DNA of 64,000 nt from assembly GCF_006716125.1 (NCBI RefSeq), contig NZ_VFOM01000001.1, positions 1,674,001 to 1,738,000 of the forward strand, in the 5' to 3' direction. The notes beneath the pieces were generated by a model that made no database searches, was not told the origin of the DNA, and was given only the letters and a program-made list of their open reading frames with translations. The translations under genes and the position numbers were made by a program. The stretch comes from Homoserinimonas aerilata. Its GTDB lineage: Bacteria > Actinomycetota > Actinomycetes > Actinomycetales > Microbacteriaceae. How positions within the stretch are numbered: position 1 is the first letter of the stretch; each line of letters opens with the position of its first letter. This document shows, piece by piece, positions 1 to 64,000 of the stretch.

Positions 1-658
1 CGGCATAGGGCGGGCCGTCCTCCGTGAAGATGGGAACCGCGATGGAGGCATTGCCGAGCGTCATCTCCTGGTTCGTCATGCTGAACCCGGATGCCCGAAT
101 CGCCTCGAGCTCCTCCCGCAGCCCGGCCTCGCCCACCCGCGAGTGCAGGGTCGCGCGGTGCAGCGGCTTCGCAAAGAAATCGGCCAGGAACGCCTCATCC
201 TGGAACGCGAGCAGCGCCTTGCCCACCCCCGTCGTGTGCAGCGGCAGCCGCCCGCCCATGCGGCTGATCGTCGGCACCGAGCGGTGCCCGATGAGGCGTG
301 CAACGTACAGCGCCTCCTGCCCGTCGAGGATCGCGAGGTGCACGTTCTCCGCCGTCACCTCGTACAGCGAGAGCAGGAACGGCAGCGCTATCTCGCGAAA
401 GCGCAGGCTGACGGCGGCGAGCTCGCCCCTCTCCCAGAGGCCCGTGCCGATCGAGTACAGGCGGCCGTCGCGATCGAGCAGCCCCTCAGCGACCATCTCG
501 CCCGCGATGCGATGCGCGGTCGCCACCGGAAGCCCCGTGCGCTCGGCGAGTTCTGAGGCCGAGAGGGTGTCGTGGTCCTCATCGAAGGCGCGCAGGATCG
601 TGGCGATGCGGGCCACCATCGACCCGCCCGGCGCATCCGGGGCAGCGTCCACCATCAT
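1..658 (-). CDS. IclR-family transcriptional regulator (C-terminus cut by window edge)
   Basis: The reading frame is open from an ATG at 658 down to base 1, giving 219 visible residues; the 3' end lies outside the window. Residues ~14-60 form a winged helix-turn-helix (VARIATILRAF, then SASELAERTGLPVATAHRI), followed by the typical IclR effector-binding domain (ALYVARLIGH, SRMGGRLPLHTTGVGKALLA). IclR proteins are dimeric regulators that usually control a neighbouring catabolic operon; its target is not visible here. There is no Shine-Dalgarno sequence; a TAGCAT hexamer ends 6 bases before the ATG, so a leaderless transcript is likely. An ATG codon directly follows the first, so the start could be 655. 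Family assignment is firm, ligand unknown. Confidence 0.88.
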   Translation of the reverse strand, partial: MMVDAAPDAPGGSMVARIATILRAFDEDHDTLSASELAERTGLPVATAHRIAGEMVAEGLLDRDGRLYSIGTGLWERGELAAVSLRFREIALPFLLSLYEVTAENVHLAILDGQEALYVARLIGHRSVPTISRMGGRLPLHTTGVGKALLAFQDEAFLADFFAKPLHRATLHSRVGEAGLREELEAIRASGFSMTNQEMTLGNASIAVPIFTEDGPPYA

Positions 659-664
659 CGGGCC

Positions 665-670
665 ATGCTA
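665..670 (-). promoter_or_regulatory. -10 element TAGCAT of IclR gene (leaderless)
   Basis: On the minus strand TAGCAT fits the actinobacterial TANNNT -10 pattern and ends 6 bases before the ATG at 658, which would place the transcription start on or beside the start codon. No clear -35 is seen. Confidence 0.5.
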
Positions 671-677
671 TCGAGCG

Positions 678-698
678 GGCGGCTGCACCGAAGCCGCC
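678..698 (-). terminator. Short GC hairpin after yaaA
   Basis: GGCGGCT (678-684) and AGCCGCC (692-698) form a perfect 7-bp stem with a 7-base loop, 10 bases past the yaaA stop codon. No T-tract follows, so it would be a weak or Rho-assisted terminator. Confidence 0.35.
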
Positions 699-707
699 GA
701 TCGGCAG

Positions 708-1472
708 TCATGCCGCAACGCTGTTGGCGACGACGAGTTCGAGTTCGCCGGGGCGTCCGTGACCGAGGTCGAAGCCGACGGATGCCGCCCAGTCGACGAG
801 CGATGCGGCATCCGGATGCTCGATGCCGGCCTCGATGACGGCCCGCGCGAACTCGCCCTTGCCCTTCTTGTTGAAATGATTGAGCGCCCGGATGCGACCA
901 TCGGCTCCCTGCGCCACCACCCGCAGGTAGAGCGAGCCGTCGCGCTGCGGCGCTGGTCCGAGCGTGGCGTAGGCCTCCGAGCGAAGGTCGAGAAGGAGGC
1001 CGGGCTGCTGCGCGAGCACGGAGGCGATCGGCTTCGACCAGGCCTTCTTGAGCGAGAGGCCCGGCAGACGGGAGTCATGCGAGAGCCTGTATGCCGGGAT
1101 CGGGTCGAGCGCCCCCACAAGCCCGAACAGCGCGGAATGAATCGCTATGGTGCGGGCGGCGAAGGTGCGTGCCTGCTCGGAGAGGCTCCCCGCGTCGAGG
1201 GCGTCGAAGAGCACGCCCGTGAATCGGTCGATTGCTGGCATGACCGGCGATGTGGTGATCTCGCGGTTGCGCTGCAGCTCGTGTTGCAGACTCGGGCCGA
1301 TCTTGAGCGCCGCCGCCATCGTGCTGAGGTTACGCGCGAGCGCCTTCGTCGCCCTCAGAACCTCACGCCGTGGCACTGCGAGCTCCGGAAAACTCAAACG
1401 CCCCGGGTCGAGCGCTGTGCCCTCCTCGCCTCCGGTCCGCTTGGACTCGGAGGGAGGAAGGATCAGCAGCAT
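708..1472 (-). CDS. yaaA: YaaA family peroxide stress protein
   Basis: A 254-residue protein, close to the 258 residues of E. coli YaaA. It carries the family N-terminus LILPPSESKR and the C-terminal NHFNKKGKGEF segment, both strongly conserved in the YaaA (DUF328) family. In E. coli YaaA lowers free intracellular iron during hydrogen peroxide stress and has a DNA-binding-like fold; the biochemical activity is not settled. The gene starts 28 bases after the atpC stop codon on the same strand, so it may be read as the last gene of the ATP synthase operon. The start ATG is set by the conserved N-terminus; no good Shine-Dalgarno sequence precedes it. Confidence 0.88.
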   Translation of the reverse strand: MLLILPPSESKRTGGEEGTALDPGRLSFPELAVPRREVLRATKALARNLSTMAAALKIGPSLQHELQRNREITTSPVMPAIDRFTGVLFDALDAGSLSEQARTFAARTIAIHSALFGLVGALDPIPAYRLSHDSRLPGLSLKKAWSKPIASVLAQQPGLLLDLRSEAYATLGPAPQRDGSLYLRVVAQGADGRIRALNHFNKKGKGEFARAVIEAGIEHPDAASLVDWAASVGFDLGHGRPGELELVVANSVAA

Positions 1473-1500
1473 CGACGCCGGGGCGTTCGGTGTTGGTTGT

Positions 1501-1767
1501 TCAGGCGTTCACGAGCGCCGCGTGACGCGCGACGATCGTGATCGTGTCGTGCTCAACGGAGAGGAAGCCCTCGGCCGCATCGGCGACCACGGCTGCTCCG
1601 TCGGTGAGCGTGATGCGCACCTCGCCGGCTCCGAGGATGGCAAGCATCGGCTCGTGGCCGGGGAGCAGGCCGATCTCACCCTCGGTCGTGCGGGCGACCA
1701 CCATCTTCGCCTCGCCCGACCAGACCTCCTGGTCGGCCGAGACGAGGCTGACGTTGAGTACGGCCAT
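1501..1767 (-). CDS. atpC: ATP synthase F1 subunit epsilon (short form)
   Basis: The start is taken as the ATG at 1767 (MAVLNVSLVSADQEVW), 2 bases after the atpD stop codon; a longer frame from 1800 would overlap atpD and lacks family similarity. The 88 residues cover the N-terminal beta-sandwich that contacts gamma and the c-ring, with the typical EGEIGLLPGHEPMLAIL loop. The C-terminal two-helix domain, which in E. coli (139 residues) and mycobacteria (about 120) restrains ATP hydrolysis, is missing: the stop follows directly after the last strand. Last of the atp genes in operon order. Confidence 0.95.
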   Translation of the reverse strand: MAVLNVSLVSADQEVWSGEAKMVVARTTEGEIGLLPGHEPMLAILGAGEVRITLTDGAAVVADAAEGFLSVEHDTITIVARHAALVNA

Positions 1768-1769
1768 GA

Positions 1770-3302
<1,533 letters not shown>

Positions 3303-4202
3303 TTACTTCGATGTCGAGAGCGCGTCGGCGCCACCGACGATCTCGGAAATCTGCTGGGTGATCTCGGCCTGACGGGCGTTGTTCGCCAACCGCGTGTAGT
3401 CCGTGATGAGCGTGTCCGCGTTGTCGCTCGCCGACTTCATGGCCTTCTGCGTCGCCGCATGCTTCGAGGTCGCGGACTGCAGCATCGCGTTGAAGATGCG
3501 GCTCTCGATGTAGACGGGCAGAAGACCGTCAAGCACGTCGCCGACCTCCGGCTCGAACTCGTAGAGCGGGAACACCTCGCCGGCATCCGGCTCCTCCACA
3601 CCTTCGACGACCTCGAGCGGCAGCAACCGCACGACCTCGGGGGTCTGCGTGAGCATGCTCACGAAGCGGTTGTAGACGATGTGGATCTCGTCGACGCCGC
3701 CCTCTGCCGCCGGGGTGACGAAGGCCTCGACGAGGACTGCGCCGATCTCCCGCGCCGTGTCGAACTCGGGGTTGTCGGTTCCGCCCACCCAGTTCTGCAC
3801 GAAGTCGCGCTTGCGGAAGGCGAAGTAGCCGACGGCCTTGCGACCCACCAGGTAGTAGACGACATCCTTGCCCTGGCTGCGCAGAAGCGACGCCAGCTCC
3901 TCGGCCTCGCGGAGCACGTTCGAGTTGAACGCACCCGCGAGTCCGCGGTCGGAGGAGAAGATGACGATCGCAGCGCGCTCGACCTTCTCCGGCTCCGTGG
4001 TGAGGATGTGGTCGACATTCGAGAACGTGGCGACCGCCGAGACCGCGCGCGTGATTGCACGCGAGTACGGCGCCGACGCCTGCATCCGCGCCTGGGCCTT
4101 GGCGATCCGCGACGCGGCGATCAGCTCCATGGCCCGAGTGATCTTCTTGGTCGTCTGGGCAGAACGAATCTTCTGCCGGTAGACCCGAAGTTGCGCTCCC
4201 AT
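3303..4202 (-). CDS. atpG: ATP synthase F1 subunit gamma
   Basis: Central rotor stalk subunit, 299 residues. The start [20 protein letters not shown] and the [10 protein letters not shown] segment are family signatures, and the C-terminal helix ([22 protein letters not shown]) is the coil that turns within the alpha3beta3 head. Gene order atpA-atpG-atpD is the standard one. The 58-base gap to atpA and 21-base gap to atpD are compatible with one transcript. Confidence 0.97.
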
Positions 4203-4260
4203 GTTTCTCTCTCTGTCCTAATCAGTCGATGATCAACGAAGTGCGGATGCCCGAAGGGCG

Positions 4261-5898
<1,638 letters not shown>

Positions 5899-5963
5899 TT
5901 GCGTTTCCTTGTCTTCGCGGCGCCTTGCGGCCCCGTGGCTTTGTTTGCCGGTTCCCCGAAGGG

Positions 5964-6761
5964 TCAGCCGGCCAGTTGAAGTCTGAGTTCGGCAAGCTTC
6001 GTCGCGATGCTGCCGTCGATGATGTCGTCGCCGATCGCGATGCGAACTCCCCCGACCAAAGCGGGGTCGATCAGCTCGTTCAGGGTCACAGGCTTGCCGT
6101 ACCGAGCCGAGAGGCCCTTCTGCAGCTTGGTGCGCTGAGCGGCCGAGAGCGTCGCCGCGGAGGTGACCGTGGCGATGACCTGGCCCGCCTGATCTGCGAC
6201 CGTTGCCGCAGCATCCGACACCAGACGCCCGATGCGGCGCCCGCGGGGCTGCTGCACGAGATGCCGGATGATCGCTGCCGACTGCCCCGAGACCTTGCCG
6301 GCGACGAGCGCGTCGACGAGCGCAGCCTTGGAGGCCGGGTCGCCGAGCTTGCTGCCGATCGCGAGCTCGAGTTCGGGGTTGGACGTGACCGTCTGACCGA
6401 ATGCGAACAGCTCGCCGATGACGACGGCCGACGAGTTCGAGGACTGGGCGGCTGCACGCAGCCCCAGGTCTTCGACGCCCGCGAGCAGATCATCAACGCT
6501 CGACCAACGGCTTGCCGTCACGGTCTCGAGCAGTGAAACGGCGGTCGCGCTGAGCGACGAGCCGAAGACGGCCGCGATGGCAGCCTTCTTGGCCGCTGCG
6601 TCGCCCGCCGGCTCCGCCAGCAGAGTGCGCAGCTGCAGGGAGCCCCCGATGGTGCGCCCCGCCGCGAAGAGCTGCTCTGCCAGGGTCAGGTCAACCTTCG
6701 CGCCCACGCCGGCAAGCGCCGCACGCGATGCGACGGTCGCTTCTCTGCTCGCTGATCCCAT
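5964..6761 (-). CDS. atpH: ATP synthase F1 subunit delta (OSCP)
   Basis: Peripheral stalk subunit joining b to the top of the F1 head, 265 residues. The C-terminal OSCP motif ([25 protein letters not shown]) is clear. It is about 85 residues longer than E. coli delta because of an extra N-terminal region, as in other actinobacteria. Unlike mycobacteria there is no b-delta fusion: atpF is a separate gene ending 2 bases upstream. Confidence 0.95.
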
Positions 6762-6763
6762 GG

Positions 6764-7309
6764 TTACTTCGTCGCCTTGTCTGCTGCGTCGAGGTCCGCG
6801 AGGAAGGAGTCGACAAGTGCCGTCGCCTTCTTGTCGTCGGAGAGGCTCTGGCCGATGACGCCGGCTGCGAGATCAAGGGCCAGCGAACCGACCTCGGCAC
6901 GCAGCGACACGAGCGCGCTCTGGCGCTCCGCCTCGATCTGCGCTGAGGCGTTCGCAGTGATGCGGGCCGCCTCGGCCGATGCCTGCTCCTTGAGCTCGCT
7001 CAGGATCTTCGTACCGTCGAGACGGGCCTGCTCGCGGATCTTGCCCGCCTCGGCACGCGCCTCGGCAAGCAGCTCGTTGTACTTCTCGAGCTGCGCACTG
7101 GCCTCGGCCTGCGCGCTCTCCGCGCGGGCGATTCCGCCCTCAATCACCTCGGCACGCTCGTCAAGCATCTTCGTCACCCGAGGGATGACGGCCTTCCAGA
7201 AGACGAGGAGGATGACGATGAAGCAGACCGCGGACCACAGGATGTCGTAGTCGGCGGGCACCAGCGGATTCGGCGTCCCCTCAGCCGCGAGTGTCAGTGC
7301 GTTGAGCAT
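6764..7309 (-). CDS. atpF: ATP synthase Fo subunit b
   Basis: Stator stalk subunit, 181 residues. One membrane helix at about residues 24-44 (ILWSAVCFIVILLVFWKAVI) is followed by a long charged coiled coil rich in Ala, Glu, Arg and Gln, ending in a delta-binding tail. The predicted membrane helix and position between atpE and atpH identify it. It begins 9 bases after atpE. Confidence 0.95.
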   Translation of the reverse strand: MLNALTLAAEGTPNPLVPADYDILWSAVCFIVILLVFWKAVIPRVTKMLDERAEVIEGGIARAESAQAEASAQLEKYNELLAEARAEAGKIREQARLDGTKILSELKEQASAEAARITANASAQIEAERQSALVSLRAEVGSLALDLAAGVIGQSLSDDKKATALVDSFLADLDAADKATK

Positions 7310-7318
7310 CGAGATTCC

Positions 7319-7594
<276 letters not shown>

Positions 7595-7619
7595 TTAGTG
7601 CATAGCCAGTGGGTGGTTC

Positions 7620-8447
7620 TCAGTGGTCCTCGGCCAGCGCGAGCTGGAGGTAGACCGCCGTCAGGATCGTGAACACGTAGGCCTGCAGCACGGCGACCAG
7701 GATCTCGAAGAACGAGAACGCGACGCCGAATGCAAGCGTGCCCACGCCGAAGAGGCCGAGGCCGCCCCCGACGGTGAAGAAGAAGAAGTGCGTCGCCGAG
7801 AAGAACAGCACGAGCAGAAGATGCCCGACGACCATGTTCATCATGAGTCGGAGCGTGTGCGTCACCGGACGGACGATGAAGGTCGAGATGAACTCGATCG
7901 GCGTCACGATGATGTACAGCGCCGGCGGGACGCCCGGGGGGAAGAGCGCGTTCTTGAGGAACGTACCCGGATGCTTCTTGAGGCCCGCGTAGATCCAGGT
8001 GACGTACGCGATGAGCGCGAGCAGCAACGGCAGGCCGATGACACCCGTGTTGGCGATGTTGAGGAACGGCACGACTCCCGTTATGTTGCTCGCCAACACC
8101 AGGAAGAAGAAGGTCATGAGGATCGGGAGGAAACGCCGCCCATCCTTCTTGCCCAGCAGATCTTCTGCGATGCCGACCCGCACGAAGTCGAAGCCGTACT
8201 CGATGAGACCCTGACCGCGGGTGGGGACGAGGCGCAGATTGCGCGTTCCCAGCCAGAAGACGGCCACGATCACCAGAGTGACGAGGACACGGATCATCAT
8301 GATCCGGTTCATGGCGAAGGGCGTGCCCTCAAACAGGACGATGTCGGGGAAGAACTCCATGATCGTGGGGCCATGGAACTCACCGTCACCCCCGGAGCCG
8401 CCGGTGGCCAGGGGGATAAGCGATGTCAGAGCGTTGACTAGCAGCAC
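7620..8447 (-). CDS. atpB: ATP synthase Fo subunit a
   Basis: Proton channel subunit, 275 residues with about six membrane helices. The conserved helix with the essential arginine is in RPVTHTLRLMMNMVVGH. The start codon is GTG at 8447, chosen because GGAG stands 4-5 bases upstream (GGAGATAGTG) and no in-frame ATG fits. A 93-base non-coding gap separates it from atpI, the largest upstream gap in the atp block, so an additional promoter may lie there. Confidence 0.95.
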   Translation of the reverse strand: MLLVNALTSLIPLATGGSGGDGEFHGPTIMEFFPDIVLFEGTPFAMNRIMMIRVLVTLVIVAVFWLGTRNLRLVPTRGQGLIEYGFDFVRVGIAEDLLGKKDGRRFLPILMTFFFLVLASNITGVVPFLNIANTGVIGLPLLLALIAYVTWIYAGLKKHPGTFLKNALFPPGVPPALYIIVTPIEFISTFIVRPVTHTLRLMMNMVVGHLLLVLFFSATHFFFFTVGGGLGLFGVGTLAFGVAFSFFEILVAVLQAYVFTILTAVYLQLALAEDH

Positions 8448-8540
8448 TATCTCCAGAGTCGGGGCGTGATGAAACGCGGCGTCAAAATGGGGGGATGTTC
8501 AGAAATCACTCTATCAATAGTTGGGAGCCTGAGAGTACAC

Positions 8541-8981
8541 TCACGGCGCCTGATCTTCGTCTTTCGGAGCATCCGGCAGCACGATGTCGCTGACATAGGG
8601 CATCCGGGACCGTGCAATGACCACGACATCCACGACGAGTGTGCCCAGGACTGCGGCCACAAGACAGAAGAACAGCACCTGCGGATGGATCCACGGCTGG
8701 TCGCGCAGCAGGAACAGCAGCGCCAGGAACACGACGAACTTGAGCAGCCAGGCGCCCATGACGATGCCGAAGAAAACCGTCAGGTCGTATCGCGAGGCGA
8801 CGATGATGCTCGCCGAGGTGACGCCGAGGAACACCAGGGCGATCGCCGTGCCGATCAGGGCGCTGATGACGCCGACACCGCCCGCGACGAAATAGCCGAT
8901 GACCGATCCGACGATCGCGATGACGGCGGCGAGCAGCCCTCCGAAGAGGAGGACGCGCTTGAAGACGGGGACTGAACTCAT
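8541..8981 (-). CDS. AtpI-like membrane protein of the ATP synthase operon
   Basis: A 146-residue protein with four predicted membrane helices and a short acidic tail. Sequence similarity to E. coli AtpI is not obvious, but size, topology and position between wecA and atpB match the actinobacterial AtpI-like proteins that are thought to assist c-ring assembly. The ATG overlaps the wecA stop codon (ATGA), so translation is probably coupled. Function is inferred mainly from context. Confidence 0.7.
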   Translation of the reverse strand: MSSVPVFKRVLLFGGLLAAVIAIVGSVIGYFVAGGVGVISALIGTAIALVFLGVTSASIIVASRYDLTVFFGIVMGAWLLKFVVFLALLFLLRDQPWIHPQVLFFCLVAAVLGTLVVDVVVIARSRMPYVSDIVLPDAPKDEDQAP

Positions 8982-10222
8982 GGGGTTTCCTTAGGTGAGG
9001 GCGAGGCATCCGTCACGATGCTGTCGTCGGGGGCCGCGTCGAACTCGGATGCGGCATCCAGCGGATCGAGGCGGGCGACACCGGACGCCTCGGCTCCCCT
9101 GGCGCGCTGGGCGGAAGCCTCACCGGCCTTGCGTCGCGTCAACGGCGCAAGCGTGAACCAGGCGCTCAGCGCGAAGCCGACCGCGAGGAAGCCGACCGCC
9201 CACTCGAGCGGCACCAGCATGAACAGGAGGCAGCCGATCGACGCGACGGCCGTCCACGCGTAGAAGATGAGCACGGCGTGCAGATGCGAATGCCCCATGT
9301 CGAGCAGGCGGTGGTGCAGATGCATCCGGTCGGCCGAGAACGGAGACTTTCCGGCGCGCAGGCGCCTGATGACCGCGAGCGCGAAGTCGAGCAGCGGCAC
9401 CAGAAGCACCGCGAACGGCAACAGGATGGGGATGAACGCGGGCAGCAGCTGCCTGCCGGAATCGAGCGCCCCCGGATCGACCGAGCCCGTCACCGAGATT
9501 GCCGAGGCCACCATCAGCAGCCCCACCAGGAGCGCGCCGGCATCACCCATGAAGAGCTTCGCCGGATGCCAGTTGAGTGGCAGAAAACCGAGGCAGGCAC
9601 CGACAAGGACCGTCGTGATGAGGGAGGCCAGGTTGAAGTACTCCGACTCCCCCACCCCGTTCGACAGGATGTAGGTGTAGACGAAGAAGACACCGTTCGC
9701 GATGATCGCGACACCGGCCACAAGGCCGTCGAGGCCGTCGATGAAGTTCACGGCATTCATGACGAGCACCACCGCCAGAACGGTGAGGATGAGGCCCGTC
9801 GTCGAGGGGACGATCGTCACACCACCGATCGGCAGCGTCGTGAGCTGCACGCCCTGCCACACGAGCAGGCCCGCCGCGAGGATCTGCCCCGCGAGCTTCG
9901 TCACCCAGTCGAGATCCCAGATGTCATCGGCCACACCGATCAGCACGATCATCGCCGCAGCACCCAGGAGCGCGAGGACAGGACGCGGATTCACGAAGAC
10001 CAGATGGAAGCGATCCAACTGTGAGGCGATGGCGAACCCCACCAGAACCCCGATGAACATGGCCACCCCGCCCAGGCGCGGCGTCGGCCGAGAATGCACG
10101 TCGCGCTCCCGGATCTTCGGGTAGAGGCGGTACCGCATGCTCAGCTTGAGGATCGCGAGGGCAAGCAGGAAGGTGACCAGTGCCGACGCCCCGCCGACGA
10201 GGATGTAGAAGATGATTCTCAT
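8978..10222 (-). CDS. wecA: WecA/MraY-family undecaprenyl-phosphate sugar-1-phosphate transferase
   Basis: Polytopic membrane enzyme of 414 residues that moves a GlcNAc-1-phosphate-type sugar onto polyprenyl phosphate, the first lipid-linked step for arabinogalactan linker, teichoic or other wall polymers. Family marks: HSRPTPRLGGVAMF in the first cytoplasmic loop, the VADDIWDLDW metal-binding acidic pair, NFIDGLDGL, and FMGDAGALLVG. The order tsaC-wecA-atpI-atpB is the same as in mycobacteria, where this gene is rfe/wecA. The C-terminal ~45 residues are an Ala/Asp-rich cytoplasmic tail. ATGA overlaps with both neighbours. Exact sugar specificity cannot be read from sequence. Confidence 0.88.
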   Translation of the reverse strand: MRIIFYILVGGASALVTFLLALAILKLSMRYRLYPKIRERDVHSRPTPRLGGVAMFIGVLVGFAIASQLDRFHLVFVNPRPVLALLGAAAMIVLIGVADDIWDLDWVTKLAGQILAAGLLVWQGVQLTTLPIGGVTIVPSTTGLILTVLAVVLVMNAVNFIDGLDGLVAGVAIIANGVFFVYTYILSNGVGESEYFNLASLITTVLVGACLGFLPLNWHPAKLFMGDAGALLVGLLMVASAISVTGSVDPGALDSGRQLLPAFIPILLPFAVLLVPLLDFALAVIRRLRAGKSPFSADRMHLHHRLLDMGHSHLHAVLIFYAWTAVASIGCLLFMLVPLEWAVGFLAVGFALSAWFTLAPLTRRKAGEASAQRARGAEASGVARLDPLDAASEFDAAPDDSIVTDASPSPKETP

Positions 10223-10878
10223 GAATCGCCACCGTCACTCTCAGCGATCACCGCGAGGATGTCATCATCGGAGATGACACCGTGGCGCACGATGCGCAGC
10301 TCCCCTCCCGAGGAGAGCCCCGTCGCGTCGACGATCGTGGAGCTCGCCGTGCCGCCGGGCCCGCCATCGAGGTAGACCGTGACGCTGTCGCCGAGCATCC
10401 GCTGCGCATCCTCCGCCGTCAGGGCTGCGGGCTCCCCCGTCAGGTTGGCCGACGACACCGCGAGCGGACCCGTCTCGGCCAGCAACTCGAGCGCCACCTG
10501 ATCGGCCGGCATCCGCAGGGCAACGGTGCCGGCGGTGTCACCCAGATCCCACTGAAGCGAGTCGCGGGCCGGAAGAATGACGGTCAACCCGCCCGGCCAG
10601 AACGCCTCCACGAGCGCACGGACCTGCGGCGGAACCTCCGCGGCGAGAGCATCAAGCGTCGCAAGACTCGGGATGAGAACAGGAGGCGGAGACTGCCTGC
10701 CGCGACCCTTCGCATCAAGGAGACGCTGCACGGCCACAGGATTGAAGGCATCCGCCGCAACGCCGTACACGGTGTCTGTGGGCATGACGACCAGCTCGCC
10801 ACGGGCGATCGCCGCCCGCGCGAGACGCATACCGCTGAGGAGAGCGCCCGGGTCAGCGCAGTCGTGAATGGTCGCCAT
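10219..10878 (-). CDS. tsaC: L-threonylcarbamoyladenylate synthase (YrdC/Sua5 family)
   Basis: Makes threonylcarbamoyl-AMP from threonine, bicarbonate and ATP for t6A37 modification of ANN-decoding tRNAs. 219 residues; family motifs are VVMPTDTVYGVAADAFN near residue 33, KGRGRQSPPPVLI, and the SSANLTGEPA segment. It is the short YrdC-only form, without the Sua5 C-terminal domain. Sits between prmC and wecA, as in other actinobacteria. A TAGGAT hexamer lies 9 bases before the ATG, so a promoter for tsaC-wecA-atp is possible here. Confidence 0.93.
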   Translation of the reverse strand: MATIHDCADPGALLSGMRLARAAIARGELVVMPTDTVYGVAADAFNPVAVQRLLDAKGRGRQSPPPVLIPSLATLDALAAEVPPQVRALVEAFWPGGLTVILPARDSLQWDLGDTAGTVALRMPADQVALELLAETGPLAVSSANLTGEPAALTAEDAQRMLGDSVTVYLDGGPGGTASSTIVDATGLSSGGELRIVRHGVISDDDILAVIAESDGGDS

Positions 10879-10946
10879 GTCGCGCCAATCCTACCGGGCC
10901 CCGCCTGTGGGCACGCCTCTCCTGATGCAGCCGACTGGGCACAGGG

Positions 10947-11807
10947 CTAGCGGATGGCGGTGGTCGCGCGGTCGCGCCCGGTGAGATCGCGGTGGCCAGC
11001 GACAGCGAGCCAGCCGTCCGCGCGCAGCAGCCCAGCGATCGCGGCAGCCTGCAGCTCGCCGTGCTCCATCACCAGGGCACCGCCGGGATGCAACAGGCGC
11101 AGGCCCACCTGCGAGACGCGACGCACAACATCCAGCCCGTCATCGCCGCCATAGAGCGCGTGGGCCGGATCGAACAGGCGGACCTCCGGGTCGCGCGGGA
11201 TCGCGGCAGCCGGGATGTACGGAGGATTCGAGATGACGACATCGACAGTGCCGTCGAGCTCGGGGAAGGCATCGCCCAGATCGACGAACTCGAGCACGAC
11301 ATTCTCGGCGCCGCTCTCATCGACATTGCGGCGCGTCCACGGGAACGCCTCCGGCGAGTTCTCGGCTGCGAAGACCCGCGCATGCGGCACCTCCGTCGCC
11401 ATCGCCAGCGCGATCGCGCCCGAACCCGAACCGAGATCGACCCCGATCGGAGCTGCAGACGGCACCGCCCGCAAGGCGTCGATCGCCAACTGCACCACCT
11501 GCTCCGTCTCCGGCCGCGGCACGAAGACACCCGGGCCCACCGCCAGCTCGAGAGCACGGAACGGGGCGCGACCCGTGATGTGCTGCAGAGGCTCGCGAGC
11601 AGCACGACGATCGACGAATGCGGCGATGGTCGCGGCATCCGAATCGTCGACCGCGCTTCCGGTGACGGACTTCGCCTGCACCTCGCCGCGACTCAACCCC
11701 AGCACGTGGCCGATGAGGAGCTCGGCGTCGACGTCAGGAGACTCGATGCCGGCGGTCGCGAGCGCGGCAGTGGCATCCGCCTTGATGCTTGCAATCGTCA
11801 GTGGCAT
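10947..11807 (-). CDS. prmC: Release factor glutamine N5-methyltransferase
   Basis: S-adenosylmethionine-dependent enzyme that methylates the glutamine of the GGQ motif in release factors; its substrate gene prfA is directly upstream. 286 residues. The SAM-binding motif GVDLGSGSGAIALA and the catalytic NPPYIP motif (about residues 190-195) are present, with the N-terminal helical substrate-recognition domain (GHVLGLSRGE). Starts 66 bases after prfA. Confidence 0.94.
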   Translation of the reverse strand: MPLTIASIKADATAALATAGIESPDVDAELLIGHVLGLSRGEVQAKSVTGSAVDDSDAATIAAFVDRRAAREPLQHITGRAPFRALELAVGPGVFVPRPETEQVVQLAIDALRAVPSAAPIGVDLGSGSGAIALAMATEVPHARVFAAENSPEAFPWTRRNVDESGAENVVLEFVDLGDAFPELDGTVDVVISNPPYIPAAAIPRDPEVRLFDPAHALYGGDDGLDVVRRVSQVGLRLLHPGGALVMEHGELQAAAIAGLLRADGWLAVAGHRDLTGRDRATTAIR

Positions 11808-11873
11808 GAGCAGTGTTTCTTGTGGGGTGGGTTTCGAGACGATCGCCCTGGACGGCGATGCCTCAACCCACAG

Positions 11874-12953
11874 TCAGGACTGGTCGCCGATGTCGGCGAG
11901 CCGAGCCTCCTCGTCGAACTGGATGCACGACTCGATGACGGGCCCGAGGGCACCGTCCATGACGGAGTCCAGGTTGTACGACTTGTAGCCCGTGCGATGG
12001 TCGGCGATGCGGTTCTCAGGGAAGTTGTAGGTGCGGATGCGCTCCGAGCGATCCATGGTGCGGATCTGCGTCTTGCGCGCGGCGCTGTCGAGCTCCGCCT
12101 GCTCCTCCTGCTGGCGCGCGAGGATGCGGGCACGCAGCACGCGCATGCCGGCCTCGCGGTTCTGCAGCTGGCTCTTCTCGTTCTGCATCGACACGACGAT
12201 GCCCGTCGGGAGGTGGGTGATGCGCACCGCCGAGTCGGTCGTGTTCACCGACTGGCCGCCGGGGCCGCTTGAACGGTAGACGTCGATCTTGAGATCGTTC
12301 TGGCTGATCTCGACCTCCTCGGGAGCATCCACCTCGGGGAACACGAGCACGCCCGTCGTCGAGGTGTGGATGCGCCCCTGCGACTCGGTCGCCGGAACGC
12401 GCTGCACGCGGTGCACACCGCCCTCGTATTTGAGGTGCGCCCACACGCCCTGCGAAGGGTCGGAGGCGTTCGACTTGATCGCCACCTGTACGTCCTTGTA
12501 GCCGCCCAGGTCGCTCTCGGTGCGCTCGAGGAGCTCCGTCTTCCAGCCCTTCGATTCCGCATAGTGCATATACATGCGCAGGAGATCGGCGGCGAACAGG
12601 GCACTCTCGGCCCCGCCCTCGCCACCCTTGATCTCCATGATCACGTCACGCCCGTCATCCGGGTCGCGCGGGATCAGCAGCCTGCGCAGCTTCTCCTGCG
12701 CTGTCGCCAGCCCCACCTCGAGCGACGGGACCTCCTCGGCGAAGGCCTCGTCCTCCTTGGCGAGCTCGCGAGCGGCGGCCAGGTCGTCTGTGGCCTGCAC
12801 CCAGTGCTCGTGCGCAGCCTTGATCTGGCTGAGCTCGGCGTACCGACGGTTGATCTTCTTGGCCCTGACCGCATCCGCGTGGACGGCGGGATCCGACAGC
12901 TGAACCTGCAGATCCTCGTGCTCGGCCAGCAGCACCGCCACTGACTCGAACAC
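11874..12953 (-). CDS. prfA: Peptide chain release factor 1
   Basis: Decodes UAA and UAG stop codons and triggers peptide release. 359 residues, same size as E. coli RF1. The stop-codon recognition PxT motif is in [13 protein letters not shown], and the GGQ motif ([11 protein letters not shown]) is near residue 230. Begins 2 bases downstream of the rho stop codon; in mycobacteria rpmE lies between these two genes but it is absent here. Confidence 0.97.
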
Positions 12954-12955
12954 GA

Positions 12956-15097
12956 CTAGTCCTCCTTGTTCGCCGCGGCGCCGGGGAGCGACTTCTGGAT
13001 CTGCATGAGGAACTCGACGTTCGACTGCGTCTCCTTGAGCTTGCCGAGCACGATCTCGAGCGCCTGCTGCGTGTCGACACCGGCGAGGGCGCGACGCAGC
13101 TTCCAGGTGACCTTGACCTCGTCGGTGCCCATGAGCATCTCCTCGCGGCGGGTACCGGAGGCGTTCACATCGACGGCCGGGAAGATGCGCTTGTCGGCCA
13201 GCTGGCGCGACAGGCGGAGCTCCATGTTGCCGGTGCCCTTGAACTCCTCGAAGATGACCTCGTCCATCTTGGACCCGGTCTCCACGAGCGCCGTCGCGAG
13301 GATGGTCAGCGAGCCGCCATCCTCGATGTTGCGCGCTGCGCCGAAGAAACGCTTCGGCGGGTAGAGCGCCGAGGAGTCGACGCCACCCGAGAGGATGCGA
13401 CCGGATGCCGGGGCAGCCAGGTTGTAGGCACGGCCCAGACGGGTGATCGAGTCGAGCAGCACGACGACGTCGTGGCCCAGCTCGACGAGACGCTTGGCAC
13501 GCTCGATGGCGAGCTCCGCGACGGTCGTGTGGTCTTCGGCCGGACGGTCGAAGGTCGACGCGATGACCTCACCCTTGACGGTGCGCTGCATGTCGGTGAC
13601 CTCTTCGGGGCGCTCGTCGACGAGAACGACCATGAGGTGAACCTCGGGGTTGTTCTTGGCGATCGCGTTCGCGATGGCCTGCAGCACGAGGGTCTTGCCC
13701 GCCTTGGGGGGCGAGACGATGAGGCCGCGCTGACCCTTGCCGATCGGCGACACGAGGTCGATGATGCGGGTCGTGAGCTTCTGCGGCTCCGTCTCGAGGC
13801 GCAGGCGCTCCGAGGGGTACAGGGGGGTCAGCTTGCCGAACTCGACGCGCTCCCCCGCCTGCTCGATGGGCAACCCGTTGATGGAGTCGATCTTGACGAT
13901 CGCGTTGTACTTCTGGCGACCGCCCTGGTTGTCGTTGTCGCGCGGCTGGCGAATGGCGCCGACGACGGCGTCACCCTTGCGCAGGTTGTACTTCTTGACC
14001 TGGCCGAGCGAGACATAGACGTCGTTGTTGCCGGGCAGGTAGCCGGTGGTGCGCACGAAGGCGTAGTTGTCGAGGACATCGAGGATGCCCGCGACGGGGA
14101 TGAGGACGTCATCCTCGGTGATCTCCGGCTCGAACTCGTCTCCGCCGGGCCCGCGGCGCTTGCGGTCACGGTAGCGTCCGCGGCCTCCACGCTCTCCGTC
14201 AAGGTCCTGCTGGCGACGCTGCTGGTTGCCGCGACCACCGTCGGACTGGTTGCCGTCTGACTGGCCACCGTCCTGCTGGCTCTGCTGGTTGCCACCCTGC
14301 TGCTGACCCTGCTGGCTGCCGCCCTGCTGGTTGCCGCCCTGGCCGTCGTTGTTCTTCTGGCCGCGGCCCCGGTTGCGGCTGCGGCTGCGCTGGGGGCGCT
14401 CCGAGCCGTCGCCGTTGTCGTTGTTGTCTGCGTTGTCGCCGTTGTTGTCGCTGCCACCGTTGTCGGCGGAGGACTGCTCGCCCTCGACGGCCGGCTTCTG
14501 CGCGTTGCGCGCGCCACCTCGGCCGGAGCGCTGGGGCTTCTCGGCTGCGGCATCGGCGTCGACGCCTGCTGCGGCATCCGTTGCCTTCTCCGCCGGGGCT
14601 GCGGCTGAGCTCGCGTCGACACCCGACTCGCCACCGTTGGCGTGCTCGGCTGCGGCCTTGGGTGCCGTGCGACGACGCGAGGGCGCCTTCGCTGCGGGTG
14701 CCTCGGCCTCAGCGGCGGGTGCGGCCGTCTCGGTGGTTGCCGCTGCTGCGGGCGCGGCGACCGGTGCTGCTGCGGGCGCGGCGACCGGTGCTGCGGCGGG
14801 TGCCTCGGCCTCGGTCGTCGTGATCACGCCGCCGCTGGCGGTGGCACGGCGAGATGCGCGCTTGCGCGGCGCTGCCGGCGCCTCTGAGCTGCTCGGCTCT
14901 GCGGCGGCCTGCTCGGCCGGCGCGCTGGTGTTGCTGTTCTGCGTCTCGTTGATTGCGTCCACGAGTGCTCCTTTACGAAGTTTCGATGCGCCGCTGATGC
15001 CCAGCTCGGCCGCCAGAGCCTGAAGCTCAGGAAGGCGCAGCTTGGACAGCTCGGCATGTGAGTCCGGGCCTGCGGCGCGGATGATGGGATCAGTCAC
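12956..15097 (-). CDS. rho: Transcription termination factor Rho with large disordered N-terminal insertion
   Basis: Hexameric RNA-dependent ATPase, 713 residues against 419 in E. coli. N-terminal ~40 residues form the Rho_N helix bundle ([24 protein letters not shown]); residues ~50-320 are low-complexity: an Ala-rich stretch, then a Gly/Asn/Gln/Asp/Arg-rich stretch with runs such as [14 protein letters not shown]; then the RNA-binding cold-shock-like domain ([17 protein letters not shown]) and the ATPase core with Walker A PPKAGKT near residue 461. The start is GTG at 15097, backed by AGGA 8 bases upstream. The charged or RG-rich insertion is typical of actinobacterial Rho and adds RNA-binding capacity; the Gln/Asn density resembles prion-like domains. 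Confidence 0.96.
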
Positions 15098-15249
15098 TAA
15101 GAGGATTCCTTTCCCCTACCGGGCGCGTATCGGGAATGACATGGCGAGGACCCGGTGGAGAGCTAGTCGCATCTCACACGCCGGTGCCGGTGCCGAGGCA
15201 CTGGCTGAGCGGGTGACGGAGCGAGGCTAGAGATTGCGCAACCCGTGGA

Positions 15250-15266
15250 CCTGACTGACAGTCAGG
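15250..15266 (-). terminator. Palindrome CCTGACTG-A-CAGTCAGG behind thrB
   Basis: A perfect 8-bp stem with a one-base centre lies 5 bases past the thrB stop codon, in the 174-base gap before rho. No T-tract follows. It could end the threonine operon transcript in part, or act in the rho leader. Confidence 0.4.
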
Positions 15267-15271
15267 CCTGC

Positions 15272-16219
15272 CTAGGCCGAAGCCTCTGCCGGGTGCAAAA
15301 TCACTGTAGCACCTTTGAAGTCGACGGCCAGCATGAGGCTCTGCCACGGCGTGCCCTCATGCGCCGCCACGATCTCGGCGGCGGCAAGCCTCTGCGCGGG
15401 GTCGCTGCACAGCACAAGGATGGACGGCCCTGCACCCGAGACGACGGCCGCGAGACCCTGCGCCCGAAGCTCCTCCACGAGAGAGGTCGTGTCGGGCATG
15501 GCGCTCGCACGGTAGTTCTGATGCAGCCTGTCCTCCGTCGCCGCGAGCAGCAGCTCAGGGCTCTGGATGAGGGCCGCGATCAGGAGCGCCGAGCGCGAGA
15601 CGTTGAAGATCGCATCCTCGTGCGGAACGGACTCGGGGCGCAGGCTGCGCGCCAACGCCGTCGACATGGTCGCCTCGGGGACGCACACCAGCGGGGTGAC
15701 GCCACGGTGCACGATCAGCTTTTTGTGCTGCGGGCCGGACTCGCTCGTCCAGGCGATCGTGAGCCCGCCGAACAGCGCGGGAGCCACATTGTCGGGGTGC
15801 CCCTCCATATCGGTGGCGATCGAGAGCAGCGCATGCGAGTCGAGCTCCACGATGCCCTCGAGGAGGCCCTTCGCCGCCATCACTCCGGCGACGATCGCGG
15901 CACCGGATGACCCCATGCCGCGGCCGTGCGGGATGCGGTTGTTCGCCAGCAGGAACAACCCGGGCAGCTCCACGCCGTAGCGATCGAAGGTGAACGCGAT
16001 CGCCTGCACCACCAGATTGCTCGCGTCCGTCGGCACCTCGCCGGCGCCGACGCCGGTGACCGTCACGGTCGCACCCGGTTCGTGGCGCGTCGTCACCTCA
16101 AGCTCGTCATACAACGACAACGCGAGCCCCAGAGTGTCGAAGCCCGGCCCGAGATTGGCGGATGTCGCCGGGACCTTGACGGAGACCGACCTTCCGATCG
16201 GAACGGCAGCCGCAGCCAT
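15272..16219 (-). CDS. thrB: Homoserine kinase
   Basis: Phosphorylates L-homoserine with ATP to O-phosphohomoserine, the substrate of ThrC. 315 residues, GHMP kinase fold: N-terminal SVKVPATSANLGPGFDTLGLA and the ATP-binding IPHGRGMGSSGAAIV near residue 100. Starts 2 bases after the thrC stop codon. Forms one operon with thrC, hom and lysA. Confidence 0.96.
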   Translation of the reverse strand: MAAAAVPIGRSVSVKVPATSANLGPGFDTLGLALSLYDELEVTTRHEPGATVTVTGVGAGEVPTDASNLVVQAIAFTFDRYGVELPGLFLLANNRIPHGRGMGSSGAAIVAGVMAAKGLLEGIVELDSHALLSIATDMEGHPDNVAPALFGGLTIAWTSESGPQHKKLIVHRGVTPLVCVPEATMSTALARSLRPESVPHEDAIFNVSRSALLIAALIQSPELLLAATEDRLHQNYRASAMPDTTSLVEELRAQGLAAVVSGAGPSILVLCSDPAQRLAAAEIVAAHEGTPWQSLMLAVDFKGATVILHPAEASA

Positions 16220-16221
16220 CC

Positions 16222-17298
16222 TCAGGCTTTCGACAAGCCGAGGACCTCGGCGACCTCGGCGGTGTCGACAGCGACGACAGTGGGCTTCACGTCGGAGCCG
16301 TCAGCCGTGCGAAGCGCCCACTGCGGGTCCTTCAGTCCGTGGCCTGTGACCGTGAGAACGACCGTGGATCCCTTCGGAATCTCACCCGCATCCGACCGCT
16401 CGAGAAGGCCGGCGACACTGATCGCCGATGCGGGCTCGACGAAGATGCCGACCTCGGCCGAGAGGATGCGGTGCGCCTCGAGGATGAGCTTGTCGGAGAT
16501 CGCGCCGAAGTAGCCGTTGCTGGTCTCGTGGGCGGCGATCGCCAGCTCCCATGATGCGGGGTTGCCGATACGGATCGCGCTGGCGATCGTGTCGGGATCC
16601 TTCACCACATGACCCAGGACGATCGGGGCGCTGCCCTCGGCCTGGAATCCGAACATCCGCGGCAGCTTGGTCGTGATGCCGCGCTCGAGCTCCTCGCTGT
16701 AACCGCGGAAGTAGGCCGTGTAGTTGCCGGCGTTGCCGACAGGGATGAGATGGAAGTCCGGCGCATCCTCGAGCACCTCCACGACCTCGAACGCCGCAGT
16801 CTTCTGACCCTCGATGCGGTCGTTGTTGACCGAGTTGACCAGATGCACCGGGTAGTTCGCCGCGAGATCGCGCGCGATGTCGAGGCAGTCGTCGAAGTTG
16901 CCCTGGATCTGCAACAGCTGCGCGTTGTGGGCGATCGCCTGCGCGAGCTTGCCCATCGCGATCTTGCCCTCAGGCACCAGCACCGCCGCCGTGATGCCGG
17001 CATGCGTGGCGTAGGCCGCAGCCGACGCCGAGGTGTTGCCGGTCGAGGCACAGATGACAGCCTTCGCGCCGGCCTCGACAGCCTTGCTGACGGCCATCGT
17101 CATCCCGCGGTCCTTGAAGGAACCGGTCGGGTTCATACCCTCGAACTTCACCCAGACCTTCGCACCCGTGCGCGCAGAGAGCGCAGGGGCGGGGATGAGC
17201 GGCGTGCCGCCCTCGCCCAGGGTCACGATGGGCGTCGCATCCGAGATGTCGAGGCGGTCTGCGTACTCGCGGAGGACTCCGCGCCATTGATTGGCCAT
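16222..17298 (-). CDS. thrC: Threonine synthase
   Basis: PLP enzyme converting O-phosphohomoserine to threonine. The start is the ATG at 17298 (MANQWRGVLREYADRL), preceded by AGAAGG; the open frame extends to 17505 but the extra 69 codons are Pro/Arg-rich and unlike the family. 358 residues. The PLP lysine is in GSFKDRGM near residue 61, with the STGNTSASAAAYA phosphate loop. Compact (class without the long N-terminal domain), as in other actinobacteria. Confidence 0.96.
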   Translation of the reverse strand: MANQWRGVLREYADRLDISDATPIVTLGEGGTPLIPAPALSARTGAKVWVKFEGMNPTGSFKDRGMTMAVSKAVEAGAKAVICASTGNTSASAAAYATHAGITAAVLVPEGKIAMGKLAQAIAHNAQLLQIQGNFDDCLDIARDLAANYPVHLVNSVNNDRIEGQKTAAFEVVEVLEDAPDFHLIPVGNAGNYTAYFRGYSEELERGITTKLPRMFGFQAEGSAPIVLGHVVKDPDTIASAIRIGNPASWELAIAAHETSNGYFGAISDKLILEAHRILSAEVGIFVEPASAISVAGLLERSDAGEIPKGSTVVLTVTGHGLKDPQWALRTADGSDVKPTVVAVDTAEVAEVLGLSKA

Positions 17299-17362
17299 GA
17301 TGAACCTTCTACCCCGGGCTTTCTGGTCGGGCTTTCTCGTGTGGGCTTGCTGTTGTGGGCTT

Positions 17363-18685
17363 CTAGTCCGAGCCCTCGACGCGGAGGACGGAGGTGACGG
17401 ACCTGACGACGTCGTTGCCGCCCAGTGCGGCGACGGTCGCGGCCAGATCGGCCTCCGACGCCTCATGGGTTCCAATGACAAGGGTAGCGGTGGCGGGGCC
17501 ACCATCTGCGCCCACCGAGCTCACCGACTGCGACACCGTCTCGACGGAGACGCCGTGCTCGGCGAAGACGGCGGCGATCGTCGCGAGAACGCCGGGCCGA
17601 TCGCCGACGAGCAGCGAGATCTGGTAGCGGGTCGTGACGCTCGAGATGGGCAGAACAGGAAGATCGGCGTGATTCGACTCGGCGATGCCGGGGCCGCCGA
17701 TGACATGCCGGCGAGCGGCGGAGACGAGATCGCCGAGCACGGCGGAGGCCGTCTCGATGCCGCCGGCTCCCGCACCGTAGAACATGAGATCGCCGGCCGC
17801 CTCCGCCTCGACGAAGACGGCGTTCTTGGCGCCGCGGACAGCCGCGAGCGGATGTGTTCTCGGGACCAGCGCGGGGTAGACGCGAGCGCTCACGCCCTCG
17901 GTGCCCGACGCATCCGTCAGCCTCTCGCAGATGGCGAGCAGCTTGATGACGAAGCCCGCAGCCCGTGCCGATGCGACCTGCTCCGCCGTGACCGAGGTGA
18001 TGCCCTCGCGGTGAACAGAGTCGATCGGAACCGTCGTGTGGAAGGCCAGGCTCGCCAGGATGGCCGCCTTCTGCGCGGCGTCGAAGCCCTCGATGTCGCC
18101 CGTCGGATCCGCCTCGGCGTAACCGAGCTCCGTGGCCGTCGCGAGAGCCGTCTCGAGCCCCTCGCCGTCGGTGTCCATGCGATCGAGGATGAAGTTGGTT
18201 GTGCCGTTGACGATGCCCATGATGCGGGTCACCTGGTCGCCGGCGAGGCTGTCACGCAGCGGGCGGATGATCGGAATCGCCCCCGCGACGGCCGCCTCGT
18301 AGAACAGCTGCGCACCCACCTGCTCAGCTGCCGCGAACAGCTCGGGGCCGTGGGTCGCGATGAGCGCCTTGTTGGCGGTCACCACGTCGGCGCCCGAGTT
18401 CAGCGCCTGCAGGATGTAGGTGCGTGCCGGCTCGATGCCGCCGATCAGCTCGATGACGACATCCGCTCCGACGATGAGCGCCTCGGCATCCGTCGTGAGA
18501 AGCTCGCGCGGGATGTCCGCAGTGCGGGGCGCGTCGACGTCGCGCACGGCGACGCCCACCAGTTCGAGGCCCGCGCCCGCCCTCTGGGCGAGCTCATCGC
18601 CGTGCTTCTGCAGCAGGGCGACGACCTGCGCGCCGACGGAGCCGGCCCCCAGGAGGGCGACTCGGAGATTGCGGTACTCGATCAT
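17363..18685 (-). CDS. hom: Homoserine dehydrogenase
   Basis: Reduces aspartate semialdehyde to homoserine. 440 residues: Rossmann motif LLGAGSVGAQV at residues 10-20, catalytic domain with GVVNGTTNFIL-like segment (MGIVNGTTNFILDRM), and a C-terminal ACT domain (SLLVGDRPGVLATIAAVFAEHGVSVETV) which in the family binds threonine for feedback inhibition. The ATG overlaps the lysA stop codon (ATGA), so translation is coupled. The gap to thrC is 64 bases. Confidence 0.96.
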   Translation of the reverse strand: MIEYRNLRVALLGAGSVGAQVVALLQKHGDELAQRAGAGLELVGVAVRDVDAPRTADIPRELLTTDAEALIVGADVVIELIGGIEPARTYILQALNSGADVVTANKALIATHGPELFAAAEQVGAQLFYEAAVAGAIPIIRPLRDSLAGDQVTRIMGIVNGTTNFILDRMDTDGEGLETALATATELGYAEADPTGDIEGFDAAQKAAILASLAFHTTVPIDSVHREGITSVTAEQVASARAAGFVIKLLAICERLTDASGTEGVSARVYPALVPRTHPLAAVRGAKNAVFVEAEAAGDLMFYGAGAGGIETASAVLGDLVSAARRHVIGGPGIAESNHADLPVLPISSVTTRYQISLLVGDRPGVLATIAAVFAEHGVSVETVSQSVSSVGADGGPATATLVIGTHEASEADLAATVAALGGNDVVRSVTSVLRVEGSD

Positions 18686-20112
18686 TGCTTTCCGTTCTGT
18701 GCTTCGGTTCCGACCTCGGGCATCCGGGGCGCGAGCCCCATGTCCCGTGCGAGGAGGTCGGACTCGGTTTCGCCGCGCACGATGACGCGGGCCTCCCCAT
18801 CGCGCACGGCGACGACCGCCGGACGCGCGAGATAGTTGTAGTTGCTCGACAGCGACCAGCAGTACGCGCCCGTCGCCGGAACCGCCACCAGATCGCCCGG
18901 CTCGACATCGCCCGGCAGATAGTCGGCCCGAACGACGATGTCGCCGCTCTCGCAGTGCTTGCCCGCCACACGCACAAGAGCCGGATCGGCGTCGGATGCC
19001 CGGCTCGCGATACGCACCGAATAGTCGGCCTCGTAGAGGGCCGGCCGGGCGTTGTCGCTCATGCCGCCGTCGACGCTGACGTAGCGGCGCACGGCCGCGC
19101 CGTCGACAAGGACATCCTTGATCGTGCCGACCTCGTACAGCGTCACCGTCGAGGGGCCCACGATCGCGCGGCCGGGCTCGACCGCCACCACGGGAACGGG
19201 CACGCCGAGGCGCTGAGCCTCCGCCGCGACGATGCCGGCGAGGGCCGCCGCGATGCGCTCGATCGGAAGCGCGCGGTCTGCGCTCGTGTAGGCGATACCG
19301 AAGCCTCCGCCCAGATTCAGCTCCGGAACAGGGCCGCCGGCCAGCAGCTCGGCGTGCAGCTCCATGAGCCGACGGGCGGCCTCCGCGAAGCCCTCCGTCT
19401 CGAAGATCTGAGACCCGATGTGGCTGTGCAGCCCCAGAAACTCCAGCTCGGGCCGGGAGCGGATGATCGCGACAGTCGCCGCCGCATCCGCCAGAGCGAT
19501 GCCGAACTTCTGATCCTCGCGCGCCGTCGCCAAGTACTCGTGCGTGTGGGCGTGCACCCCGCTGTTGACCCGCAGACGCACCGGCTGCCGCCTGCCATGC
19601 CGTGCCGCGGCATCCGCGACCCTGCCGATCTCGACGATGCTGTCGATGATGATGACGCCGACCGACTCGCGCACAGCGCGGTCGATCTCGGCGAGAGACT
19701 TGTTGTTGCCGTGCAGACCGATGCGCTCGGGGGCGACGCCAGCCGCAAGCGCGAGCGCGAGCTCACCGCCGCTGGCCACATCGATCGACAGACCCTCCTC
19801 GGTCACCCAGCGGGCCACCTCCGCCGACAGGAACGCCTTGCCCGCGTAATAGACCTTCGCGCTGCCACCAACGCCCGCGAACTCACGATCGAAAGCCTCG
19901 CGCGCCTCACGGGCGCGACCCCGGACATCCGCCTCATCCATCACATAGAGAGGAGTGCCGTAGCGGGCCGCAAGCTCCGTCGCGGACACCCCGGCCAACT
20001 CGATGACGCCATCGCCGCCACGAACGGCACCGCGCGGCCACACGCCGTCGATGAGCCCATTGGCGTCGAGCGGATGCGCGAGCCAGTCAGGGGCGAGCGG
20101 GTTGACGGTCAA
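18682..20112 (-). CDS. lysA: Diaminopimelate decarboxylase
   Basis: PLP-dependent last step of lysine biosynthesis, 476 residues. PLP lysine is Lys92 in KVYYAGKAF; other fold III marks are GLHSHIGSQI, NLGGGFGIAY, and the CESGDIVV segment with the substrate-contacting Cys-Glu. The start is a TTG at 20112 (TVNPLAPDWLAHP), chosen because it matches the family N-terminus and has GAGG 5 bases upstream. First gene of the lysA-hom-thrC-thrB cluster; a 99-base gap separates it from the LmeA-like gene. Confidence 0.95.
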   Translation of the reverse strand: MTVNPLAPDWLAHPLDANGLIDGVWPRGAVRGGDGVIELAGVSATELAARYGTPLYVMDEADVRGRAREAREAFDREFAGVGGSAKVYYAGKAFLSAEVARWVTEEGLSIDVASGGELALALAAGVAPERIGLHGNNKSLAEIDRAVRESVGVIIIDSIVEIGRVADAAARHGRRQPVRLRVNSGVHAHTHEYLATAREDQKFGIALADAAATVAIIRSRPELEFLGLHSHIGSQIFETEGFAEAARRLMELHAELLAGGPVPELNLGGGFGIAYTSADRALPIERIAAALAGIVAAEAQRLGVPVPVVAVEPGRAIVGPSTVTLYEVGTIKDVLVDGAAVRRYVSVDGGMSDNARPALYEADYSVRIASRASDADPALVRVAGKHCESGDIVVRADYLPGDVEPGDLVAVPATGAYCWSLSSNYNYLARPAVVAVRDGEARVIVRGETESDLLARDMGLAPRMPEVGTEAQNGKQ

Positions 20113-20211
20113 GGATGCCTCACGGTGGGGGTCGGGAACGGGGACTGCCTGAGGCGTGCGGCCCGCAGAGGTTCAGAGCCACGCGGCCCGGCCATGCCTG
20201 CAGCGATTCTA

Positions 20212-20961
20212 TTACGCGGCCGGAGCCCCGCCATCGGCAGGGGCCTCCGCCGGGGTGTCCGCAGGGGCCTCAGTGCCGGGAGCCACCTCGTCGCAACTGC
20301 CGCGGGTCATCAACTGGTCGAGATCGACCGGAACACCCGTGCCGACCGCCTCGAAGCGGAGCACACCACCCTCAGGCTCAACCTTGGTGAGACGGATGCT
20401 CTCAGGAAGAAGACTCGCCGTGCACACCTTCGCACCCACGGTCGCCAGATCGACGAACTGGGTCAGATCGATGTCGACCGCCTCCGCAGCGGAGACGCCC
20501 GTCGCCGTCAACACCAGATAGCCGCCATCAAGCGACGGGTCGAGGTCGATCGTGTACGGCACGGCAACGCCGAGCACATCCACCTTCCCCTCCACGGTGA
20601 TACCCGAGCCGACGAGCCGCATCTGACCGGCGAAGCCGCCCTCCGAGGCGAGCTGCGTGAGCGCCCCCTCGCTCATCGTGAACGACAACCCCACATCATC
20701 GAAACTGCCCGACAAGAGCTGCTGGAAGAAGGAGAAGCCACCGATCGACACCTGAACGTCACCGCTGCCGGCCGGCAGACGGGACGCCACCTGGTCGCGG
20801 GCGCGCGCCTGCGTGAAATCGCGCGCCGCCATGTCCAGAATGACGACAGCGCCACCCAGGAGCAGCAGCGTGACCACCAGACCGGCGACGATCTTGACCA
20901 CCTTCCGGCCCACGCCGGGACCCGAAGCCGTGTAGTCGTCGTAGCTCGGCCGCCGCACCAT
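20212..20961 (-). CDS. LmeA-like (DUF2993) membrane-anchored protein
   Basis: 249 residues with a short cytoplasmic N-terminus, one membrane anchor (VVKIVAGLVVTLLLLGGAVV, residues ~20-40) and an extracytoplasmic domain. The pattern of LPAGSGDVQVSIGGFSFFQQLL followed by repeated beta-strand segments is that of DUF2993/LmeA proteins, which in mycobacteria bind phospholipid and affect lipomannan maturation. The C-terminus is Ala/Pro/Glu-rich. It starts 2 bases after the argS stop codon, so it is probably co-transcribed with argS. Confidence 0.7.
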   Translation of the reverse strand: MVRRPSYDDYTASGPGVGRKVVKIVAGLVVTLLLLGGAVVILDMAARDFTQARARDQVASRLPAGSGDVQVSIGGFSFFQQLLSGSFDDVGLSFTMSEGALTQLASEGGFAGQMRLVGSGITVEGKVDVLGVAVPYTIDLDPSLDGGYLVLTATGVSAAEAVDIDLTQFVDLATVGAKVCTASLLPESIRLTKVEPEGGVLRFEAVGTGVPVDLDQLMTRGSCDEVAPGTEAPADTPAEAPADGGAPAA

Positions 20962-20963
20962 GC

Positions 20964-22613
20964 CTACATCCTCTCGGGGGCGGAGACACCGAGCAGGTCG
21001 AGCGCATTACGCAGCACCTGCCCGCTCGCATCGTTCAGCCACAGACGGGTGCGGTGGACATCCGCGATCTCCTCATCACCCAGCGGGGTGACACGGCAGT
21101 TGTCGTACCAACGGTGGAAGGCGCCCGCCAGCTCCTCCGCATAGCGCGCGACCCTGTGCGGCTCGCGCAGCTCGGCCGACTGGCGCACGATGCGCGGGAA
21201 CTCCGCAAGAACGCCGAGCAGCACGCTCTCCGTCTCGTGATCGAGCAGACCCGCATCGAAGACGCTGCGGTCCACCCCCGAAGCGGCAGCATTCTTCGCC
21301 ACCTGGTGCGTGCGCGCGTGGGCGTACTGCACATAGAAGACAGGGTTGTCGTTGGTGCGACGCTGCAGCACCTCAGGGTCGAGCGTGAGCGGGGAATCAG
21401 CCGGATAGCGACCCAGCGAATAGCGGAGAGCATCCGTGCCCAACCACGCCTGCAGATCGTCGAGCTCGATGATGTTGCCCGCGCGCTTCGACAGCTTCGC
21501 GCCGTTGATGGAGACCAGCTGGCCGATCAGAACCTCGACATCACGCTCGGGGTCGTCGCCCGCCGCACCCGCAATCGCCTTGATGCGGTGCACATAACCG
21601 TGGTGGTCGGCACCGAGCAGATAGATCTTGTGGTCGAAACCGCGATCGGTCTTGCTCAGGTAGTAGGCGGCATCGGCGGCGAAATACGTGTAGACGCCGT
21701 TGCCGCGCCTGATCACCCGATCCTTGTCGTCGCCGAAATCGGTCGTGCGAACCCAGATGGCGTCATCCTCATCGAAGACGTGCCCCTGCTCGCGCAGACG
21801 CTCGACAGCCGTGTCGATCGCGCTCGGATCGCCGGCGTGCAGCTCACGCTCCGAGAACCACACATCGAACTCGACGTTGAAGCGGGCGAGAGACTCCCTG
21901 ACCTCAGCCAACTGCTGCTCGTAGCCGAGCTCACGCGCCGCCGCCAGCGCCGCATCGTCATCAAGCTGAAGAAGCCGGGGCTCACGCTCGAGAACCACCT
22001 TCGCCAGGTCGGCGATGTACAGCCCCGGGTAGCCGCCCTCCGGCATCGGCTCGCCCTTAGCCGCCGCCAGGATGCTGGCCCCGAACTTGTCCATCTGGCT
22101 GCCGGCGTCGTTGATGTAGAACTCATTGGCGACCTGCGCCCCCGCAGCCCGCAACACACGACCGATGGAATCGCCGAGCGCCGCCCACCGGGTGTGCCCG
22201 ATGTGAAGAGGCCCCGTCGGGTTCGCCGAGACGAACTCCAGATTGATGACCTGCCCCCGAAGGGCCTCGCTGCGGCCGTAGCTCTCGCCCTGCTCCACGA
22301 TCGACCGGGCAAGCTCGCCCGCGGCAGCCGCATCCAGCGTCACATTGATGAAGCCCGGGCCCGCGACATCGACGGATGCGACACCATCAAGCGCCGAAAT
22401 ACCCTCAGCCAGCTCCGTGGCCAGCTCGCGCGGGTTCACGCCGAGCGGCTTCGCCAACTTCATCGCGATATTGGAGGCCCAATCGCCATGCTCACGGTTC
22501 TTCGGCCGCTCCAGCCGCACATCATCAGGACCGAGCGACACCTCTCCCCCGCGGCGGGCGACCACAGCGGTCACGATGTCGAGGATGCGCAAAGAGAGTT
22601 CAGCAGGAGTCAC
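20964..22613 (-). CDS. argS: Arginyl-tRNA synthetase
   Basis: Class I synthetase charging tRNA-Arg, 549 residues. HIGH motif is HIGHTRWAALG, the KMSK-like loop is AKLSKRAGN, and the C-terminus ends LLGVSAPERM as in bacterial ArgS. The open frame continues upstream to 23417, but similarity begins at the GTG at 22613 (TPAELSLRILDIV); no Shine-Dalgarno sequence is present, and TAGAAT ends 7 bases before this codon, indicating a leaderless start. Followed by the LmeA-like gene and lysA. A tRNA-Arg gene lies about 0.8 kb away on the other strand. Confidence 0.95.
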   Translation of the reverse strand: MTPAELSLRILDIVTAVVARRGGEVSLGPDDVRLERPKNREHGDWASNIAMKLAKPLGVNPRELATELAEGISALDGVASVDVAGPGFINVTLDAAAAGELARSIVEQGESYGRSEALRGQVINLEFVSANPTGPLHIGHTRWAALGDSIGRVLRAAGAQVANEFYINDAGSQMDKFGASILAAAKGEPMPEGGYPGLYIADLAKVVLEREPRLLQLDDDAALAAARELGYEQQLAEVRESLARFNVEFDVWFSERELHAGDPSAIDTAVERLREQGHVFDEDDAIWVRTTDFGDDKDRVIRRGNGVYTYFAADAAYYLSKTDRGFDHKIYLLGADHHGYVHRIKAIAGAAGDDPERDVEVLIGQLVSINGAKLSKRAGNIIELDDLQAWLGTDALRYSLGRYPADSPLTLDPEVLQRRTNDNPVFYVQYAHARTHQVAKNAAASGVDRSVFDAGLLDHETESVLLGVLAEFPRIVRQSAELREPHRVARYAEELAGAFHRWYDNCRVTPLGDEEIADVHRTRLWLNDASGQVLRNALDLLGVSAPERM

Positions 22614-22620
22614 AGGGGGA

Positions 22621-22626
22621 ATTCTA
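22621..22626 (-). promoter_or_regulatory. -10 element TAGAAT of argS (leaderless)
   Basis: TAGAAT on the minus strand, 7 bases before the GTG start codon of argS. It heads the argS-lmeA-like-lysA-hom-thrC-thrB run. No clear -35 seen. Confidence 0.5.
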
Positions 22627-22682
22627 CCGGGCCGCATCAGCCGAACCGCCCGCGCCTGCCGGGCGCGCGCCGGCGGCCGGGG

Positions 22683-22688
22683 CATGAT
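22683..22688 (+). promoter_or_regulatory. -10-like CATGAT of lipoprotein gene
   Basis: CATGAT is one base from TATGAT and ends 6 bases before the GTG at 22695. It lies back to back with the argS promoter. Confidence 0.35.
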
Positions 22689-22694
22689 GGAGAG

Positions 22695-23327
22695 GTGCGA
22701 ACACTGACACCACCACAGCCCAGCCATCTGCTCCGTGTGGGCGCCGCGACGGCGCTCGCCCTCGCATCCGTCATGTTCTTCACCGGATGCGCGCCAGAAG
22801 ACACGCAGCCGGGCCCGTCGACGAGCGCAACACCCGGATCCTCCGCCACGCCCGGCCCGAGCGGCTCTGCAGCGCCCGATGACGACACAACCGAGCCGAG
22901 CAGCTCGGCGAAACCCGGCGAACCGGCCACCCCCGTCGGCATCAGTTGCGACGCCCTGATCAGCGCGGACGACATCTACAACTACAACCCCAACTACAGC
23001 CTCGTGAACGGCTTCTCGCCGGCCGCGAACAGCGCAGCATCCAAGGCCGTCGCCGCGAAGGGCGTGGCCTGCGGCTACGTCAACCAGACCAGCGGCACGA
23101 CCATCGTGGTCGCCGTCGCAACCCCGGGCGCCGACGCGCTCGCCGCCATCGAGAAGGAGCTCTCCTCCGCCACGCCCGTGTCGGGCTTCGGAGTGAAGGG
23201 CTGGTTCAGCGGCGGCACCGTGCAGATCATCAGCGGCACCCACTGGCTCAGCGTCTCGTCGCCCGAATTCGTCGAAGCGGCGGATGCCCGGGGTCTCGTC
23301 GAGCCCGCGCTGAAGCATCTCGGCTGA
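22695..23327 (+). CDS. Secreted lipoprotein with conserved Cys pair
   Basis: 210 residues from a GTG at 22695. The signal peptide ends in a lipobox (VMFFTGC), then a Ser/Thr/Pro/Gly-rich linker of ~45 residues, then a domain with two further cysteines (ISCDALISADD and KGVACGYV). I do not recognise a named family. The protein at 34431-35018 has the same plan: lipobox, S/T/P linker, C-D-x-L-(I/V)-S, then G-(I/V)-A-C about 50 residues later, so the two are probably paralogues with a structural disulfide. The gene is divergent from argS with 81 bases between starts. Confidence 0.8.
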   Translation: MRTLTPPQPSHLLRVGAATALALASVMFFTGCAPEDTQPGPSTSATPGSSATPGPSGSAAPDDDTTEPSSSAKPGEPATPVGISCDALISADDIYNYNPNYSLVNGFSPAANSAASKAVAAKGVACGYVNQTSGTTIVVAVATPGADALAAIEKELSSATPVSGFGVKGWFSGGTVQIISGTHWLSVSSPEFVEAADARGLVEPALKHLG

Positions 23328-23387
23328 GCCGCTCCGTCGGGGGCGCGACCGGCGGGAGGCGCTCCGCGCTGCTGCTAATCTATTGAG

Positions 23388-23415
23388 GCACCCCGGGCCT
23401 CCACGCCCGGGGTGC
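23388..23415. terminator. Hairpin between lipoprotein gene and tRNA-Arg
   Basis: GCACCCCGGGC and GCCCGGGGTGC form a perfect 11-bp stem with a 6-base loop, 61 bases past the lipoprotein stop codon and 6 bases before the tRNA. No T-tract. It may end the lipoprotein transcript, or belong to the 5' leader of the tRNA. Confidence 0.4.
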
Positions 23416-23421
23416 ACATCC

Positions 23422-23494
23422 GCCCTCGTAGCTCAGGGGATAGAGCGCCGGTTTCCGGTACCGAAGGTCGGGGGTTCGAATCCCTCCGAGGGCA
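23422..23494 (+). tRNA. tRNA-Arg (anticodon CCG)
   Basis: 73 bases fold as a cloverleaf: acceptor GCCCTCG/CGAGGGC with discriminator A, D stem GCTC/GAGC, anticodon stem CCGGT/ACCGA (outer C-A pair mismatched) with loop TTCCGGT, T arm GGGGG-TTCGAAT-CCCTC. The anticodon CCG reads the arginine codon CGG. The CCA end is not fully encoded (CCT follows the A). It lies near argS, on the opposite strand. Confidence 0.95.
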
Positions 23495-23609
23495 CCTAAT
23501 GAGTCTTGCTCATGCTTTTTCTCGGCTTGCTTCTGCCGCGTCTCGCTAGGCTCGGTTGTCGCGGAAGCACGACCCCGAAGCATCCGGACGCCCGAAAAGG
23601 AGCCCGCCC

Positions 23610-23954
23610 GTGACCCAGGACCTCGGAACCATCATCGCCCGCCGAACGCTCGAACGCGACGGCGAAGAACTCACCGTGCTGATCGGCCTCCCCGTGCCCT
23701 TCGAAGAGGGTCTGCCTGACCACTTCTGCCCTGTGCGCCTCGAAGACTCCGAAGGGCGCGAGCTGTGGGCGACCAGAGCCGGCGGCATCGACTCCGTTCA
23801 GGCTCTCGTGCTGGCGCTCAGCGTCATCGGAGATCGCCTCGCCGCGGACGGCCCCGGCCTCACCTTTCTCGAGCGCGCCGAACTCGGCTTCCCACTCACC
23901 GACCTCAGCGACCCGGCCGTCTGGAGTGCGCACATCAGCTATCCGCTCGTGTGA
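23610..23954 (+). CDS. Small conserved protein of unknown function (DUF6968-like)
   Basis: 114 residues from a GTG at 23610; the start is fixed by AAAGGAG 7 bases upstream. The longer frame from 23556 has no such site. It begins with a beta strand plus IARRTLERDGEELTVLIGLPVPF and has a central motif AGGIDSVQALVLALSVIGDRL. This resembles small uncharacterised actinobacterial and proteobacterial proteins that I associate with DUF6968; the assignment is from memory of the pattern. No signal peptide, no membrane segment, no catalytic motif. Confidence 0.72.
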   Translation: MTQDLGTIIARRTLERDGEELTVLIGLPVPFEEGLPDHFCPVRLEDSEGRELWATRAGGIDSVQALVLALSVIGDRLAADGPGLTFLERAELGFPLTDLSDPAVWSAHISYPLV

Positions 23955-23980
23955 GCGCTGAGCCTTGGGTACCCAGCCCC

Positions 23981-24285
23981 CGCGAGAGTACGCAAATTGC
24001 ACGATTCCGGCGCGAAAACGTGCAATACGTGCAGTCTCGGCGAAGAGGGCGGCCAATCCCGTGGGAGGTGCGAGGTCGAGGGCTGCGGATGCTCCGCGAG
24101 AGTACGCAAATCGCACGGTTCTGGCACAAAAGCGTGCAATACGTGCAGTCTCGGCGAAGAGGGGCGGAACCGGCCCCGTGGGAGGTGCGAGGTCGAGGGC
24201 TGCGGATGCTCCGCGAGAGTACGCAAATCGTACGGTTCTGGCACAAAAGCGTGCGATTCGTGCAGTCTCGGCGAAGAGGGCGGGG
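23981..24285. repeat. Three tandem copies of a ~115-bp unit, each with a ~57-bp imperfect palindrome
   Basis: The 424-base stretch 23955-24378 has no gene. It holds three copies starting at 23981, 24095 and 24212 (spacing 114 and 117). Each begins CGCGAGAGTACGCAAAT and contains two 21-base arms facing each other: 23983-24003/24019-24039, 24097-24117/24133-24153, 24214-24234/24250-24270. The arms pair imperfectly (about 15 of 21), closing on a loop near 15 bases. Linkers between copies share GGGAGGTGCGAGGTCGAGG and GCTGCGGATGCTC. The third copy lacks the linker. Weak open frames across it on both strands are repeats of the same unit and not genes. Confidence 0.85.
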
Positions 24286-24378
24286 CGGCAGCCGGGGCGG
24301 CCGGGCGGCGCGAGTGGCGCGGCGGCGCGAGTGGGCGGGCGGATGGCAGAGCGACGCGGGCGGCTCAGCGCGGGCGGC

Positions 24379-25608
24379 TCAGCGGCGCGCGGGCTCGCCG
24401 TCCATGTCGGCGATCGGATGGCGCAGCATCATTGTGGTGTAGAGGCCGAGGGCGAACAGCGCCACTGCCGTCGCGACCCAGAAGACCGCGGCCAGGCCCG
24501 CGAGCTCGATGACGATCCCGGCGATCGAGGCGCCAGCCGGCAGCGCACCCCAGCTGATGGCGCGGAACGCCGAATAGGCGCGCCCGAGCATCCGTACCGG
24601 CGTCACGTGCTGACGCACGGTGGCGTTCAGGATGCGCCAGGTGCTGCTGCCCACGCCGCCCAGAAAAGCTGCGGCCGCGCAGACGACGAGGTTCGCACCC
24701 AGCGCAGGTGCCAGCACCAGTGCGACGGTCGCGATCGGGTCGAAGGCGAGCAGCAGGCGAACACCCAGCGCACCGCGCAGCCAGCGGTACACGACGCTCG
24801 CGATGACGCCGCCGACCGCCATGACCGTGAAGACAAGCCCGTACTCGACGGTGCTCGCACCGAGCGGGCCCGGCGCGACGACGTACAGCACCATGACGGC
24901 CATCCACATCGCCCAGCTCAGATTCATGGTGGCGTTGATCGCGGTCAGCCAGCGCAGCGTGCGGTTGCGCCAGAGGAAGACGAGCCCCGCCCGCACGCGC
25001 CGGTCGGACGGCACGGCGCCCGGCGCGGTCACCGGCATCGGTGTGAGCCGCCGCACGAAGCCGACACCGATGAGCGCGAGCGCGTACAGTCCAGAACTCA
25101 CCCCCACGACGACGGACTGCCCCAGGAGGATGAGCGCCCCCGCAAGCGGCGCGCCCAGCATGTCATTGGACACGTTGATCGTCGCCTCGATGCGCGCGTT
25201 CGCGCGGCCGCTCTGCTCCCTCGTGATGGTCGCCGGGATCGCCGCGAACAGCGAGGTGTCGACAAGCACCTCGGCCACGCCGTAGATGACGGCGGCCGCC
25301 GCAAGGAGCGGGTACGTCAGCATCCCCAGCGCGATGGCGACGGCGAGCGCACCGAGCACGACGGCGCGCACCGCATTGGTGACGAAGAGGATGCGGCGTG
25401 AGCCGAGATGGTCGACCACCCAGCCGGCGTGCAGCCCCACGACCGGCCAGGCCAGGGTGGCGAGCGCCGTGATCAGCGCGACCTGACCACCGGTGGCACC
25501 CGACGCGATGGCGACGAGCGGCAGGGCGAACAGGATTATGCCGTCGCCGAGGTTCGCTGCGCCCGTGGCGAACCACAGGCCGCCGAAGGACCTACCGAGT
25601 CGCGCCAC
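24379..25608 (-). CDS. MFS transporter
   Basis: 409 residues with about 12 membrane helices in the two-halves arrangement of the major facilitator superfamily. The N-terminal motif GLWFATGAANLGDGIILFALPL and HAGWVVDHLGSRRILF (MFS signature loop 2-3, D-x-x-G-x-R-x-x) place it with the MFS_3/enterobactin-exporter-like and macrolide-exporter-like group. The substrate cannot be told. The start is a GTG at 25608; TAGGCT ends 6 bases before it. Single gene. Confidence 0.85.
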   Translation of the reverse strand: MARLGRSFGGLWFATGAANLGDGIILFALPLVAIASGATGGQVALITALATLAWPVVGLHAGWVVDHLGSRRILFVTNAVRAVVLGALAVAIALGMLTYPLLAAAAVIYGVAEVLVDTSLFAAIPATITREQSGRANARIEATINVSNDMLGAPLAGALILLGQSVVVGVSSGLYALALIGVGFVRRLTPMPVTAPGAVPSDRRVRAGLVFLWRNRTLRWLTAINATMNLSWAMWMAVMVLYVVAPGPLGASTVEYGLVFTVMAVGGVIASVVYRWLRGALGVRLLLAFDPIATVALVLAPALGANLVVCAAAAFLGGVGSSTWRILNATVRQHVTPVRMLGRAYSAFRAISWGALPAGASIAGIVIELAGLAAVFWVATAVALFALGLYTTMMLRHPIADMDGEPARR

Positions 25609-25614
25609 CAGACA

Positions 25615-25620
25615 AGCCTA
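25615..25620 (-). promoter_or_regulatory. -10 element TAGGCT of MFS gene (leaderless)
   Basis: TAGGCT on the minus strand ends 6 bases before the GTG start; no Shine-Dalgarno sequence is present. Confidence 0.5.
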
Positions 25621-25650
25621 GGACTCGCATCCGACGCTCTGTGCTCGACA

Positions 25651-27087
25651 TCAGTCGGTGTCGCCCGAATGCGCCTCGAGGAAGTCGTAGAGCTCTGTGT
25701 CGTCGACGCCGGGGAAGGTGCCCGACGGCAGCGGTGACAGGATGTGCGCGTGCAGTCTGGCGCTCGCCCACGCCTTGTGCGCCCAGCGGTCGGCGATCTC
25801 ACCGGAGGGCCGTCGGCAGCAGTTCTCGTCGGGGCACGTCGACACCTCGCGGTTGCGTGTGTCGCGGCCACGGAACCACTTGGCGTCGTTGAACGGCACG
25901 CCGAAGGTGATCGAGAAGTCCTCCTGGGTACCGGTTCCCGTCTGGGTCGAACTCCAGAAGGTGCCCGTGGGCGTGTCGGTGTACTGGTAGAACTCGGTCG
26001 TGCGGTTGGTGCGGGTGAAGGCGACGCGGGCGCTCCAGTGCCGACACACGACCTGCCCCTCCGTCGAACCCGTGACGTCGGTCGGCAGCCGCATCCCGTC
26101 ATTCTCGTAGCCCTTGTAGAGCGCGCCGTCGTCGCCGACCCGCATGAAGTGCACCGTCATGTCGAGGTGGCTGGTCGCAAGATTCGTGAAGCGCAGCGCG
26201 GCCGCCTCATGTGTGACCCCGAAGGCGTCACGGAAGTCCTCGATGGCCAGATTGCGGTCACCCTTCGCCGCCTGCAGGAAGTCGACGGACTGCTGGAGCG
26301 GCATGAGGCACGCCGCCGCGAAGTAGTTGATCTCGAGGCGCTGCCGGAGGAACTCGGCATAGCTCTCCGGCTCGTGATGTTCGAGCAACCGGTGCGCCAT
26401 CGCCTGCAGCGCCATCGAGCGCAGCCCGTGCCCACCGGGGATGGAGGCGGGCGGAAGATAGATGCGGCCGTTCTTGAGATCGGTGACCGAGCGGGTCGAG
26501 TGCGGCAGATCGTCGACGTGGATGAGGTCGAAGCCGATGCGTCTGGCCATGAGGGCGACCGAGCGGTGCGTGAGCGCACCCGTCGTGTGCCCGACGCTCC
26601 TGAGGGTGTCCTCCGCCAGCTTCTCGAGCTCGGGGATGTAGTTGTTCCTGTCGCGCATGTGGTGGCGAAGTTCTGTGTTCGCCCGCCGCGCCTCCTCGGG
26701 GGTCGCGATCGCCTCGCGGGCCCGGCGCGCGAGCTCGCGGTGCAGCCCGACGAGCGCCGAGAGCGTGTCGTCGGGCATGGAACGGGAGGCACGGATGCTC
26801 GGAAGGCCGAGCGCCGAATAGATGGCGCCGCCCTGCAGTCTGTCGAGTTCGATCTCGAGGGCGGCCCGCGCGGTGGGCGGCTCCGTACTGAGAAGATCGG
26901 CCACCTTCACACCGAGCGCCTCTGCGATGGACTGCAGGAGTGAGAGCCGCGGCTCGCGACGGCCGTTCTCCATGAGCGATAGCTGGCTGCCGGCGATTCC
27001 GACGGCCGCGCCGAGCTGATCGAGCGTCAGCCCCGCCCCAGCCCTGAAGTGACGGATGCGCTGGCCCAGTGTCGCAAGATCGGTCAT
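25651..27087 (-). CDS. RamB/ScfR-family XRE regulator of acetate or short-chain acyl metabolism
   Basis: 478 residues. Residues ~8-63 are an XRE helix-turn-helix ([30 protein letters not shown]); the middle contains an IrrE/DUF955-like region in which the zinc HEXXH is degenerate ([11 protein letters not shown]); the C-terminal part is the short-chain fatty acid regulator domain with a Cys cluster ([12 protein letters not shown] and an upstream CRHWSARV). In corynebacteria RamB controls acetate and glyoxylate genes and in mycobacteria PrpR controls propionate genes. Here it is divergent from pckG, suggesting control of gluconeogenesis in response to acyl-CoA or acetate supply. TAATCT ends 6 bases before the ATG, so the transcript is probably leaderless. 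Confidence 0.85.
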
Positions 27088-27093
27088 GTCTTC

Positions 27094-27099
27094 AGATTA
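27094..27099 (-). promoter_or_regulatory. -10 element TAATCT of RamB-like gene
   Basis: TAATCT on the minus strand ends 6 bases before the ATG at 27087. The dyad at 27102-27121 starts 2 bases upstream of it. Confidence 0.5.
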
Positions 27100-27101
27100 G
27101 C

Positions 27102-27121
27102 GAAAGATTCACCGATCTTTC
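27102..27121. promoter_or_regulatory. Candidate operator GAAAGAT-N6-ATCTTTC
   Basis: Perfect 7-bp inverted repeat with a 6-base spacer in the 150-base gap between the RamB-like regulator and pckG, immediately beside the regulator's own -10 hexamer. A good place for autoregulation. Which protein binds is inference. Confidence 0.45.
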
Positions 27122-27174
27122 CACTCATTCCGGCACTATTTTGCCAGTCCACTGGCTCAGACTGCATATGTCAC

Positions 27175-27203
27175 CGCTTTTTAGCAGATCGCTTTTCAGC
27201 AGA
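27175..27203 (+). repeat. 15-bp direct repeat in pckG leader
   Basis: CGCTTTTTAGCAGAT and CGCTTTTCAGCAGAC follow each other with a 15-base period (13 of 15 identical), 35 bases before the pckG start codon. AT-richer than the surroundings; may be a protein-binding site or part of the promoter. Confidence 0.5.
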
Positions 27204-27237
27204 CATCGCGGAACGCACCGAAAAGGACGGAAGGCCA

Positions 27238-29115
27238 ATGACGCTCACCACACCTCGCCCCACGGGCACGACATCCGGACTCGGCACCATCAACGGCGAA
27301 CCGAGCGGAGCGCCCGCCGGCGCCAACGAGAAGGTCATCGCCTGGGTCGAATCGATCGCAGAGCTCACCACCCCGGACAGCATCGTCTGGTGCGACGGCT
27401 CACCGCAGGAATGGGATCGCCTCACCCGCGAGATGGTCGAACGCGGCACCCTCACCCGCCTCAACCCCGAGCACCGCCCCTACAGCTTTCTGGCCCGCAG
27501 CCACCCCGACGACGTCGCGAGGGTCGAATCGCGCACCTTCATCGCATCCGAGAACGAGGCGGATGCCGGCCCCACCAACAACTGGGTCGACCCGAAAGAG
27601 ATGCGCGCCACGCTCAAGGGCCTGTTCGCCGGTTCCATGCGCGGTCGCACCATGTACGTCATGCCGTTCTCGATGGGCCCGCTCGGCAGCCCGCTCGCCA
27701 AGCTGGGCGTGCAGGTGACCGACTCCCCCTACGTCGTCGTGAGCACCGCCGTGATGACCCGCATGGGCATCGACGCGCTGCGCCTCATCGGCGACGACAC
27801 CGAATGGGTGCCCGCCGTTCACAGTGTCGGCGCCCCGCTCGATGCCGGCCAGCAGGATGTCGCCTGGCCGCGCAACGACACCAAGTACATCTCGCACTTT
27901 CCGGAGACCCGCGAGATCTGGTCGTTCGGCTCCGCCTACGGCGGCAACGCGCTGCTCGCAAAGAAGTCGTTCGCCCTGCGCATCGCCTCCGTGATCGCCC
28001 GCAAGGAGGGGTGGCTCGCCGAGCACATGCTCATCCTCAAGGTCACCAACCCGCGCGGCCGAGTCTTCCACGTTGCAGCGGCGTTCCCCTCCGCCTGCGG
28101 CAAGACCAACCTGGCGATGCTCAAGCCGAGCATCCCGGGATGGAAGGTCGAGACGATCGGCGACGACATCGCCTGGCTGCGCCCCGGCGCCGACGGCCGC
28201 CTGCGCGCCATCAACCCGGAGGCCGGCTTCTTCGGCGTGGCTCCCGGCACGAGTGTCAAGACGAACTCGACCGCCATCGAGACACTCTGGGGCAACACCA
28301 TCTTCACGAATGTCGCGCTCCGGGAGGACGGCGACGTGTGGTGGGAGGGGCTCACGGACAAGGCGCCCGCCAACCTCACCGACTGGCAGGGCAGGCCATG
28401 GACACCCGAATCGGGAACGCCCGCAGCACATCCGAACTCCCGCTTCACCGTCGCAGCGCACCAGGCCCCCTCGATCGCCGAGAGTTGGGACGACCCGCAG
28501 GGCGTGGTCATCGACGCGATCATCTTCGGCGGTCGCCGGGCCACCAATGTGCCGCTCGTGACCGAGGCGCGCGACTGGGAGCACGGCGTCTACATCGGCG
28601 CGACCGTCTCGTCTGAGCGCACGGCAGCGGCCGAGGGAACCGTCGGCGAGCTGCGCCGCGACCCCTTCGCGATGATGCCCTTCGTCGGATACAACATGGC
28701 CGACCACTGGTCGCACTGGCTCTCCGTCGGCGAAGGCCTGCGCAAGACCGGCAGCGTCCCCCGCATCTTCCAGGTGAACTGGTTCCGCAAGGGTGACGAC
28801 GGTAGCTTCCTGTGGCCCGGCTTCTCAGAGAACTCGCGTGTGCTCGAGTGGATCCTCGACCGCGTCGACGGCAGCGCCGCCGCCGTCGACACACCGCTCG
28901 GCTACGCCCCCGTCGAGGGCGGGCTCGACGTCGACGGACTCGACATCGACGACGAGCAGCTGAAGCAGCTCTTCGCGATCGACCCCGAGGCGTGGCTCGC
29001 CGAGCTCGACGACACCGAGGGCTTCTTCGCCCGATTCGGCGATCGGCTGCCCGCAGCCATGGCGACCCAGCTCGCCGAGATCCGCCAGCGGATGCTGCAG
29101 AAGGCAGACCGCTAG
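27238..29115 (+). CDS. pckG: Phosphoenolpyruvate carboxykinase (GTP)
   Basis: Converts oxaloacetate and GTP to PEP and CO2, the entry step of gluconeogenesis. 625 residues. The P-loop with the reactive cysteine, [13 protein letters not shown], is near residue 284; metal and GTP contacts lie in [13 protein letters not shown] and [10 protein letters not shown]; the substrate loop is in [15 protein letters not shown]. The start is the ATG at 27238 with GGACGGAAGG upstream; the frame extends back to 27049 but those codons have no family similarity and overlap the regulatory gap. Divergent from a RamB-like regulator. Confidence 0.96.
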
Positions 29116-29201
29116 CACCCAGGCCCCACACTGCGGCGTGCGCACACGACGGACGTCTCATTCACGGATGCGCTCAAACGACGCCGAAGTGTGGAGATAC
29201 G

Positions 29202-29229
29202 GGCGTACCCCTTCCAAGAGGGGTGCGCC
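29202..29229 (+). terminator. Hairpin behind pckG
   Basis: GGCGTACCCCT and AGGGGTGCGCC pair over 11 bases (one G-T), with a 6-base loop, 86 bases past the pckG stop codon; TGTGTCATTT follows, a poor T-tract. Confidence 0.45.
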
Positions 29230-29259
29230 TGTGTCATTTAACGCAGCTGTGTCGTTTAA
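29230..29259 (+). repeat. Direct repeat TGTGTC(A/G)TTTAA upstream of sigma factor gene
   Basis: Two 12-base copies (11 identical) begin at 29230 and 29248, an 18-base period. They lie in the 275-base gene-free gap before the ECF sigma gene. Role unknown. Confidence 0.45.
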
Positions 29260-29280
29260 GCGGTGCGGCGCATCCGCCCC

Positions 29281-29304
29281 AACGTTTCTGTCGGCCCGTG
29301 CGTC
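29281..29304 (+). promoter_or_regulatory. Candidate ECF sigma promoter AAC-N17-CGTC
   Basis: AAC at 29281 and CGTC at 29301 with 17 bases between fit the general ECF promoter form, 87 bases before the ECF sigma start codon. Suggests autoregulation; the short motifs make chance possible. Confidence 0.35.
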
Positions 29305-29390
29305 TTAGTGTGTGAGGGGTCTCCCGTGGCGCATCCACGGGCAGGCTCGGTGAGACGACACAAGACGCGACAGGAAGAGGCGAGAAACGG

Positions 29391-29984
29391 ATGGCCGCAG
29401 ACAGCTGGGAACAGCTCGTGACGACGCTCGTCGCCAAGCGCGGAGAAGCGCTCACCCGCTACGCCTACCTGGTCTCCGGCAGCGCCGACGACGCCGCCGA
29501 CCTCGTGCAGGACGCCCTCGTCAAGACCTTCGGGCGACTCCGCAACGGCCTCAGCATCACGAGCGCCGAAGCGTATGTGCGCCGCGCCATCCTCAACGGC
29601 CACATCGACGCGACCCGCCGCCGCTCACGCTGGCGCACCATCTCCCACCTGGCCGCAGAGCCCGAATCGCACGACTCCCCCGCCCCCGCCGCCGAGGCCC
29701 GCCTGGATCTCCGCGGCGAGCTCATGCGGCTCTCCCCGCGCGAGCGGGCCTGCATCGTGCTGCGCTACTACGACGACCTCAAGGTCGACGACATCGCCGA
29801 GACCCTCGACATCAGCCCGGGCAGCGTCAAGCGCTACCTCAGCGACGGGCTGGCCCGGCTGTCGATCTCCGTGAAACGCGACGACGAAGCAGAACCGCTC
29901 GAACTGACCACGCCATCCGGGAGGACGGCATCGCAGAACAGGAACGCGCCATCCGACGCGGAAGGAGCCGACAATGCCCAGTGA
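29391..29984 (+). CDS. ECF RNA polymerase sigma factor (SigE-like actinobacterial family)
   Basis: 197 residues. Region 2 includes YLVSGSADDAADLVQDALVKTFGR and region 4 is LSPRERACIVLRYYDDLKVDDIAETL followed by SPGSVKRYLSDGLARL. A C-terminal tail of ~40 polar residues follows. The ATG at 29391 has AGGAAGAGG upstream. The next gene overlaps its end by 11 bases and encodes a one-span membrane protein, the usual place of an anti-sigma factor. Signal not known. Confidence 0.9.
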   Translation: MAADSWEQLVTTLVAKRGEALTRYAYLVSGSADDAADLVQDALVKTFGRLRNGLSITSAEAYVRRAILNGHIDATRRRSRWRTISHLAAEPESHDSPAPAAEARLDLRGELMRLSPRERACIVLRYYDDLKVDDIAETLDISPGSVKRYLSDGLARLSISVKRDDEAEPLELTTPSGRTASQNRNAPSDAEGADNAQ

Positions 29985-30726
29985 GAACGAACTCAGGACC
30001 ATGCTCGCGGATGTTCCCCTGCCGAAACTCGACATCGACACCGGCTCGGTCATCCGCCGCAGCAGGCGCCGCAGGCTGCCCCGCCAGATCGGTGTCGGTT
30101 CCGCCATGACGCTCGCCGTCATCGGCATCGGGGTCGCCGGCTTCACCCGGCTTCAGCCCAGCCCCGTGGGCATGATGGCTGAGACGGCCTCCGACTCTTC
30201 CGGCGCAGGCGAATGGGCGCCGACGTTCTCCGGCGGCGGCACGACCGGGCTCGCCCCCATCGAGAAGCTCAACGGCTGCGGCGGCCCGCTCGCCGAGGTC
30301 ACACCGAACGAGGCCGGGCTCGTGCTCGAACCGCAGTTCGAGGCATCCGTCGCCGCCGGCACACAGCAGGTCGCCGGCACCGTCACGCTGCTCAACACGG
30401 GAACCCAGCAGGTGCGCGGCACGACCGCAGCCTCGCCCACCATGACCCTGTCGCAGGACGGCGTGACCGTGTGGCACAGCAACGGGCCCACCATCATGCT
30501 CGCCGCCCTCGTCGACCTCGCGCCGGGCGCATCCAGAGAATATGACGCGACGATCACGCCTGTGCTCTGCGGCGAGGAGGACGAGACGCAGGAGCAGTTC
30601 CGCGCGGAGCTGCCGCCGCTCGAACCCGGCGAATACCAGCTGAGCGCCGCCATCCTTCTGACACCGGAAGACGGATCGGCGGGGCAGCTCGTGACAGGGC
30701 CGGCGCAGGCCATCACGATCGAATAG
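29974..30726 (+). CDS. One-span membrane protein, likely partner of the ECF sigma factor
   Basis: 250 residues: ~45 cytoplasmic residues (MPSENELRTMLADVPLPKLD, then a basic [11 protein letters not shown]), one membrane helix (~residues 48-68), and an extracytoplasmic domain of beta-rich character with two cysteines (LNGCGGPL and PVLCGEED). The cytoplasmic part is short and lacks the His-x3-Cys-x2-Cys zinc motif of ZAS anti-sigma factors. Overlap with the sigma gene suggests an anti-sigma or sensor role; this is inference. Confidence 0.75.
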   Translation: MPSENELRTMLADVPLPKLDIDTGSVIRRSRRRRLPRQIGVGSAMTLAVIGIGVAGFTRLQPSPVGMMAETASDSSGAGEWAPTFSGGGTTGLAPIEKLNGCGGPLAEVTPNEAGLVLEPQFEASVAAGTQQVAGTVTLLNTGTQQVRGTTAASPTMTLSQDGVTVWHSNGPTIMLAALVDLAPGASREYDATITPVLCGEEDETQEQFRAELPPLEPGEYQLSAAILLTPEDGSAGQLVTGPAQAITIE

Positions 30727-30809
30727 CCGAGGCCGGCCGCCCCTGTCGACGCCCAGCCTGTTCGGATACGCTCGCACAAGGGAAGACCGCCCCCGACGAA
30801 AGGACCCGC

Positions 30810-31553
30810 ATGGCCAAGCAATCGATCTTCGGACGCATCGCCCAACTGGCGAAAGCGAACATCAACGCCCTGCTCGACGCAGCAGAAGACCCCGCCAAGA
30901 TGCTCGACCAGATGGTGCGCGACTACAGCAGCAGCATCTCCGAAGCCGAAAGCGCCATCTCGGAGACCATCGGCAACCTGCGCCTGCTCGAGCAGGACCA
31001 CGCCGAAGACGTCGCCAACGCGGAGGACTGGGGCCGCAAGGCCGTCGCCGCCAGCCGCAAGGCCGACGAACTTCGCGGAGGCGGCAACACTGGCGACGCC
31101 GACAAGTTCGACAACCTCGCCAAGGTCGCCCTCGGCCGACAGATGGCCGCAGAGAAGGAGGCGACGGATGCCGAACCCGTCATCGCCTCGCAGACCGCCG
31201 TCGTCGACCAGCTCAAGAAGGGCCTCGAGGCGATGAAGGGCAAGCTCGGCGAACTGTCGTCGAAGCGCGACCAGCTCATCGCCCGGGCCAAGACCGCATC
31301 CGCACAGACGCAGGTGCTCGACGCCATGAAGAGCATCGACCTGCTCGACCCCACCAGCGAGATCAGCCGCTTCGAGGAGAAGGTACGCCGCGAAGAGGCG
31401 CGCGTACTCGGCGCCCAGGAGCTGGCCGCCTCAAGCCTCGACTCGCAGTTCGAACAGCTCGAGGCATCCGACACCGCGGTCGAGTTGGATGCGCGACTTG
31501 CGGCGCTCAAAGCAGGAACGGCCGCCCCGCGGCAGGTCACGAGCGGCGAGTAA
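30810..31553 (+). CDS. pspA: PspA/IM30 family membrane stress protein
   Basis: 247 residues, almost entirely helical coiled coil: the start MAKQSIFGRIAQLAKANINALLD, DPAKMLDQMVRDY, and heptad-rich segments are typical of PspA/Vipp1 ESCRT-III-like proteins that bind stressed membranes. Actinobacterial PspA proteins often sit near ECF sigma genes, as here. AAAGGA precedes the ATG by 7 bases. An 83-base gap separates it from the preceding membrane protein. Confidence 0.92.
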   Translation: MAKQSIFGRIAQLAKANINALLDAAEDPAKMLDQMVRDYSSSISEAESAISETIGNLRLLEQDHAEDVANAEDWGRKAVAASRKADELRGGGNTGDADKFDNLAKVALGRQMAAEKEATDAEPVIASQTAVVDQLKKGLEAMKGKLGELSSKRDQLIARAKTASAQTQVLDAMKSIDLLDPTSEISRFEEKVRREEARVLGAQELAASSLDSQFEQLEASDTAVELDARLAALKAGTAAPRQVTSGE

Positions 31554-31596
31554 CATCCTGCTCACCTCGCGCGGCCACGGCATGGGAGACTGAGCC

Positions 31597-32421
31597 GTGG
31601 CCGCCTCGTTCTACGTCGTACCCCAATGGCAGGGGTCTGGTTCGTCGCGCGCGATGCGGCTCGCCGACGGGGCCGCCGCCATCCGGGGCGATCTGCCCTC
31701 AGCATCCACCACCGTCATCGACGTGCCGGCGGAGGCCGGCGACGCGCAGGACACCGGAGTGCACCGGCTCAGCTCGATCGCGGCGGTGCGCGACAGGCTC
31801 GCCGACGCCCTCGCCTCCCGCCGCGAACCGGCGATCACCATCGGCGGCGACTGCGGTGTCGAACTCGCCGCCATCGAGCACGCGGCGCGCGGGCGCACGC
31901 TCGCCGTCGTCTGGTTCGACGCTCACGCCGACCTGAACAACCCCGAAGGCTCGCCGTCCAGCGCCTTCCACGGCATGGTGCTGCGCACGCTTCTCGGAGA
32001 CGGACCGGAGGCGCTGCTGCCGCAGCACCCGCTCGCAGCCGAACAAGTCGTGCTCGCCGGAACCCGCGCCCTCGACGACGGCGAGCAGGAATACATCGAG
32101 ACCACAGGCATCCGGATGCTCGGCCCGCTCGAGTTGGGACCGGATGCGCTCGTGACGGCCGTCGAGGCGACCGGCGCCGACTCCGTCTACCTGCACATTG
32201 ACCTCGACGTGCTCGACCCCGGAATCGTGGAGGGCCTCGGCTACCCCGTTCCCTTCGGGCTGACGGCGGCGACGCTCGTGGAGTCGATCCGGGCGCTGCG
32301 ACGGCGCTTCGAGTTCGCCGGCGCGGGGATCACCGAGTTCGCGCCCGCCTCCCGTGAGCAGGCGGAGGGCGACCTGCCGACCATCCTGCGCATCATCGGC
32401 GCGCTCACGGCCACGCCGTAG
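31597..32421 (+). CDS. Arginase/agmatinase-family ureohydrolase
   Basis: 274 residues from a GTG with GGGAG upstream. Binuclear manganese ligands are seen in GGDCGVE (with Asp instead of the more usual His in GGDH), WFDAHADLN (residues ~106-114) and HIDLDVLDP (~203-211); TEFAPAS near the C-terminus. The enzyme would hydrolyse arginine, agmatine, formiminoglutamate or a related guanidino compound; the GGDC variant is found in many actinobacterial members of unsettled substrate. Convergent with mshA. Confidence 0.85.
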   Translation: MAASFYVVPQWQGSGSSRAMRLADGAAAIRGDLPSASTTVIDVPAEAGDAQDTGVHRLSSIAAVRDRLADALASRREPAITIGGDCGVELAAIEHAARGRTLAVVWFDAHADLNNPEGSPSSAFHGMVLRTLLGDGPEALLPQHPLAAEQVVLAGTRALDDGEQEYIETTGIRMLGPLELGPDALVTAVEATGADSVYLHIDLDVLDPGIVEGLGYPVPFGLTAATLVESIRALRRRFEFAGAGITEFAPASREQAEGDLPTILRIIGALTATP

Positions 32422-32486
32422 CTCGCCCCCGCGCCCGCGCCCCGTCGCGCCCCCGAGCCCCCGAGACGCTGAGCCCCCGAGACGCC

Positions 32487-32573
32487 CGCTGAAAACGAAG
32501 GAGATTCTCGCGGAAAGAGCCGCGCCGGGCGCATTCGGGGCACGGATGGCGAGAATCTCCTTCGTTTTCAGCG
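32487..32573. repeat. Perfect 25-bp inverted repeat with 37-base loop
   Basis: Arms at 32487-32511 and 32549-32573 are exact reverse complements (core GAAAACGAAGGAGATTCTCG). The right arm contains the mshA stop codon (32568-32570) and the whole structure fills the gap between the convergent arginase-family gene and mshA. It could act as a two-way terminator; its precision and length look more like a mobile palindromic element. Upstream lie two copies of CCCCCGAGACGC. Confidence 0.85.
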
Positions 32574-33797
32574 CAGGCTGCCGTAGACGCCCAGGAGCGC
32601 CGTGGCGGTCGCCGCCCACGTGTAGCCGAGGGCGTGCTCGCGGGCGCTCGACGACAGCGCCGCCCGCGCCGCCGGATCGTCGAGCAGCGCGGTGATCGCG
32701 TGCGCCCAGTCGCGCGGATCACGCGTGTCGAGGAGCAGACCGGAGCGCCCCTCGGCGATCGACTCCGCCAGCCCCGTGCTGCGGTAGCCGATGACGGGGG
32801 TGCCGCTCGCCGCAGACTCGAGCGCGACCAGACCGAACGTCTCCGAGTGTGAGGGCACGAGTGTGATGCTCGCGACCGCCAGCAGTTCGGCCAGCGGTTC
32901 GCGCCCAAGCGCCCCGACGAAGCGCACCTCCTCGGCGAGATCCAGCTCGACGGCCAGCGAGCGCAGCGAGTCCAGGTAACGTTCGTCGCCGGGGGTCGCC
33001 TCCCCCACGACCACCAGAACGGGCGCCCAGCCGCGCAGCTCGTGCACACCGGCGAGTGCACGGATGGCCAACTCCTGATCCTTGAGCGGCTGCACGCGGC
33101 CGACGACGGCGATGATGGGGCGACCCTCCTCGATGCCGTAGCGTCTGCGCACGCGCGCCGCAGCATCCGGATGTTCCGGTGTGAAGAGTTCGACGTCGAC
33201 GCCGGGCGGGATGACCCAGATGCGGTCGGCGGGCGCCCTCGCGTCGTCGATGAGGCTCTCGACCTCGGCGGCCGAGCCGGCGATGACGGCGCCCGCCTGG
33301 CTGGCGAGGTAGGCCTCCGATCGCATCCGCATGTCTGATTCGGGTGTCTGCCCTGCGGCGAGGTGGCGGTTCTTCATCGCCCCCAGGGTGTGGAAGCTCT
33401 GCACGAACGGCAGGCCCAGCTCGAGCGCCACGGGCAGGGTGGCGATGCCGCTCAGCCAGTAGTGGGCGTGGATGACGTCGTAGCGCGACGAGTCACGCCC
33501 GGCCAGTTCGGCGACGGCCTCCCCGAAGTCGTCGGCGATGCCCGGCAGGAACGACTTGTCGATGACGGATGCGGGCCCGGCGGCGAGCTCGTGCAGGGTC
33601 ACCCCCGCACCCACCCGGCTGACGCGGGGAGCCCCTGCGGCCCGCGTGAGCAACTCCACCTCGACCCCCCGGGCCGCCAGCTCGTGGGCGGTCGCGATGA
33701 GGGAGACGTTGAGGCCGCCGGCGTCTCCCGTGCCGGCCTGCTGCGCAGGCGGCGTGTGCATCGAGACCAGAGCAACCCGTCTCAGCGTGCCCGTCAT
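32568..33797 (-). CDS. mshA: D-inositol-3-phosphate glycosyltransferase (mycothiol synthesis)
   Basis: GT4 retaining glycosyltransferase; MshA joins GlcNAc to inositol-3-phosphate as first step of mycothiol synthesis. 409 residues from the ATG at 33797, preceded by TACAGT at 6 bases. The N-terminal SMHTPPAQQAGTGDAGGLNV, HAHYWLSG, FHTLGAMKNRHLAAGQTPE and PPGVDVELFTP are MshA marks; the nucleotide-sugar site is VGRVQPLKDQELAIRAL and the E-x7-E motif is SETFGLVALESAASGTPV. The last codon and stop fall inside the perfect inverted repeat at 32487-32573. Other GT4 roles are possible but the MshA pattern is good. Confidence 0.85.
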   Translation of the reverse strand: MTGTLRRVALVSMHTPPAQQAGTGDAGGLNVSLIATAHELAARGVEVELLTRAAGAPRVSRVGAGVTLHELAAGPASVIDKSFLPGIADDFGEAVAELAGRDSSRYDVIHAHYWLSGIATLPVALELGLPFVQSFHTLGAMKNRHLAAGQTPESDMRMRSEAYLASQAGAVIAGSAAEVESLIDDARAPADRIWVIPPGVDVELFTPEHPDAAARVRRRYGIEEGRPIIAVVGRVQPLKDQELAIRALAGVHELRGWAPVLVVVGEATPGDERYLDSLRSLAVELDLAEEVRFVGALGREPLAELLAVASITLVPSHSETFGLVALESAASGTPVIGYRSTGLAESIAEGRSGLLLDTRDPRDWAHAITALLDDPAARAALSSSAREHALGYTWAATATALLGVYGSLR

Positions 33798-33803
33798 GAT
33801 GCC

Positions 33804-33809
33804 ACTGTA
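33804..33809 (-). promoter_or_regulatory. -10 element TACAGT of mshA (leaderless)
   Basis: TACAGT on the minus strand ends 6 bases before the ATG at 33797. Confidence 0.5.
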
Positions 33810-33842
33810 TTGGCGTACGGGCCGAGTGTCGGCACGACGTGC

Positions 33843-33848
33843 TAGAAA
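33843..33848 (+). promoter_or_regulatory. -10-like TAGAAA before HEXXH protein gene
   Basis: TAGAAA departs from TANNNT only in the last base and ends exactly 6 bases before the ATG at 33855. Confidence 0.35.
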
Positions 33849-33854
33849 CATGTC

Positions 33855-34283
33855 ATGTCCGCCTCACCGACCCTGCTGGAGCGAAGCTGTCGCGGGCTCG
33901 TGCGCGGTGTCTCCCGTGTCGGCTGGCTTCGCACTGTTCTGCTGCATCCGGTGGTGGCGAGGCCCGGCTATTGGGTGGCGACGGCCGCGGGACTGCTGTG
34001 GGGCACCATCCTGAGCCTGGGTCGCATCCGCGGTGACGGCGGCGTCATCGTCGCCAGAAGCTGCCCCCGCTGGGCCTTCGGGCGAGGCGGCACCACGGTG
34101 GGCGCCGTCTATCTGACCTGCGACACGATCTCACCGGATGTGCTGCGTCACGAGGCCGTGCATCGCGCGCAGTGGAGGCGCTACGGTCTGGCCTTCATCC
34201 CCCTGTATTTCGCGGCCGGGCTCGACGGGCGCACGAACCGTTTCGAGGTGGAGGCGGGGTTGGAGCTCGGCGGCTACCGCTGA
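33855..34283 (+). CDS. Small conserved actinobacterial protein with HEXXH motif
   Basis: 142 residues. It has a hydrophobic segment (~residues 37-57, PGYWVATAAGLLWGTILSLG), then the conserved CPRWAFGRGGTTVGAVYL, then HEAVH at residues 99-103 and FIPLYFAAG, NRFEVEAGLELGGY. Homologues are common in actinobacteria and are often labelled Fe-S oxidoreductase, but only two cysteines are present and no cluster motif is visible. The HEXXH followed by a distal Glu-rich segment looks like a small metallopeptidase core; this is inference. Divergent from mshA. Confidence 0.78.
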   Translation: MSASPTLLERSCRGLVRGVSRVGWLRTVLLHPVVARPGYWVATAAGLLWGTILSLGRIRGDGGVIVARSCPRWAFGRGGTTVGAVYLTCDTISPDVLRHEAVHRAQWRRYGLAFIPLYFAAGLDGRTNRFEVEAGLELGGYR

Positions 34284-34344
34284 CGCGTGGTGAGGCATGG
34301 CATCCATTCTGCGACGATCGCATAACGGTGGGCCACTTCTCCCC

Positions 34345-34372
34345 TTGCCCTCACAGCCGCCTGCACTAATCT
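34345..34372 (+). promoter_or_regulatory. Promoter TTGCCC-N16-TAATCT
   Basis: A -35-like TTGCCC and a -10 TAATCT with 16 bases between, 58 bases before the lipoprotein start codon. Confidence 0.45.
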
Positions 34373-34430
34373 GTCTAGACGTCGCTGTGTGCGGCATTCC
34401 GCCCGAATCGTTCCGTCATCCTGGAGAACC

Positions 34431-35018
34431 ATGAAGCTTCGTGTCGCCCGCTTCGCGGCGCTGGCCCTCGCCGTATCGCTCCTTGCGACGGCCTGCTCGA
34501 GCGGCGAGGAGACCCCGAGCGGTGACGACGCCCGCACCGTTCCCAGCACGACCGCAGCGCCGGCACCATCCGGCGAGGCCAAGCCCAGCACACCGGAGTC
34601 GCCGGCGCCACTGACGTGCGATTCGCTCGTCTCGGAGGCGACCCTGGCCGAGTTCGAGGCGAACGGCTTCGTGCACGACGAGACCTACGAGCAGACGCTG
34701 CGCGACGACAACAGCATCGAGGCGAAGTTCTTCGACTTCGGCGGCATCGCCTGCATGTGGTTCCTGCCCAACAGCGACGGCTGGGCCGCGTTCGGCTACT
34801 CCGAGATCAGTGATGCGGATGCCGCGGCGGTGCAGGAGCAGCTGGTGGCGGATGGCTACGTGCGCAGCGATGAGGGCAGCGACGCCGTCTACGCCCTCGC
34901 CCCCGAGACGAACACGCTCGGCCACGACGACACGTTCCTGTTCGAGCCTGGCGCCTGGTTCCACTCGGTGCAGCGCGCCGGAATCGATGAGGTCCGCGCC
35001 ATCATCGCGGCCCGCTAG
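34431..35018 (+). CDS. Secreted lipoprotein with conserved Cys pair
   Basis: 195 residues from the ATG at 34431 (GGAG 6 bases upstream). Signal peptide with lipobox LLATAC, an S/T/P linker of ~45 residues, then LTCDSLVSEATLAEFEANGF and GGIACMWFLPNSDGWAAF. The plan matches the lipoprotein at 22695-23327. No known family is recognised. Follows the HEXXH protein gene after 147 bases with its own promoter. Confidence 0.8.
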   Translation: MKLRVARFAALALAVSLLATACSSGEETPSGDDARTVPSTTAAPAPSGEAKPSTPESPAPLTCDSLVSEATLAEFEANGFVHDETYEQTLRDDNSIEAKFFDFGGIACMWFLPNSDGWAAFGYSEISDADAAAVQEQLVADGYVRSDEGSDAVYALAPETNTLGHDDTFLFEPGAWFHSVQRAGIDEVRAIIAAR

Positions 35019-35034
35019 CCCCGCATCCGCGCCG

Positions 35035-36450
35035 TCACCACTGCGGTGGGTGGCGTCTCTGCCAGCCGATGCGCCTCTCCAGTTGGGCGCCGATGGCCAG
35101 CAGTGTCGCCTCGCCTCCCGGGCGACCGATCAGCTGGATGCCCATAGGCAGCCCGTCATCCGTCTGATGCACCGGCAGTGTCACGGCGGGAAGGCCGCTG
35201 ACGTTCACGAATGAGGTGAACGGCGTGTATTGCACCTGCTGCGCGAAGTTCTTCTCCCCGTCGGCGCTGTCGTACCAGCCGAGCGGGCGCGGCGTCATCG
35301 CGAGCGCGGGCGTGACGATGGCGTCGTAGGGCGCGAACTGGCGGATGACGGAGCGCTCGAACTGCGCGAGGCCGGCGAGCGCCTCGACGAGCCTGCGCGC
35401 GGGCAGTTCACGGCCGCGCTCGACGAGCCAGCGGGTGAGCGGTTCGAGCAGCTCGAGGGCGGCACCCTCCGCAGGAATGCCGGCGGCGCCGGCCTGCCAG
35501 AGCACCCTGAAGTGGGGCGCGTAGTCAGGCCACGGTTCGAGGGCGATCGCCTCGATGCCGTGCCCGAGCGCGTCGAGCTCGGCGATGCCGTGGTCGAGGG
35601 CTGCGGATGCCTCGGACGAGACGGTGATGTCGTAGGCGTCGTCCCACGGGCTCGTCGTCATGACGGCGAGCTGGTAGCGCCCCTCCCCTCGGATGGCGGC
35701 GTTGGAGAGCGCTCCGCCCTCCCAGCGCGGCGCCCTCAGCGTGAACGGGAACGGCTCGTCGCCGATCATCGCGTCGAGGAGCATTGCGGCGTCGCCGACC
35801 GTGCGGGCGAGTGGTCCGGCGACGGGCAGGCCGCCGAGCGAGCCGATGCCGGAACCGGAGGGCACGAGCCCGCGGGATGGCTTCACACCAACAAGGCCGG
35901 TGGCCGCCGCGGGGATGCGGATGGACCCGCCCCCGTCGGAGCCGGGCGCGAACGGCAGCAGCCCTGCAGCAACAGCCACGGCAGCCCCTCCGCTGGAGCC
36001 GCCTGCTCCGAGCGCCGGGTTCCAAGGAGTGCGTGCGGGCGGGGCGACAAGCGACTCGGTGTAGGAGGGCATCCCGAACTCGGGGGTGTTGGTCTTGCCG
36101 AGGCTGATACCGCCGGCGGCATCGAGCGCCTGCGGCAGTTCGTCGCTCGTGTCAGGCACGAAGTCCGCCATGAGCCGGGAGCCGAACTTCGCGGGAACGC
36201 CCGCGCGCATGGTGAGGTCCTTGTCGGCGAAGGGCAGACCCCAGAGCGGATCGGGTCTCGGCCCCGCATCACCGAGGCGGCGCGCCCGCTCTCTCGCGGC
36301 ATCCGGGGTGACGGTCACGAAGGCACCGAGGCCGTCGTCGAGCCTCTCGATGCGGGAGAGATAGTGGTCGACGATCTCGAGTGGGCTGAGCTGCCGCTGT
36401 TGCAGCCGTTCCCACTGCTCGCGGGCGGTCAGGTCGTGGATCTCAGACAT
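35035..36450 (-). CDS. Amidase signature family enzyme
   Basis: 471 residues. The Ser-cisSer-Lys triad is Lys77 (ADKDLT), Ser152 (GGSSGG) and Ser176 (GGSIRIPAA), with the same 75- and 24-residue spacings as other family members. Hydrolyses an amide, substrate not predictable; the enzyme is not part of a gatCAB set. Start ATG at 36450 with TAGGCT ending 6 bases upstream. Its promoter lies back to back with that of the GntR-ABC operon, and the -10 sits just beside the TTGACA of the other direction. Confidence 0.88.
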   Translation of the reverse strand: MSEIHDLTAREQWERLQQRQLSPLEIVDHYLSRIERLDDGLGAFVTVTPDAARERARRLGDAGPRPDPLWGLPFADKDLTMRAGVPAKFGSRLMADFVPDTSDELPQALDAAGGISLGKTNTPEFGMPSYTESLVAPPARTPWNPALGAGGSSGGAAVAVAAGLLPFAPGSDGGGSIRIPAAATGLVGVKPSRGLVPSGSGIGSLGGLPVAGPLARTVGDAAMLLDAMIGDEPFPFTLRAPRWEGGALSNAAIRGEGRYQLAVMTTSPWDDAYDITVSSEASAALDHGIAELDALGHGIEAIALEPWPDYAPHFRVLWQAGAAGIPAEGAALELLEPLTRWLVERGRELPARRLVEALAGLAQFERSVIRQFAPYDAIVTPALAMTPRPLGWYDSADGEKNFAQQVQYTPFTSFVNVSGLPAVTLPVHQTDDGLPMGIQLIGRPGGEATLLAIGAQLERRIGWQRRHPPQW

Positions 36451-36456
36451 TCTTCG

Positions 36457-36462
36457 AGCCTA
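36457..36462 (-). promoter_or_regulatory. -10 element TAGGCT of amidase gene (leaderless)
   Basis: TAGGCT on the minus strand ends 6 bases before the ATG at 36450. Confidence 0.5.
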
Positions 36463-36465
36463 GCC

Positions 36466-36494
36466 TTGACACGGATTCCGTTCGGTGGTTACTT
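36466..36494 (+). promoter_or_regulatory. Promoter TTGACA-N17-TTACTT of gntR-ABC operon
   Basis: Consensus TTGACA at 36466-36471, 17-base spacer, -10 TTACTT at 36489-36494. It is the best -35 in the window. The -10 lies within the dyad at 36488-36505, 38 bases before the gntR start codon. Confidence 0.65.
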
Positions 36495-36512
36495 AGTCAA
36501 GTAACTAACCGA
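36482..36512. promoter_or_regulatory. Operator GTTACTT-AGTC-AAGTAAC with outer TCGGT/ACCGA
   Basis: Perfect 7-bp inverted repeat at 36488-36505, extended by TCGGT (36482-36486) and ACCGA (36508-36512). It covers the -10 of the gntR-ABC promoter, so binding would block RNA polymerase. The natural ligand is the YtrA-type GntR protein encoded just downstream. Confidence 0.65.
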
Positions 36513-36532
36513 CCAACACGAGAGGGGCTGAC

Positions 36533-36907
36533 ATGGACGAAGGCCGACCGATATTCGTTCAGCTCGCCGAACTCATCGAAAACGACATCCTCAGCGGCGC
36601 CCTCGCCGAAGAGACCCAGGTGCCGTCAACGAACGAGTTCGCCGCGTTCCACCGCATCAACCCCGCCACCGCCGGCAAAGGCGTCAACCTGCTCGTCGAC
36701 GCCGGCATCCTCTACAAGAAACGAGGCATCGGAATGTTCGTAGCCGAAGGCTCGCGGGCCCGCATCGTCGACGGCCGCCGCACGCGCTTCGAGCGCGACT
36801 TTCTCGCACCGCTCATCGACGAGGCCGCCAAACTCGGCATCGGCACCCAGCAGCTCGCGGACATGATCCGCTCAACAACAACCGAACAGAAGGGAACCGG
36901 AGCATGA
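36533..36907 (+). CDS. GntR-family repressor, YtrA subfamily
   Basis: 124 residues: winged helix (PIFVQLAELIENDILSGAL, EETQVPSTNEFAAFHRINPATAGKGVNLLVDAGILYKKRG) and a short C-terminal dimerisation tail without an effector domain, which defines the YtrA group. These proteins usually repress a co-encoded ABC transporter. GAGAGGGG precedes the ATG. It overlaps the ATPase gene by 4 bases (ATGA). Confidence 0.9.
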   Translation: MDEGRPIFVQLAELIENDILSGALAEETQVPSTNEFAAFHRINPATAGKGVNLLVDAGILYKKRGIGMFVAEGSRARIVDGRRTRFERDFLAPLIDEAAKLGIGTQQLADMIRSTTTEQKGTGA

Positions 36908-37794
36908 CCCCCGTCGTAAGCGTCTCTGGGCTCAGCAAAAACTTCGGCAGCGTGCGCGCCGTCGACAACGTCAGCTTCACCATCGAGGAGGGCCGCATCT
37001 ACGGCCTGCTCGGCCGCAACGGCGCCGGCAAGTCCACCCTCATGAACCTGCTCACCGGCCAGGACTTCGCCAGCCGCGGTGACATCGAGGTCTTCGGCGC
37101 CTCCCCCGTTGAAAACGCCTCCGTTCTGCGCAACATCTGCTTCATCAAAGAGAGCCAGCGCTACCCCGAGGACTACGTCGTCAAGCATGTGCTGCGCAGT
37201 GCCCCCTGGTTCTTCGAGAACTGGGATCAGGACTTCGCCGACCGCCTCGTCGACGAGTTTCGACTGCCCCTGGGCCGCCGCATCAAGAAGCTCTCCCGCG
37301 GCCAGCTCTCCGCCGTCGGAGTCATCACCGGCCTCGCCTCGCGGGCGCCGCTGACCTTCTTCGACGAGCCCTATCTGGGGCTGGATGCCGTGGCCAGGCA
37401 GCTCTTCTACGACCGCCTCCTCGAGGACTTCGCCGAGCATCCGCGCACCGTCATCCTGTCGACGCACCTGATCGATGAGGTCAGCAACCTTCTCGAACAC
37501 GTGCTCGTCATCGACAACGGTCGCATCATCATCGACGAAGAGGCCGAGACCCTGCGCGGCTCGGCGACAACAGTCGTCGGCACGCGCACCGCAATCGACG
37601 TCTTCGTCGAAGGCCGCACCGTGCTGCACCGCGAAGGGATCGGCGGGCTCGCATCCGTCACCGTCGACTCCCTCGACAGCGACGGACGCCGTGAGGCATC
37701 AGCCGCCGGCCTCGAACTGTCATCGGTCTCGCTGCAGCAACTCATCGTCAGAAAGACCAACTCATCGACAAAAGAATTCGAGGAGACCGCATGA
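36904..37794 (+). CDS. ABC transporter ATP-binding protein
   Basis: 296 residues. Walker A LLGRNGAGKSTLMN, Q-loop region CFIKESQRYPED, signature LSRGQLSA (an R in place of the second S or G), Walker B LTFFDEPYLGLD and switch His in LSTHLIDE. The C-terminal ~70 residues after the ATPase core are of the kind found in YtrB/EcsA-type exporters. Works with the membrane protein encoded next, overlapping by 4 bases. Confidence 0.92.
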   Translation: MTPVVSVSGLSKNFGSVRAVDNVSFTIEEGRIYGLLGRNGAGKSTLMNLLTGQDFASRGDIEVFGASPVENASVLRNICFIKESQRYPEDYVVKHVLRSAPWFFENWDQDFADRLVDEFRLPLGRRIKKLSRGQLSAVGVITGLASRAPLTFFDEPYLGLDAVARQLFYDRLLEDFAEHPRTVILSTHLIDEVSNLLEHVLVIDNGRIIIDEEAETLRGSATTVVGTRTAIDVFVEGRTVLHREGIGGLASVTVDSLDSDGRREASAAGLELSSVSLQQLIVRKTNSSTKEFEETA

Positions 37795-38561
37795 CCACGG
37801 CAATCGAAACCAAAGCCCTCCCCCAGGGAGGAGGCGTGCGGCGCATCATCAACGTCACACGAATGCAGCTCATCAACCGTTTCTCGCTGCTCGTGCTGCC
37901 ATGGATGATCCTGGGCTTCATCTTCATCGTCAACCTGGCCGTCTGGTGGCTCATCATGACGAATGTCAGCGCAGCAGACCGCGCCGACGCCTCCGACGGA
38001 ATGCAGTTCAGCGGCGCGACCGGCTTCATCTTCGTCTACATGCTCGTCGTGGCCGTGCAATCGGTGAACCTCACGTTCCCCTTCGCACTCGGCTTCAGCG
38101 CAACCCGCAGAGACTTCTACTTCGGGTCGCTCGTGCTGTTCGTCATCATGAGCGCCTACTACGGCCTCGGAATGACGATCCTCGCCGCGATCGAGCGTGC
38201 AACGGACGGCTGGGGTTTCGGCGGGCGCATGTTCGATGTGCTCTACTTTCAGGCGCCCAACCCGGTGATGCAGTTCGTGCTGTTCTTCGTGCTGTTCCTG
38301 TTCTTCTTCCTGGTCGGCGCCGGCGTTTCGGCCGTCTACGTCAGGTGGCGCTCGAACGGCATGATCGTCTTCTGGGCCCTCTTCGCCGTGCTGCTCATCG
38401 GCGCGGCAGCACTCATCACCTTCACCCAGAACTGGGTCACCGTCGGCCAGTGGTTCGTCGAGATGGGCCCGTTCGGGGTCGTCATGTGGTCGCTCCTGCC
38501 GAGCACGCTGATCGCCATCTCCGGCTACTTCCTGCTGCAGAAGGCGACACCCAAGAGCTGA
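37791..38561 (+). CDS. ABC-2-like transporter permease
   Basis: 256 residues with six predicted membrane helices and few soluble parts. No recognised family motif, but overlap with the ATPase gene and the YtrA-type operon layout make it the permease. The set has no substrate-binding protein, so export or membrane-stress sensing is more likely than uptake. Convergent with the acetyltransferase gene with 13 bases between stops. Confidence 0.82.
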   Translation: MTTAIETKALPQGGGVRRIINVTRMQLINRFSLLVLPWMILGFIFIVNLAVWWLIMTNVSAADRADASDGMQFSGATGFIFVYMLVVAVQSVNLTFPFALGFSATRRDFYFGSLVLFVIMSAYYGLGMTILAAIERATDGWGFGGRMFDVLYFQAPNPVMQFVLFFVLFLFFFLVGAGVSAVYVRWRSNGMIVFWALFAVLLIGAAALITFTQNWVTVGQWFVEMGPFGVVMWSLLPSTLIAISGYFLLQKATPKS

Positions 38562-38574
38562 GCCGCGGGGTGGG

Positions 38575-39153
38575 CTACTTGAGCGACTTCTGCATGAGCA
38601 CGGTGCCCAGCCAGCGCTCGAACTTGAAGCCCACCCGCCCCATGCGGCCGATCTCGGTGAAACCGAACTGCTCGTGCAGGCGGATCGACCCCTCCGCCCC
38701 CTTGTCGGCGATGACCGCCACGATCTCCTTGATTCCGGCGGCCTTCGAGCGTTCGATGAGCTCCGCCATGAGCGCCCTGCCGAGGCCCTTGCCTGTCGCG
38801 GCGGGGCCGAGATAGATGGAGTTCTCGACCGTGAACCGGTAGGCGGCCTTCTCCTTCCACGGGTACACATAGGCGTAGCCGAGAACCTCGCCGGAGGGGC
38901 TCTCCGCCACGATGAACGGAAAGCCCAGCTTCTGCAGATGCGCGAACTTCGAGCGCAGCGCGCGCAGCGTCAGCGGCACCTCGTCGAAGGTGACCACCGA
39001 GTTGGCGACGTAGTGGTTGTAGATGGCGCGCACCGAGGGCAGATCCGCCACCACCGCCTCCCGGATGTCGTATTCGAAGGCGGCGGGGTCGGGAGCCGGA
39101 GGGCGCAGGCGGGCGGGGAGACGGCGCCTCGGCGCGTACTCCTCCTCAAGCAT
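38575..39153 (-). CDS. GNAT N-acetyltransferase, phosphinothricin acetyltransferase-like
   Basis: 192 residues. After a 27-residue Pro/Arg-rich N-terminus comes the GNAT domain: IREAVVADLPSVRAIYNHYV, NSVVTFDEVPLTL, the acetyl-CoA loop in GPAATGKGLGRALMAELIE, and IRLHEQFGFTEIG. This is the Pat/Bar/YwnH-like group, which acetylates phosphinothricin, methionine sulfoximine or related small amines. The natural substrate is uncertain. GGGAGGAG precedes the ATG. Confidence 0.85.
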   Translation of the reverse strand: MLEEEYAPRRRLPARLRPPAPDPAAFEYDIREAVVADLPSVRAIYNHYVANSVVTFDEVPLTLRALRSKFAHLQKLGFPFIVAESPSGEVLGYAYVYPWKEKAAYRFTVENSIYLGPAATGKGLGRALMAELIERSKAAGIKEIVAVIADKGAEGSIRLHEQFGFTEIGRMGRVGFKFERWLGTVLMQKSLK

Positions 39154-39186
39154 CCGCTCCTCCCGCTCCCGACATGCAGCGATGCA

Positions 39187-40056
39187 TCAGGTGACATCCT
39201 TGCGCCACGCCGACACGTAGCCGATGAGGGCCGCCACGACGGCGATCGCCAGCAGCACAAGCCCGCCCTGCCACCACAACAGCGGATCGGCGGATGTCGC
39301 TCCCGCTGAGACCAGCGAGAAGAAGCTGGCCCCGACGAGGGCGTCACCGGCGGCTCCCGGCAGGAAGCGGCCGATGTCGGCAGCCCAGTCGGCGAACAGA
39401 GCTGCGGCCCGCAGCGTCGGCTCGACGAACTGCGTGAAGGCGAGCAGCACCACGATGGCCGCGACCTGGTTGGGGATGAGGGTCCCCACCCCGACCCCTA
39501 TGACCGCCCAGAGCGCCATGGCGAGCACGGCCCTGGCGATGAGCATCCAGGTCTCGGTGTCGCCGAGGCCCGAATCGTTGCCCGTCGCGGCGAGGATGGG
39601 GCCGCCGATGCCGACGGTTCCGATCAGCGCTGCCGCTCCGAACAGAGCACCCACAAGCGCGAGTACGAGAAGCTTCGCGAGGAGCACCCGCCCGCGCTTC
39701 GGCGTCGCCAGGAACGTCGGGGTGAGCGTCTGGTGCCGGTACTCACCCGTGACCGCGAGCGTGCCCAGGATGACCGGGAACACGTAGCCGAGCGATGTCG
39801 CGAGGCTGTACACGAGGGAGGGCAGCGTGGCGAGTTGCCCCTCCTCAGCGGGAGGCATGCCGCCCGCATCCCCCATGTTGGAGCCGAAGAGGCCCGCCAT
39901 CGCGGCAGCCATGACGCCGACATAGGCGACCATGATCATGAGCAGCACCCACCACATCCGGGTGCTGAACAGCTTGATGAACTCTGCCCTGATCGCTCCG
40001 ACGAACGTCGATGCGGGCGTGGATGCGACCGTTGCGGCCGAATGCGAGGCGCTCAC
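39187..40056 (-). CDS. ABC-2 type transporter permease
   Basis: 289 residues with six predicted membrane helices; the first part IRAEFIKLFSTRMWWVLLM and the GTLAVTGEYRHQTLTPTFLATP segment (ABC-2 signature with conserved GEYR) identify the family. Overlaps the ATPase gene upstream by 4 bases. The set resembles two-component drug or lantibiotic-type exporters. Confidence 0.9.
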   Translation of the reverse strand: MSASHSAATVASTPASTFVGAIRAEFIKLFSTRMWWVLLMIMVAYVGVMAAAMAGLFGSNMGDAGGMPPAEEGQLATLPSLVYSLATSLGYVFPVILGTLAVTGEYRHQTLTPTFLATPKRGRVLLAKLLVLALVGALFGAAALIGTVGIGGPILAATGNDSGLGDTETWMLIARAVLAMALWAVIGVGVGTLIPNQVAAIVVLLAFTQFVEPTLRAAALFADWAADIGRFLPGAAGDALVGASFFSLVSAGATSADPLLWWQGGLVLLAIAVVAALIGYVSAWRKDVT

Positions 40057-40949
40057 GGGCGACCCCCCTCTCCGACGAGTTCGAGGAACGAGTTCTCGAG
40101 CCCTCCGTGCTGCACCATGAGAAGGCTCAGCGGCACTCCGGCCGAGAGCGCGACGGCTCCGACCCGAGCGGCGTCGATGCCGACGACGGCGAGGCCTGCA
40201 TCGGTCTCGCGCGGTTCGGCTCCTGCCGCGAGCAGCGCTGCGGCGAGCGCCGGGCGATTCGGGGAGTCGACGACGACCTGTGTGCTGTGGTCGAGCTCAT
40301 CCAGGCCACCCTCGTAGACGAGGCGGCCCCCGGCGATGATGATGAGCCGGTCGACGGTCTGCTGCACCTCGCTGAGCAGGTGGGAGGAGACGAGCACCGT
40401 GCGACCCTCCGCGGCGAGCTCGCGCAGGAGGGTGCGGATCCAGCGGATGCCCTCCGGGTCGAGGCCGTTGATGGGTTCGTCGAGCACGAGCACGCCGGGG
40501 TCGCCGAGAAGCGCGAAGGCGAGGCCGAGGCGCTGGCGCATGCCGAGCGAGTAGCCGCCGACGCGTCGCCCGGCGTAGTCGGCGAGGCCGACCTGCCCGA
40601 GCACGGTGTCGACGCGGGCCCGGCCGATGCCTGCTGCCGCCGCGTAGACGGCGAGGTGATTGTGGGCGCTGCGACCGGGGTGGAAGCTGGCCGCCTCGAG
40701 CGCCGTGCCGACGGTCGAGAGCGGGGCGCGCAGCTGCCGGTAGCTCGTGCCGCCGAAGGTCGCGGTGCCGGATGTCGGCTTGACGAGCCCGAGGAGCATG
40801 CGCAGTGTTGTGGTCTTGCCTGCGCCGTTGGGTCCGAGGAATCCGGTGACCCGGCCGGGCTCGACGGTGAAGCTGAGGTCGCTGACGGCTGCGACGGCGC
40901 CGAAGCGTTTGGAGAGGCCGTGTATCTCTATCGTCTGGACCGTGGTCAT
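40053..40949 (-). CDS. ABC transporter ATP-binding protein
   Basis: 298 residues. Walker A LGPNGAGKTTTLRMLL, signature YSLGMRQRLGLA, Walker B VLVLDEPINGLDPEG, and His switch VSSHLLSE. The C-terminal domain after residue ~215 is typical of DrrA/CcmA-like ATPases. Partner of the permease that follows. GGGAG precedes the ATG, and a dyad lies 23 bases upstream. Confidence 0.93.
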   Translation of the reverse strand: MTTVQTIEIHGLSKRFGAVAAVSDLSFTVEPGRVTGFLGPNGAGKTTTLRMLLGLVKPTSGTATFGGTSYRQLRAPLSTVGTALEAASFHPGRSAHNHLAVYAAAAGIGRARVDTVLGQVGLADYAGRRVGGYSLGMRQRLGLAFALLGDPGVLVLDEPINGLDPEGIRWIRTLLRELAAEGRTVLVSSHLLSEVQQTVDRLIIIAGGRLVYEGGLDELDHSTQVVVDSPNRPALAAALLAAGAEPRETDAGLAVVGIDAARVGAVALSAGVPLSLLMVQHGGLENSFLELVGEGGRP

Positions 40950-40971
40950 CCCGTGGCTCCCATTGTTCTAT

Positions 40972-40985
40972 TTGTCATATAACAA
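40972..40985. promoter_or_regulatory. Dyad TTGTCATATAACAA upstream of ABC operon
   Basis: A 14-base near-palindrome (12 of 14 symmetric), AT-rich and standing out in the GC-rich context, between the convergent-free gap of the ABC operon and ung. It could be both promoter -10 region and operator; no regulator gene is adjacent. Confidence 0.35.
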
Positions 40986-41018
40986 CCCTATCCATAATCG
41001 GCCATCGAGGAAAGCCCC

Positions 41019-41696
41019 TCACGGCAGCCGCCAGTCGATCGGCTCTGCGCCCTGCTCCTCCAACAATGCATTCGCCCTGCTGAACGGGCGCGAACCGAAG
41101 AAACCCCGCGACGCCGACAGAGGACTCGGATGCGCGGATGCCACGACAGGCGTCGAGCCCAGAAGCGGGCGAAGCGACGCCGCATCATTGCCCCAGAGAA
41201 TCGCGACGAGGGGCTCCGGCCGCGCCACCAGGGCACGGATCGCCGCCTCCGTGACCTCCTCCCAGCCGCGCCTCCTGTGCGAGCCGGACTCACCCGCGCG
41301 CACCGTGAGAACCCGGTTGAGCAGCATGACGCCGCGCTCGGCCCACGCGCTCAGATCGCCGTGCTGCGCCGGCTCGATGCCGAGGTCGTCGTGCAGCTCC
41401 CGGTAGATGTTCTGCAGGCTGCGCGGCAGCGGGCGCACTCCCCTGTCAACGGCGAAGCTCAACCCTATCGCGTGCCCGGGCGTCGGGTACGGATCCTGCC
41501 CGACGATGAGCACCCGGACATCCGCCAGCGGGTAGCCGAAGGCGCGCAGCACGCGCTCACCCGGCGGCAGATAGTCGCGACCCGCCGCCGTCTCCGCCCG
41601 GAGGAACTCCCCCAGCGCGGCAACAGTCGGCTCGACGGGGCGCAACGCCTCCGCCCAGCCCTGCTCGACGAGCTGCGAGAGCGGGCGAGGCGTCAT
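41019..41696 (-). CDS. ung: Uracil-DNA glycosylase, family 1
   Basis: Removes uracil from DNA. 225 residues from the ATG at 41696; the open frame extends to 41789 without family similarity. Catalytic water-activating motif [16 protein letters not shown] and the DNA-intercalating loop motif [14 protein letters not shown] are present. TACGCT ends 6 bases before the ATG, so the transcript is probably leaderless. Divergent from the MFS gene. Confidence 0.95.
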
Positions 41697-41702
41697 GCTT
41701 CG

Positions 41703-41708
41703 AGCGTA
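41703..41708 (-). promoter_or_regulatory. -10 element TACGCT of ung (leaderless)
   Basis: TACGCT on the minus strand ends 6 bases before the ATG at 41696. The same hexamer and spacing occur at the divergent MFS gene. Confidence 0.5.
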
Positions 41709-41767
41709 GTGGCAGGCCCCGACGCTGTCGCCTCCGCGAGGCGCTGCCGGTGAGCCCGCCCTGGCGC

Positions 41768-41773
41768 TACGCT
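41768..41773 (+). promoter_or_regulatory. -10 element TACGCT of DHA2-like MFS gene (leaderless)
   Basis: TACGCT ends 6 bases before the ATG at 41780; this supports 41780 over the in-frame GTG at 41750. Confidence 0.5.
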
Positions 41774-41779
41774 CACCCC

Positions 41780-43261
41780 ATGCGCACACCTCGGGCGAAG
41801 AAGCCCCGCTCCATAACCGCTGGGCTCATCGGCTTTCTCATCCTCGTCGAGTTCGTCAGCGGCATCCTGCAGGGCTTCTATGTTCCGCTGATCCCCGACC
41901 TGGTGAAGCATCTGGGCATCGCCGACGCCGAGTTCAACGTCTTCGAGGGCACGCAGCTTCTGCTCGCCGCCCTCGTCGTGCCCGTGCTCGCCAAGCTCGG
42001 CGACATATACGGCCACAAACGCATCCTGCTCATCTCCACCGTCTTCACTGCGGGCGCGACCTGGTGGCTCGCCTTCGCCGGCGACTACTGGAGCTTTCTC
42101 ATCGCGTGGACGCTGCAGGCGTTCCTCACCGTGTGGCTTCCGCTCGAGGTTGCGCTCATCTTCGACAAGGGCAGGCGCAGCGGCCACGCCGCATCCTCGA
42201 CCCGCAAGGCGGCCGGCCTCCTCGTGGTCGGGCTCGAAGCGGGAGCCATCGCGGGCGCACTCGGTGGTTCCGCCGTGTTCAAGGCCTTCGGCGGCGTCGA
42301 GCTCCTCGACCTGGCGATCACGCCGACACTCATGGTGCCCGCGGTGGCCGTGACGCTCGTCTTCTTCGTCATCCTCTTCGGCGTGCCCGAGTCGGAGCCG
42401 CTCGCCGGACGCCGACTCGACTGGCCCGGCTTCGCCATCCTCACCGCGGCCCTCCTCTGCATCACCATCGGCCTCGCCATCATGAAGGACAGCGGTCCGC
42501 AGGGCTGGGTGCTCCTCATCATCGCCGTGGGGCTCCTGCTGTTCATCCCCTTCGCCCTCTTCGAGCTGAAGCAGCCCGACCCGGCCATCGACATCCGGGT
42601 GCTCGCCCAACCGAACATGTGGCCCGTGCAGGTGACCGCGTTCCTGGTCGGCATCAGCGTGCTCGGCGCCCAGGCGCCGCTCTCGCTCTACGCGGGAACG
42701 CCCCGCGAACTCGGCTACGGTCTCGGGCTCGAGGCGAGCGACATCTCGTACGTGATCGGCCTCTACCTGGTCTCCATGATCATCGGCGCCGTGCTCTACC
42801 CGATGCTCGCCCGGCTCACCACTCCGCGCGCCGCCCTCATCGTGTCGGCCGCCTGCGTCGCCCTCGGGTTCCTGCTCTTCGTGCCGTTCCATCTCGAGGT
42901 GTGGCAGGTGTGCACCAACATGGCGCTCGTCGGAATCGGCTCCGGCGCGCTCGTCGGAGCCATGCCCGCAGCCGCCGCGGCAGCAGCGCCGCGAGGCCAG
43001 ACCGGTATCGCGTCAGGCCTCACCAACACGACCAAGACGATCGGCGGCTCGTTCGCATCCTCCGCCTTCGCGATCCTGCTCGCGATCGGCGCCGTACAGA
43101 TCGCCGGCCAGACGGCGGGCAGCCTCTTCGGCTACATGATGGTGTGGGTCGTCTGCGGCGGCGCGGGGCTCGTGGCGGCGCTGCTGCTGCTCGTCGTGCC
43201 GAAGAACGCGTTTGCGGATGCGTCGCACGACGACGAGGCGGCGGCTCTCCGCACCGCCTGA
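41780..43261 (+). CDS. MFS transporter, DHA2 (14-helix) type
   Basis: 493 residues with about 14 predicted membrane helices. MFS motif A is in [14 protein letters not shown] and the antiporter-like region is in the fifth helix area ([15 protein letters not shown]). The C-terminal half contains GVPAAAAAA-type small-residue helices ([22 protein letters not shown]). Likely a drug or metabolite exporter; substrate unknown. Start chosen at 41780 on the -10 spacing. Convergent with the SDR gene; the 104-base gap between them has no clear structure. Confidence 0.85.
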
Positions 43262-43365
43262 GGAGCGCCGCCCCTCCGCGAGAGGTCAATTTCTGCCCCA
43301 CGCTGCGCCCGCGAAGGGTAATCTTTGGCCACTCGCGGCAGGGTGGCGGGTGGTGAGAGGGGACC

Positions 43366-44169
43366 TCAGGCTCGGGGTTTCAGCTCGCCTCGCACGAGCT
43401 TGTGCTGTGCGGCCTGCGCGACCGGCCGCACGACGACGAGGTCGAGGTTCACATGCCCGGGCATCTCGAGGGTCTGAACGATGACGCGTGCAATGTCGTC
43501 GGCGACGAGCGGATGCGTGACGCCTTCGTAGACGGCGTCGGCCTTCTGCTGGTCGCCGCGCAGGCGGTTCAGCGTGAACTCGGGCGTGTGCACCATGCCC
43601 GGCGCGATCTCCGTCACCCTGATGGGCTCGCCCGCGAGTTCCAGCCGGAGCGCACCGACGAGCGCGTGCACGCCGGACTTGGCGGCGTTGTAGCCGCCAC
43701 CCCCCTCGTAGGGGGTGAGGCCGGCCGTCGACGACACCGTGAGGATGTCTGCGTGCGGCAGCTCCGCATCCGCGTCGCCCTCGTCTATGCCTGCTCGCAG
43801 AAGTGGCAGCAGTGCGCTCACGACGCGCTTGACGGCGATGACGTTCACCTCGAACATCCGCTGCCAGTCCTCGACGGCGGCCTCCTCGACGGTGGCGGAG
43901 CCGAATGCCCCTCCCGCGTTGTTGACGAGCGCGTGCACGGGGCCGAGCTTCTGCAGGTGCTCGCGCAGCGCATCCACGTCTGATTGCAGGGTGAGGTCGG
44001 CGACGAAGATGTCGGCGCCGGTCTCGGCGGCGAGCGCCTCAAGCCGGTCTGCGCGCCGGGCCACGCCGACGACCTCCCAGCCGTGCTCACGGAACAGCCG
44101 CACTGTGGCCGCACCGATTCCCGAGCTCGCCCCTGTCACCACGACCCGCCGTGTGCCTGCTCCGCTCAT
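43366..44169 (-). CDS. Short-chain dehydrogenase/reductase
   Basis: 267 residues from the ATG at 44169 with GGGAACG upstream (a GTG at 44202 is possible but sits on a TAGCGT hexamer). Rossmann motif TGASSGIGAAT, NNAGG, catalytic Ser in TVSSTAGL, Tyr-x3-Lys in GYNAAKSGV, and PGMVHTPEF after the active site: classical SDR. The pattern is close to YdfG/serine 3-dehydrogenase-like enzymes using NADP. Substrate unknown. Confidence 0.88.
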   Translation of the reverse strand: MSGAGTRRVVVTGASSGIGAATVRLFREHGWEVVGVARRADRLEALAAETGADIFVADLTLQSDVDALREHLQKLGPVHALVNNAGGAFGSATVEEAAVEDWQRMFEVNVIAVKRVVSALLPLLRAGIDEGDADAELPHADILTVSSTAGLTPYEGGGGYNAAKSGVHALVGALRLELAGEPIRVTEIAPGMVHTPEFTLNRLRGDQQKADAVYEGVTHPLVADDIARVIVQTLEMPGHVNLDLVVVRPVAQAAQHKLVRGELKPRA

Positions 44170-44278
44170 GCCCGTTCCCTCCACACTGTTGTCTTCCAGC
44201 ACAACGCTAACCCGCGCCGAATAGGCTGGGTGACCGAATCGGCCGCGAGGCCGGGCGCAGGATTACGGCAGGAGCCTC

Positions 44279-45382
44279 ATGACCGACACGGCGAGCATCT
44301 CGACCGCGAAGAAGCGCCCGCGCGTGCCCCTGTGGGACAACGCCCGCTTCATCTGTGTGACGCTCGTGGTCGTCGGGCACGGCATCCAGCGCCTCACCTA
44401 TGACGACGATCATGCGCTCGTGCTGTACCTGTTCATCTACGCGTTCCACATGCCCGCGTTCGCGATCATCAGCGGCTATTTCTCCAAGTCGGGCTCTCCG
44501 ACGCGTCGGCAGATGACGAAGGTGATCACCGACATCCTGGTGCCGTATCTGATCATGGAGTCGATCTGGACCCTCGTGCAGTTCCTTGTGGAGGGCAAGC
44601 AGGAGATCAACCCCTCGAAGCCCTCCTGGACTCTGTGGTTCCTGCTCGCCCTCGGCATCTTCCGGCTGGTTCTGCCGTATCTGGCGCTTCTGCGCTGGCC
44701 GCTCGCGTGGGCTGTGCTGCTGTCGATCGGCGTCGGATACCTGAGCAACGTCGACAGCACCTTCTCGCTGTCACGGGCCATCGGCATCCTGCCGTTCTTC
44801 GTGCTCGGCTACAAGATCCACGAGTGGGGCGTCATAGAGAAGTGGCGGATGGCGGGGCCGGTCATCTGGTGGGCTCGGGCGGCCGCCGTCGCCGTCTTCG
44901 GCGTCTGGTTGACCGTCGTGTGGGTGTTCATCGACCACTGGCGCGCCATCGACCTGAAGTTCTGGTTCTTCTACGACTCCTCCTACAACGACCTGGGCGA
45001 GTACCAGTGGACGGCGGGGCTCATGCGACTGGGCGTCATCCTGCTGGCTGTCGTGCTGTGTGCCGCGTTCTTCGTGCTCGTGCCGCGCTCGCGCACCTGG
45101 ATGACCACGCTCGGCCAGGCGACCATGTACATCTACCTGTTGCACAGTTTTGTTCTCTACCCGCTGCGGCAGACGCCGATCCTGCGCGACAACCCGACGA
45201 CGCCGTGGCTCATCGGAATGGTGCTGCTCAGCGTGGCCATCAGCATCCTGCTGGCGTCGAAGCCGGTGCGCCGCATCTTCAGGCCGATCGTGGAGCCGAG
45301 GCCGCGCTGGCTGTTCGCCTCCTCCGAGCCGAGTGCCGGCGGGCCGTCACGGGTCGACCCGACGGGTTCGCGACGCGACTGA
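44279..45382 (+). CDS. Acyltransferase family 3 membrane protein
   Basis: 367 residues with about ten membrane helices. N-terminal WDNARFICVTLVVVGHGIQRL contains the family Arg and the conserved His; FHMPAFAIISGYFSKSG is the second signature. Close in pattern to fucose 4-O-acetylase-like (OatA/NodX superfamily) proteins which move acetyl groups onto cell-surface sugars. GGCAGGAG precedes the ATG. Single gene upstream of metY with 142 bases between. Confidence 0.87.
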   Translation: MTDTASISTAKKRPRVPLWDNARFICVTLVVVGHGIQRLTYDDDHALVLYLFIYAFHMPAFAIISGYFSKSGSPTRRQMTKVITDILVPYLIMESIWTLVQFLVEGKQEINPSKPSWTLWFLLALGIFRLVLPYLALLRWPLAWAVLLSIGVGYLSNVDSTFSLSRAIGILPFFVLGYKIHEWGVIEKWRMAGPVIWWARAAAVAVFGVWLTVVWVFIDHWRAIDLKFWFFYDSSYNDLGEYQWTAGLMRLGVILLAVVLCAAFFVLVPRSRTWMTTLGQATMYIYLLHSFVLYPLRQTPILRDNPTTPWLIGMVLLSVAISILLASKPVRRIFRPIVEPRPRWLFASSEPSAGGPSRVDPTGSRRD

Positions 45383-45439
45383 GCGAACGGATGCCCACAG
45401 CATCCGATATACCTGCATTACCCCGTATGTCTGTAGCCT

Positions 45440-45468
45440 TTGACCGGGCCCACCCCGGTTCATAGGCT
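45440..45468 (+). promoter_or_regulatory. Promoter TTGACC-N17-TAGGCT of metY
   Basis: -35 TTGACC, 17-base spacer, -10 TAGGCT, 57 bases before the metY start codon. No SAM riboswitch fold (no GGCAACC core) was found in the leader. ATATAC/GTATGT half-sites lie just upstream. Confidence 0.55.
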
Positions 45469-45524
45469 CAGGATCAGGCCCTGACCACGACCCACCCGAC
45501 CACCCCTTTTTCTAGGAGATGTCC

Positions 45525-46844
45525 ATGAGCGACAACTGGAAGTTCGAGACCAAGCAGATCCACTCCGGCGCGCAGCCCGACCCCGTCACCAATGCGCGGG
45601 CGACGCCGATCTACCAGACCACGGCCTACGTCTTCAACGACGCAGAGCACGCCAAGAACCTGTTCGCGCTGGCCGAATTCGGCAACATCTACACGCGCAT
45701 CCAGAACCCCACCCAGGATGTCGTCGAGCAGCGCGTCGCAGCCCTCGAGGGCGGCTCGGCGGCCCTTCTGCTCGCTTCGGGGCAGTCAGCGACGACGCTG
45801 GCCGTTCTGAACATCGCCCAGTCGGGCGACCACATCGTCGCGTCGTCGTCGATCTACGGCGGCACCTACAACCTCTTCAAGTACACGCTCGCGAAGCTCG
45901 GCATCGAGACCACCTTCGTGGAGAACCAGGATGACGCCGAGGAGTGGCGCCGCGCCGTTCGCCCCAACACGAAGCTGCTGTTCGCCGAGACGATCGGCAA
46001 CCCGCGCATCAACGTGCTCGACATCGAGCTCGTCTCGGGCGTCGCCCACGAGAACGGCCTGCCGCTCATCGTCGACAACACGATCGCGACCCCGTTCCTC
46101 ATCCGCCCGCTCGACCATGGCGCCGACATCGTCGTGCACTCGGCGACGAAGTTCCTGGGCGGTCACGGCACCGTCATGGGCGGCGTCATCGTCGACGGCG
46201 GTCGCTTCGAGTGGTCGAAGAACGTCGAGAAGTTCCCCGGGCTGACCGAGCCCGACCCCAGCTACCACGGCGCCAGCTACACGGCCGCCGTCGGCGACGC
46301 GATCGCCTACATCATCAAGGCGCGCGTGCAGCTGCTGCGCGACCTCGGCCCCGCGATCGCCCCGGCGAGCGCCTGGCAGCTCATTCAGGGCCTCGAGACC
46401 CTCAGCCTGCGCATCGAGCGCCACGTGCAGAACGCGCAGGAGATCGCCGAGTGGCTGGATGCCCGCGACGACGTCGACACCGTCTACTACGCGGGCCTGC
46501 CGTCGAGCCCCTGGTACGCGAGCGCCAACAAGTACGCCCCCAATGGCGTCGGTGCCGTTCTCTCATTCGAGCTGAAGGGCGGCGTCGACGCCGGCCGCGC
46601 GCTCGTCGACGGTGTGAGCCTGTTCAGCCATGTCGCCAACATCGGCGATGTGCGCAGCCTCATCATCCACCCCGCGTCGACCACCCACTCGCAGCTGACC
46701 CCCGAGCAGCAGCTCACTGCGGGCGTCACCCCGGGCCTCGTGCGTCTCTCGGTGGGCCTCGAGAACATCGACGACATCAAGGCCGACCTCGAGGCGGGCC
46801 TCGCCGCGGCCCGCGCCGTCGTGGAGGCCAACCGCCTGGCCTGA
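45525..46844 (+). CDS. metY: O-acetylhomoserine sulfhydrylase
   Basis: PLP enzyme making homocysteine from O-acetylhomoserine and sulfide. 439 residues. PLP lysine in [16 protein letters not shown]; substrate loops [22 protein letters not shown] and [10 protein letters not shown] are family marks, and the length (about 430) separates it from cystathionine gamma-synthase (about 390). Two in-frame ATGs occur at 45519 and 45525; AGGAG abuts the first but stands 6 bases from the second, which is chosen. Works with metX downstream as a direct sulfhydrylation route. Confidence 0.94.
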
Positions 46845-46864
46845 TCCGGTCATTCCAGCATCGT

Positions 46865-46930
46865 CGATGCCGGGCCCGGGCGTCCCTTCGGCCGCATGAG
46901 CGGCGGAGGCGGCGCCTCGGCCCGGCATCG
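46865..46930. repeat. 12-bp perfect inverted repeat between metY and metX
   Basis: CGATGCCGGGCC and GGCCCGGCATCG frame a 42-base GC-rich loop (outer CCAG/CTGG can also pair with a bulge). It begins 20 bases past the metY stop codon. It may be a terminator or attenuator between metY and metX. Confidence 0.5.
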
Positions 46931-47008
46931 CTGGTTTCGGGCGGGCGAAGGCGCCGCGGCGTAATACGTGTGCACGCTCCCGGGGTTTTGGGGATACTGG
47001 GCTTAGAC

Positions 47009-48214
47009 ATGGACTGGCAGACACCCGAAGACAGCGTTCCCTCGAGCTTCATCACAGAGGCGAACAGCCGTGCGCTGCTCGGCAAGCCGCCGGCCACCGG
47101 CGCCTGGCGCGAGGGCGACCCGGCAGGGCGCCGCCGCTTCGCCAGTCTCGGCACGCTTCCGCTAGAACGCGGAGGGCACATCCCTCACCTGCGTGTCGCC
47201 TTCGAGACGTGGGGCGAACTCGACGACGACGGTGCGAACGCGATCCTCGTGCTGCACGCCCTGACCGGCGACAGCCACCTTGTCGGCCCTCCCGGGCTCG
47301 GGCATCCGACTGCCGGCTGGTGGTCCGGCCTCGTCGGGCCGGGCAGGTACATCGACACGAACAGGTGGTTCGTCGTCGCGCCCAACATGCTCGGCGGTTG
47401 CCAGGGCACGACGGGCCCGTCATCGCACACGACCGACGGCTTCGAGTGGGGCCCGCGCTTTCCGTACATCACCATCCGCGACCAGGTCGACGCACAGGTC
47501 GCCCTCAGCGATTCGCTCGGCATCAGGCGCTGGGCGGCCGTCATCGGCGGCTCCATGGGCGGGATGCATTCACTCGAGTGGGCGGTCGGCCACCCCGACA
47601 GGCTCGATCGTGTTGCGGTGCTCGCCGCTCCCCCGCTGAGCAGCGCCGACCAGATCGCCCTCAACTCGGTGCAGATCGAGGCCATCCGCATGGACGAGCG
47701 CTTCGCCGGCGGCGACTACTACGAGGCCGCCGACGGAGAGGGCCCCTACCGCGGCCTCGCGCTGGCCCGCCGCATGGCCCTGCTCAACTATCGTTCCCCC
47801 GCCGAACTCAATGCCCGCTTCCAGCGCAGCTGGCAGAGCGAGATCAGCCCGCTGGGAGACACCGGTCGTTTCGCCGTCGAGAGCTACCTCGACTTCCACG
47901 GCAACAAGTTCACCCGCCGCTTCGACGCGAACTCGTACATCACGCTCGTCGAGGCCATGAACTCGCATGACATCGGGCGCGATCGCGGCGGCATCGATGC
48001 CGCTCTCGGCCGCGCGACGGCCAAGGCGCTCGTGCTCGGTATCGACAGTGACAGGCTTTTTCCCGTTCCCGACCAGCGGCTCATCGCGCGTGGGCTCTCC
48101 GGCAACATCGACGGCGACGACGCGGTCGTCATCCACTCCGACTTCGGCCACGACGGCTTCCTCATCGAGGATGACCTCGTCGGCCCCCAGCTCGTGCGAC
48201 TCCTCGAGTCGTGA
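47009..48214 (+). CDS. metX: Homoserine O-acetyltransferase
   Basis: Acetylates homoserine with acetyl-CoA to commit it to methionine. 401 residues from the ATG at 47009; the open frame runs back to 45944 antisense-like through metY and is not coding there. Alpha/beta hydrolase fold: oxyanion region LHALTGDSHLVG, nucleophile elbow GGSMGGMHSLEW (catalytic Ser), catalytic Asp in GIDSDRLFPV, and His in DFGHDGFL. The stop codon overlaps the GTG of the following response regulator gene, so the two are coupled. Confidence 0.94.
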   Translation: MDWQTPEDSVPSSFITEANSRALLGKPPATGAWREGDPAGRRRFASLGTLPLERGGHIPHLRVAFETWGELDDDGANAILVLHALTGDSHLVGPPGLGHPTAGWWSGLVGPGRYIDTNRWFVVAPNMLGGCQGTTGPSSHTTDGFEWGPRFPYITIRDQVDAQVALSDSLGIRRWAAVIGGSMGGMHSLEWAVGHPDRLDRVAVLAAPPLSSADQIALNSVQIEAIRMDERFAGGDYYEAADGEGPYRGLALARRMALLNYRSPAELNARFQRSWQSEISPLGDTGRFAVESYLDFHGNKFTRRFDANSYITLVEAMNSHDIGRDRGGIDAALGRATAKALVLGIDSDRLFPVPDQRLIARGLSGNIDGDDAVVIHSDFGHDGFLIEDDLVGPQLVRLLES

Positions 48215-48882
48215 CGCCCACTCGCGGCGACACCGCTCAGCCGCGCCTGATCCGGCTCGGCATCGTCGACGACCATCGGCTGGTCCTCGACGGCATCTCG
48301 TCGCATCTGCACATGAGCCATCCCGACATCCGTGTCGTCGCCGCAGAGACCACATGGGTGGGCCTTCTGGCGCATCCGGAGTTCCCCGTCGACGTCGTGC
48401 TGTTGGACCTGTCGCTCGGAGACGGCATCCCCATCGCCACAAAAGTTCAGGCGCTCGCGCCGACAGGCGTCGCGATCGTCGTCATGAGCAGACACTCGGA
48501 TGCCATCACGGTGCAGAGCGCGCTGCATGCGGGCGCCCTCTCCTTCGTGCCCAAATCGGATGACACCGTCGAACTCGTCACGGCCATCCGTGCGGCCGCG
48601 GCGGGCCGCCGTCACCGACCCCGCTCGGTCGCCCACGCCACCATCGACGCGATCGCCCCGTCGACGCCCGGGCTCGGCGCCCGCGAGTTGCGCGCGCTCA
48701 TGCTCTACTCGACCGGTCGCACGGTCAAGGATGTCGCCGCCCTGATGGCCACCACCGAGGAGACCGTCAAGTCGTACCTCAAGCGGGCCAGGCGCAAGTA
48801 TCTGCGGGCGGGCGTCGACCTCGGCACGAGGGTGCTCCTTCGCCGCCACGCCATCCGGGAGGGCTGGCTGAGCCCCGAATAG
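48211..48882 (+). CDS. NarL/FixJ-type response regulator (first of two paralogues)
   Basis: 223 residues from a GTG overlapping the metX stop (GTGA). Receiver domain: acidic pair in LGIVDDHRLV, phospho-acceptor Asp in VDVVLLDLSL, switch Ser in VVMSRHSD and Lys in FVPKSDD. C-terminal LuxR-type HTH: GARELRALMLYSTGRTVKDVAALMATTEETVKSYLKRARRKY. It resembles the regulator at 51381-52049 over the whole length, including WxxLLxHPxFPVDVVLLDL and GTxVxLRxxAI. DNA target unknown. Confidence 0.9.
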   Translation: MTPTRGDTAQPRLIRLGIVDDHRLVLDGISSHLHMSHPDIRVVAAETTWVGLLAHPEFPVDVVLLDLSLGDGIPIATKVQALAPTGVAIVVMSRHSDAITVQSALHAGALSFVPKSDDTVELVTAIRAAAAGRRHRPRSVAHATIDAIAPSTPGLGARELRALMLYSTGRTVKDVAALMATTEETVKSYLKRARRKYLRAGVDLGTRVLLRRHAIREGWLSPE

Positions 48883-48913
48883 CTGCCGCGCCGGGTGTTG
48901 TCCCCCATTCGAG

Positions 48914-48928
48914 GTCACAGTATGTGAC
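48914..48928. promoter_or_regulatory. Palindrome GTCACA-GTA-TGTGAC at kinase gene start
   Basis: Perfect 6-bp arms with a 3-base centre in the 41-base gap between the response regulator and kinase genes, overlapping the proposed GTG start at 48924. Could be a binding site or an RNA hairpin that masks the start. Confidence 0.35.
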
Positions 48929-50105
48929 TATTGCACGTGTGGATCCCCTAGCCCGAGAGCGCGATCGCCTCCTGCAGCGGTCCGCACGCATGATCGGTCT
49001 GGGCTGCACGATCGTGTCGCTCCTGTGCTTCCTCGTGCCGGGGCTTCTCGAGCCCGAGATCTACGTCGCCATCATCCCGCTGTTCGTGGTGCTCATCGCC
49101 GTGTTCATCACTCTCGGCAACTCCCGCTCGCTTCTGCTCATCGCCGCCGGCATCCTCGTGGGCCTTGCGATCCTGTTCGTCGTGCAGATGCCAGGCGACA
49201 CGGGGGCGACGCCAGCGCTGCTGGGTGCGATGGCCCCGCTCGCCGCCGGCACCATGGCCTCCTTCGCGATGGTGCTCATGGGCAGCCGACTGCGGGTCAT
49301 CATGCTCGTGGGCGCGTTCATCCTCACCATGACGCTCATGATCACGGCCGCACCGGGCAGCGAGCTCGTCGCGCGCAGCGCCATCGTTGTGGTCTTCGGT
49401 TGGGCCCTCGTCACACTCTTCGCCTACTGGCTCAGTTCGAGCGTGCCTCGGGCCGCCCGTCGCATCAACAGCATCGGACGTGCCCACAGGGCGGAGCGTC
49501 GGGCGAGCGAGACGGAGGCGCAGCGCCGCCAGGGCGCACGGCTGCTGCACGACACGGTTCTCGCGACGCTCACCCTGCTCGCCCACTCCGGCATCGGCGT
49601 CGCGCCCGAGTCGATGCGCCAGCAGGCGGCCGACGACGCGCGCCTGCTGCGCCAGCTGAGGCTCGGCGTGACGACCCCTCCGACGGCCTCGGGCAGCTAC
49701 AACCTCGAACCCGTCGCCGAGACCCCGCTCGGCACGACCCTCGAGTCGGTCAAGCAGCGCTTCGGCCGCATGGGCCTCGAGGTGAGCTGGCACGGCACCG
49801 GTCACGTTCTGCTGCCGAGCGATGTGCTCGACGCGTTCCTCCTCGCCCTCTCCGAGTGTCTCGAGAACGTTCGCAGGCATGCGAAGGTGTCGGATGCCCA
49901 TGTCACCATCACCGAAGACGAGACCACCATCAGGGCCATGGTCACCGATTCGGGCGTCGGCTTCGATCTCGGCAGCCTGACGGAGCAGAACCTCGGCTAC
50001 AAGGAGTCCATTGTGGGCAGGCTCAGGGAGGTCGGCGGCAACGCCCGACTGTTCTCCTCGCCCGGCGCGGGAACGACCGTCGTGCTGGAGGTACCGCGGG
50101 CGTGA
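48924..50105 (+). CDS. Membrane sensor histidine kinase (HisKA_3-like)
   Basis: 393 residues: five or six membrane helices in residues ~22-170, a linker coiled coil (RAHRAERRASETEAQRRQG), a phospho-acceptor His in ARLLHDTVLATL (H-D motif), and a HATPase domain with N-box ECLENVRRHA and G1-box VTDSGVGFD; GLG of the ATP lid is partly replaced (YKESIVGRLREVGG). It should phosphorylate one or both linked regulators. The GTG at 48924 is favoured over the in-frame GTG at 48939 because GAGG stands 9 bases upstream. No large extracytoplasmic domain, so it may sense within the membrane. Confidence 0.88.
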   Translation: MTIARVDPLARERDRLLQRSARMIGLGCTIVSLLCFLVPGLLEPEIYVAIIPLFVVLIAVFITLGNSRSLLLIAAGILVGLAILFVVQMPGDTGATPALLGAMAPLAAGTMASFAMVLMGSRLRVIMLVGAFILTMTLMITAAPGSELVARSAIVVVFGWALVTLFAYWLSSSVPRAARRINSIGRAHRAERRASETEAQRRQGARLLHDTVLATLTLLAHSGIGVAPESMRQQAADDARLLRQLRLGVTTPPTASGSYNLEPVAETPLGTTLESVKQRFGRMGLEVSWHGTGHVLLPSDVLDAFLLALSECLENVRRHAKVSDAHVTITEDETTIRAMVTDSGVGFDLGSLTEQNLGYKESIVGRLREVGGNARLFSSPGAGTTVVLEVPRA

Positions 50106-51346
50106 GTTATCAGGACATGGGCGAGAACACCCTCGGTGTGGTCGTGGGGCGCCGCAGGAGCAATGGTGGCGGCTCCCCCAACCGCGCGATGCGTCAGGCG
50201 AAGGCCATGGGCGCCAGTCTCGGCACCGGCTATCTGGGCGTGGGCGCCGGCGTCATCGCCGCCCTTCAGATGAGCTACGGCCTCGTGCTGCTCGCCCTCA
50301 ACTGGAACACCTACCCCGACACGCTCGGCGTCGGCGTCGCCTGGCTGCTGCTGCTGCTCTGCCTCGGCGGGGTCGCCGTCTCCATCGCCACCCGCGGCGA
50401 GAGCATGCCCGACTGGCTGTTCACTGTTATCGTGATCACGATCCTGCTGGTCATCGCCCTCGATTTCGGCTCGATCTGGCCGCTCGAGAACATCGCCGGC
50501 TTCGCCACCGCATCCGCCTGCGCCAGCGCGGGTCTGCTCGTCTCCGTCACGCTGCGACGCGCATGGGAGATCCTGTCGGCGAGCATCCTCATCGCCCTCA
50601 TCTTCATCGTCGCGATCGTCGTCAACTCGCCCGTCACGGCGACGACCCTGCCCGCGCAGCTGGGGGTCGTCGCCCTCGCCGTGCTCCCGCCCGTCTTCGG
50701 CGTCTACGTGGTCAGGCGCTTCCGGCGGCTCGTGCAGACGGAACTCGACCGGGTGCTCGTGCAGAGCACCGTGTCGGCACCGCGCTTCGCCGTCGGCATG
50801 CTCGCCTCGGAGGAACTCGCCCGTCTCGACCTCGCCGCTGAGGAGCTGCTCGACTCCGTCGCGACCGGCCGCACGCCCCTCCCCCTCGACCCGAAGACGG
50901 CCTCTCGCGCCGCATCCCTCGCCACCGAACTGCGGTTGCACCTCATCGAGGGCCGCCGCGAGACCTGGCTCTACCACGCGGTCACAGAATCCGAGACGCT
51001 CGGCCGCTTCGTCGAGCTGAGCGACCGCGGCAGCCTCGCCGGCCTCCTCGACCAGCGCCAGCGCGACGGCCTGCTCGCTGCCGTCTGGCTGCTCGTCAGC
51101 GACAGGGAGAAGCGCCCCGCGACCGTACAGCTCACGCTCGGCCCCGCCGCGACCCCGTCGGGAACCGGTGGCAACCACTCCATAACCGTGCCGATCCTGC
51201 TCACATCGACGGGCGTGCCCCGCAACAGGGTCGATCCTGCGATCTGGGATGCCATCGGCAAGGTCGGCCATTTCAGCGACTCGATGCACGACGCCAGCCT
51301 GCGCGTCGAAATCGAGTGTGTCATGGAAAATCCCGCAGACCGTTAA
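50102..51346 (+). CDS. Membrane protein resembling a degenerate histidine kinase
   Basis: 414 residues from a GTG overlapping the kinase stop (GTGA). Six membrane helices (~residues 40-205) are followed by a soluble region of ~200 residues. The region QRDGLLAAVWLLVSDREKRPATVQLTL can be laid over the N-box helix of the preceding kinase, but the Asn, the G1-box DxGxG and the phospho-acceptor His-Asp pair are all missing. This suggests a pseudokinase or signal partner. I know no named family for it. Position between a kinase and its paralogous regulator suggests it tunes the system. Confidence 0.75.
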   Translation: MSYQDMGENTLGVVVGRRRSNGGGSPNRAMRQAKAMGASLGTGYLGVGAGVIAALQMSYGLVLLALNWNTYPDTLGVGVAWLLLLLCLGGVAVSIATRGESMPDWLFTVIVITILLVIALDFGSIWPLENIAGFATASACASAGLLVSVTLRRAWEILSASILIALIFIVAIVVNSPVTATTLPAQLGVVALAVLPPVFGVYVVRRFRRLVQTELDRVLVQSTVSAPRFAVGMLASEELARLDLAAEELLDSVATGRTPLPLDPKTASRAASLATELRLHLIEGRRETWLYHAVTESETLGRFVELSDRGSLAGLLDQRQRDGLLAAVWLLVSDREKRPATVQLTLGPAATPSGTGGNHSITVPILLTSTGVPRNRVDPAIWDAIGKVGHFSDSMHDASLRVEIECVMENPADR

Positions 51347-51380
51347 CATGCGTGTAACGCAAAAAGTAAAAGGGGACCCT

Positions 51381-52049
51381 GTGTCAGCTTCAGAACCGCT
51401 TCGGCTCGCCATCGTCGACGACCACAAGATGTTGCTCGGAGCGCTGACCGAATGGGTGAGATCCGCAGCTCCCGACATCAACCTCGTTGCGGCCGTCTCC
51501 ACCTGGCCCGAGCTGCTCTCACACCCCGACTTCCCCGTCGACGTCGTACTGCTCGACCTCGACCTCAAAGACAATCTGCCGATCTCGCTGAAGATCTCCA
51601 CGCTCAAGACGACGGGCGTCAAGACCGTGCTCATGAGCACCTACTCCGAGCCGAACGTCGTGCGTGAGGCGCTCGCGGCGGGCGCACTCGGCTACCTCGT
51701 CAAGAGCGAGGACGCGTCGATGATCGTCGAGGCGATCAGGGCAGCAGCCAAGAACGAGTCATTCATCTCGGCGGAACTCGACCTGGCCCTCAACTCGACA
51801 GAGGTCGGCGGCGCACCCAAACTGAGCGCGCAGGAGCGCCGCGTCATGGCGCTCTACGGCGGCGGCGAACCCGTCAAGGCGGTCGCGTTCCAGCTGGGCA
51901 TCTCCGAGGAGACCGCCAAGTCATACCTCAAGCGCATCCGTGAGAAGTACCGCATCGCCGGAATCGATGTCGGCACGAAGGTGGCGCTGCGTAAGCGCGC
52001 CATCGCCGACGGCATCCTGCTGCGTGGCGAGGCCCCGCGCGACTTCTAG
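51381..52049 (+). CDS. NarL/FixJ-type response regulator (second of two paralogues)
   Basis: 222 residues. The start is the GTG at 51381 because AAAGGGGA stands 5-6 bases upstream; an ATG at 51348 and a longer frame from 51249 are possible. Receiver: LAIVDDHKML, phospho-acceptor Asp in VDVVLLDLDL, Ser in VLMSTYSE, Lys in YLVKSED. LuxR-type HTH: LSAQERRVMALYGGGEPVKAVAFQLGISEETAKSYLKRIREKY. Follows the pseudokinase-like gene by 34 bases. Convergent with the GT87 gene (15 bases between stops). Confidence 0.9.
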   Translation: MSASEPLRLAIVDDHKMLLGALTEWVRSAAPDINLVAAVSTWPELLSHPDFPVDVVLLDLDLKDNLPISLKISTLKTTGVKTVLMSTYSEPNVVREALAAGALGYLVKSEDASMIVEAIRAAAKNESFISAELDLALNSTEVGGAPKLSAQERRVMALYGGGEPVKAVAFQLGISEETAKSYLKRIREKYRIAGIDVGTKVALRKRAIADGILLRGEAPRDF

Positions 52050-52064
52050 CGCCCTCCTGCCCCG

Positions 52065-53291
52065 CTACGCGCCACCGCGGCGCCCTCGCGGGGCCGTCAC
52101 CATGGCGCGAACGGACCAGGCCAGCAGCACGAACTCGAGCACATTGCGAGCGGTCAGCACCGACAGGATGACCGGGTCCAGGTTCAGCAGGTAGCCGTAC
52201 AGATACGGGTACACGGCCTGGGTGAGCCCGGCGATGACCGCAACGATGAGCGCGGGCACCCGAAACGACGACGCCCTGCCAGCGGCGTGCGCCACGAGTC
52301 CGAGCACGATCGGCGCCGCCAGCCATGCCACGAACTGCGGCGACCCGACCTTGTTGACGGCGATGAGCGCCGTCACAAGGGCGAGCGCGAACGGCGGCAG
52401 CAGCGCTGCCGGCTTCGCGCCCCTCCCCAGCAGCCACACGGCCAGCACGGCGATCGCGACGGCGACGAGCGCCAGGAGCGGCGTCATCAGCTGAGCCACG
52501 ATATCGACGCCGTCGCCCCGCACCTGATAGGTGAGGATGCCGTCGTCGTAATAGAGCCCCGTGCCGGGAACCCCCCCCACCCCCATCCACAGCCACGGTG
52601 CGCTCACCGGTGCCTCGATCTGCAGGCCGCGGCCCGCCTGTTGGGTGACGAAGGAGAGCAGACTGTTCGCCCCGCCGAGGGCGAGCGACCCGCAGACGAC
52701 CGCGACGCTCGCGGCGATCGTGCCCGCGAGCATCCGCCATCTGTCCCTGCTAACCACGAGCACGGCGGCGATGAGCGCGGCCGGCCAGACCTTGATCCAG
52801 GTCGCGGCGGCCAGCAGGATGCCCGCCACAACAGGATGCTTGGCGAGAAGCGCGACCGCGATGACGGCGAGCGGTGCCGTGATCGAGTCGACGCGCCCCA
52901 CGGCGATCGGGCCCAGCAGCAGCAGGAACACCGCCCACCACCATCCGGCGCCCAGATTGCGGGCACGGCCCGTCCATCCGGTCACTGCGGCGAGGGCGAC
53001 ACCGTTCAGCAGCACGACGAGCATCAGCCACGAGAGCACGTAGCCGTCGATTCCGGCGACCGCAGCGGCCACCAGAGGGGCCAGAGCGAGCACCGGGTAC
53101 ACCCAGGCGGTGTCGATGCCGACCCACGGGCCGCCGCTCAGGCCCAGCTCCACCCACCAGCGGTACAGGTACACATCGCCGAGGGCGTAGCCGGGGCCCG
53201 CGTAGGCGACCCAGCACAACCACACATTCACCGCCAGGAAGGCGGGCCACAGCCATCTCCTGCCGGGCGTCCGCAGGGTCGTGCGCGTCAC
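52065..53291 (-). CDS. GT87 (DUF2029) family membrane glycosyltransferase
   Basis: 408 residues from the GTG at 53291, overlapping the nnrD stop by 4 bases. About ten membrane helices; the first extracytoplasmic loop contains GDVYLYRWWVELG, the aspartate-containing site typical of GT-C enzymes using polyprenyl-phosphate sugars, and the IKVWPAALI and KVGSPQFVAWLAAP motifs are family marks. Such enzymes add mannose or arabinose to cell-envelope glycolipids in actinobacteria. The acceptor is not known. Confidence 0.82.
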   Translation of the reverse strand: MTRTTLRTPGRRWLWPAFLAVNVWLCWVAYAGPGYALGDVYLYRWWVELGLSGGPWVGIDTAWVYPVLALAPLVAAAVAGIDGYVLSWLMLVVLLNGVALAAVTGWTGRARNLGAGWWWAVFLLLLGPIAVGRVDSITAPLAVIAVALLAKHPVVAGILLAAATWIKVWPAALIAAVLVVSRDRWRMLAGTIAASVAVVCGSLALGGANSLLSFVTQQAGRGLQIEAPVSAPWLWMGVGGVPGTGLYYDDGILTYQVRGDGVDIVAQLMTPLLALVAVAIAVLAVWLLGRGAKPAALLPPFALALVTALIAVNKVGSPQFVAWLAAPIVLGLVAHAAGRASSFRVPALIVAVIAGLTQAVYPYLYGYLLNLDPVILSVLTARNVLEFVLLAWSVRAMVTAPRGRRGGA

Positions 53292-54124
53292 TCGGCGATC
53301 CCCGACAGCAGACCGGCCACCGTCTGCGGGATGGCGGCGTTCAGCTCCAACACCGTGAAGGGCGCGCCGCCGGATGCCCGCAGTGCGGCGAGCGAGTGCA
53401 CGAGCGACGCCGTCGCGGCCAGTCGCACGAGCATCCGCTCCGCCTCCTCTCCCCCGCCTGCGAGGCCCGCAGAATGCGTGGCGAGCAGCGCGCCGAGGAT
53501 GCCGCCCAGCGCGTCGCCCGTTCCGGCCGTCGCGAGCCACGGTGTCGCCTCGGCGCACGCCAGTCGCGTGCCGCGCGGGCCGGCGACATGGGTGCGGCTG
53601 CCCTTGAGCAGCACGACGGCGCCCAGCCGTTCGGCGGCGACGGCGCACCAGCGCGCCGGGTCTGCGGAGATCTCGTCGGGCTCGACGCCGAGGAGGCGGC
53701 CCAGCTCGCGCGCGTGCGGGGTGGCCACAACGGGACCGGATGCGTGCCCCAGGAGGCCCAGCGCACCGGCATCGACGACCGTCGGAACCTTCTCGGAGAG
53801 AGCGTCCAGTAGCATCCGCCTCATGTCGTCATCCGGTTCACCCATTCCGGAACCGAGCAGCCAGGCCTGCACGCGACCCTCGGCCGTCACCGCCTCGGGG
53901 TGCCGCTGCAGCACGAGGTTCGTCGCCCGCTCCGGCCCGCGATAGCGCACCATGCCCACGCCCGTGCGCAGCGCAGAATCAACCCCGAGCACTGCGGCGC
54001 CCGGGTACTGCTCCGAGCCGGTCATGACGCCGAGCACGCCACGCGAGTACTTGTCGTCGTGCGCCCCCGGCCTGGCGATCATCGTCGCGGCGTCACTCGG
54101 CGACCACTCCACGAAGGCTTCCAT
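53288..54124 (-). CDS. nnrD: ADP-dependent (S)-NAD(P)H-hydrate dehydratase
   Basis: Repairs hydrated NAD(P)H. 278 residues from the ATG at 54124; the open frame extends to 54379 through the promoter region and is not family-like there. The KYSRGVLGVMTGSEQYPGAA start, LLKGSRTHVAGP and ATAGTGDALGGILGALLA are signatures of the YjeF C-terminal/ribokinase-like family. The epimerase domain (YjeF_N/NnrE) is not fused and not seen nearby. TATCGT ends 7 bases before the ATG. Confidence 0.93.
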   Translation of the reverse strand: MEAFVEWSPSDAATMIARPGAHDDKYSRGVLGVMTGSEQYPGAAVLGVDSALRTGVGMVRYRGPERATNLVLQRHPEAVTAEGRVQAWLLGSGMGEPDDDMRRMLLDALSEKVPTVVDAGALGLLGHASGPVVATPHARELGRLLGVEPDEISADPARWCAVAAERLGAVVLLKGSRTHVAGPRGTRLACAEATPWLATAGTGDALGGILGALLATHSAGLAGGGEEAERMLVRLAATASLVHSLAALRASGGAPFTVLELNAAIPQTVAGLLSGIAE

Positions 54125-54131
54125 GCAGTCC

Positions 54132-54137
54132 ACGATA
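54132..54137 (-). promoter_or_regulatory. -10 element TATCGT of nnrD (leaderless)
   Basis: On the minus strand TATCGT ends 7 bases before the ATG. It overlaps by two bases the oppositely facing TAGTTT of the flavoenzyme gene, within a 22-base intergenic gap. Confidence 0.5.
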
Positions 54138-54141
54138 GTTT
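54136..54141 (+). promoter_or_regulatory. -10 element TAGTTT of flavoenzyme gene (leaderless)
   Basis: TAGTTT ends 5 bases before the GTG at 54147. A GGAG directly abuts the GTG and is too close to serve as a Shine-Dalgarno site. Confidence 0.45.
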
Positions 54142-54146
54142 GGAGT

Positions 54147-55265
54147 GTGACCGCTTCCAGTACTCCCGCCCTGTTCAGCCCGCTCAGCATCCGTTCGACC
54201 GTCTTCCGCAACCGCATCTGGGCCGCGCCCATGTGCCAGTACGCCGTGGACCTCGAAGACGGCGTGCCCACCGACTGGCACCTCGTGCACCTGGGCTCCA
54301 TCGCCCGCGGCGGAGCGGGCCTCGTCATGACGGAGGCGACCGGGGTGAGCCCCGAGGGCCGGATCTCCGCCGAGGACACCGGGATCTACACGGATGAGCA
54401 GCGCGACGTCTGGGCCCGCATCGTCGACTTCATCCACTCCCAGGGGGCCGCCGCGGGCATCCAGCTGGCCCATGCAGGTCGCAAGGCCTCGGTGTTCCGC
54501 GAGTGGGGAGATCAGGATGGCACGCGGCCCGTCTCGGAAGGAGGCTGGCAGACGCTCGCCCCCTCCGCCATCGCGTTCGACGGCTATGACACGCCCGTCG
54601 CGCTCGACAGCGCCGGGATCGACGGCGTCGTCGACGACTTCGTCTCCGCAGCCCACCGCTCCGTCGAGGCCGGCTTCGACGTCATCGAGGTCCACGCCGC
54701 GCACGGCTACCTGCTGCACCAGTTCCTGTCGCCCCTGTCCAATCTGCGCGACGACGAATACGGCGGCAGCCTCGAGAACCGGGCACGCCTGCTGCTGCGC
54801 GTCGTCACCGCCGTGCGCGCCGCCATCGGCGAGGAGAAGGTGCTCTTCGTGCGCTTCTCCGGCACCGACTGGGTCGAGGGGGCCTGGGACGTCGAACAGA
54901 CCACTACGGTCGCCCGCTGGGCGAGCGAGGCCGGAGCCGACCTCTTCGACATCTCCACAGGCGGCGTCGTCGACGGGGTGAAGATCTCCGTCGGACCCGG
55001 ATACCAGGTTCCCTTCGCCGAGCATGTGCGCCGCGAGGGCGGCGTGCGCACATCCGCCGTCGGCCTCATCTCGGATGCCCGTCACGCATCACAGGTGATC
55101 GAATCCGGTCAGGCGGATGCCGTCATGCTGGGGCGCAAGCTGCTGCGCGACCCGAACTTCCCGCAGAGGGCAGCGATCGAGCTCGGGCTCGACGCACACA
55201 CGGCGGGCGGACTCGTGCCACCGCAGTACAACCGCGCGCGCTGGCACGACGAAGTCGACTCCTGA
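54147..55265 (+). CDS. Old yellow enzyme, YqjM-like NADH:flavin oxidoreductase
   Basis: FMN-dependent ene-reductase, 372 residues from the GTG at 54147. The RIWAAPMCQY segment carries the Cys that tunes FMN in YqjM-type enzymes, HAGRKAS the substrate His region, VHAAHGYLLHQFLSPLSN the His-x-x-His/active-site helix, YGGSLENRARLLLRV the family signature and VRFSGTDW the phosphate side. Reduces activated C=C bonds; physiological substrate unknown. Convergent with the CNNM gene, 6 bases between stops. Confidence 0.93.
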   Translation: MTASSTPALFSPLSIRSTVFRNRIWAAPMCQYAVDLEDGVPTDWHLVHLGSIARGGAGLVMTEATGVSPEGRISAEDTGIYTDEQRDVWARIVDFIHSQGAAAGIQLAHAGRKASVFREWGDQDGTRPVSEGGWQTLAPSAIAFDGYDTPVALDSAGIDGVVDDFVSAAHRSVEAGFDVIEVHAAHGYLLHQFLSPLSNLRDDEYGGSLENRARLLLRVVTAVRAAIGEEKVLFVRFSGTDWVEGAWDVEQTTTVARWASEAGADLFDISTGGVVDGVKISVGPGYQVPFAEHVRREGGVRTSAVGLISDARHASQVIESGQADAVMLGRKLLRDPNFPQRAAIELGLDAHTAGGLVPPQYNRARWHDEVDS

Positions 55266-55271
55266 GGCGCC

Positions 55272-56312
55272 CTACAGTCGGCGGGTGGCGTCCTGCACTT
55301 CGCCGACCAGCTCCTCGATGATGTCCTCAAGGAACAGCACGCCGCGCGTGGCGCCCGACTCCTCGAACACCCGCGCGATGTGCACACCTGAGCGGCGCAT
55401 CGCAGCGAGGGCATCCTCGAGTTCCATGTCGCGGTAGATGGAGATGAGCTGGCGGATGCGCTTCGGCGGCACAGGCTCCAGGAACTCACCCGTGTCGTCG
55501 AGGTCGATGACATCCTTCAGATGCAGGTAGCCGGTCGGCTCACCCTCATCGTCGACGAGCACATAGCGAGAGAAGCCGTGCTGGGCTACGGCGCGCTCCA
55601 CATCGGCCGGCGTGGCCGCCTCCGAGAGGCTCACCAGATCGCCCATACCCACCTCGATGTCACGCACCTTCTTCTGCGTGAACTCGAAGGCGTTGCTGAG
55701 CGCTCCCGTGCGGTCGGTGAGCACACCCTCGCGCGTGGAATGTGCGACGATGTTGGCGACCTCGTCGACCGTGTACGAGCTGGTCGCCTCACTCTTCGGC
55801 TGAACGCGGAAGAGCAGCAGAACCCCGTTCGCCGTGGCGTTCAGCGCCCAGATCACGTGACGGAACACGCGCGAGACCCACACGAGCGGCGGAGCCAACA
55901 GCAGAGCCATGCGATCGGGCAGCGAGAACGACAGGTTCTTCGGAACCATCTCGCCGAACACCACATGCAGGAAGGAGACCAGCACGAGCGTCACGATGAA
56001 CGCGAGAGTGCCGATGACCTCCTCCGACCAGCCGGTCAGCTGCAGCGGAAGCTCCAACAGGTGGTGGATGGCCGGCTCTGAGACGTTCAGGATGAGAAGC
56101 GAGCACACCGTGATGCCCAGCTGGCTCGTCGCCAACATGAGCGTCGCATGCTCCATCGCGTAGAGCGTCGTCTTCGCGGCGCGCGAACCCGCCTCCGCCT
56201 TCGGCTCGATCTGCGATCGCCGCGCGGAGATCACCGCGAACTCGGCACCGACGAAGAAGGCATTGGCAAGCAGAAGGATGAACAGCCAGGCGATACCCCA
56301 CCAATCGGTCAT
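55272..56312 (-). CDS. CNNM/HlyC-like membrane protein with CBS pair (short form)
   Basis: 346 residues: DUF21/CNNM transmembrane domain (VGAEFAVISARRSQIE near residue 20; GEMVPKNLSFSLPDR), then two CBS repeats (residues ~205-335). It ends after the CBS pair, without the CorC_HlyC domain present in its neighbour. CNNM proteins act in magnesium or cobalt export. ATGA overlap with the gene upstream indicates co-translation and possibly a heteromer. Confidence 0.88.
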   Translation of the reverse strand: MTDWWGIAWLFILLLANAFFVGAEFAVISARRSQIEPKAEAGSRAAKTTLYAMEHATLMLATSQLGITVCSLLILNVSEPAIHHLLELPLQLTGWSEEVIGTLAFIVTLVLVSFLHVVFGEMVPKNLSFSLPDRMALLLAPPLVWVSRVFRHVIWALNATANGVLLLFRVQPKSEATSSYTVDEVANIVAHSTREGVLTDRTGALSNAFEFTQKKVRDIEVGMGDLVSLSEAATPADVERAVAQHGFSRYVLVDDEGEPTGYLHLKDVIDLDDTGEFLEPVPPKRIRQLISIYRDMELEDALAAMRRSGVHIARVFEESGATRGVLFLEDIIEELVGEVQDATRRL

Positions 56313-57634
56313 CGTCGCTCAACCCCTTCACTCGCCGGCGCATCCGGGTCGGGGGTGAAACGCACGCGGTCGATGCGGCGGCCGTCCATGCGCTCGACCC
56401 TGAACTCGCCGGCGTCGACACGCACGGTGTCGCCCACCACGGCCAGACGGCCCAGCTCGCTCATGATGAAGCCGGCGACCGTCTCGTAGGGTCCGTCCTC
56501 CGACACCACGACATCCGCCCGCTCCAGAAGCTCATCGGGGCGCAGCATGCCGGGGAACGTCAACCAGCCGCGCGAACGCACGACGCCCGCACGGGCACGA
56601 TCGTGCTCGTCGGCGACCTCACCGACAAGCTCCTCCACCAGATCCTCCAGCGTGGCGACCCCGGCCGTTCCGCCGTACTCGTCGACGACGATCGCCATCT
56701 GATAGCCGCGCTGCCGCAGCTCACCCAGCAGGGAGTCGAGCTTCATGGTCTCAGGAACCCGCAGAGCCGAACCCTGCAGTGCCGAAGCCGGAACATCCGC
56801 CCGCTTCTCGCGCGGAACCGCGACCGCCTGCTTCACGTGCACGACACCGACGACGTCATCGATGCTGTCGTCGATGACCGGAAAACGCGACAGGCCCGTG
56901 CTCTTGGCCAACTCGATGACCACCTGGGCCGAATCGGTGCGGTCCACGCTCGCCACGCGGGGTCGCGGCGTCATGACGTCGGCGGCGACATGCTCGCTGA
57001 ACACGAGCGTGCGCGAGAGCAGCGTGGCCGTGTCGACCTCGAGCGTGCCCTCCTTCGCCGAACGACGCACAAGCGACCGCAACTCCTCGGCGGTTCGCGC
57101 CGACGACAGCTCCTCCTTCGGCTCGATGCCGACAGAGCGCAGGATGACGTTGGCCGTGTTGTTCAGCAGCACCACAGCGGGCCGGAACGTCCAGGTGAAC
57201 GCGGTCTGGAACGGCACCACAAGCTTGGCCGTCGCGATCGGCAGGGCGAGCGCGAAGTTCTTGGGCACCAGCTCGCCGATGATCATCGAGAGCAGCGTGG
57301 CGACGCTCACCGCGATGACGGCCGCGATCCCGCGCGTCACCTCCGAAGGGAACGGGAGCGTGCTGAGCGGGCCAGCGAGCATGCCGCTGAACGCCGGCTC
57401 GAGCGTGTACCCGGTCAGCAGCGTCGTCAGCGTGATGCCCAGCTGCGCACTCGACAGGTGCGTCGAGGTGTGCCTGAGCGCCGCGATGGTCATGCCGAGC
57501 CGCGTCTCGCCACGCGCCTGGCGCGCTTCGAGCTCGGAGCGTTCGAGATTGACGAGAGAGAACTCGGATGCGACGAAGAGGCCGGTTCCGATGGTGAGCA
57601 CCAGGCCGATGCCCAGCAGAGTCAACTCGTGCAT
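56309..57634 (-). CDS. CNNM/HlyC-like membrane protein with CBS pair and CorC_HlyC domain
   Basis: 441 residues from the ATG at 57634 (an upstream TTG at 57652 is possible). CNNM domain with VASEFSLVNLERSELEARQ and GELVPKNFALALP; CBS pair with VMTPRPRVASVDR and VDEYGGTAGVATLEDLVEELVGEV; C-terminal CorC_HlyC domain (PYETVAGFIMSELGRL). Likely a Mg2+ transporter or its regulator. A TATACT -10 lies 47 bases upstream. Confidence 0.9.
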   Translation of the reverse strand: MHELTLLGIGLVLTIGTGLFVASEFSLVNLERSELEARQARGETRLGMTIAALRHTSTHLSSAQLGITLTTLLTGYTLEPAFSGMLAGPLSTLPFPSEVTRGIAAVIAVSVATLLSMIIGELVPKNFALALPIATAKLVVPFQTAFTWTFRPAVVLLNNTANVILRSVGIEPKEELSSARTAEELRSLVRRSAKEGTLEVDTATLLSRTLVFSEHVAADVMTPRPRVASVDRTDSAQVVIELAKSTGLSRFPVIDDSIDDVVGVVHVKQAVAVPREKRADVPASALQGSALRVPETMKLDSLLGELRQRGYQMAIVVDEYGGTAGVATLEDLVEELVGEVADEHDRARAGVVRSRGWLTFPGMLRPDELLERADVVVSEDGPYETVAGFIMSELGRLAVVGDTVRVDAGEFRVERMDGRRIDRVRFTPDPDAPASEGVERR

Positions 57635-57680
57635 GGTGAACCGGCAGGGCAACTAGAGGGAGGGTCGTCCATTTGCTCTG

Positions 57681-57686
57681 AGTATA
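57681..57686 (-). promoter_or_regulatory. -10 element TATACT of CNNM operon
   Basis: TATACT on the minus strand, 46 bases before the ATG at 57634, one base off TATAAT. GTCGC-CT-GCGAC lies just upstream; no good -35. Confidence 0.45.
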
Positions 57687-57819
57687 ACCGTCGCAGGCGA
57701 CAGGGCGGCTGTGAGCCCTCGCTGTGCTCGCCCGGGCTCGCTCCTCCACCCCGGGCTCATTCCTCCTCGCCCGCCCTCACCTGTGCTCACCGCTCCGCGC
57801 CACGGGGACTCCGCCAGCG

Positions 57820-57890
57820 CTTCACCCGACACGTCGCGACACATCCGCCCCCTCCACGGGTACAGCCGTGTCGCGAAGTGTCGGGTGAAG
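57820..57890. repeat. ~70-bp palindromic element, copy 1
   Basis: Arms 57820-57842 and 57868-57890 pair over 23 bases with one mismatch; the 25-base loop starts ATCCGCCCCCTCCAC. It stands in the 378-base gene-free gap 57635-58012, between the divergent CNNM operon and the AbiEi/DUF559-like gene. Near-identical to copy 2 at 59051-59121, same orientation. The remainder of the gap shows only the CNNM -10 and GC-rich sequence without structure. Confidence 0.9.
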
Positions 57891-58000
57891 GGCTGCGGGC
57901 ACCACTTTCAGGCGCGGCGCACGGCTCCTCAACAGGCTTCGTTCCGGCGACGGATGCCACGGGTCGCCGGCGCGCGCTCCCTTGGTCGCCCGCCGCGCAC

Positions 58001-58006
58001 GACACT
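58001..58006 (+). promoter_or_regulatory. -10-like GACACT of AbiEi/DUF559-like gene
   Basis: GACACT differs from TANNNT only in the first base and ends 6 bases before the ATG at 58013; there is no Shine-Dalgarno sequence. Confidence 0.3.
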
Positions 58007-58012
58007 CGAGTG

Positions 58013-59017
58013 ATGCACACACATTCCCACTCGCGCGGCGGCATCCTCCTGACGAGCGAGATCCTGCGCCTCGGTGAACAGCCCAGGCAGGTGCAACGGC
58101 TGCAGCGGGCCGGGAGCCTGCAGCGACTGAGGCGCGGAGTCTTCGTGGATGCCGAGAAGTGGGTCGGTGCCACACCGCGGTCGAAATACCTGCTGCGGCT
58201 GCGCGCCGTCGCGGCAACCCGCATCCGCGAACCCGTCTTCAGCCACGCCTCGGCAGCCGCCATTCATGGCCTCCCATTGCTCCACAGACAGATGCTCGCA
58301 GCCCACATCAGCTCGGATCCGGTCGGGCGGTCACGTAACGGCGTGATCCGGCACAGATCTCTGCCCGGGCGCACTGCCGAGCTCATCGACGGCCTCTGGT
58401 GCACCTCGCTCGCCGACACGCTGGCGGACCTCGCGCTCACATCCGATCTCGCCGCCTTCGTCGTGCCCGCCGACCATGCCCTGCACCGTGTCGCGCGTGA
58501 CGCGCTGCTCCCAGGCGAGTGGGCCGTCGTGGAGTCAACGGCTGCGGGTGATGCCGCACGCGCGTTCTCCGAGCGCGTACGGGAGTCGATCCTCGCAACG
58601 GGTCGAACGCGCGGCCTTCATCAGGCGCTCCGTTCCCTCGCGTTCGCGACGCATCTCGCCGACTCCCCCGGCGAATCGGTCAGCCGGTGCACCATCCACC
58701 TGCTCGGGTTCCCTGCGCCGGAACTGCAGCATCCGTTCCATGACGAGGACGGCTTCATCGGCTGGAGCGACTTCTGGTGGCCCGGGCAGCAGGTCGCGGG
58801 CGAGTCCGACGGAGAGGGGAAGTATCTTGACCCAGCGATCCTCCAGGGTCGCACGACGGAGCGGGCTCTGGTCGATGAGAAGTGGCGGGAGGATCGCATC
58901 CGCAACACCGGCGCCAGGGTCGTCCGCTGGGATTGGGCGACCGCCCGCGACCCGAAGAAGCTCCACGCCAGGCTGTTCGCCGCCGGGCTGCGGTTGGAGA
59001 GCCGCGGGCGCGCCTGA
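58013..59017 (+). CDS. AbiEi-like/DUF559-like PD-(D/E)XK protein
   Basis: 334 residues from the ATG at 58013 (a GTG immediately before it is in frame). N-terminal ~90 residues resemble the AbiEi-type winged-helix antitoxin domain (LLTSEILRLGEQPRQVQRLQRAGSLQRLRRGVFV and a SHASAAAIHGLPLL segment). The C-terminal ~90 residues have a Vsr/DUF559-like nuclease pattern: D in IGWSDFWWP, then GESDGEGKY, then EKWREDRIRNTGARVVRWDW. So it could be a DNA-binding nuclease-like protein. No AbiEii-like toxin gene follows. The gene is bracketed by two copies of a 70-bp palindrome. Confidence 0.8.
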   Translation: MHTHSHSRGGILLTSEILRLGEQPRQVQRLQRAGSLQRLRRGVFVDAEKWVGATPRSKYLLRLRAVAATRIREPVFSHASAAAIHGLPLLHRQMLAAHISSDPVGRSRNGVIRHRSLPGRTAELIDGLWCTSLADTLADLALTSDLAAFVVPADHALHRVARDALLPGEWAVVESTAAGDAARAFSERVRESILATGRTRGLHQALRSLAFATHLADSPGESVSRCTIHLLGFPAPELQHPFHDEDGFIGWSDFWWPGQQVAGESDGEGKYLDPAILQGRTTERALVDEKWREDRIRNTGARVVRWDWATARDPKKLHARLFAAGLRLESRGRA

Positions 59018-59050
59018 CACCACTCAGCCGCTGCAGTCGGCTCGATCCCC

Positions 59051-59121
59051 GCTCACCCGACACTTCGCGACACATCCGCCCCCTCCACAGGTACAGACGT
59101 GTCGCGAAGTGTCGGGTGAGA
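59051..59121. repeat. ~70-bp palindromic element, copy 2
   Basis: Arms 59052-59073 and 59099-59120 are a perfect 22-bp inverted repeat (core CCGACACTTCGCGACAC) with a 25-base loop matching that of copy 1 in 23 of 25 bases. It lies 34 bases past the AbiEi/DUF559-like stop codon, in the gap to the convergent guaB1. It may also serve as a two-way terminator. Confidence 0.9.
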
Positions 59122-59135
59122 GCGGCGAGACCGCG

Positions 59136-60575
59136 CTACCAGCTGACCGGCAGCGCCTTTCCCTCTTCGTAGCCTGCGGCCGACTGGATGCCGACGAGCG
59201 CGCGCTCGTGGAAGTCCGCGAGCGACGTCGCCCCCGCATAGGTGAAGGAGCTGCGCACACCCGAGGTGATCATGTCGAGCAGGTCCTCCACCGAGGGGCG
59301 CAGCGGGTCGAGGTAGATCTTCGAACTCGAGATGCCCTCCGCGAAGAGCTCCTTGCGTGCCAGCTCGTACGGGTCGAGCCTGCCGAAACGCTCATGCACG
59401 GCCTTGGTGGACGCCATGCCCCAGCTCTCCTTGTAGAGCCGGCCGGCGTCATCCGCCTGCAACGTTCCCGGCGCCTCGACGGTGCCGGCGAACCAGGAGC
59501 CGATCATCACAGCCGATGCGCCGGCCGCGAGGGCGAGCGCGACATCACGCGGGTACCGCACGCCGCCGTCAGCCCACACGTGCGCGCCCAGCTCGGCCGC
59601 AGCATCCGCCGTCTCGAGCACGGCCGAGAACTGGGGCCTCCCCACCGCGGTCATCATGCGGGTCGTGCACATCGCGCCGGGTCCGACACCGACCTTGAGG
59701 ATGTTCGCCCCCGCCGAGACGAGGTCGCGCACGGCCTGCGCCGTCACGACATTGCCCGCGACGATCGGCAGCCCGAGGTCGAGCGAGGCCACCGACTCGA
59801 CCGCCCGCAGCATGCCCTCCTGGTGCCCGTGGGCCGTGTCGACGACGAGCAGGTCGACGCCCGCCTCGGCGAGTGCCCGCGCCTTCGTCGCGATGTCACC
59901 GTTGATGCCGAGCGCTGCGGCCACCCGCAGGCGACCGGATGCGTCGACGGCCGGCTCGTAGAGGGTGCTGCGCAGGGCGCTGCGGCGGCTGAGCGTTCCG
60001 ACGAGCCTGCCGTGGTGCAGCACGGGCGCGAAGTCGAGATCGGCGGCGACCATCAGGTCGAAGGCGGCGCGTGCATCCGTCACATCGTCTGCGTCGATGG
60101 AGGTGAGTTCGCCGTGCAGCAGATCTCCGAGGCGCGCGTCGGGGATCGCCGTCGCCAGTCGGGCTGCGGGCAGGCAGCCCAGGTATTCGCCCGCACCGTC
60201 GCGCAGCACGATTCCCTGACCTGCGACGGCGGGAACGAGTTGGAGCGCGTCGGCGACCGTCTGCTCGGCCGAGAAGTCGAGCGGGGTGTCGAAGGAGACC
60301 GACTGATCCTTCACCCAACGGATGGCGGCGTCGAGCTCCTGCAGCGGCAGATCCTGGGGAAGCACACCGAGGCCGCCACGCCGGGCCAGGGTGGCGGCGA
60401 GCCGCGGGCCCGTCACCGAGTTCATGTTCGCCGAGACGATGGGGATGGTGGCCCCCGATCCGTCGGTCGCCGCAAGCGAGACGTCGAGCCTGCTGCGGAT
60501 GCCCGAACGACTGGGCAGCAGGAAGACATCCGAATAGGTCAGGTCATGGCTCGGTGTCGCCTCGTAGAACTTCAT
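59136..60575 (-). CDS. guaB1: GuaB1-type IMPDH-like protein (probable GMP reductase)
   Basis: 479 residues: (beta/alpha)8 barrel of the IMPDH/GMPR family with a CBS pair inserted at ~residues 95-215. Catalytic Cys is in VGPGAMCTTRMM (about residue 302), substrate-loop GVRYPRDVALALAAGASAVMIG. The actinobacterial GuaB1 group is distinct from IMP dehydrogenase GuaB2 and has been shown in mycobacteria to be a CBS-regulated GMP reductase, returning GMP to IMP. TAGCCT ends 6 bases before the ATG. Whether this one is active is not shown by sequence alone. Confidence 0.88.
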   Translation of the reverse strand: MKFYEATPSHDLTYSDVFLLPSRSGIRSRLDVSLAATDGSGATIPIVSANMNSVTGPRLAATLARRGGLGVLPQDLPLQELDAAIRWVKDQSVSFDTPLDFSAEQTVADALQLVPAVAGQGIVLRDGAGEYLGCLPAARLATAIPDARLGDLLHGELTSIDADDVTDARAAFDLMVAADLDFAPVLHHGRLVGTLSRRSALRSTLYEPAVDASGRLRVAAALGINGDIATKARALAEAGVDLLVVDTAHGHQEGMLRAVESVASLDLGLPIVAGNVVTAQAVRDLVSAGANILKVGVGPGAMCTTRMMTAVGRPQFSAVLETADAAAELGAHVWADGGVRYPRDVALALAAGASAVMIGSWFAGTVEAPGTLQADDAGRLYKESWGMASTKAVHERFGRLDPYELARKELFAEGISSSKIYLDPLRPSVEDLLDMITSGVRSSFTYAGATSLADFHERALVGIQSAAGYEEGKALPVSW

Positions 60576-60581
60576 CCATTC

Positions 60582-60587
60582 AGGCTA
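60582..60587 (-). promoter_or_regulatory. -10 element TAGCCT of guaB1 (leaderless)
   Basis: TAGCCT on the minus strand ends 6 bases before the ATG at 60575. Confidence 0.5.
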
Positions 60588-60612
60588 GCTCTGTTGGCCC
60601 GCAAAAGGCATG

Positions 60613-60656
60613 GCAGGTCGCTTCTTGGACCCCGGATGCGGCCTTCCGCGACCTGC
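60613..60656. repeat. 9-bp inverted repeat GCAGGTCGC/GCGACCTGC
   Basis: Perfect arms with a 26-base loop in the 224-base gap between the divergent guaB1 and kgd genes. Could be an operator, a decayed palindromic element, or a hairpin in the kgd leader. Confidence 0.45.
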
Positions 60657-60799
60657 AATCAAAATTGACTCTTTTTAACCGCGATGCCAGACGCGAGGCG
60701 GCGGCAGCGCTCAGCCAAAGCGATTACGCTTGAGTCTGTGTGTGGCCAGAGACGTGCGCACACGGAGACAACGACAGAGACAACGGAGAGTGGGCGGCT

Positions 60800-63700
60800 G
60801 TGTCTAGCCAAGTGACCGGAACCGAACCTGGCGAAGGATCGTCCGGCGAGTTCGGAGCCAATGAGTGGCTCGTGGACGAGATGTACGAGCAGTTCAAGGC
60901 CGACAGGAATGCTGTCGACAAGTCGTGGTGGCCGATCCTCGAGAACTACCACCAGTCGAAGACCGCTCAGGCCCCCGCAGAGGCTCCCGCAGAGCAGTGG
61001 GCTCCCCCGGCGACACCAGCGCAGCAGCCTGAGCAGGCCGCGCCGCAGCAGGCCGCACCGGCTTCGGCTGCCCCCGCCGCTCCTGCTGATCCTGCTGCCG
61101 CCGCTCCTGCACAGCAGGCCGCGCCCGCCGCAGATACCGCAGGTGCTGAGCCGCCCACGACGACCGGCAGCCAGCCTGTGGCCCGCACCACGTCGATCCA
61201 GGCCAAGCCTGCACCGATCCCCGCGGAGGCACCCGTTGCGCCCGCGAAGCCCGCAGCCGTGCCGGCCGACGCCGAGAAGCCGGCGGAGCCGCAGAACGTC
61301 GTCACGACCCTCAAGGGCATGGCCAAGGCCGTTGCGACGAACATGGATGCGAGCCTCACCGTTCCGACGGCCACGAGCGTGCGCACCATCCCCGCGAAGC
61401 TGATGATCGACAACCGCATCGTCATCAACAACCACATGAAGCGCTCCCGCGGTGGCAAGATCTCCTTCACCCACCTCATCGCCTGGGCGATGGTGAAGGC
61501 GCTGCGCGACTTCCCCAGCCAGAACGTCTTCTACGACGAGGTCGACGGCAAGCCCTCCGTCGTGCAGCCCGCCCACATCAACCTGGGTATCGCGATCGAC
61601 CTGCCGAAGCCTGACGGCACGCGCAGCCTCGTCGTGCCCGGCATCAAGAAGACCGAGTCGATGGGCTTCGGCCAGTTCCTCTCCGCCTACGAGGATGTCG
61701 TCAAGCGCGCCCGCGACAACAAGCTGACGATGGCCGACTACTCGGGCAACACCATCTCGCTGACCAACCCGGGCGGCATCGGCACGGTCCACTCGGTGCC
61801 GCGTCTCATGAAGGGCGCCGGATGCATCATCGGCGCCGGCGCGCTCGAATACCCTGCAGAGTTCCAGGGCATGTCGGCGACGACGCTCTCGGATCTCGGC
61901 ATCGGCAAGACGATCACGCTCACCTCCACCTACGACCACAGGGTCATCCAGGGTGCTGGCTCCGGCGAGTTCCTCAAGCTCGTGCACGAACGCCTCATCG
62001 GCAAGCACGACTTCTACGAGGAGATCTTCTCCGATCTGCGCATCCCGTACCAGCCCATCCAGTGGGGCTCGGACATCCACGTCGACAAGGCGAGCGCGGT
62101 CAACAAGACCTCACGCGTGCAGGAGCTCATCAACTCCTTCCGCGTGCGCGGCCACCTCATGGCCGACATCGACCCGCTCGAGTACGTGCAGCGCAAGCAC
62201 CCCGACCTCGACATCGCCAGCCACGGTCTCAGCTTCTGGGATCTCGACCGCGATTTCGTCACGGGCGGGCTCGGTGGCCGCAACTCCGCCAAGCTGCGTG
62301 ACATCCTCGGCATCCTGCGCGACGCATACTGCCGCACGGTCGGCGTCGAGTACATGCACATCCAGGATCCTGCCCAGCGCAAGTGGGTGCAGGACAGGCT
62401 GGAGGCGCCGTACGAGAAGCCGACCCACGCCGAGCAGATGCGCATCCTTGCGAAGCTCAACGAGGCGGAGGCCTTCGAGACCTTCCTGCAGACGAAGTAT
62501 GTGGGCCAGAAGCGCTTCAGCCTTGAGGGCGGCGAGTCGACGATCGCCCTTCTCGACGCGATCCTCCAGGGTTCAGCCGAGGCGGGCCTTGAAGAGGTCG
62601 CCATCGGCATGACCCATCGTGGTCGTCTCAACGTGCTCACGAACATCGCAGGCAAGACCTACGGTCAGATCTTCAGGGAGTTCGAGGGCACTCAGGATCC
62701 GCGCACCGTTCACGGTTCCGGTGACGTCAAGTACCACCTCGGCACCGAGGGCACGTTCACGAGCCTCGGCGGCGAGCAGATCCCCGTGTATCTCGCGGCG
62801 AACCCCTCGCATCTTGAGGCTGTCGACGGTGTGCTCGAGGGGATCGTGCGCGCCAAGCAGGACCGCAAGCCGATCGGAACCTTCCAGGTCGTTCCGATCA
62901 TGGTGCACGGCGACGCCGCCATGGCGGGCCAGGGCATCGTCGCCGAGGTGCTGCAGATGTCGCAGCTGCGCGGCTACCGCACGGGCGGCACGATCCACAT
63001 CGTCATCAACAACCAGGTGGGCTTCACGACGCCGCCGGACGAGGGACGCACCTCGGTGTACTCGACGGATGTCGCCAAGACCATCCAGGCGCCCGTCTTC
63101 CATGTCAACGGCGATGACCCTGAGGCGGTTGTGCGTGTCGGTGAGCTCGCGCTCGCCTACCGCCAGGAGTTCCACCGCGATGTCGTCATCGACCTGATCA
63201 GCTATCGCCGCCGCGGCCACAACGAGGGCGACGACCCCTCGATGACGCAGCCGCTCATGTACAACCTGATCGAGGCCAAGCGCAGCGTTCGCACGCTGTA
63301 CGGTGAGGCTCTCGTCGGGCGCGGTGACATCACAGAGGACGAGTACGCCGGCGCGCAGGCAGACTTCCAGGATCGCCTCGAGCGGGCGTTCCTCGAGACG
63401 CACGCCGCGCAGACGAACTCCATGCCGATCGTCACGGTCGACCCGAACGCCGTCTCCGATCTGGAGCGCCCCGAATCGCAGCAGGACGACCGAGCGGGCG
63501 AACCCGAGACGACAGCCGTCTCGGAGGGCGTCATCGCCACCGTCGGCGACGCGCACGCGAACCCGCCCGCCGGCTTCACCGTGCACAACAAGCTGCAGGC
63601 GCTGCTGAAGAAGCGCTTCGACATGAGCCGCAACGGCAACGTCGACTGGGGCTTCGGCGAGCTGCTCGCGCTCGGATCTCTTCTCCTCGAGGGCACCCCG

Positions 63701-64000
63701 GTGCGCTTCGCGGGGCAGGATGCGCGCCGCGGCACCTTCGTGCAGCGTCACGCCGTGCTTCACGACCGCGTCAACGGGCAGGAGTGGCTGCCGCTGCTCA
63801 ACCTGAGCGAGAACCAGGCCCGCTTCTGGATCTACGACTCGCTGCTCAGCGAGTACGCCGCCATGGGCTTCGAGTACGGCTACTCGGTCGAGCGAGCGGA
63901 TGCCCTGGTGCTGTGGGAGGCGCAGTTCGGCGACTTCGCGAACGGTGCCCAGATCGTCATCGACGAGTTCATCGCCAGCGCCGAGCAGAAGTGGGGCCAG
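60800..64000 (+). CDS. kgd: Multifunctional 2-oxoglutarate dehydrogenase E2-E1 (Kgd/OdhA), 3' end cut
   Basis: 1067 codons are open from a GTG at 60800 (GGAG 10 bases upstream) to the window end; full length is usually about 1220-1270. Order: N-terminal E1 helix ([26 protein letters not shown], two pieces of the family start), an Ala/Pro/Gln linker (~residues 55-155), an E2-like acyltransferase domain with [19 protein letters not shown], then the ThDP-dependent E1 part ([22 protein letters not shown]: [49 protein letters not shown]). Catalyses the oxidative decarboxylation of 2-oxoglutarate in the TCA cycle. No lipoyl domain, as usual for this fused form. Confidence 0.95.

What the first reader, a model, noticed from the sequence alone, without database searches (positions are those of the whole stretch)
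57820..59121. AbiEi/DUF559-like gene bracketed by two near-identical 70-bp palindromes
The two palindromes (22-23-bp arms, 25-base loop, same orientation, about 65 of 70 bases identical) stand 122 bases before and 34 bases after a single gene with an AbiEi-like DNA-binding domain and a Vsr-like nuclease pattern. Bacterial REP palindromes often flank the nuclease that mobilises them (RAYT type). Here the enclosed protein would be of a different family, so the unit may be a new palindrome-nuclease module: mobile, defensive, or both. The loop and arm are conserved together, which a plain terminator would not need.
Basis: partly seen in the sequence, partly recalled or inferred. Interest (0 to 1): 0.75.

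Follow-up and report, generated by a model that had tools for sequence, protein, structure and literature searches.

The report
Nuclease gene bracketed by matching palindromes
A bacterial gene for an unusual, probably DNA-cutting protein sits between two matching hairpin sequences that are also scattered through the genome, and related genes in many related bacteria sit between matching repeats of their own, which points to an undescribed kind of enzyme-and-repeat unit, perhaps mobile.

Summary
The two 67-nt palindromes (96% identical) belong to a family of 13 dispersed copies in this 2.84-Mb genome; a DNA search of 58 relatives, 4 of them congeners, found none. The enclosed protein models confidently as an AbiEi-antitoxin fold joined to a Vsr/EDxHD-endonuclease-like fold. 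At this site 4 of 4 congeners lack both gene and palindromes. Homologous genes in other genomes of the family carry their own bracketing repeats of different sequence: 68 of 89 loci have matching repeats on both sides, against 0 of 197 genes from arbitrary stretches and 0 of 125 neighbouring genes. Most brackets are palindromic (62 of 71, own genome included), about 70 bp long, and many share one build: a motif repeated exactly 19 bp apart. Brackets are gene-specific: 3 of 4 such genes in this genome have different ones, and one of these occupies 36 places. Best reading: a REP/RAYT-like module that uses a Vsr-fold nuclease instead of an HUH transposase. The gene-palindrome link is statistical but strong. 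Binding, cutting and copying are inferred; no fresh insertion was seen. Ten searches of an open-access library listed no description.

The parts
57822..57888 (+). Upstream palindrome (67-nt core; ungapped pairing extends to 57815-57895)
59053..59119 (+). Downstream palindrome, 96% identical to the first, same orientation
58013..59017 (+). Gene for a 334-aa AbiEi-fold plus Vsr-fold protein (stop codon included; start inferred)
58013..58651 (+). [not shown]
58658..59002 (+). Part coding residues 216-330, Vsr / I-Bth0305I-like nuclease fold with invariant E221, D253, E264, D266, K270
57700..59135 (.). Approximate stretch (gene and both palindromes) absent in 4 of 4 congeners, in which the two neighbouring genes lie close together

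Best explanation
This is a two-part genetic module: a gene for a nuclease-like protein with an AbiEi-type DNA-binding part and a Vsr/EDxHD-type domain, and a cognate palindrome of about 65-70 bp that brackets the gene and is scattered as non-coding copies between other genes. Such genes in one genome have different palindromes. SHOWN by sequence: bracketing, dispersal, gene-specificity, a common build (often a motif repeated at 19 bp in the arms), an empty site in congeners, and unusually fast divergence of the gene at fixed sites. INFERRED: the protein binds the palindrome as a dimer or higher form, its Vsr-fold domain nicks or cuts there (perhaps at a cruciform or at single-stranded hairpins during replication), and repair or strand transfer copies the palindrome into other intergenic sites and keeps the copies alike. 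It would thus work like a REP/RAYT 'REPtron' but with an unrelated nuclease.
Against: No recent palindrome insertion was found: 39 pairs of syntenic loci gave two insertions of 45-140 bp, neither palindromic at my threshold. All 21 pairs of bracketed proteins at least 70% identical share an element, but all 21 are syntenic, so that sharing may be plain common descent; four more pairs above 70% contain an unbracketed partner. 21 of 89 loci are not bracketed at the threshold (three of the eight among the first 29 are cut short by contig ends), and two distant AbiEi-like genes met by chance in sampled stretches score 34 and 23. One genome of the other genus (G365) has 6 palindrome places; none of the 4 whose loci were fetched has such a gene nearby. 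No target-site duplication seen at the gltA site (by eye). In the window's own element the 19-bp repeat is weak (6 of 8). Foldseek alone gives the nuclease match only E 0.26. Binding and cutting are untested.
Confidence: 0.6

Rival explanations
1. Autoregulation: the palindromes are operators. The AbiEi-type domain represses its own promoter from the upstream copy, and the dispersed copies form a regulon or are by-products.
For: AbiEi antitoxins bind 23-bp inverted repeats in their promoters (PMC7319586, passages). The upstream palindrome lies 124 bp before the inferred start codon.
Against: A matching second bracket lies downstream of the gene in 68 of 89 loci. By my reading of the predicted frames 10 of 13 copies of the window's family lie within about 120 bp of a gene's 3' end, mostly beside unrelated housekeeping genes. 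A nuclease-like domain with invariant acidic residues is not needed for repression.
Confidence: 0.2
2. Conflict or homing allele at fixed sites: the nuclease spreads or defends its own locus by cutting rival alleles or invading DNA; the palindromes are its address tags or protected ends.
For: The same chromosomal site holds different alleles: the window's gene is syntenic with genes 37-41% identical in four other genomes, with unrelated palindromes. Over 120 syntenic pairs (not independent of one another) median identity is 48% for this protein and 83% for its neighbours, lower in 116 of 120. I-Bth0305I is a homing enzyme that dimerises on a target of nearly 60 bp (PMC3943268, passages).
Against: Does not by itself explain 13 copies or 36 places. 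The gene stands between genes, not inside a target gene.
Confidence: 0.15
3. Ordinary REPs or MITEs moved by some other transposase (RAYT or an insertion sequence); the AbiEi-like genes are passengers caught between two copies.
For: Dispersed intergenic palindromes in genome-specific families are typical of REPs (PMC3733652, passages). I did not search this genome for a RAYT.
Against: One protein family is bracketed in 68 of 89 cases, mostly with different palindromes, while 0 of 322 other genes are. A passenger would not be the same family everywhere.
Confidence: 0.05
4. Plain transcription terminators at gene ends.
For: Palindrome 2 lies between convergent genes, and 6 of 13 copies sit between convergent genes (and my reading of the strands).
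Against: No run of T follows either palindrome. The terminator scan found none, but it only looks for loops of 3-8 bases and could not have seen these. Palindrome 1 lies between divergent genes. Arm and part of the loop sequence are conserved among 13 copies, and the arm is never found alone.
Confidence: 0.02

Closest known systems
REP palindromes with RAYT / TnpA-REP transposases (REPtrons, REPINs)
   Same: Small intergenic palindromes in genome-specific families; a cognate nuclease gene bracketed by copies.
   Different: The bracketed protein has a Vsr-like fold with an AbiEi domain, not an HUH fold; brackets are about 70 bp, without a GTAG or CGTC tag in the window's family, often with a motif repeated at 19 bp.
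AbiE type IV toxin-antitoxin systems (AbiEi antitoxin)
   Different: Carries an added nuclease-like domain; no partner toxin gene beside it; palindromes also downstream and dispersed.
EDxHD homing endonuclease I-Bth0305I and Vsr endonuclease
   Different: Not in an intron and not inside a target gene; linked to dispersed palindromes.
MITEs
   Same: Short dispersed non-coding elements with inverted repeats.
   Different: No target duplication seen; the gene lies between complete copies rather than between terminal repeats.

Membership tests
REP / RAYT (REPtron) | Palindromes dispersed in intergenic DNA in many copies | tested here: met
   13 copies; 36 places for a second family
REP / RAYT (REPtron) | Cognate nuclease gene bracketed by the palindromes | tested here: met
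   68 of 89 homologues v 0 of 197 and 0 of 125 controls
REP / RAYT (REPtron) | The bracketed gene encodes an HUH (Y1) tyrosine transposase | tested here: not met
   No Y1 family hit; the model matches AbiEi and Vsr/I-Bth0305I folds. The rest of the genome was not searched for a RAYT
REP / RAYT (REPtron) | GTAG or CGTC tag at the foot of the palindrome | tested here: not met
   No such tag at the foot in the 13 copies of the window's family (read by eye); not checked in the other families
AbiE type IV toxin-antitoxin | AbiEi-type antitoxin fold | tested here: met
   [not shown]
AbiE type IV toxin-antitoxin | Operon with an AbiEii nucleotidyltransferase toxin | tested here: not met
   The gene stands alone; the adjacent long frames lie on the other strand; for the window's gene only
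EDxHD / Vsr nuclease superfamily | Catalytic-domain fold | tested here: met
   [not shown]
EDxHD / Vsr nuclease superfamily | Active-site residues and cutting activity | tested here: inconclusive
   Invariant E221, D253, E264, D266, K270 in 93 sequences; not superposed on the known active site; activity not testable here
MITE / insertion sequence | Target-site duplication at filled sites | tested here: inconclusive
   None seen by eye at the gltA site against congeners, but the relatives are too distant for base-exact comparison

The most novel reading that the evidence does not exclude
AbiEi-Vsr proteins of this actinobacterial family (by inference Microbacteriaceae) form a new class of palindrome-mobilising systems. 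Each protein reads a private palindrome of about 70 bp built from motifs 19 bp apart, sits at recurrent chromosomal sites where alleles are replaced or diverge very fast, and seeds its palindrome through the genome by nuclease-driven copying: the counterpart of RAYT/REP with an unrelated enzyme.
Probability: 0.5. Interest if true: 0.92.

Novelty: categorically new. Interest (0 to 1): 0.86.

Why it matters
For one REP class no dedicated enzyme is known (CGTC REPs, PMC3733652, passages), and as far as I recall HUH transposases are the only established partner of such bacterial palindromes. A second, unrelated enzyme class paired with private palindromes would show that the REP strategy evolved more than once, would give a likely role to a large family now named only as an 'antitoxin domain' or hypothetical protein (221 of 398 genomes of the family have a homologue), and would offer many ready-made protein-target pairs to learn how such proteins read DNA.

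Tried and rejected
Terminator reading: no T-run after either palindrome; the scan found none but cannot see loops longer than 8. RNA family: six loci searched, one weak irrelevant hit, not at a palindrome. RNA structure: 2 of 20 pairs compensated, covariation term +0.53, right arm more conserved than left, so an RNA role is not favoured. Phage origin: 0 matches of the arm pattern in viral contigs. Same arm core elsewhere: 3 loci in Intrasporangium and Actinomyces, with no such protein in those stretches. Covariance model in 397 other genomes of the family: 7 with weak matches, to other palindromes. Palindromes at the gltA and purB sites of G003 and at the purB site of G001 did not match the two of three AbiEi-like genes fetched for each. 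Same-genome sampled stretches: 0 of 22 hits at 40 or more, against 4 of 1338 for other genomes; a further 400 kb each of two genomes gave 1 dispersed copy each for 2 of 4 elements, none in the other genome. Insertions in flanks of 39 syntenic pairs: two, not palindromic at my threshold. PDB by sequence: nothing for the protein, one irrelevant hit for the profile. NCBIfam: one irrelevant weak hit.

Full report
OBSERVATION. The window holds two same-oriented palindromes, 57822-57888 and 59053-59119, 96% identical over 67 nt, with 25-nt loops, on either side of one gene, 58013-59017 (+), with 124 and 35 bases between. The upstream neighbour (56309-57652, minus) and the downstream neighbour (59136-60575, minus) look by eye like a CNNM/CorC-type gene and an IMP dehydrogenase; I ran no family search on them. 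That the family is Microbacteriaceae is my inference from genome sizes and from names, not a tool result.

THE ELEMENT. A DNA search of the window's own genome (G000, 2.84 Mb, 6 contigs) finds 13 distinct canonical copies on four contigs, and none at E 1e-3 in the 58 other genomes searched, 4 of them congeners. A covariance model adds two diverged copies; in 397 other genomes of the family it finds weak matches in 7, to other palindromes. All 19 exact and 6 one-mismatch hits of the 14-mer arm lie in the 13 copies, and the two arms start 41 bases apart in every copy. The right arm is more conserved than the left, and parts of the loop are conserved. Covariation does not favour an RNA role. Other copies lie beside ordinary genes (ribosomal L17, citrate synthase, adenylosuccinate lyase, RecG, RNase PH and others); I ran 20 of the 22 flanking frames of the 11 other copies against Pfam, and three had no family. 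Frames were chosen by a codon-composition rule, not by a gene finder.

EMPTY SITES. At the window's site all 4 congeners have the two neighbouring genes close together, with neither the gene nor the palindromes. Two further sites of the family, beside purB and gltA, lack the element in 4 of 4 congeners each. Some congeners carry other palindromes at those places; for the sites tested in G003 and G001 these did not match the AbiEi-like genes I had fetched.

THE PATTERN IS GENERAL. Of 398 genomes of the family, own included, 221 have a homologue at E 1e-20 or better. I examined the 29 non-self loci returned and 60 further listed hits, picked by hand roughly in order of score; six of the 60 are from congeners. 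The upstream and downstream flanks share a repeat (score 40 or more) in 21 of 29 and 47 of 60; controls give 0 of 197 (highest 34) and, for neighbouring genes in the 60 loci, 0 of 125 (highest 34). By ungapped palindrome detection alone, 15 of 29 have one within 300 bp and 7 of 29 on both sides, against 18 and 0 of 197. Direct and inverted arrangements are equal, 34 and 34. With the three bracketed genes of this genome there are 71 bracketed loci: repeat median 70 bp, 117 bp before and 93 bp after the matched part of the gene; at least one copy palindromic in 62. Two more distant AbiEi-like genes that happened to lie in sampled stretches were not bracketed (34 and 23), nor was the fourth gene of this genome (30).

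ONE BUILD, MANY SEQUENCES. In 63 elements, self-match peaks at a lag of 19 bp (0.459 against 0.283, z 21.8; two weaker peaks at 37 and 33). In 49 non-redundant ones, 31 have at least 7 of 8 matches at lag 19, against 1-2 at lags 17, 18, 20 and 21 and 16 of 980 shuffles; 12 of 53 other palindromes met in sampled stretches show it too, against 0-2 at those other lags. The window's own element shows it weakly (6 of 8).

BRACKETS ARE GENE-SPECIFIC. In this genome 3 of 4 such genes are bracketed, each by a different family. The family of the gene at C1:293729 occupies 36 places (my count from the 45 matches), 8 of them round that gene, and none in the 4 congeners. Same-genome pairs of bracketed genes, this genome's three included, never share an element: 0 of 17. 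Element sharing by protein identity: 21 of 21 pairs at 70% or more, 3 of 13 at 60-70, 5 of 50 at 50-60, 1 of 2401 below 50. The 21 are all syntenic, so descent alone could explain them, and four further pairs above 70% have an unbracketed partner; but three pairs at 57-61% identity (two independent cases) share an element at unrelated sites. In a second genus, the palindrome of one gene has 11, 10, 11 and 4 places in four genomes with the gene and 6, 1 and 0 in three others; of four genomes of other genera, G000 has 1 match and three have none (my counts; presence of the gene judged from the loci fetched and the E-values). Sampling 400 kb each of G115 and G003 found one dispersed copy each for 2 of 4 elements and none in the other genome; 22 earlier same-genome stretches of 20 kb gave none.

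FAST EVOLUTION AT FIXED SITES. In 120 pairs with both flanks matching (many share a locus), this protein's median identity is 48% and that of its neighbours 83%, lower in 116 of 120. The window's site is itself occupied in four other genomes by genes 37-41% identical with unrelated palindromes.

MECHANISM. The most economical reading is a REPtron-like module with a different enzyme. Shown: association, specificity, dispersal, empty site, predicted fold. Inferred: binding through the AbiEi part, cutting by the Vsr-like domain, and copying by repair or strand transfer. I-Bth0305I dimerises on a target of nearly 60 bp (PMC3943268, passages), and two AbiEi-type proteins bind their own but not each other's inverted repeats (PMC7319586, passages); both fit a dimer on a palindrome of about 70 bp. 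No insertion event was caught.

PRIOR WORK. Ten searches listed no title or abstract that links DUF559, AbiEi or Vsr-like proteins to dispersed palindromes; 'DUF559' with 'inverted repeats' and with 'AbiEi' gave no paper. Most of the other searches matched hundreds to thousands of papers, of which 10-25 were listed. Seen beyond listings: passages of PMC3733652, PMC7319586 and PMC3943268; outline and abstract of PMC8266576. The library is open-access only, so absence is not proof.

Noticed in passing
window 23980-24045, 24087-24159, 24204-24276 (minus): Three copies of another palindrome family, which brackets an AbiEi-like gene elsewhere in the genome (G000:C1:293729-294469) and occupies 36 places in all (my count).
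   Followed up: partly
L278-L317 (sampled stretches of G115 and G003): Several further palindrome families with more than one copy and no known cognate gene; 16 and 19 palindromes in 400 kb each, about one per 20-25 kb.
   Followed up: partly
L091, L092, L093: Palindromes with the same 12-base arm core in Intrasporangium calvum and Actinomyces bowdenii; no AbiEi-Vsr protein in those stretches.
   Followed up: partly
L073, L080-L085 (G113): At least six copies of a palindrome family with GCGACA units spaced about 10 and 9 bases.
   Followed up: no
L096, L098, L102, L103: Congeners carry unrelated palindromes beside purB or gltA where this genome has its own, so some gene ends look like repeated landing sites.
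   Followed up: partly
L024:777-860: GC-rich tandem repeat near the second AbiEi-like gene.
   Followed up: no
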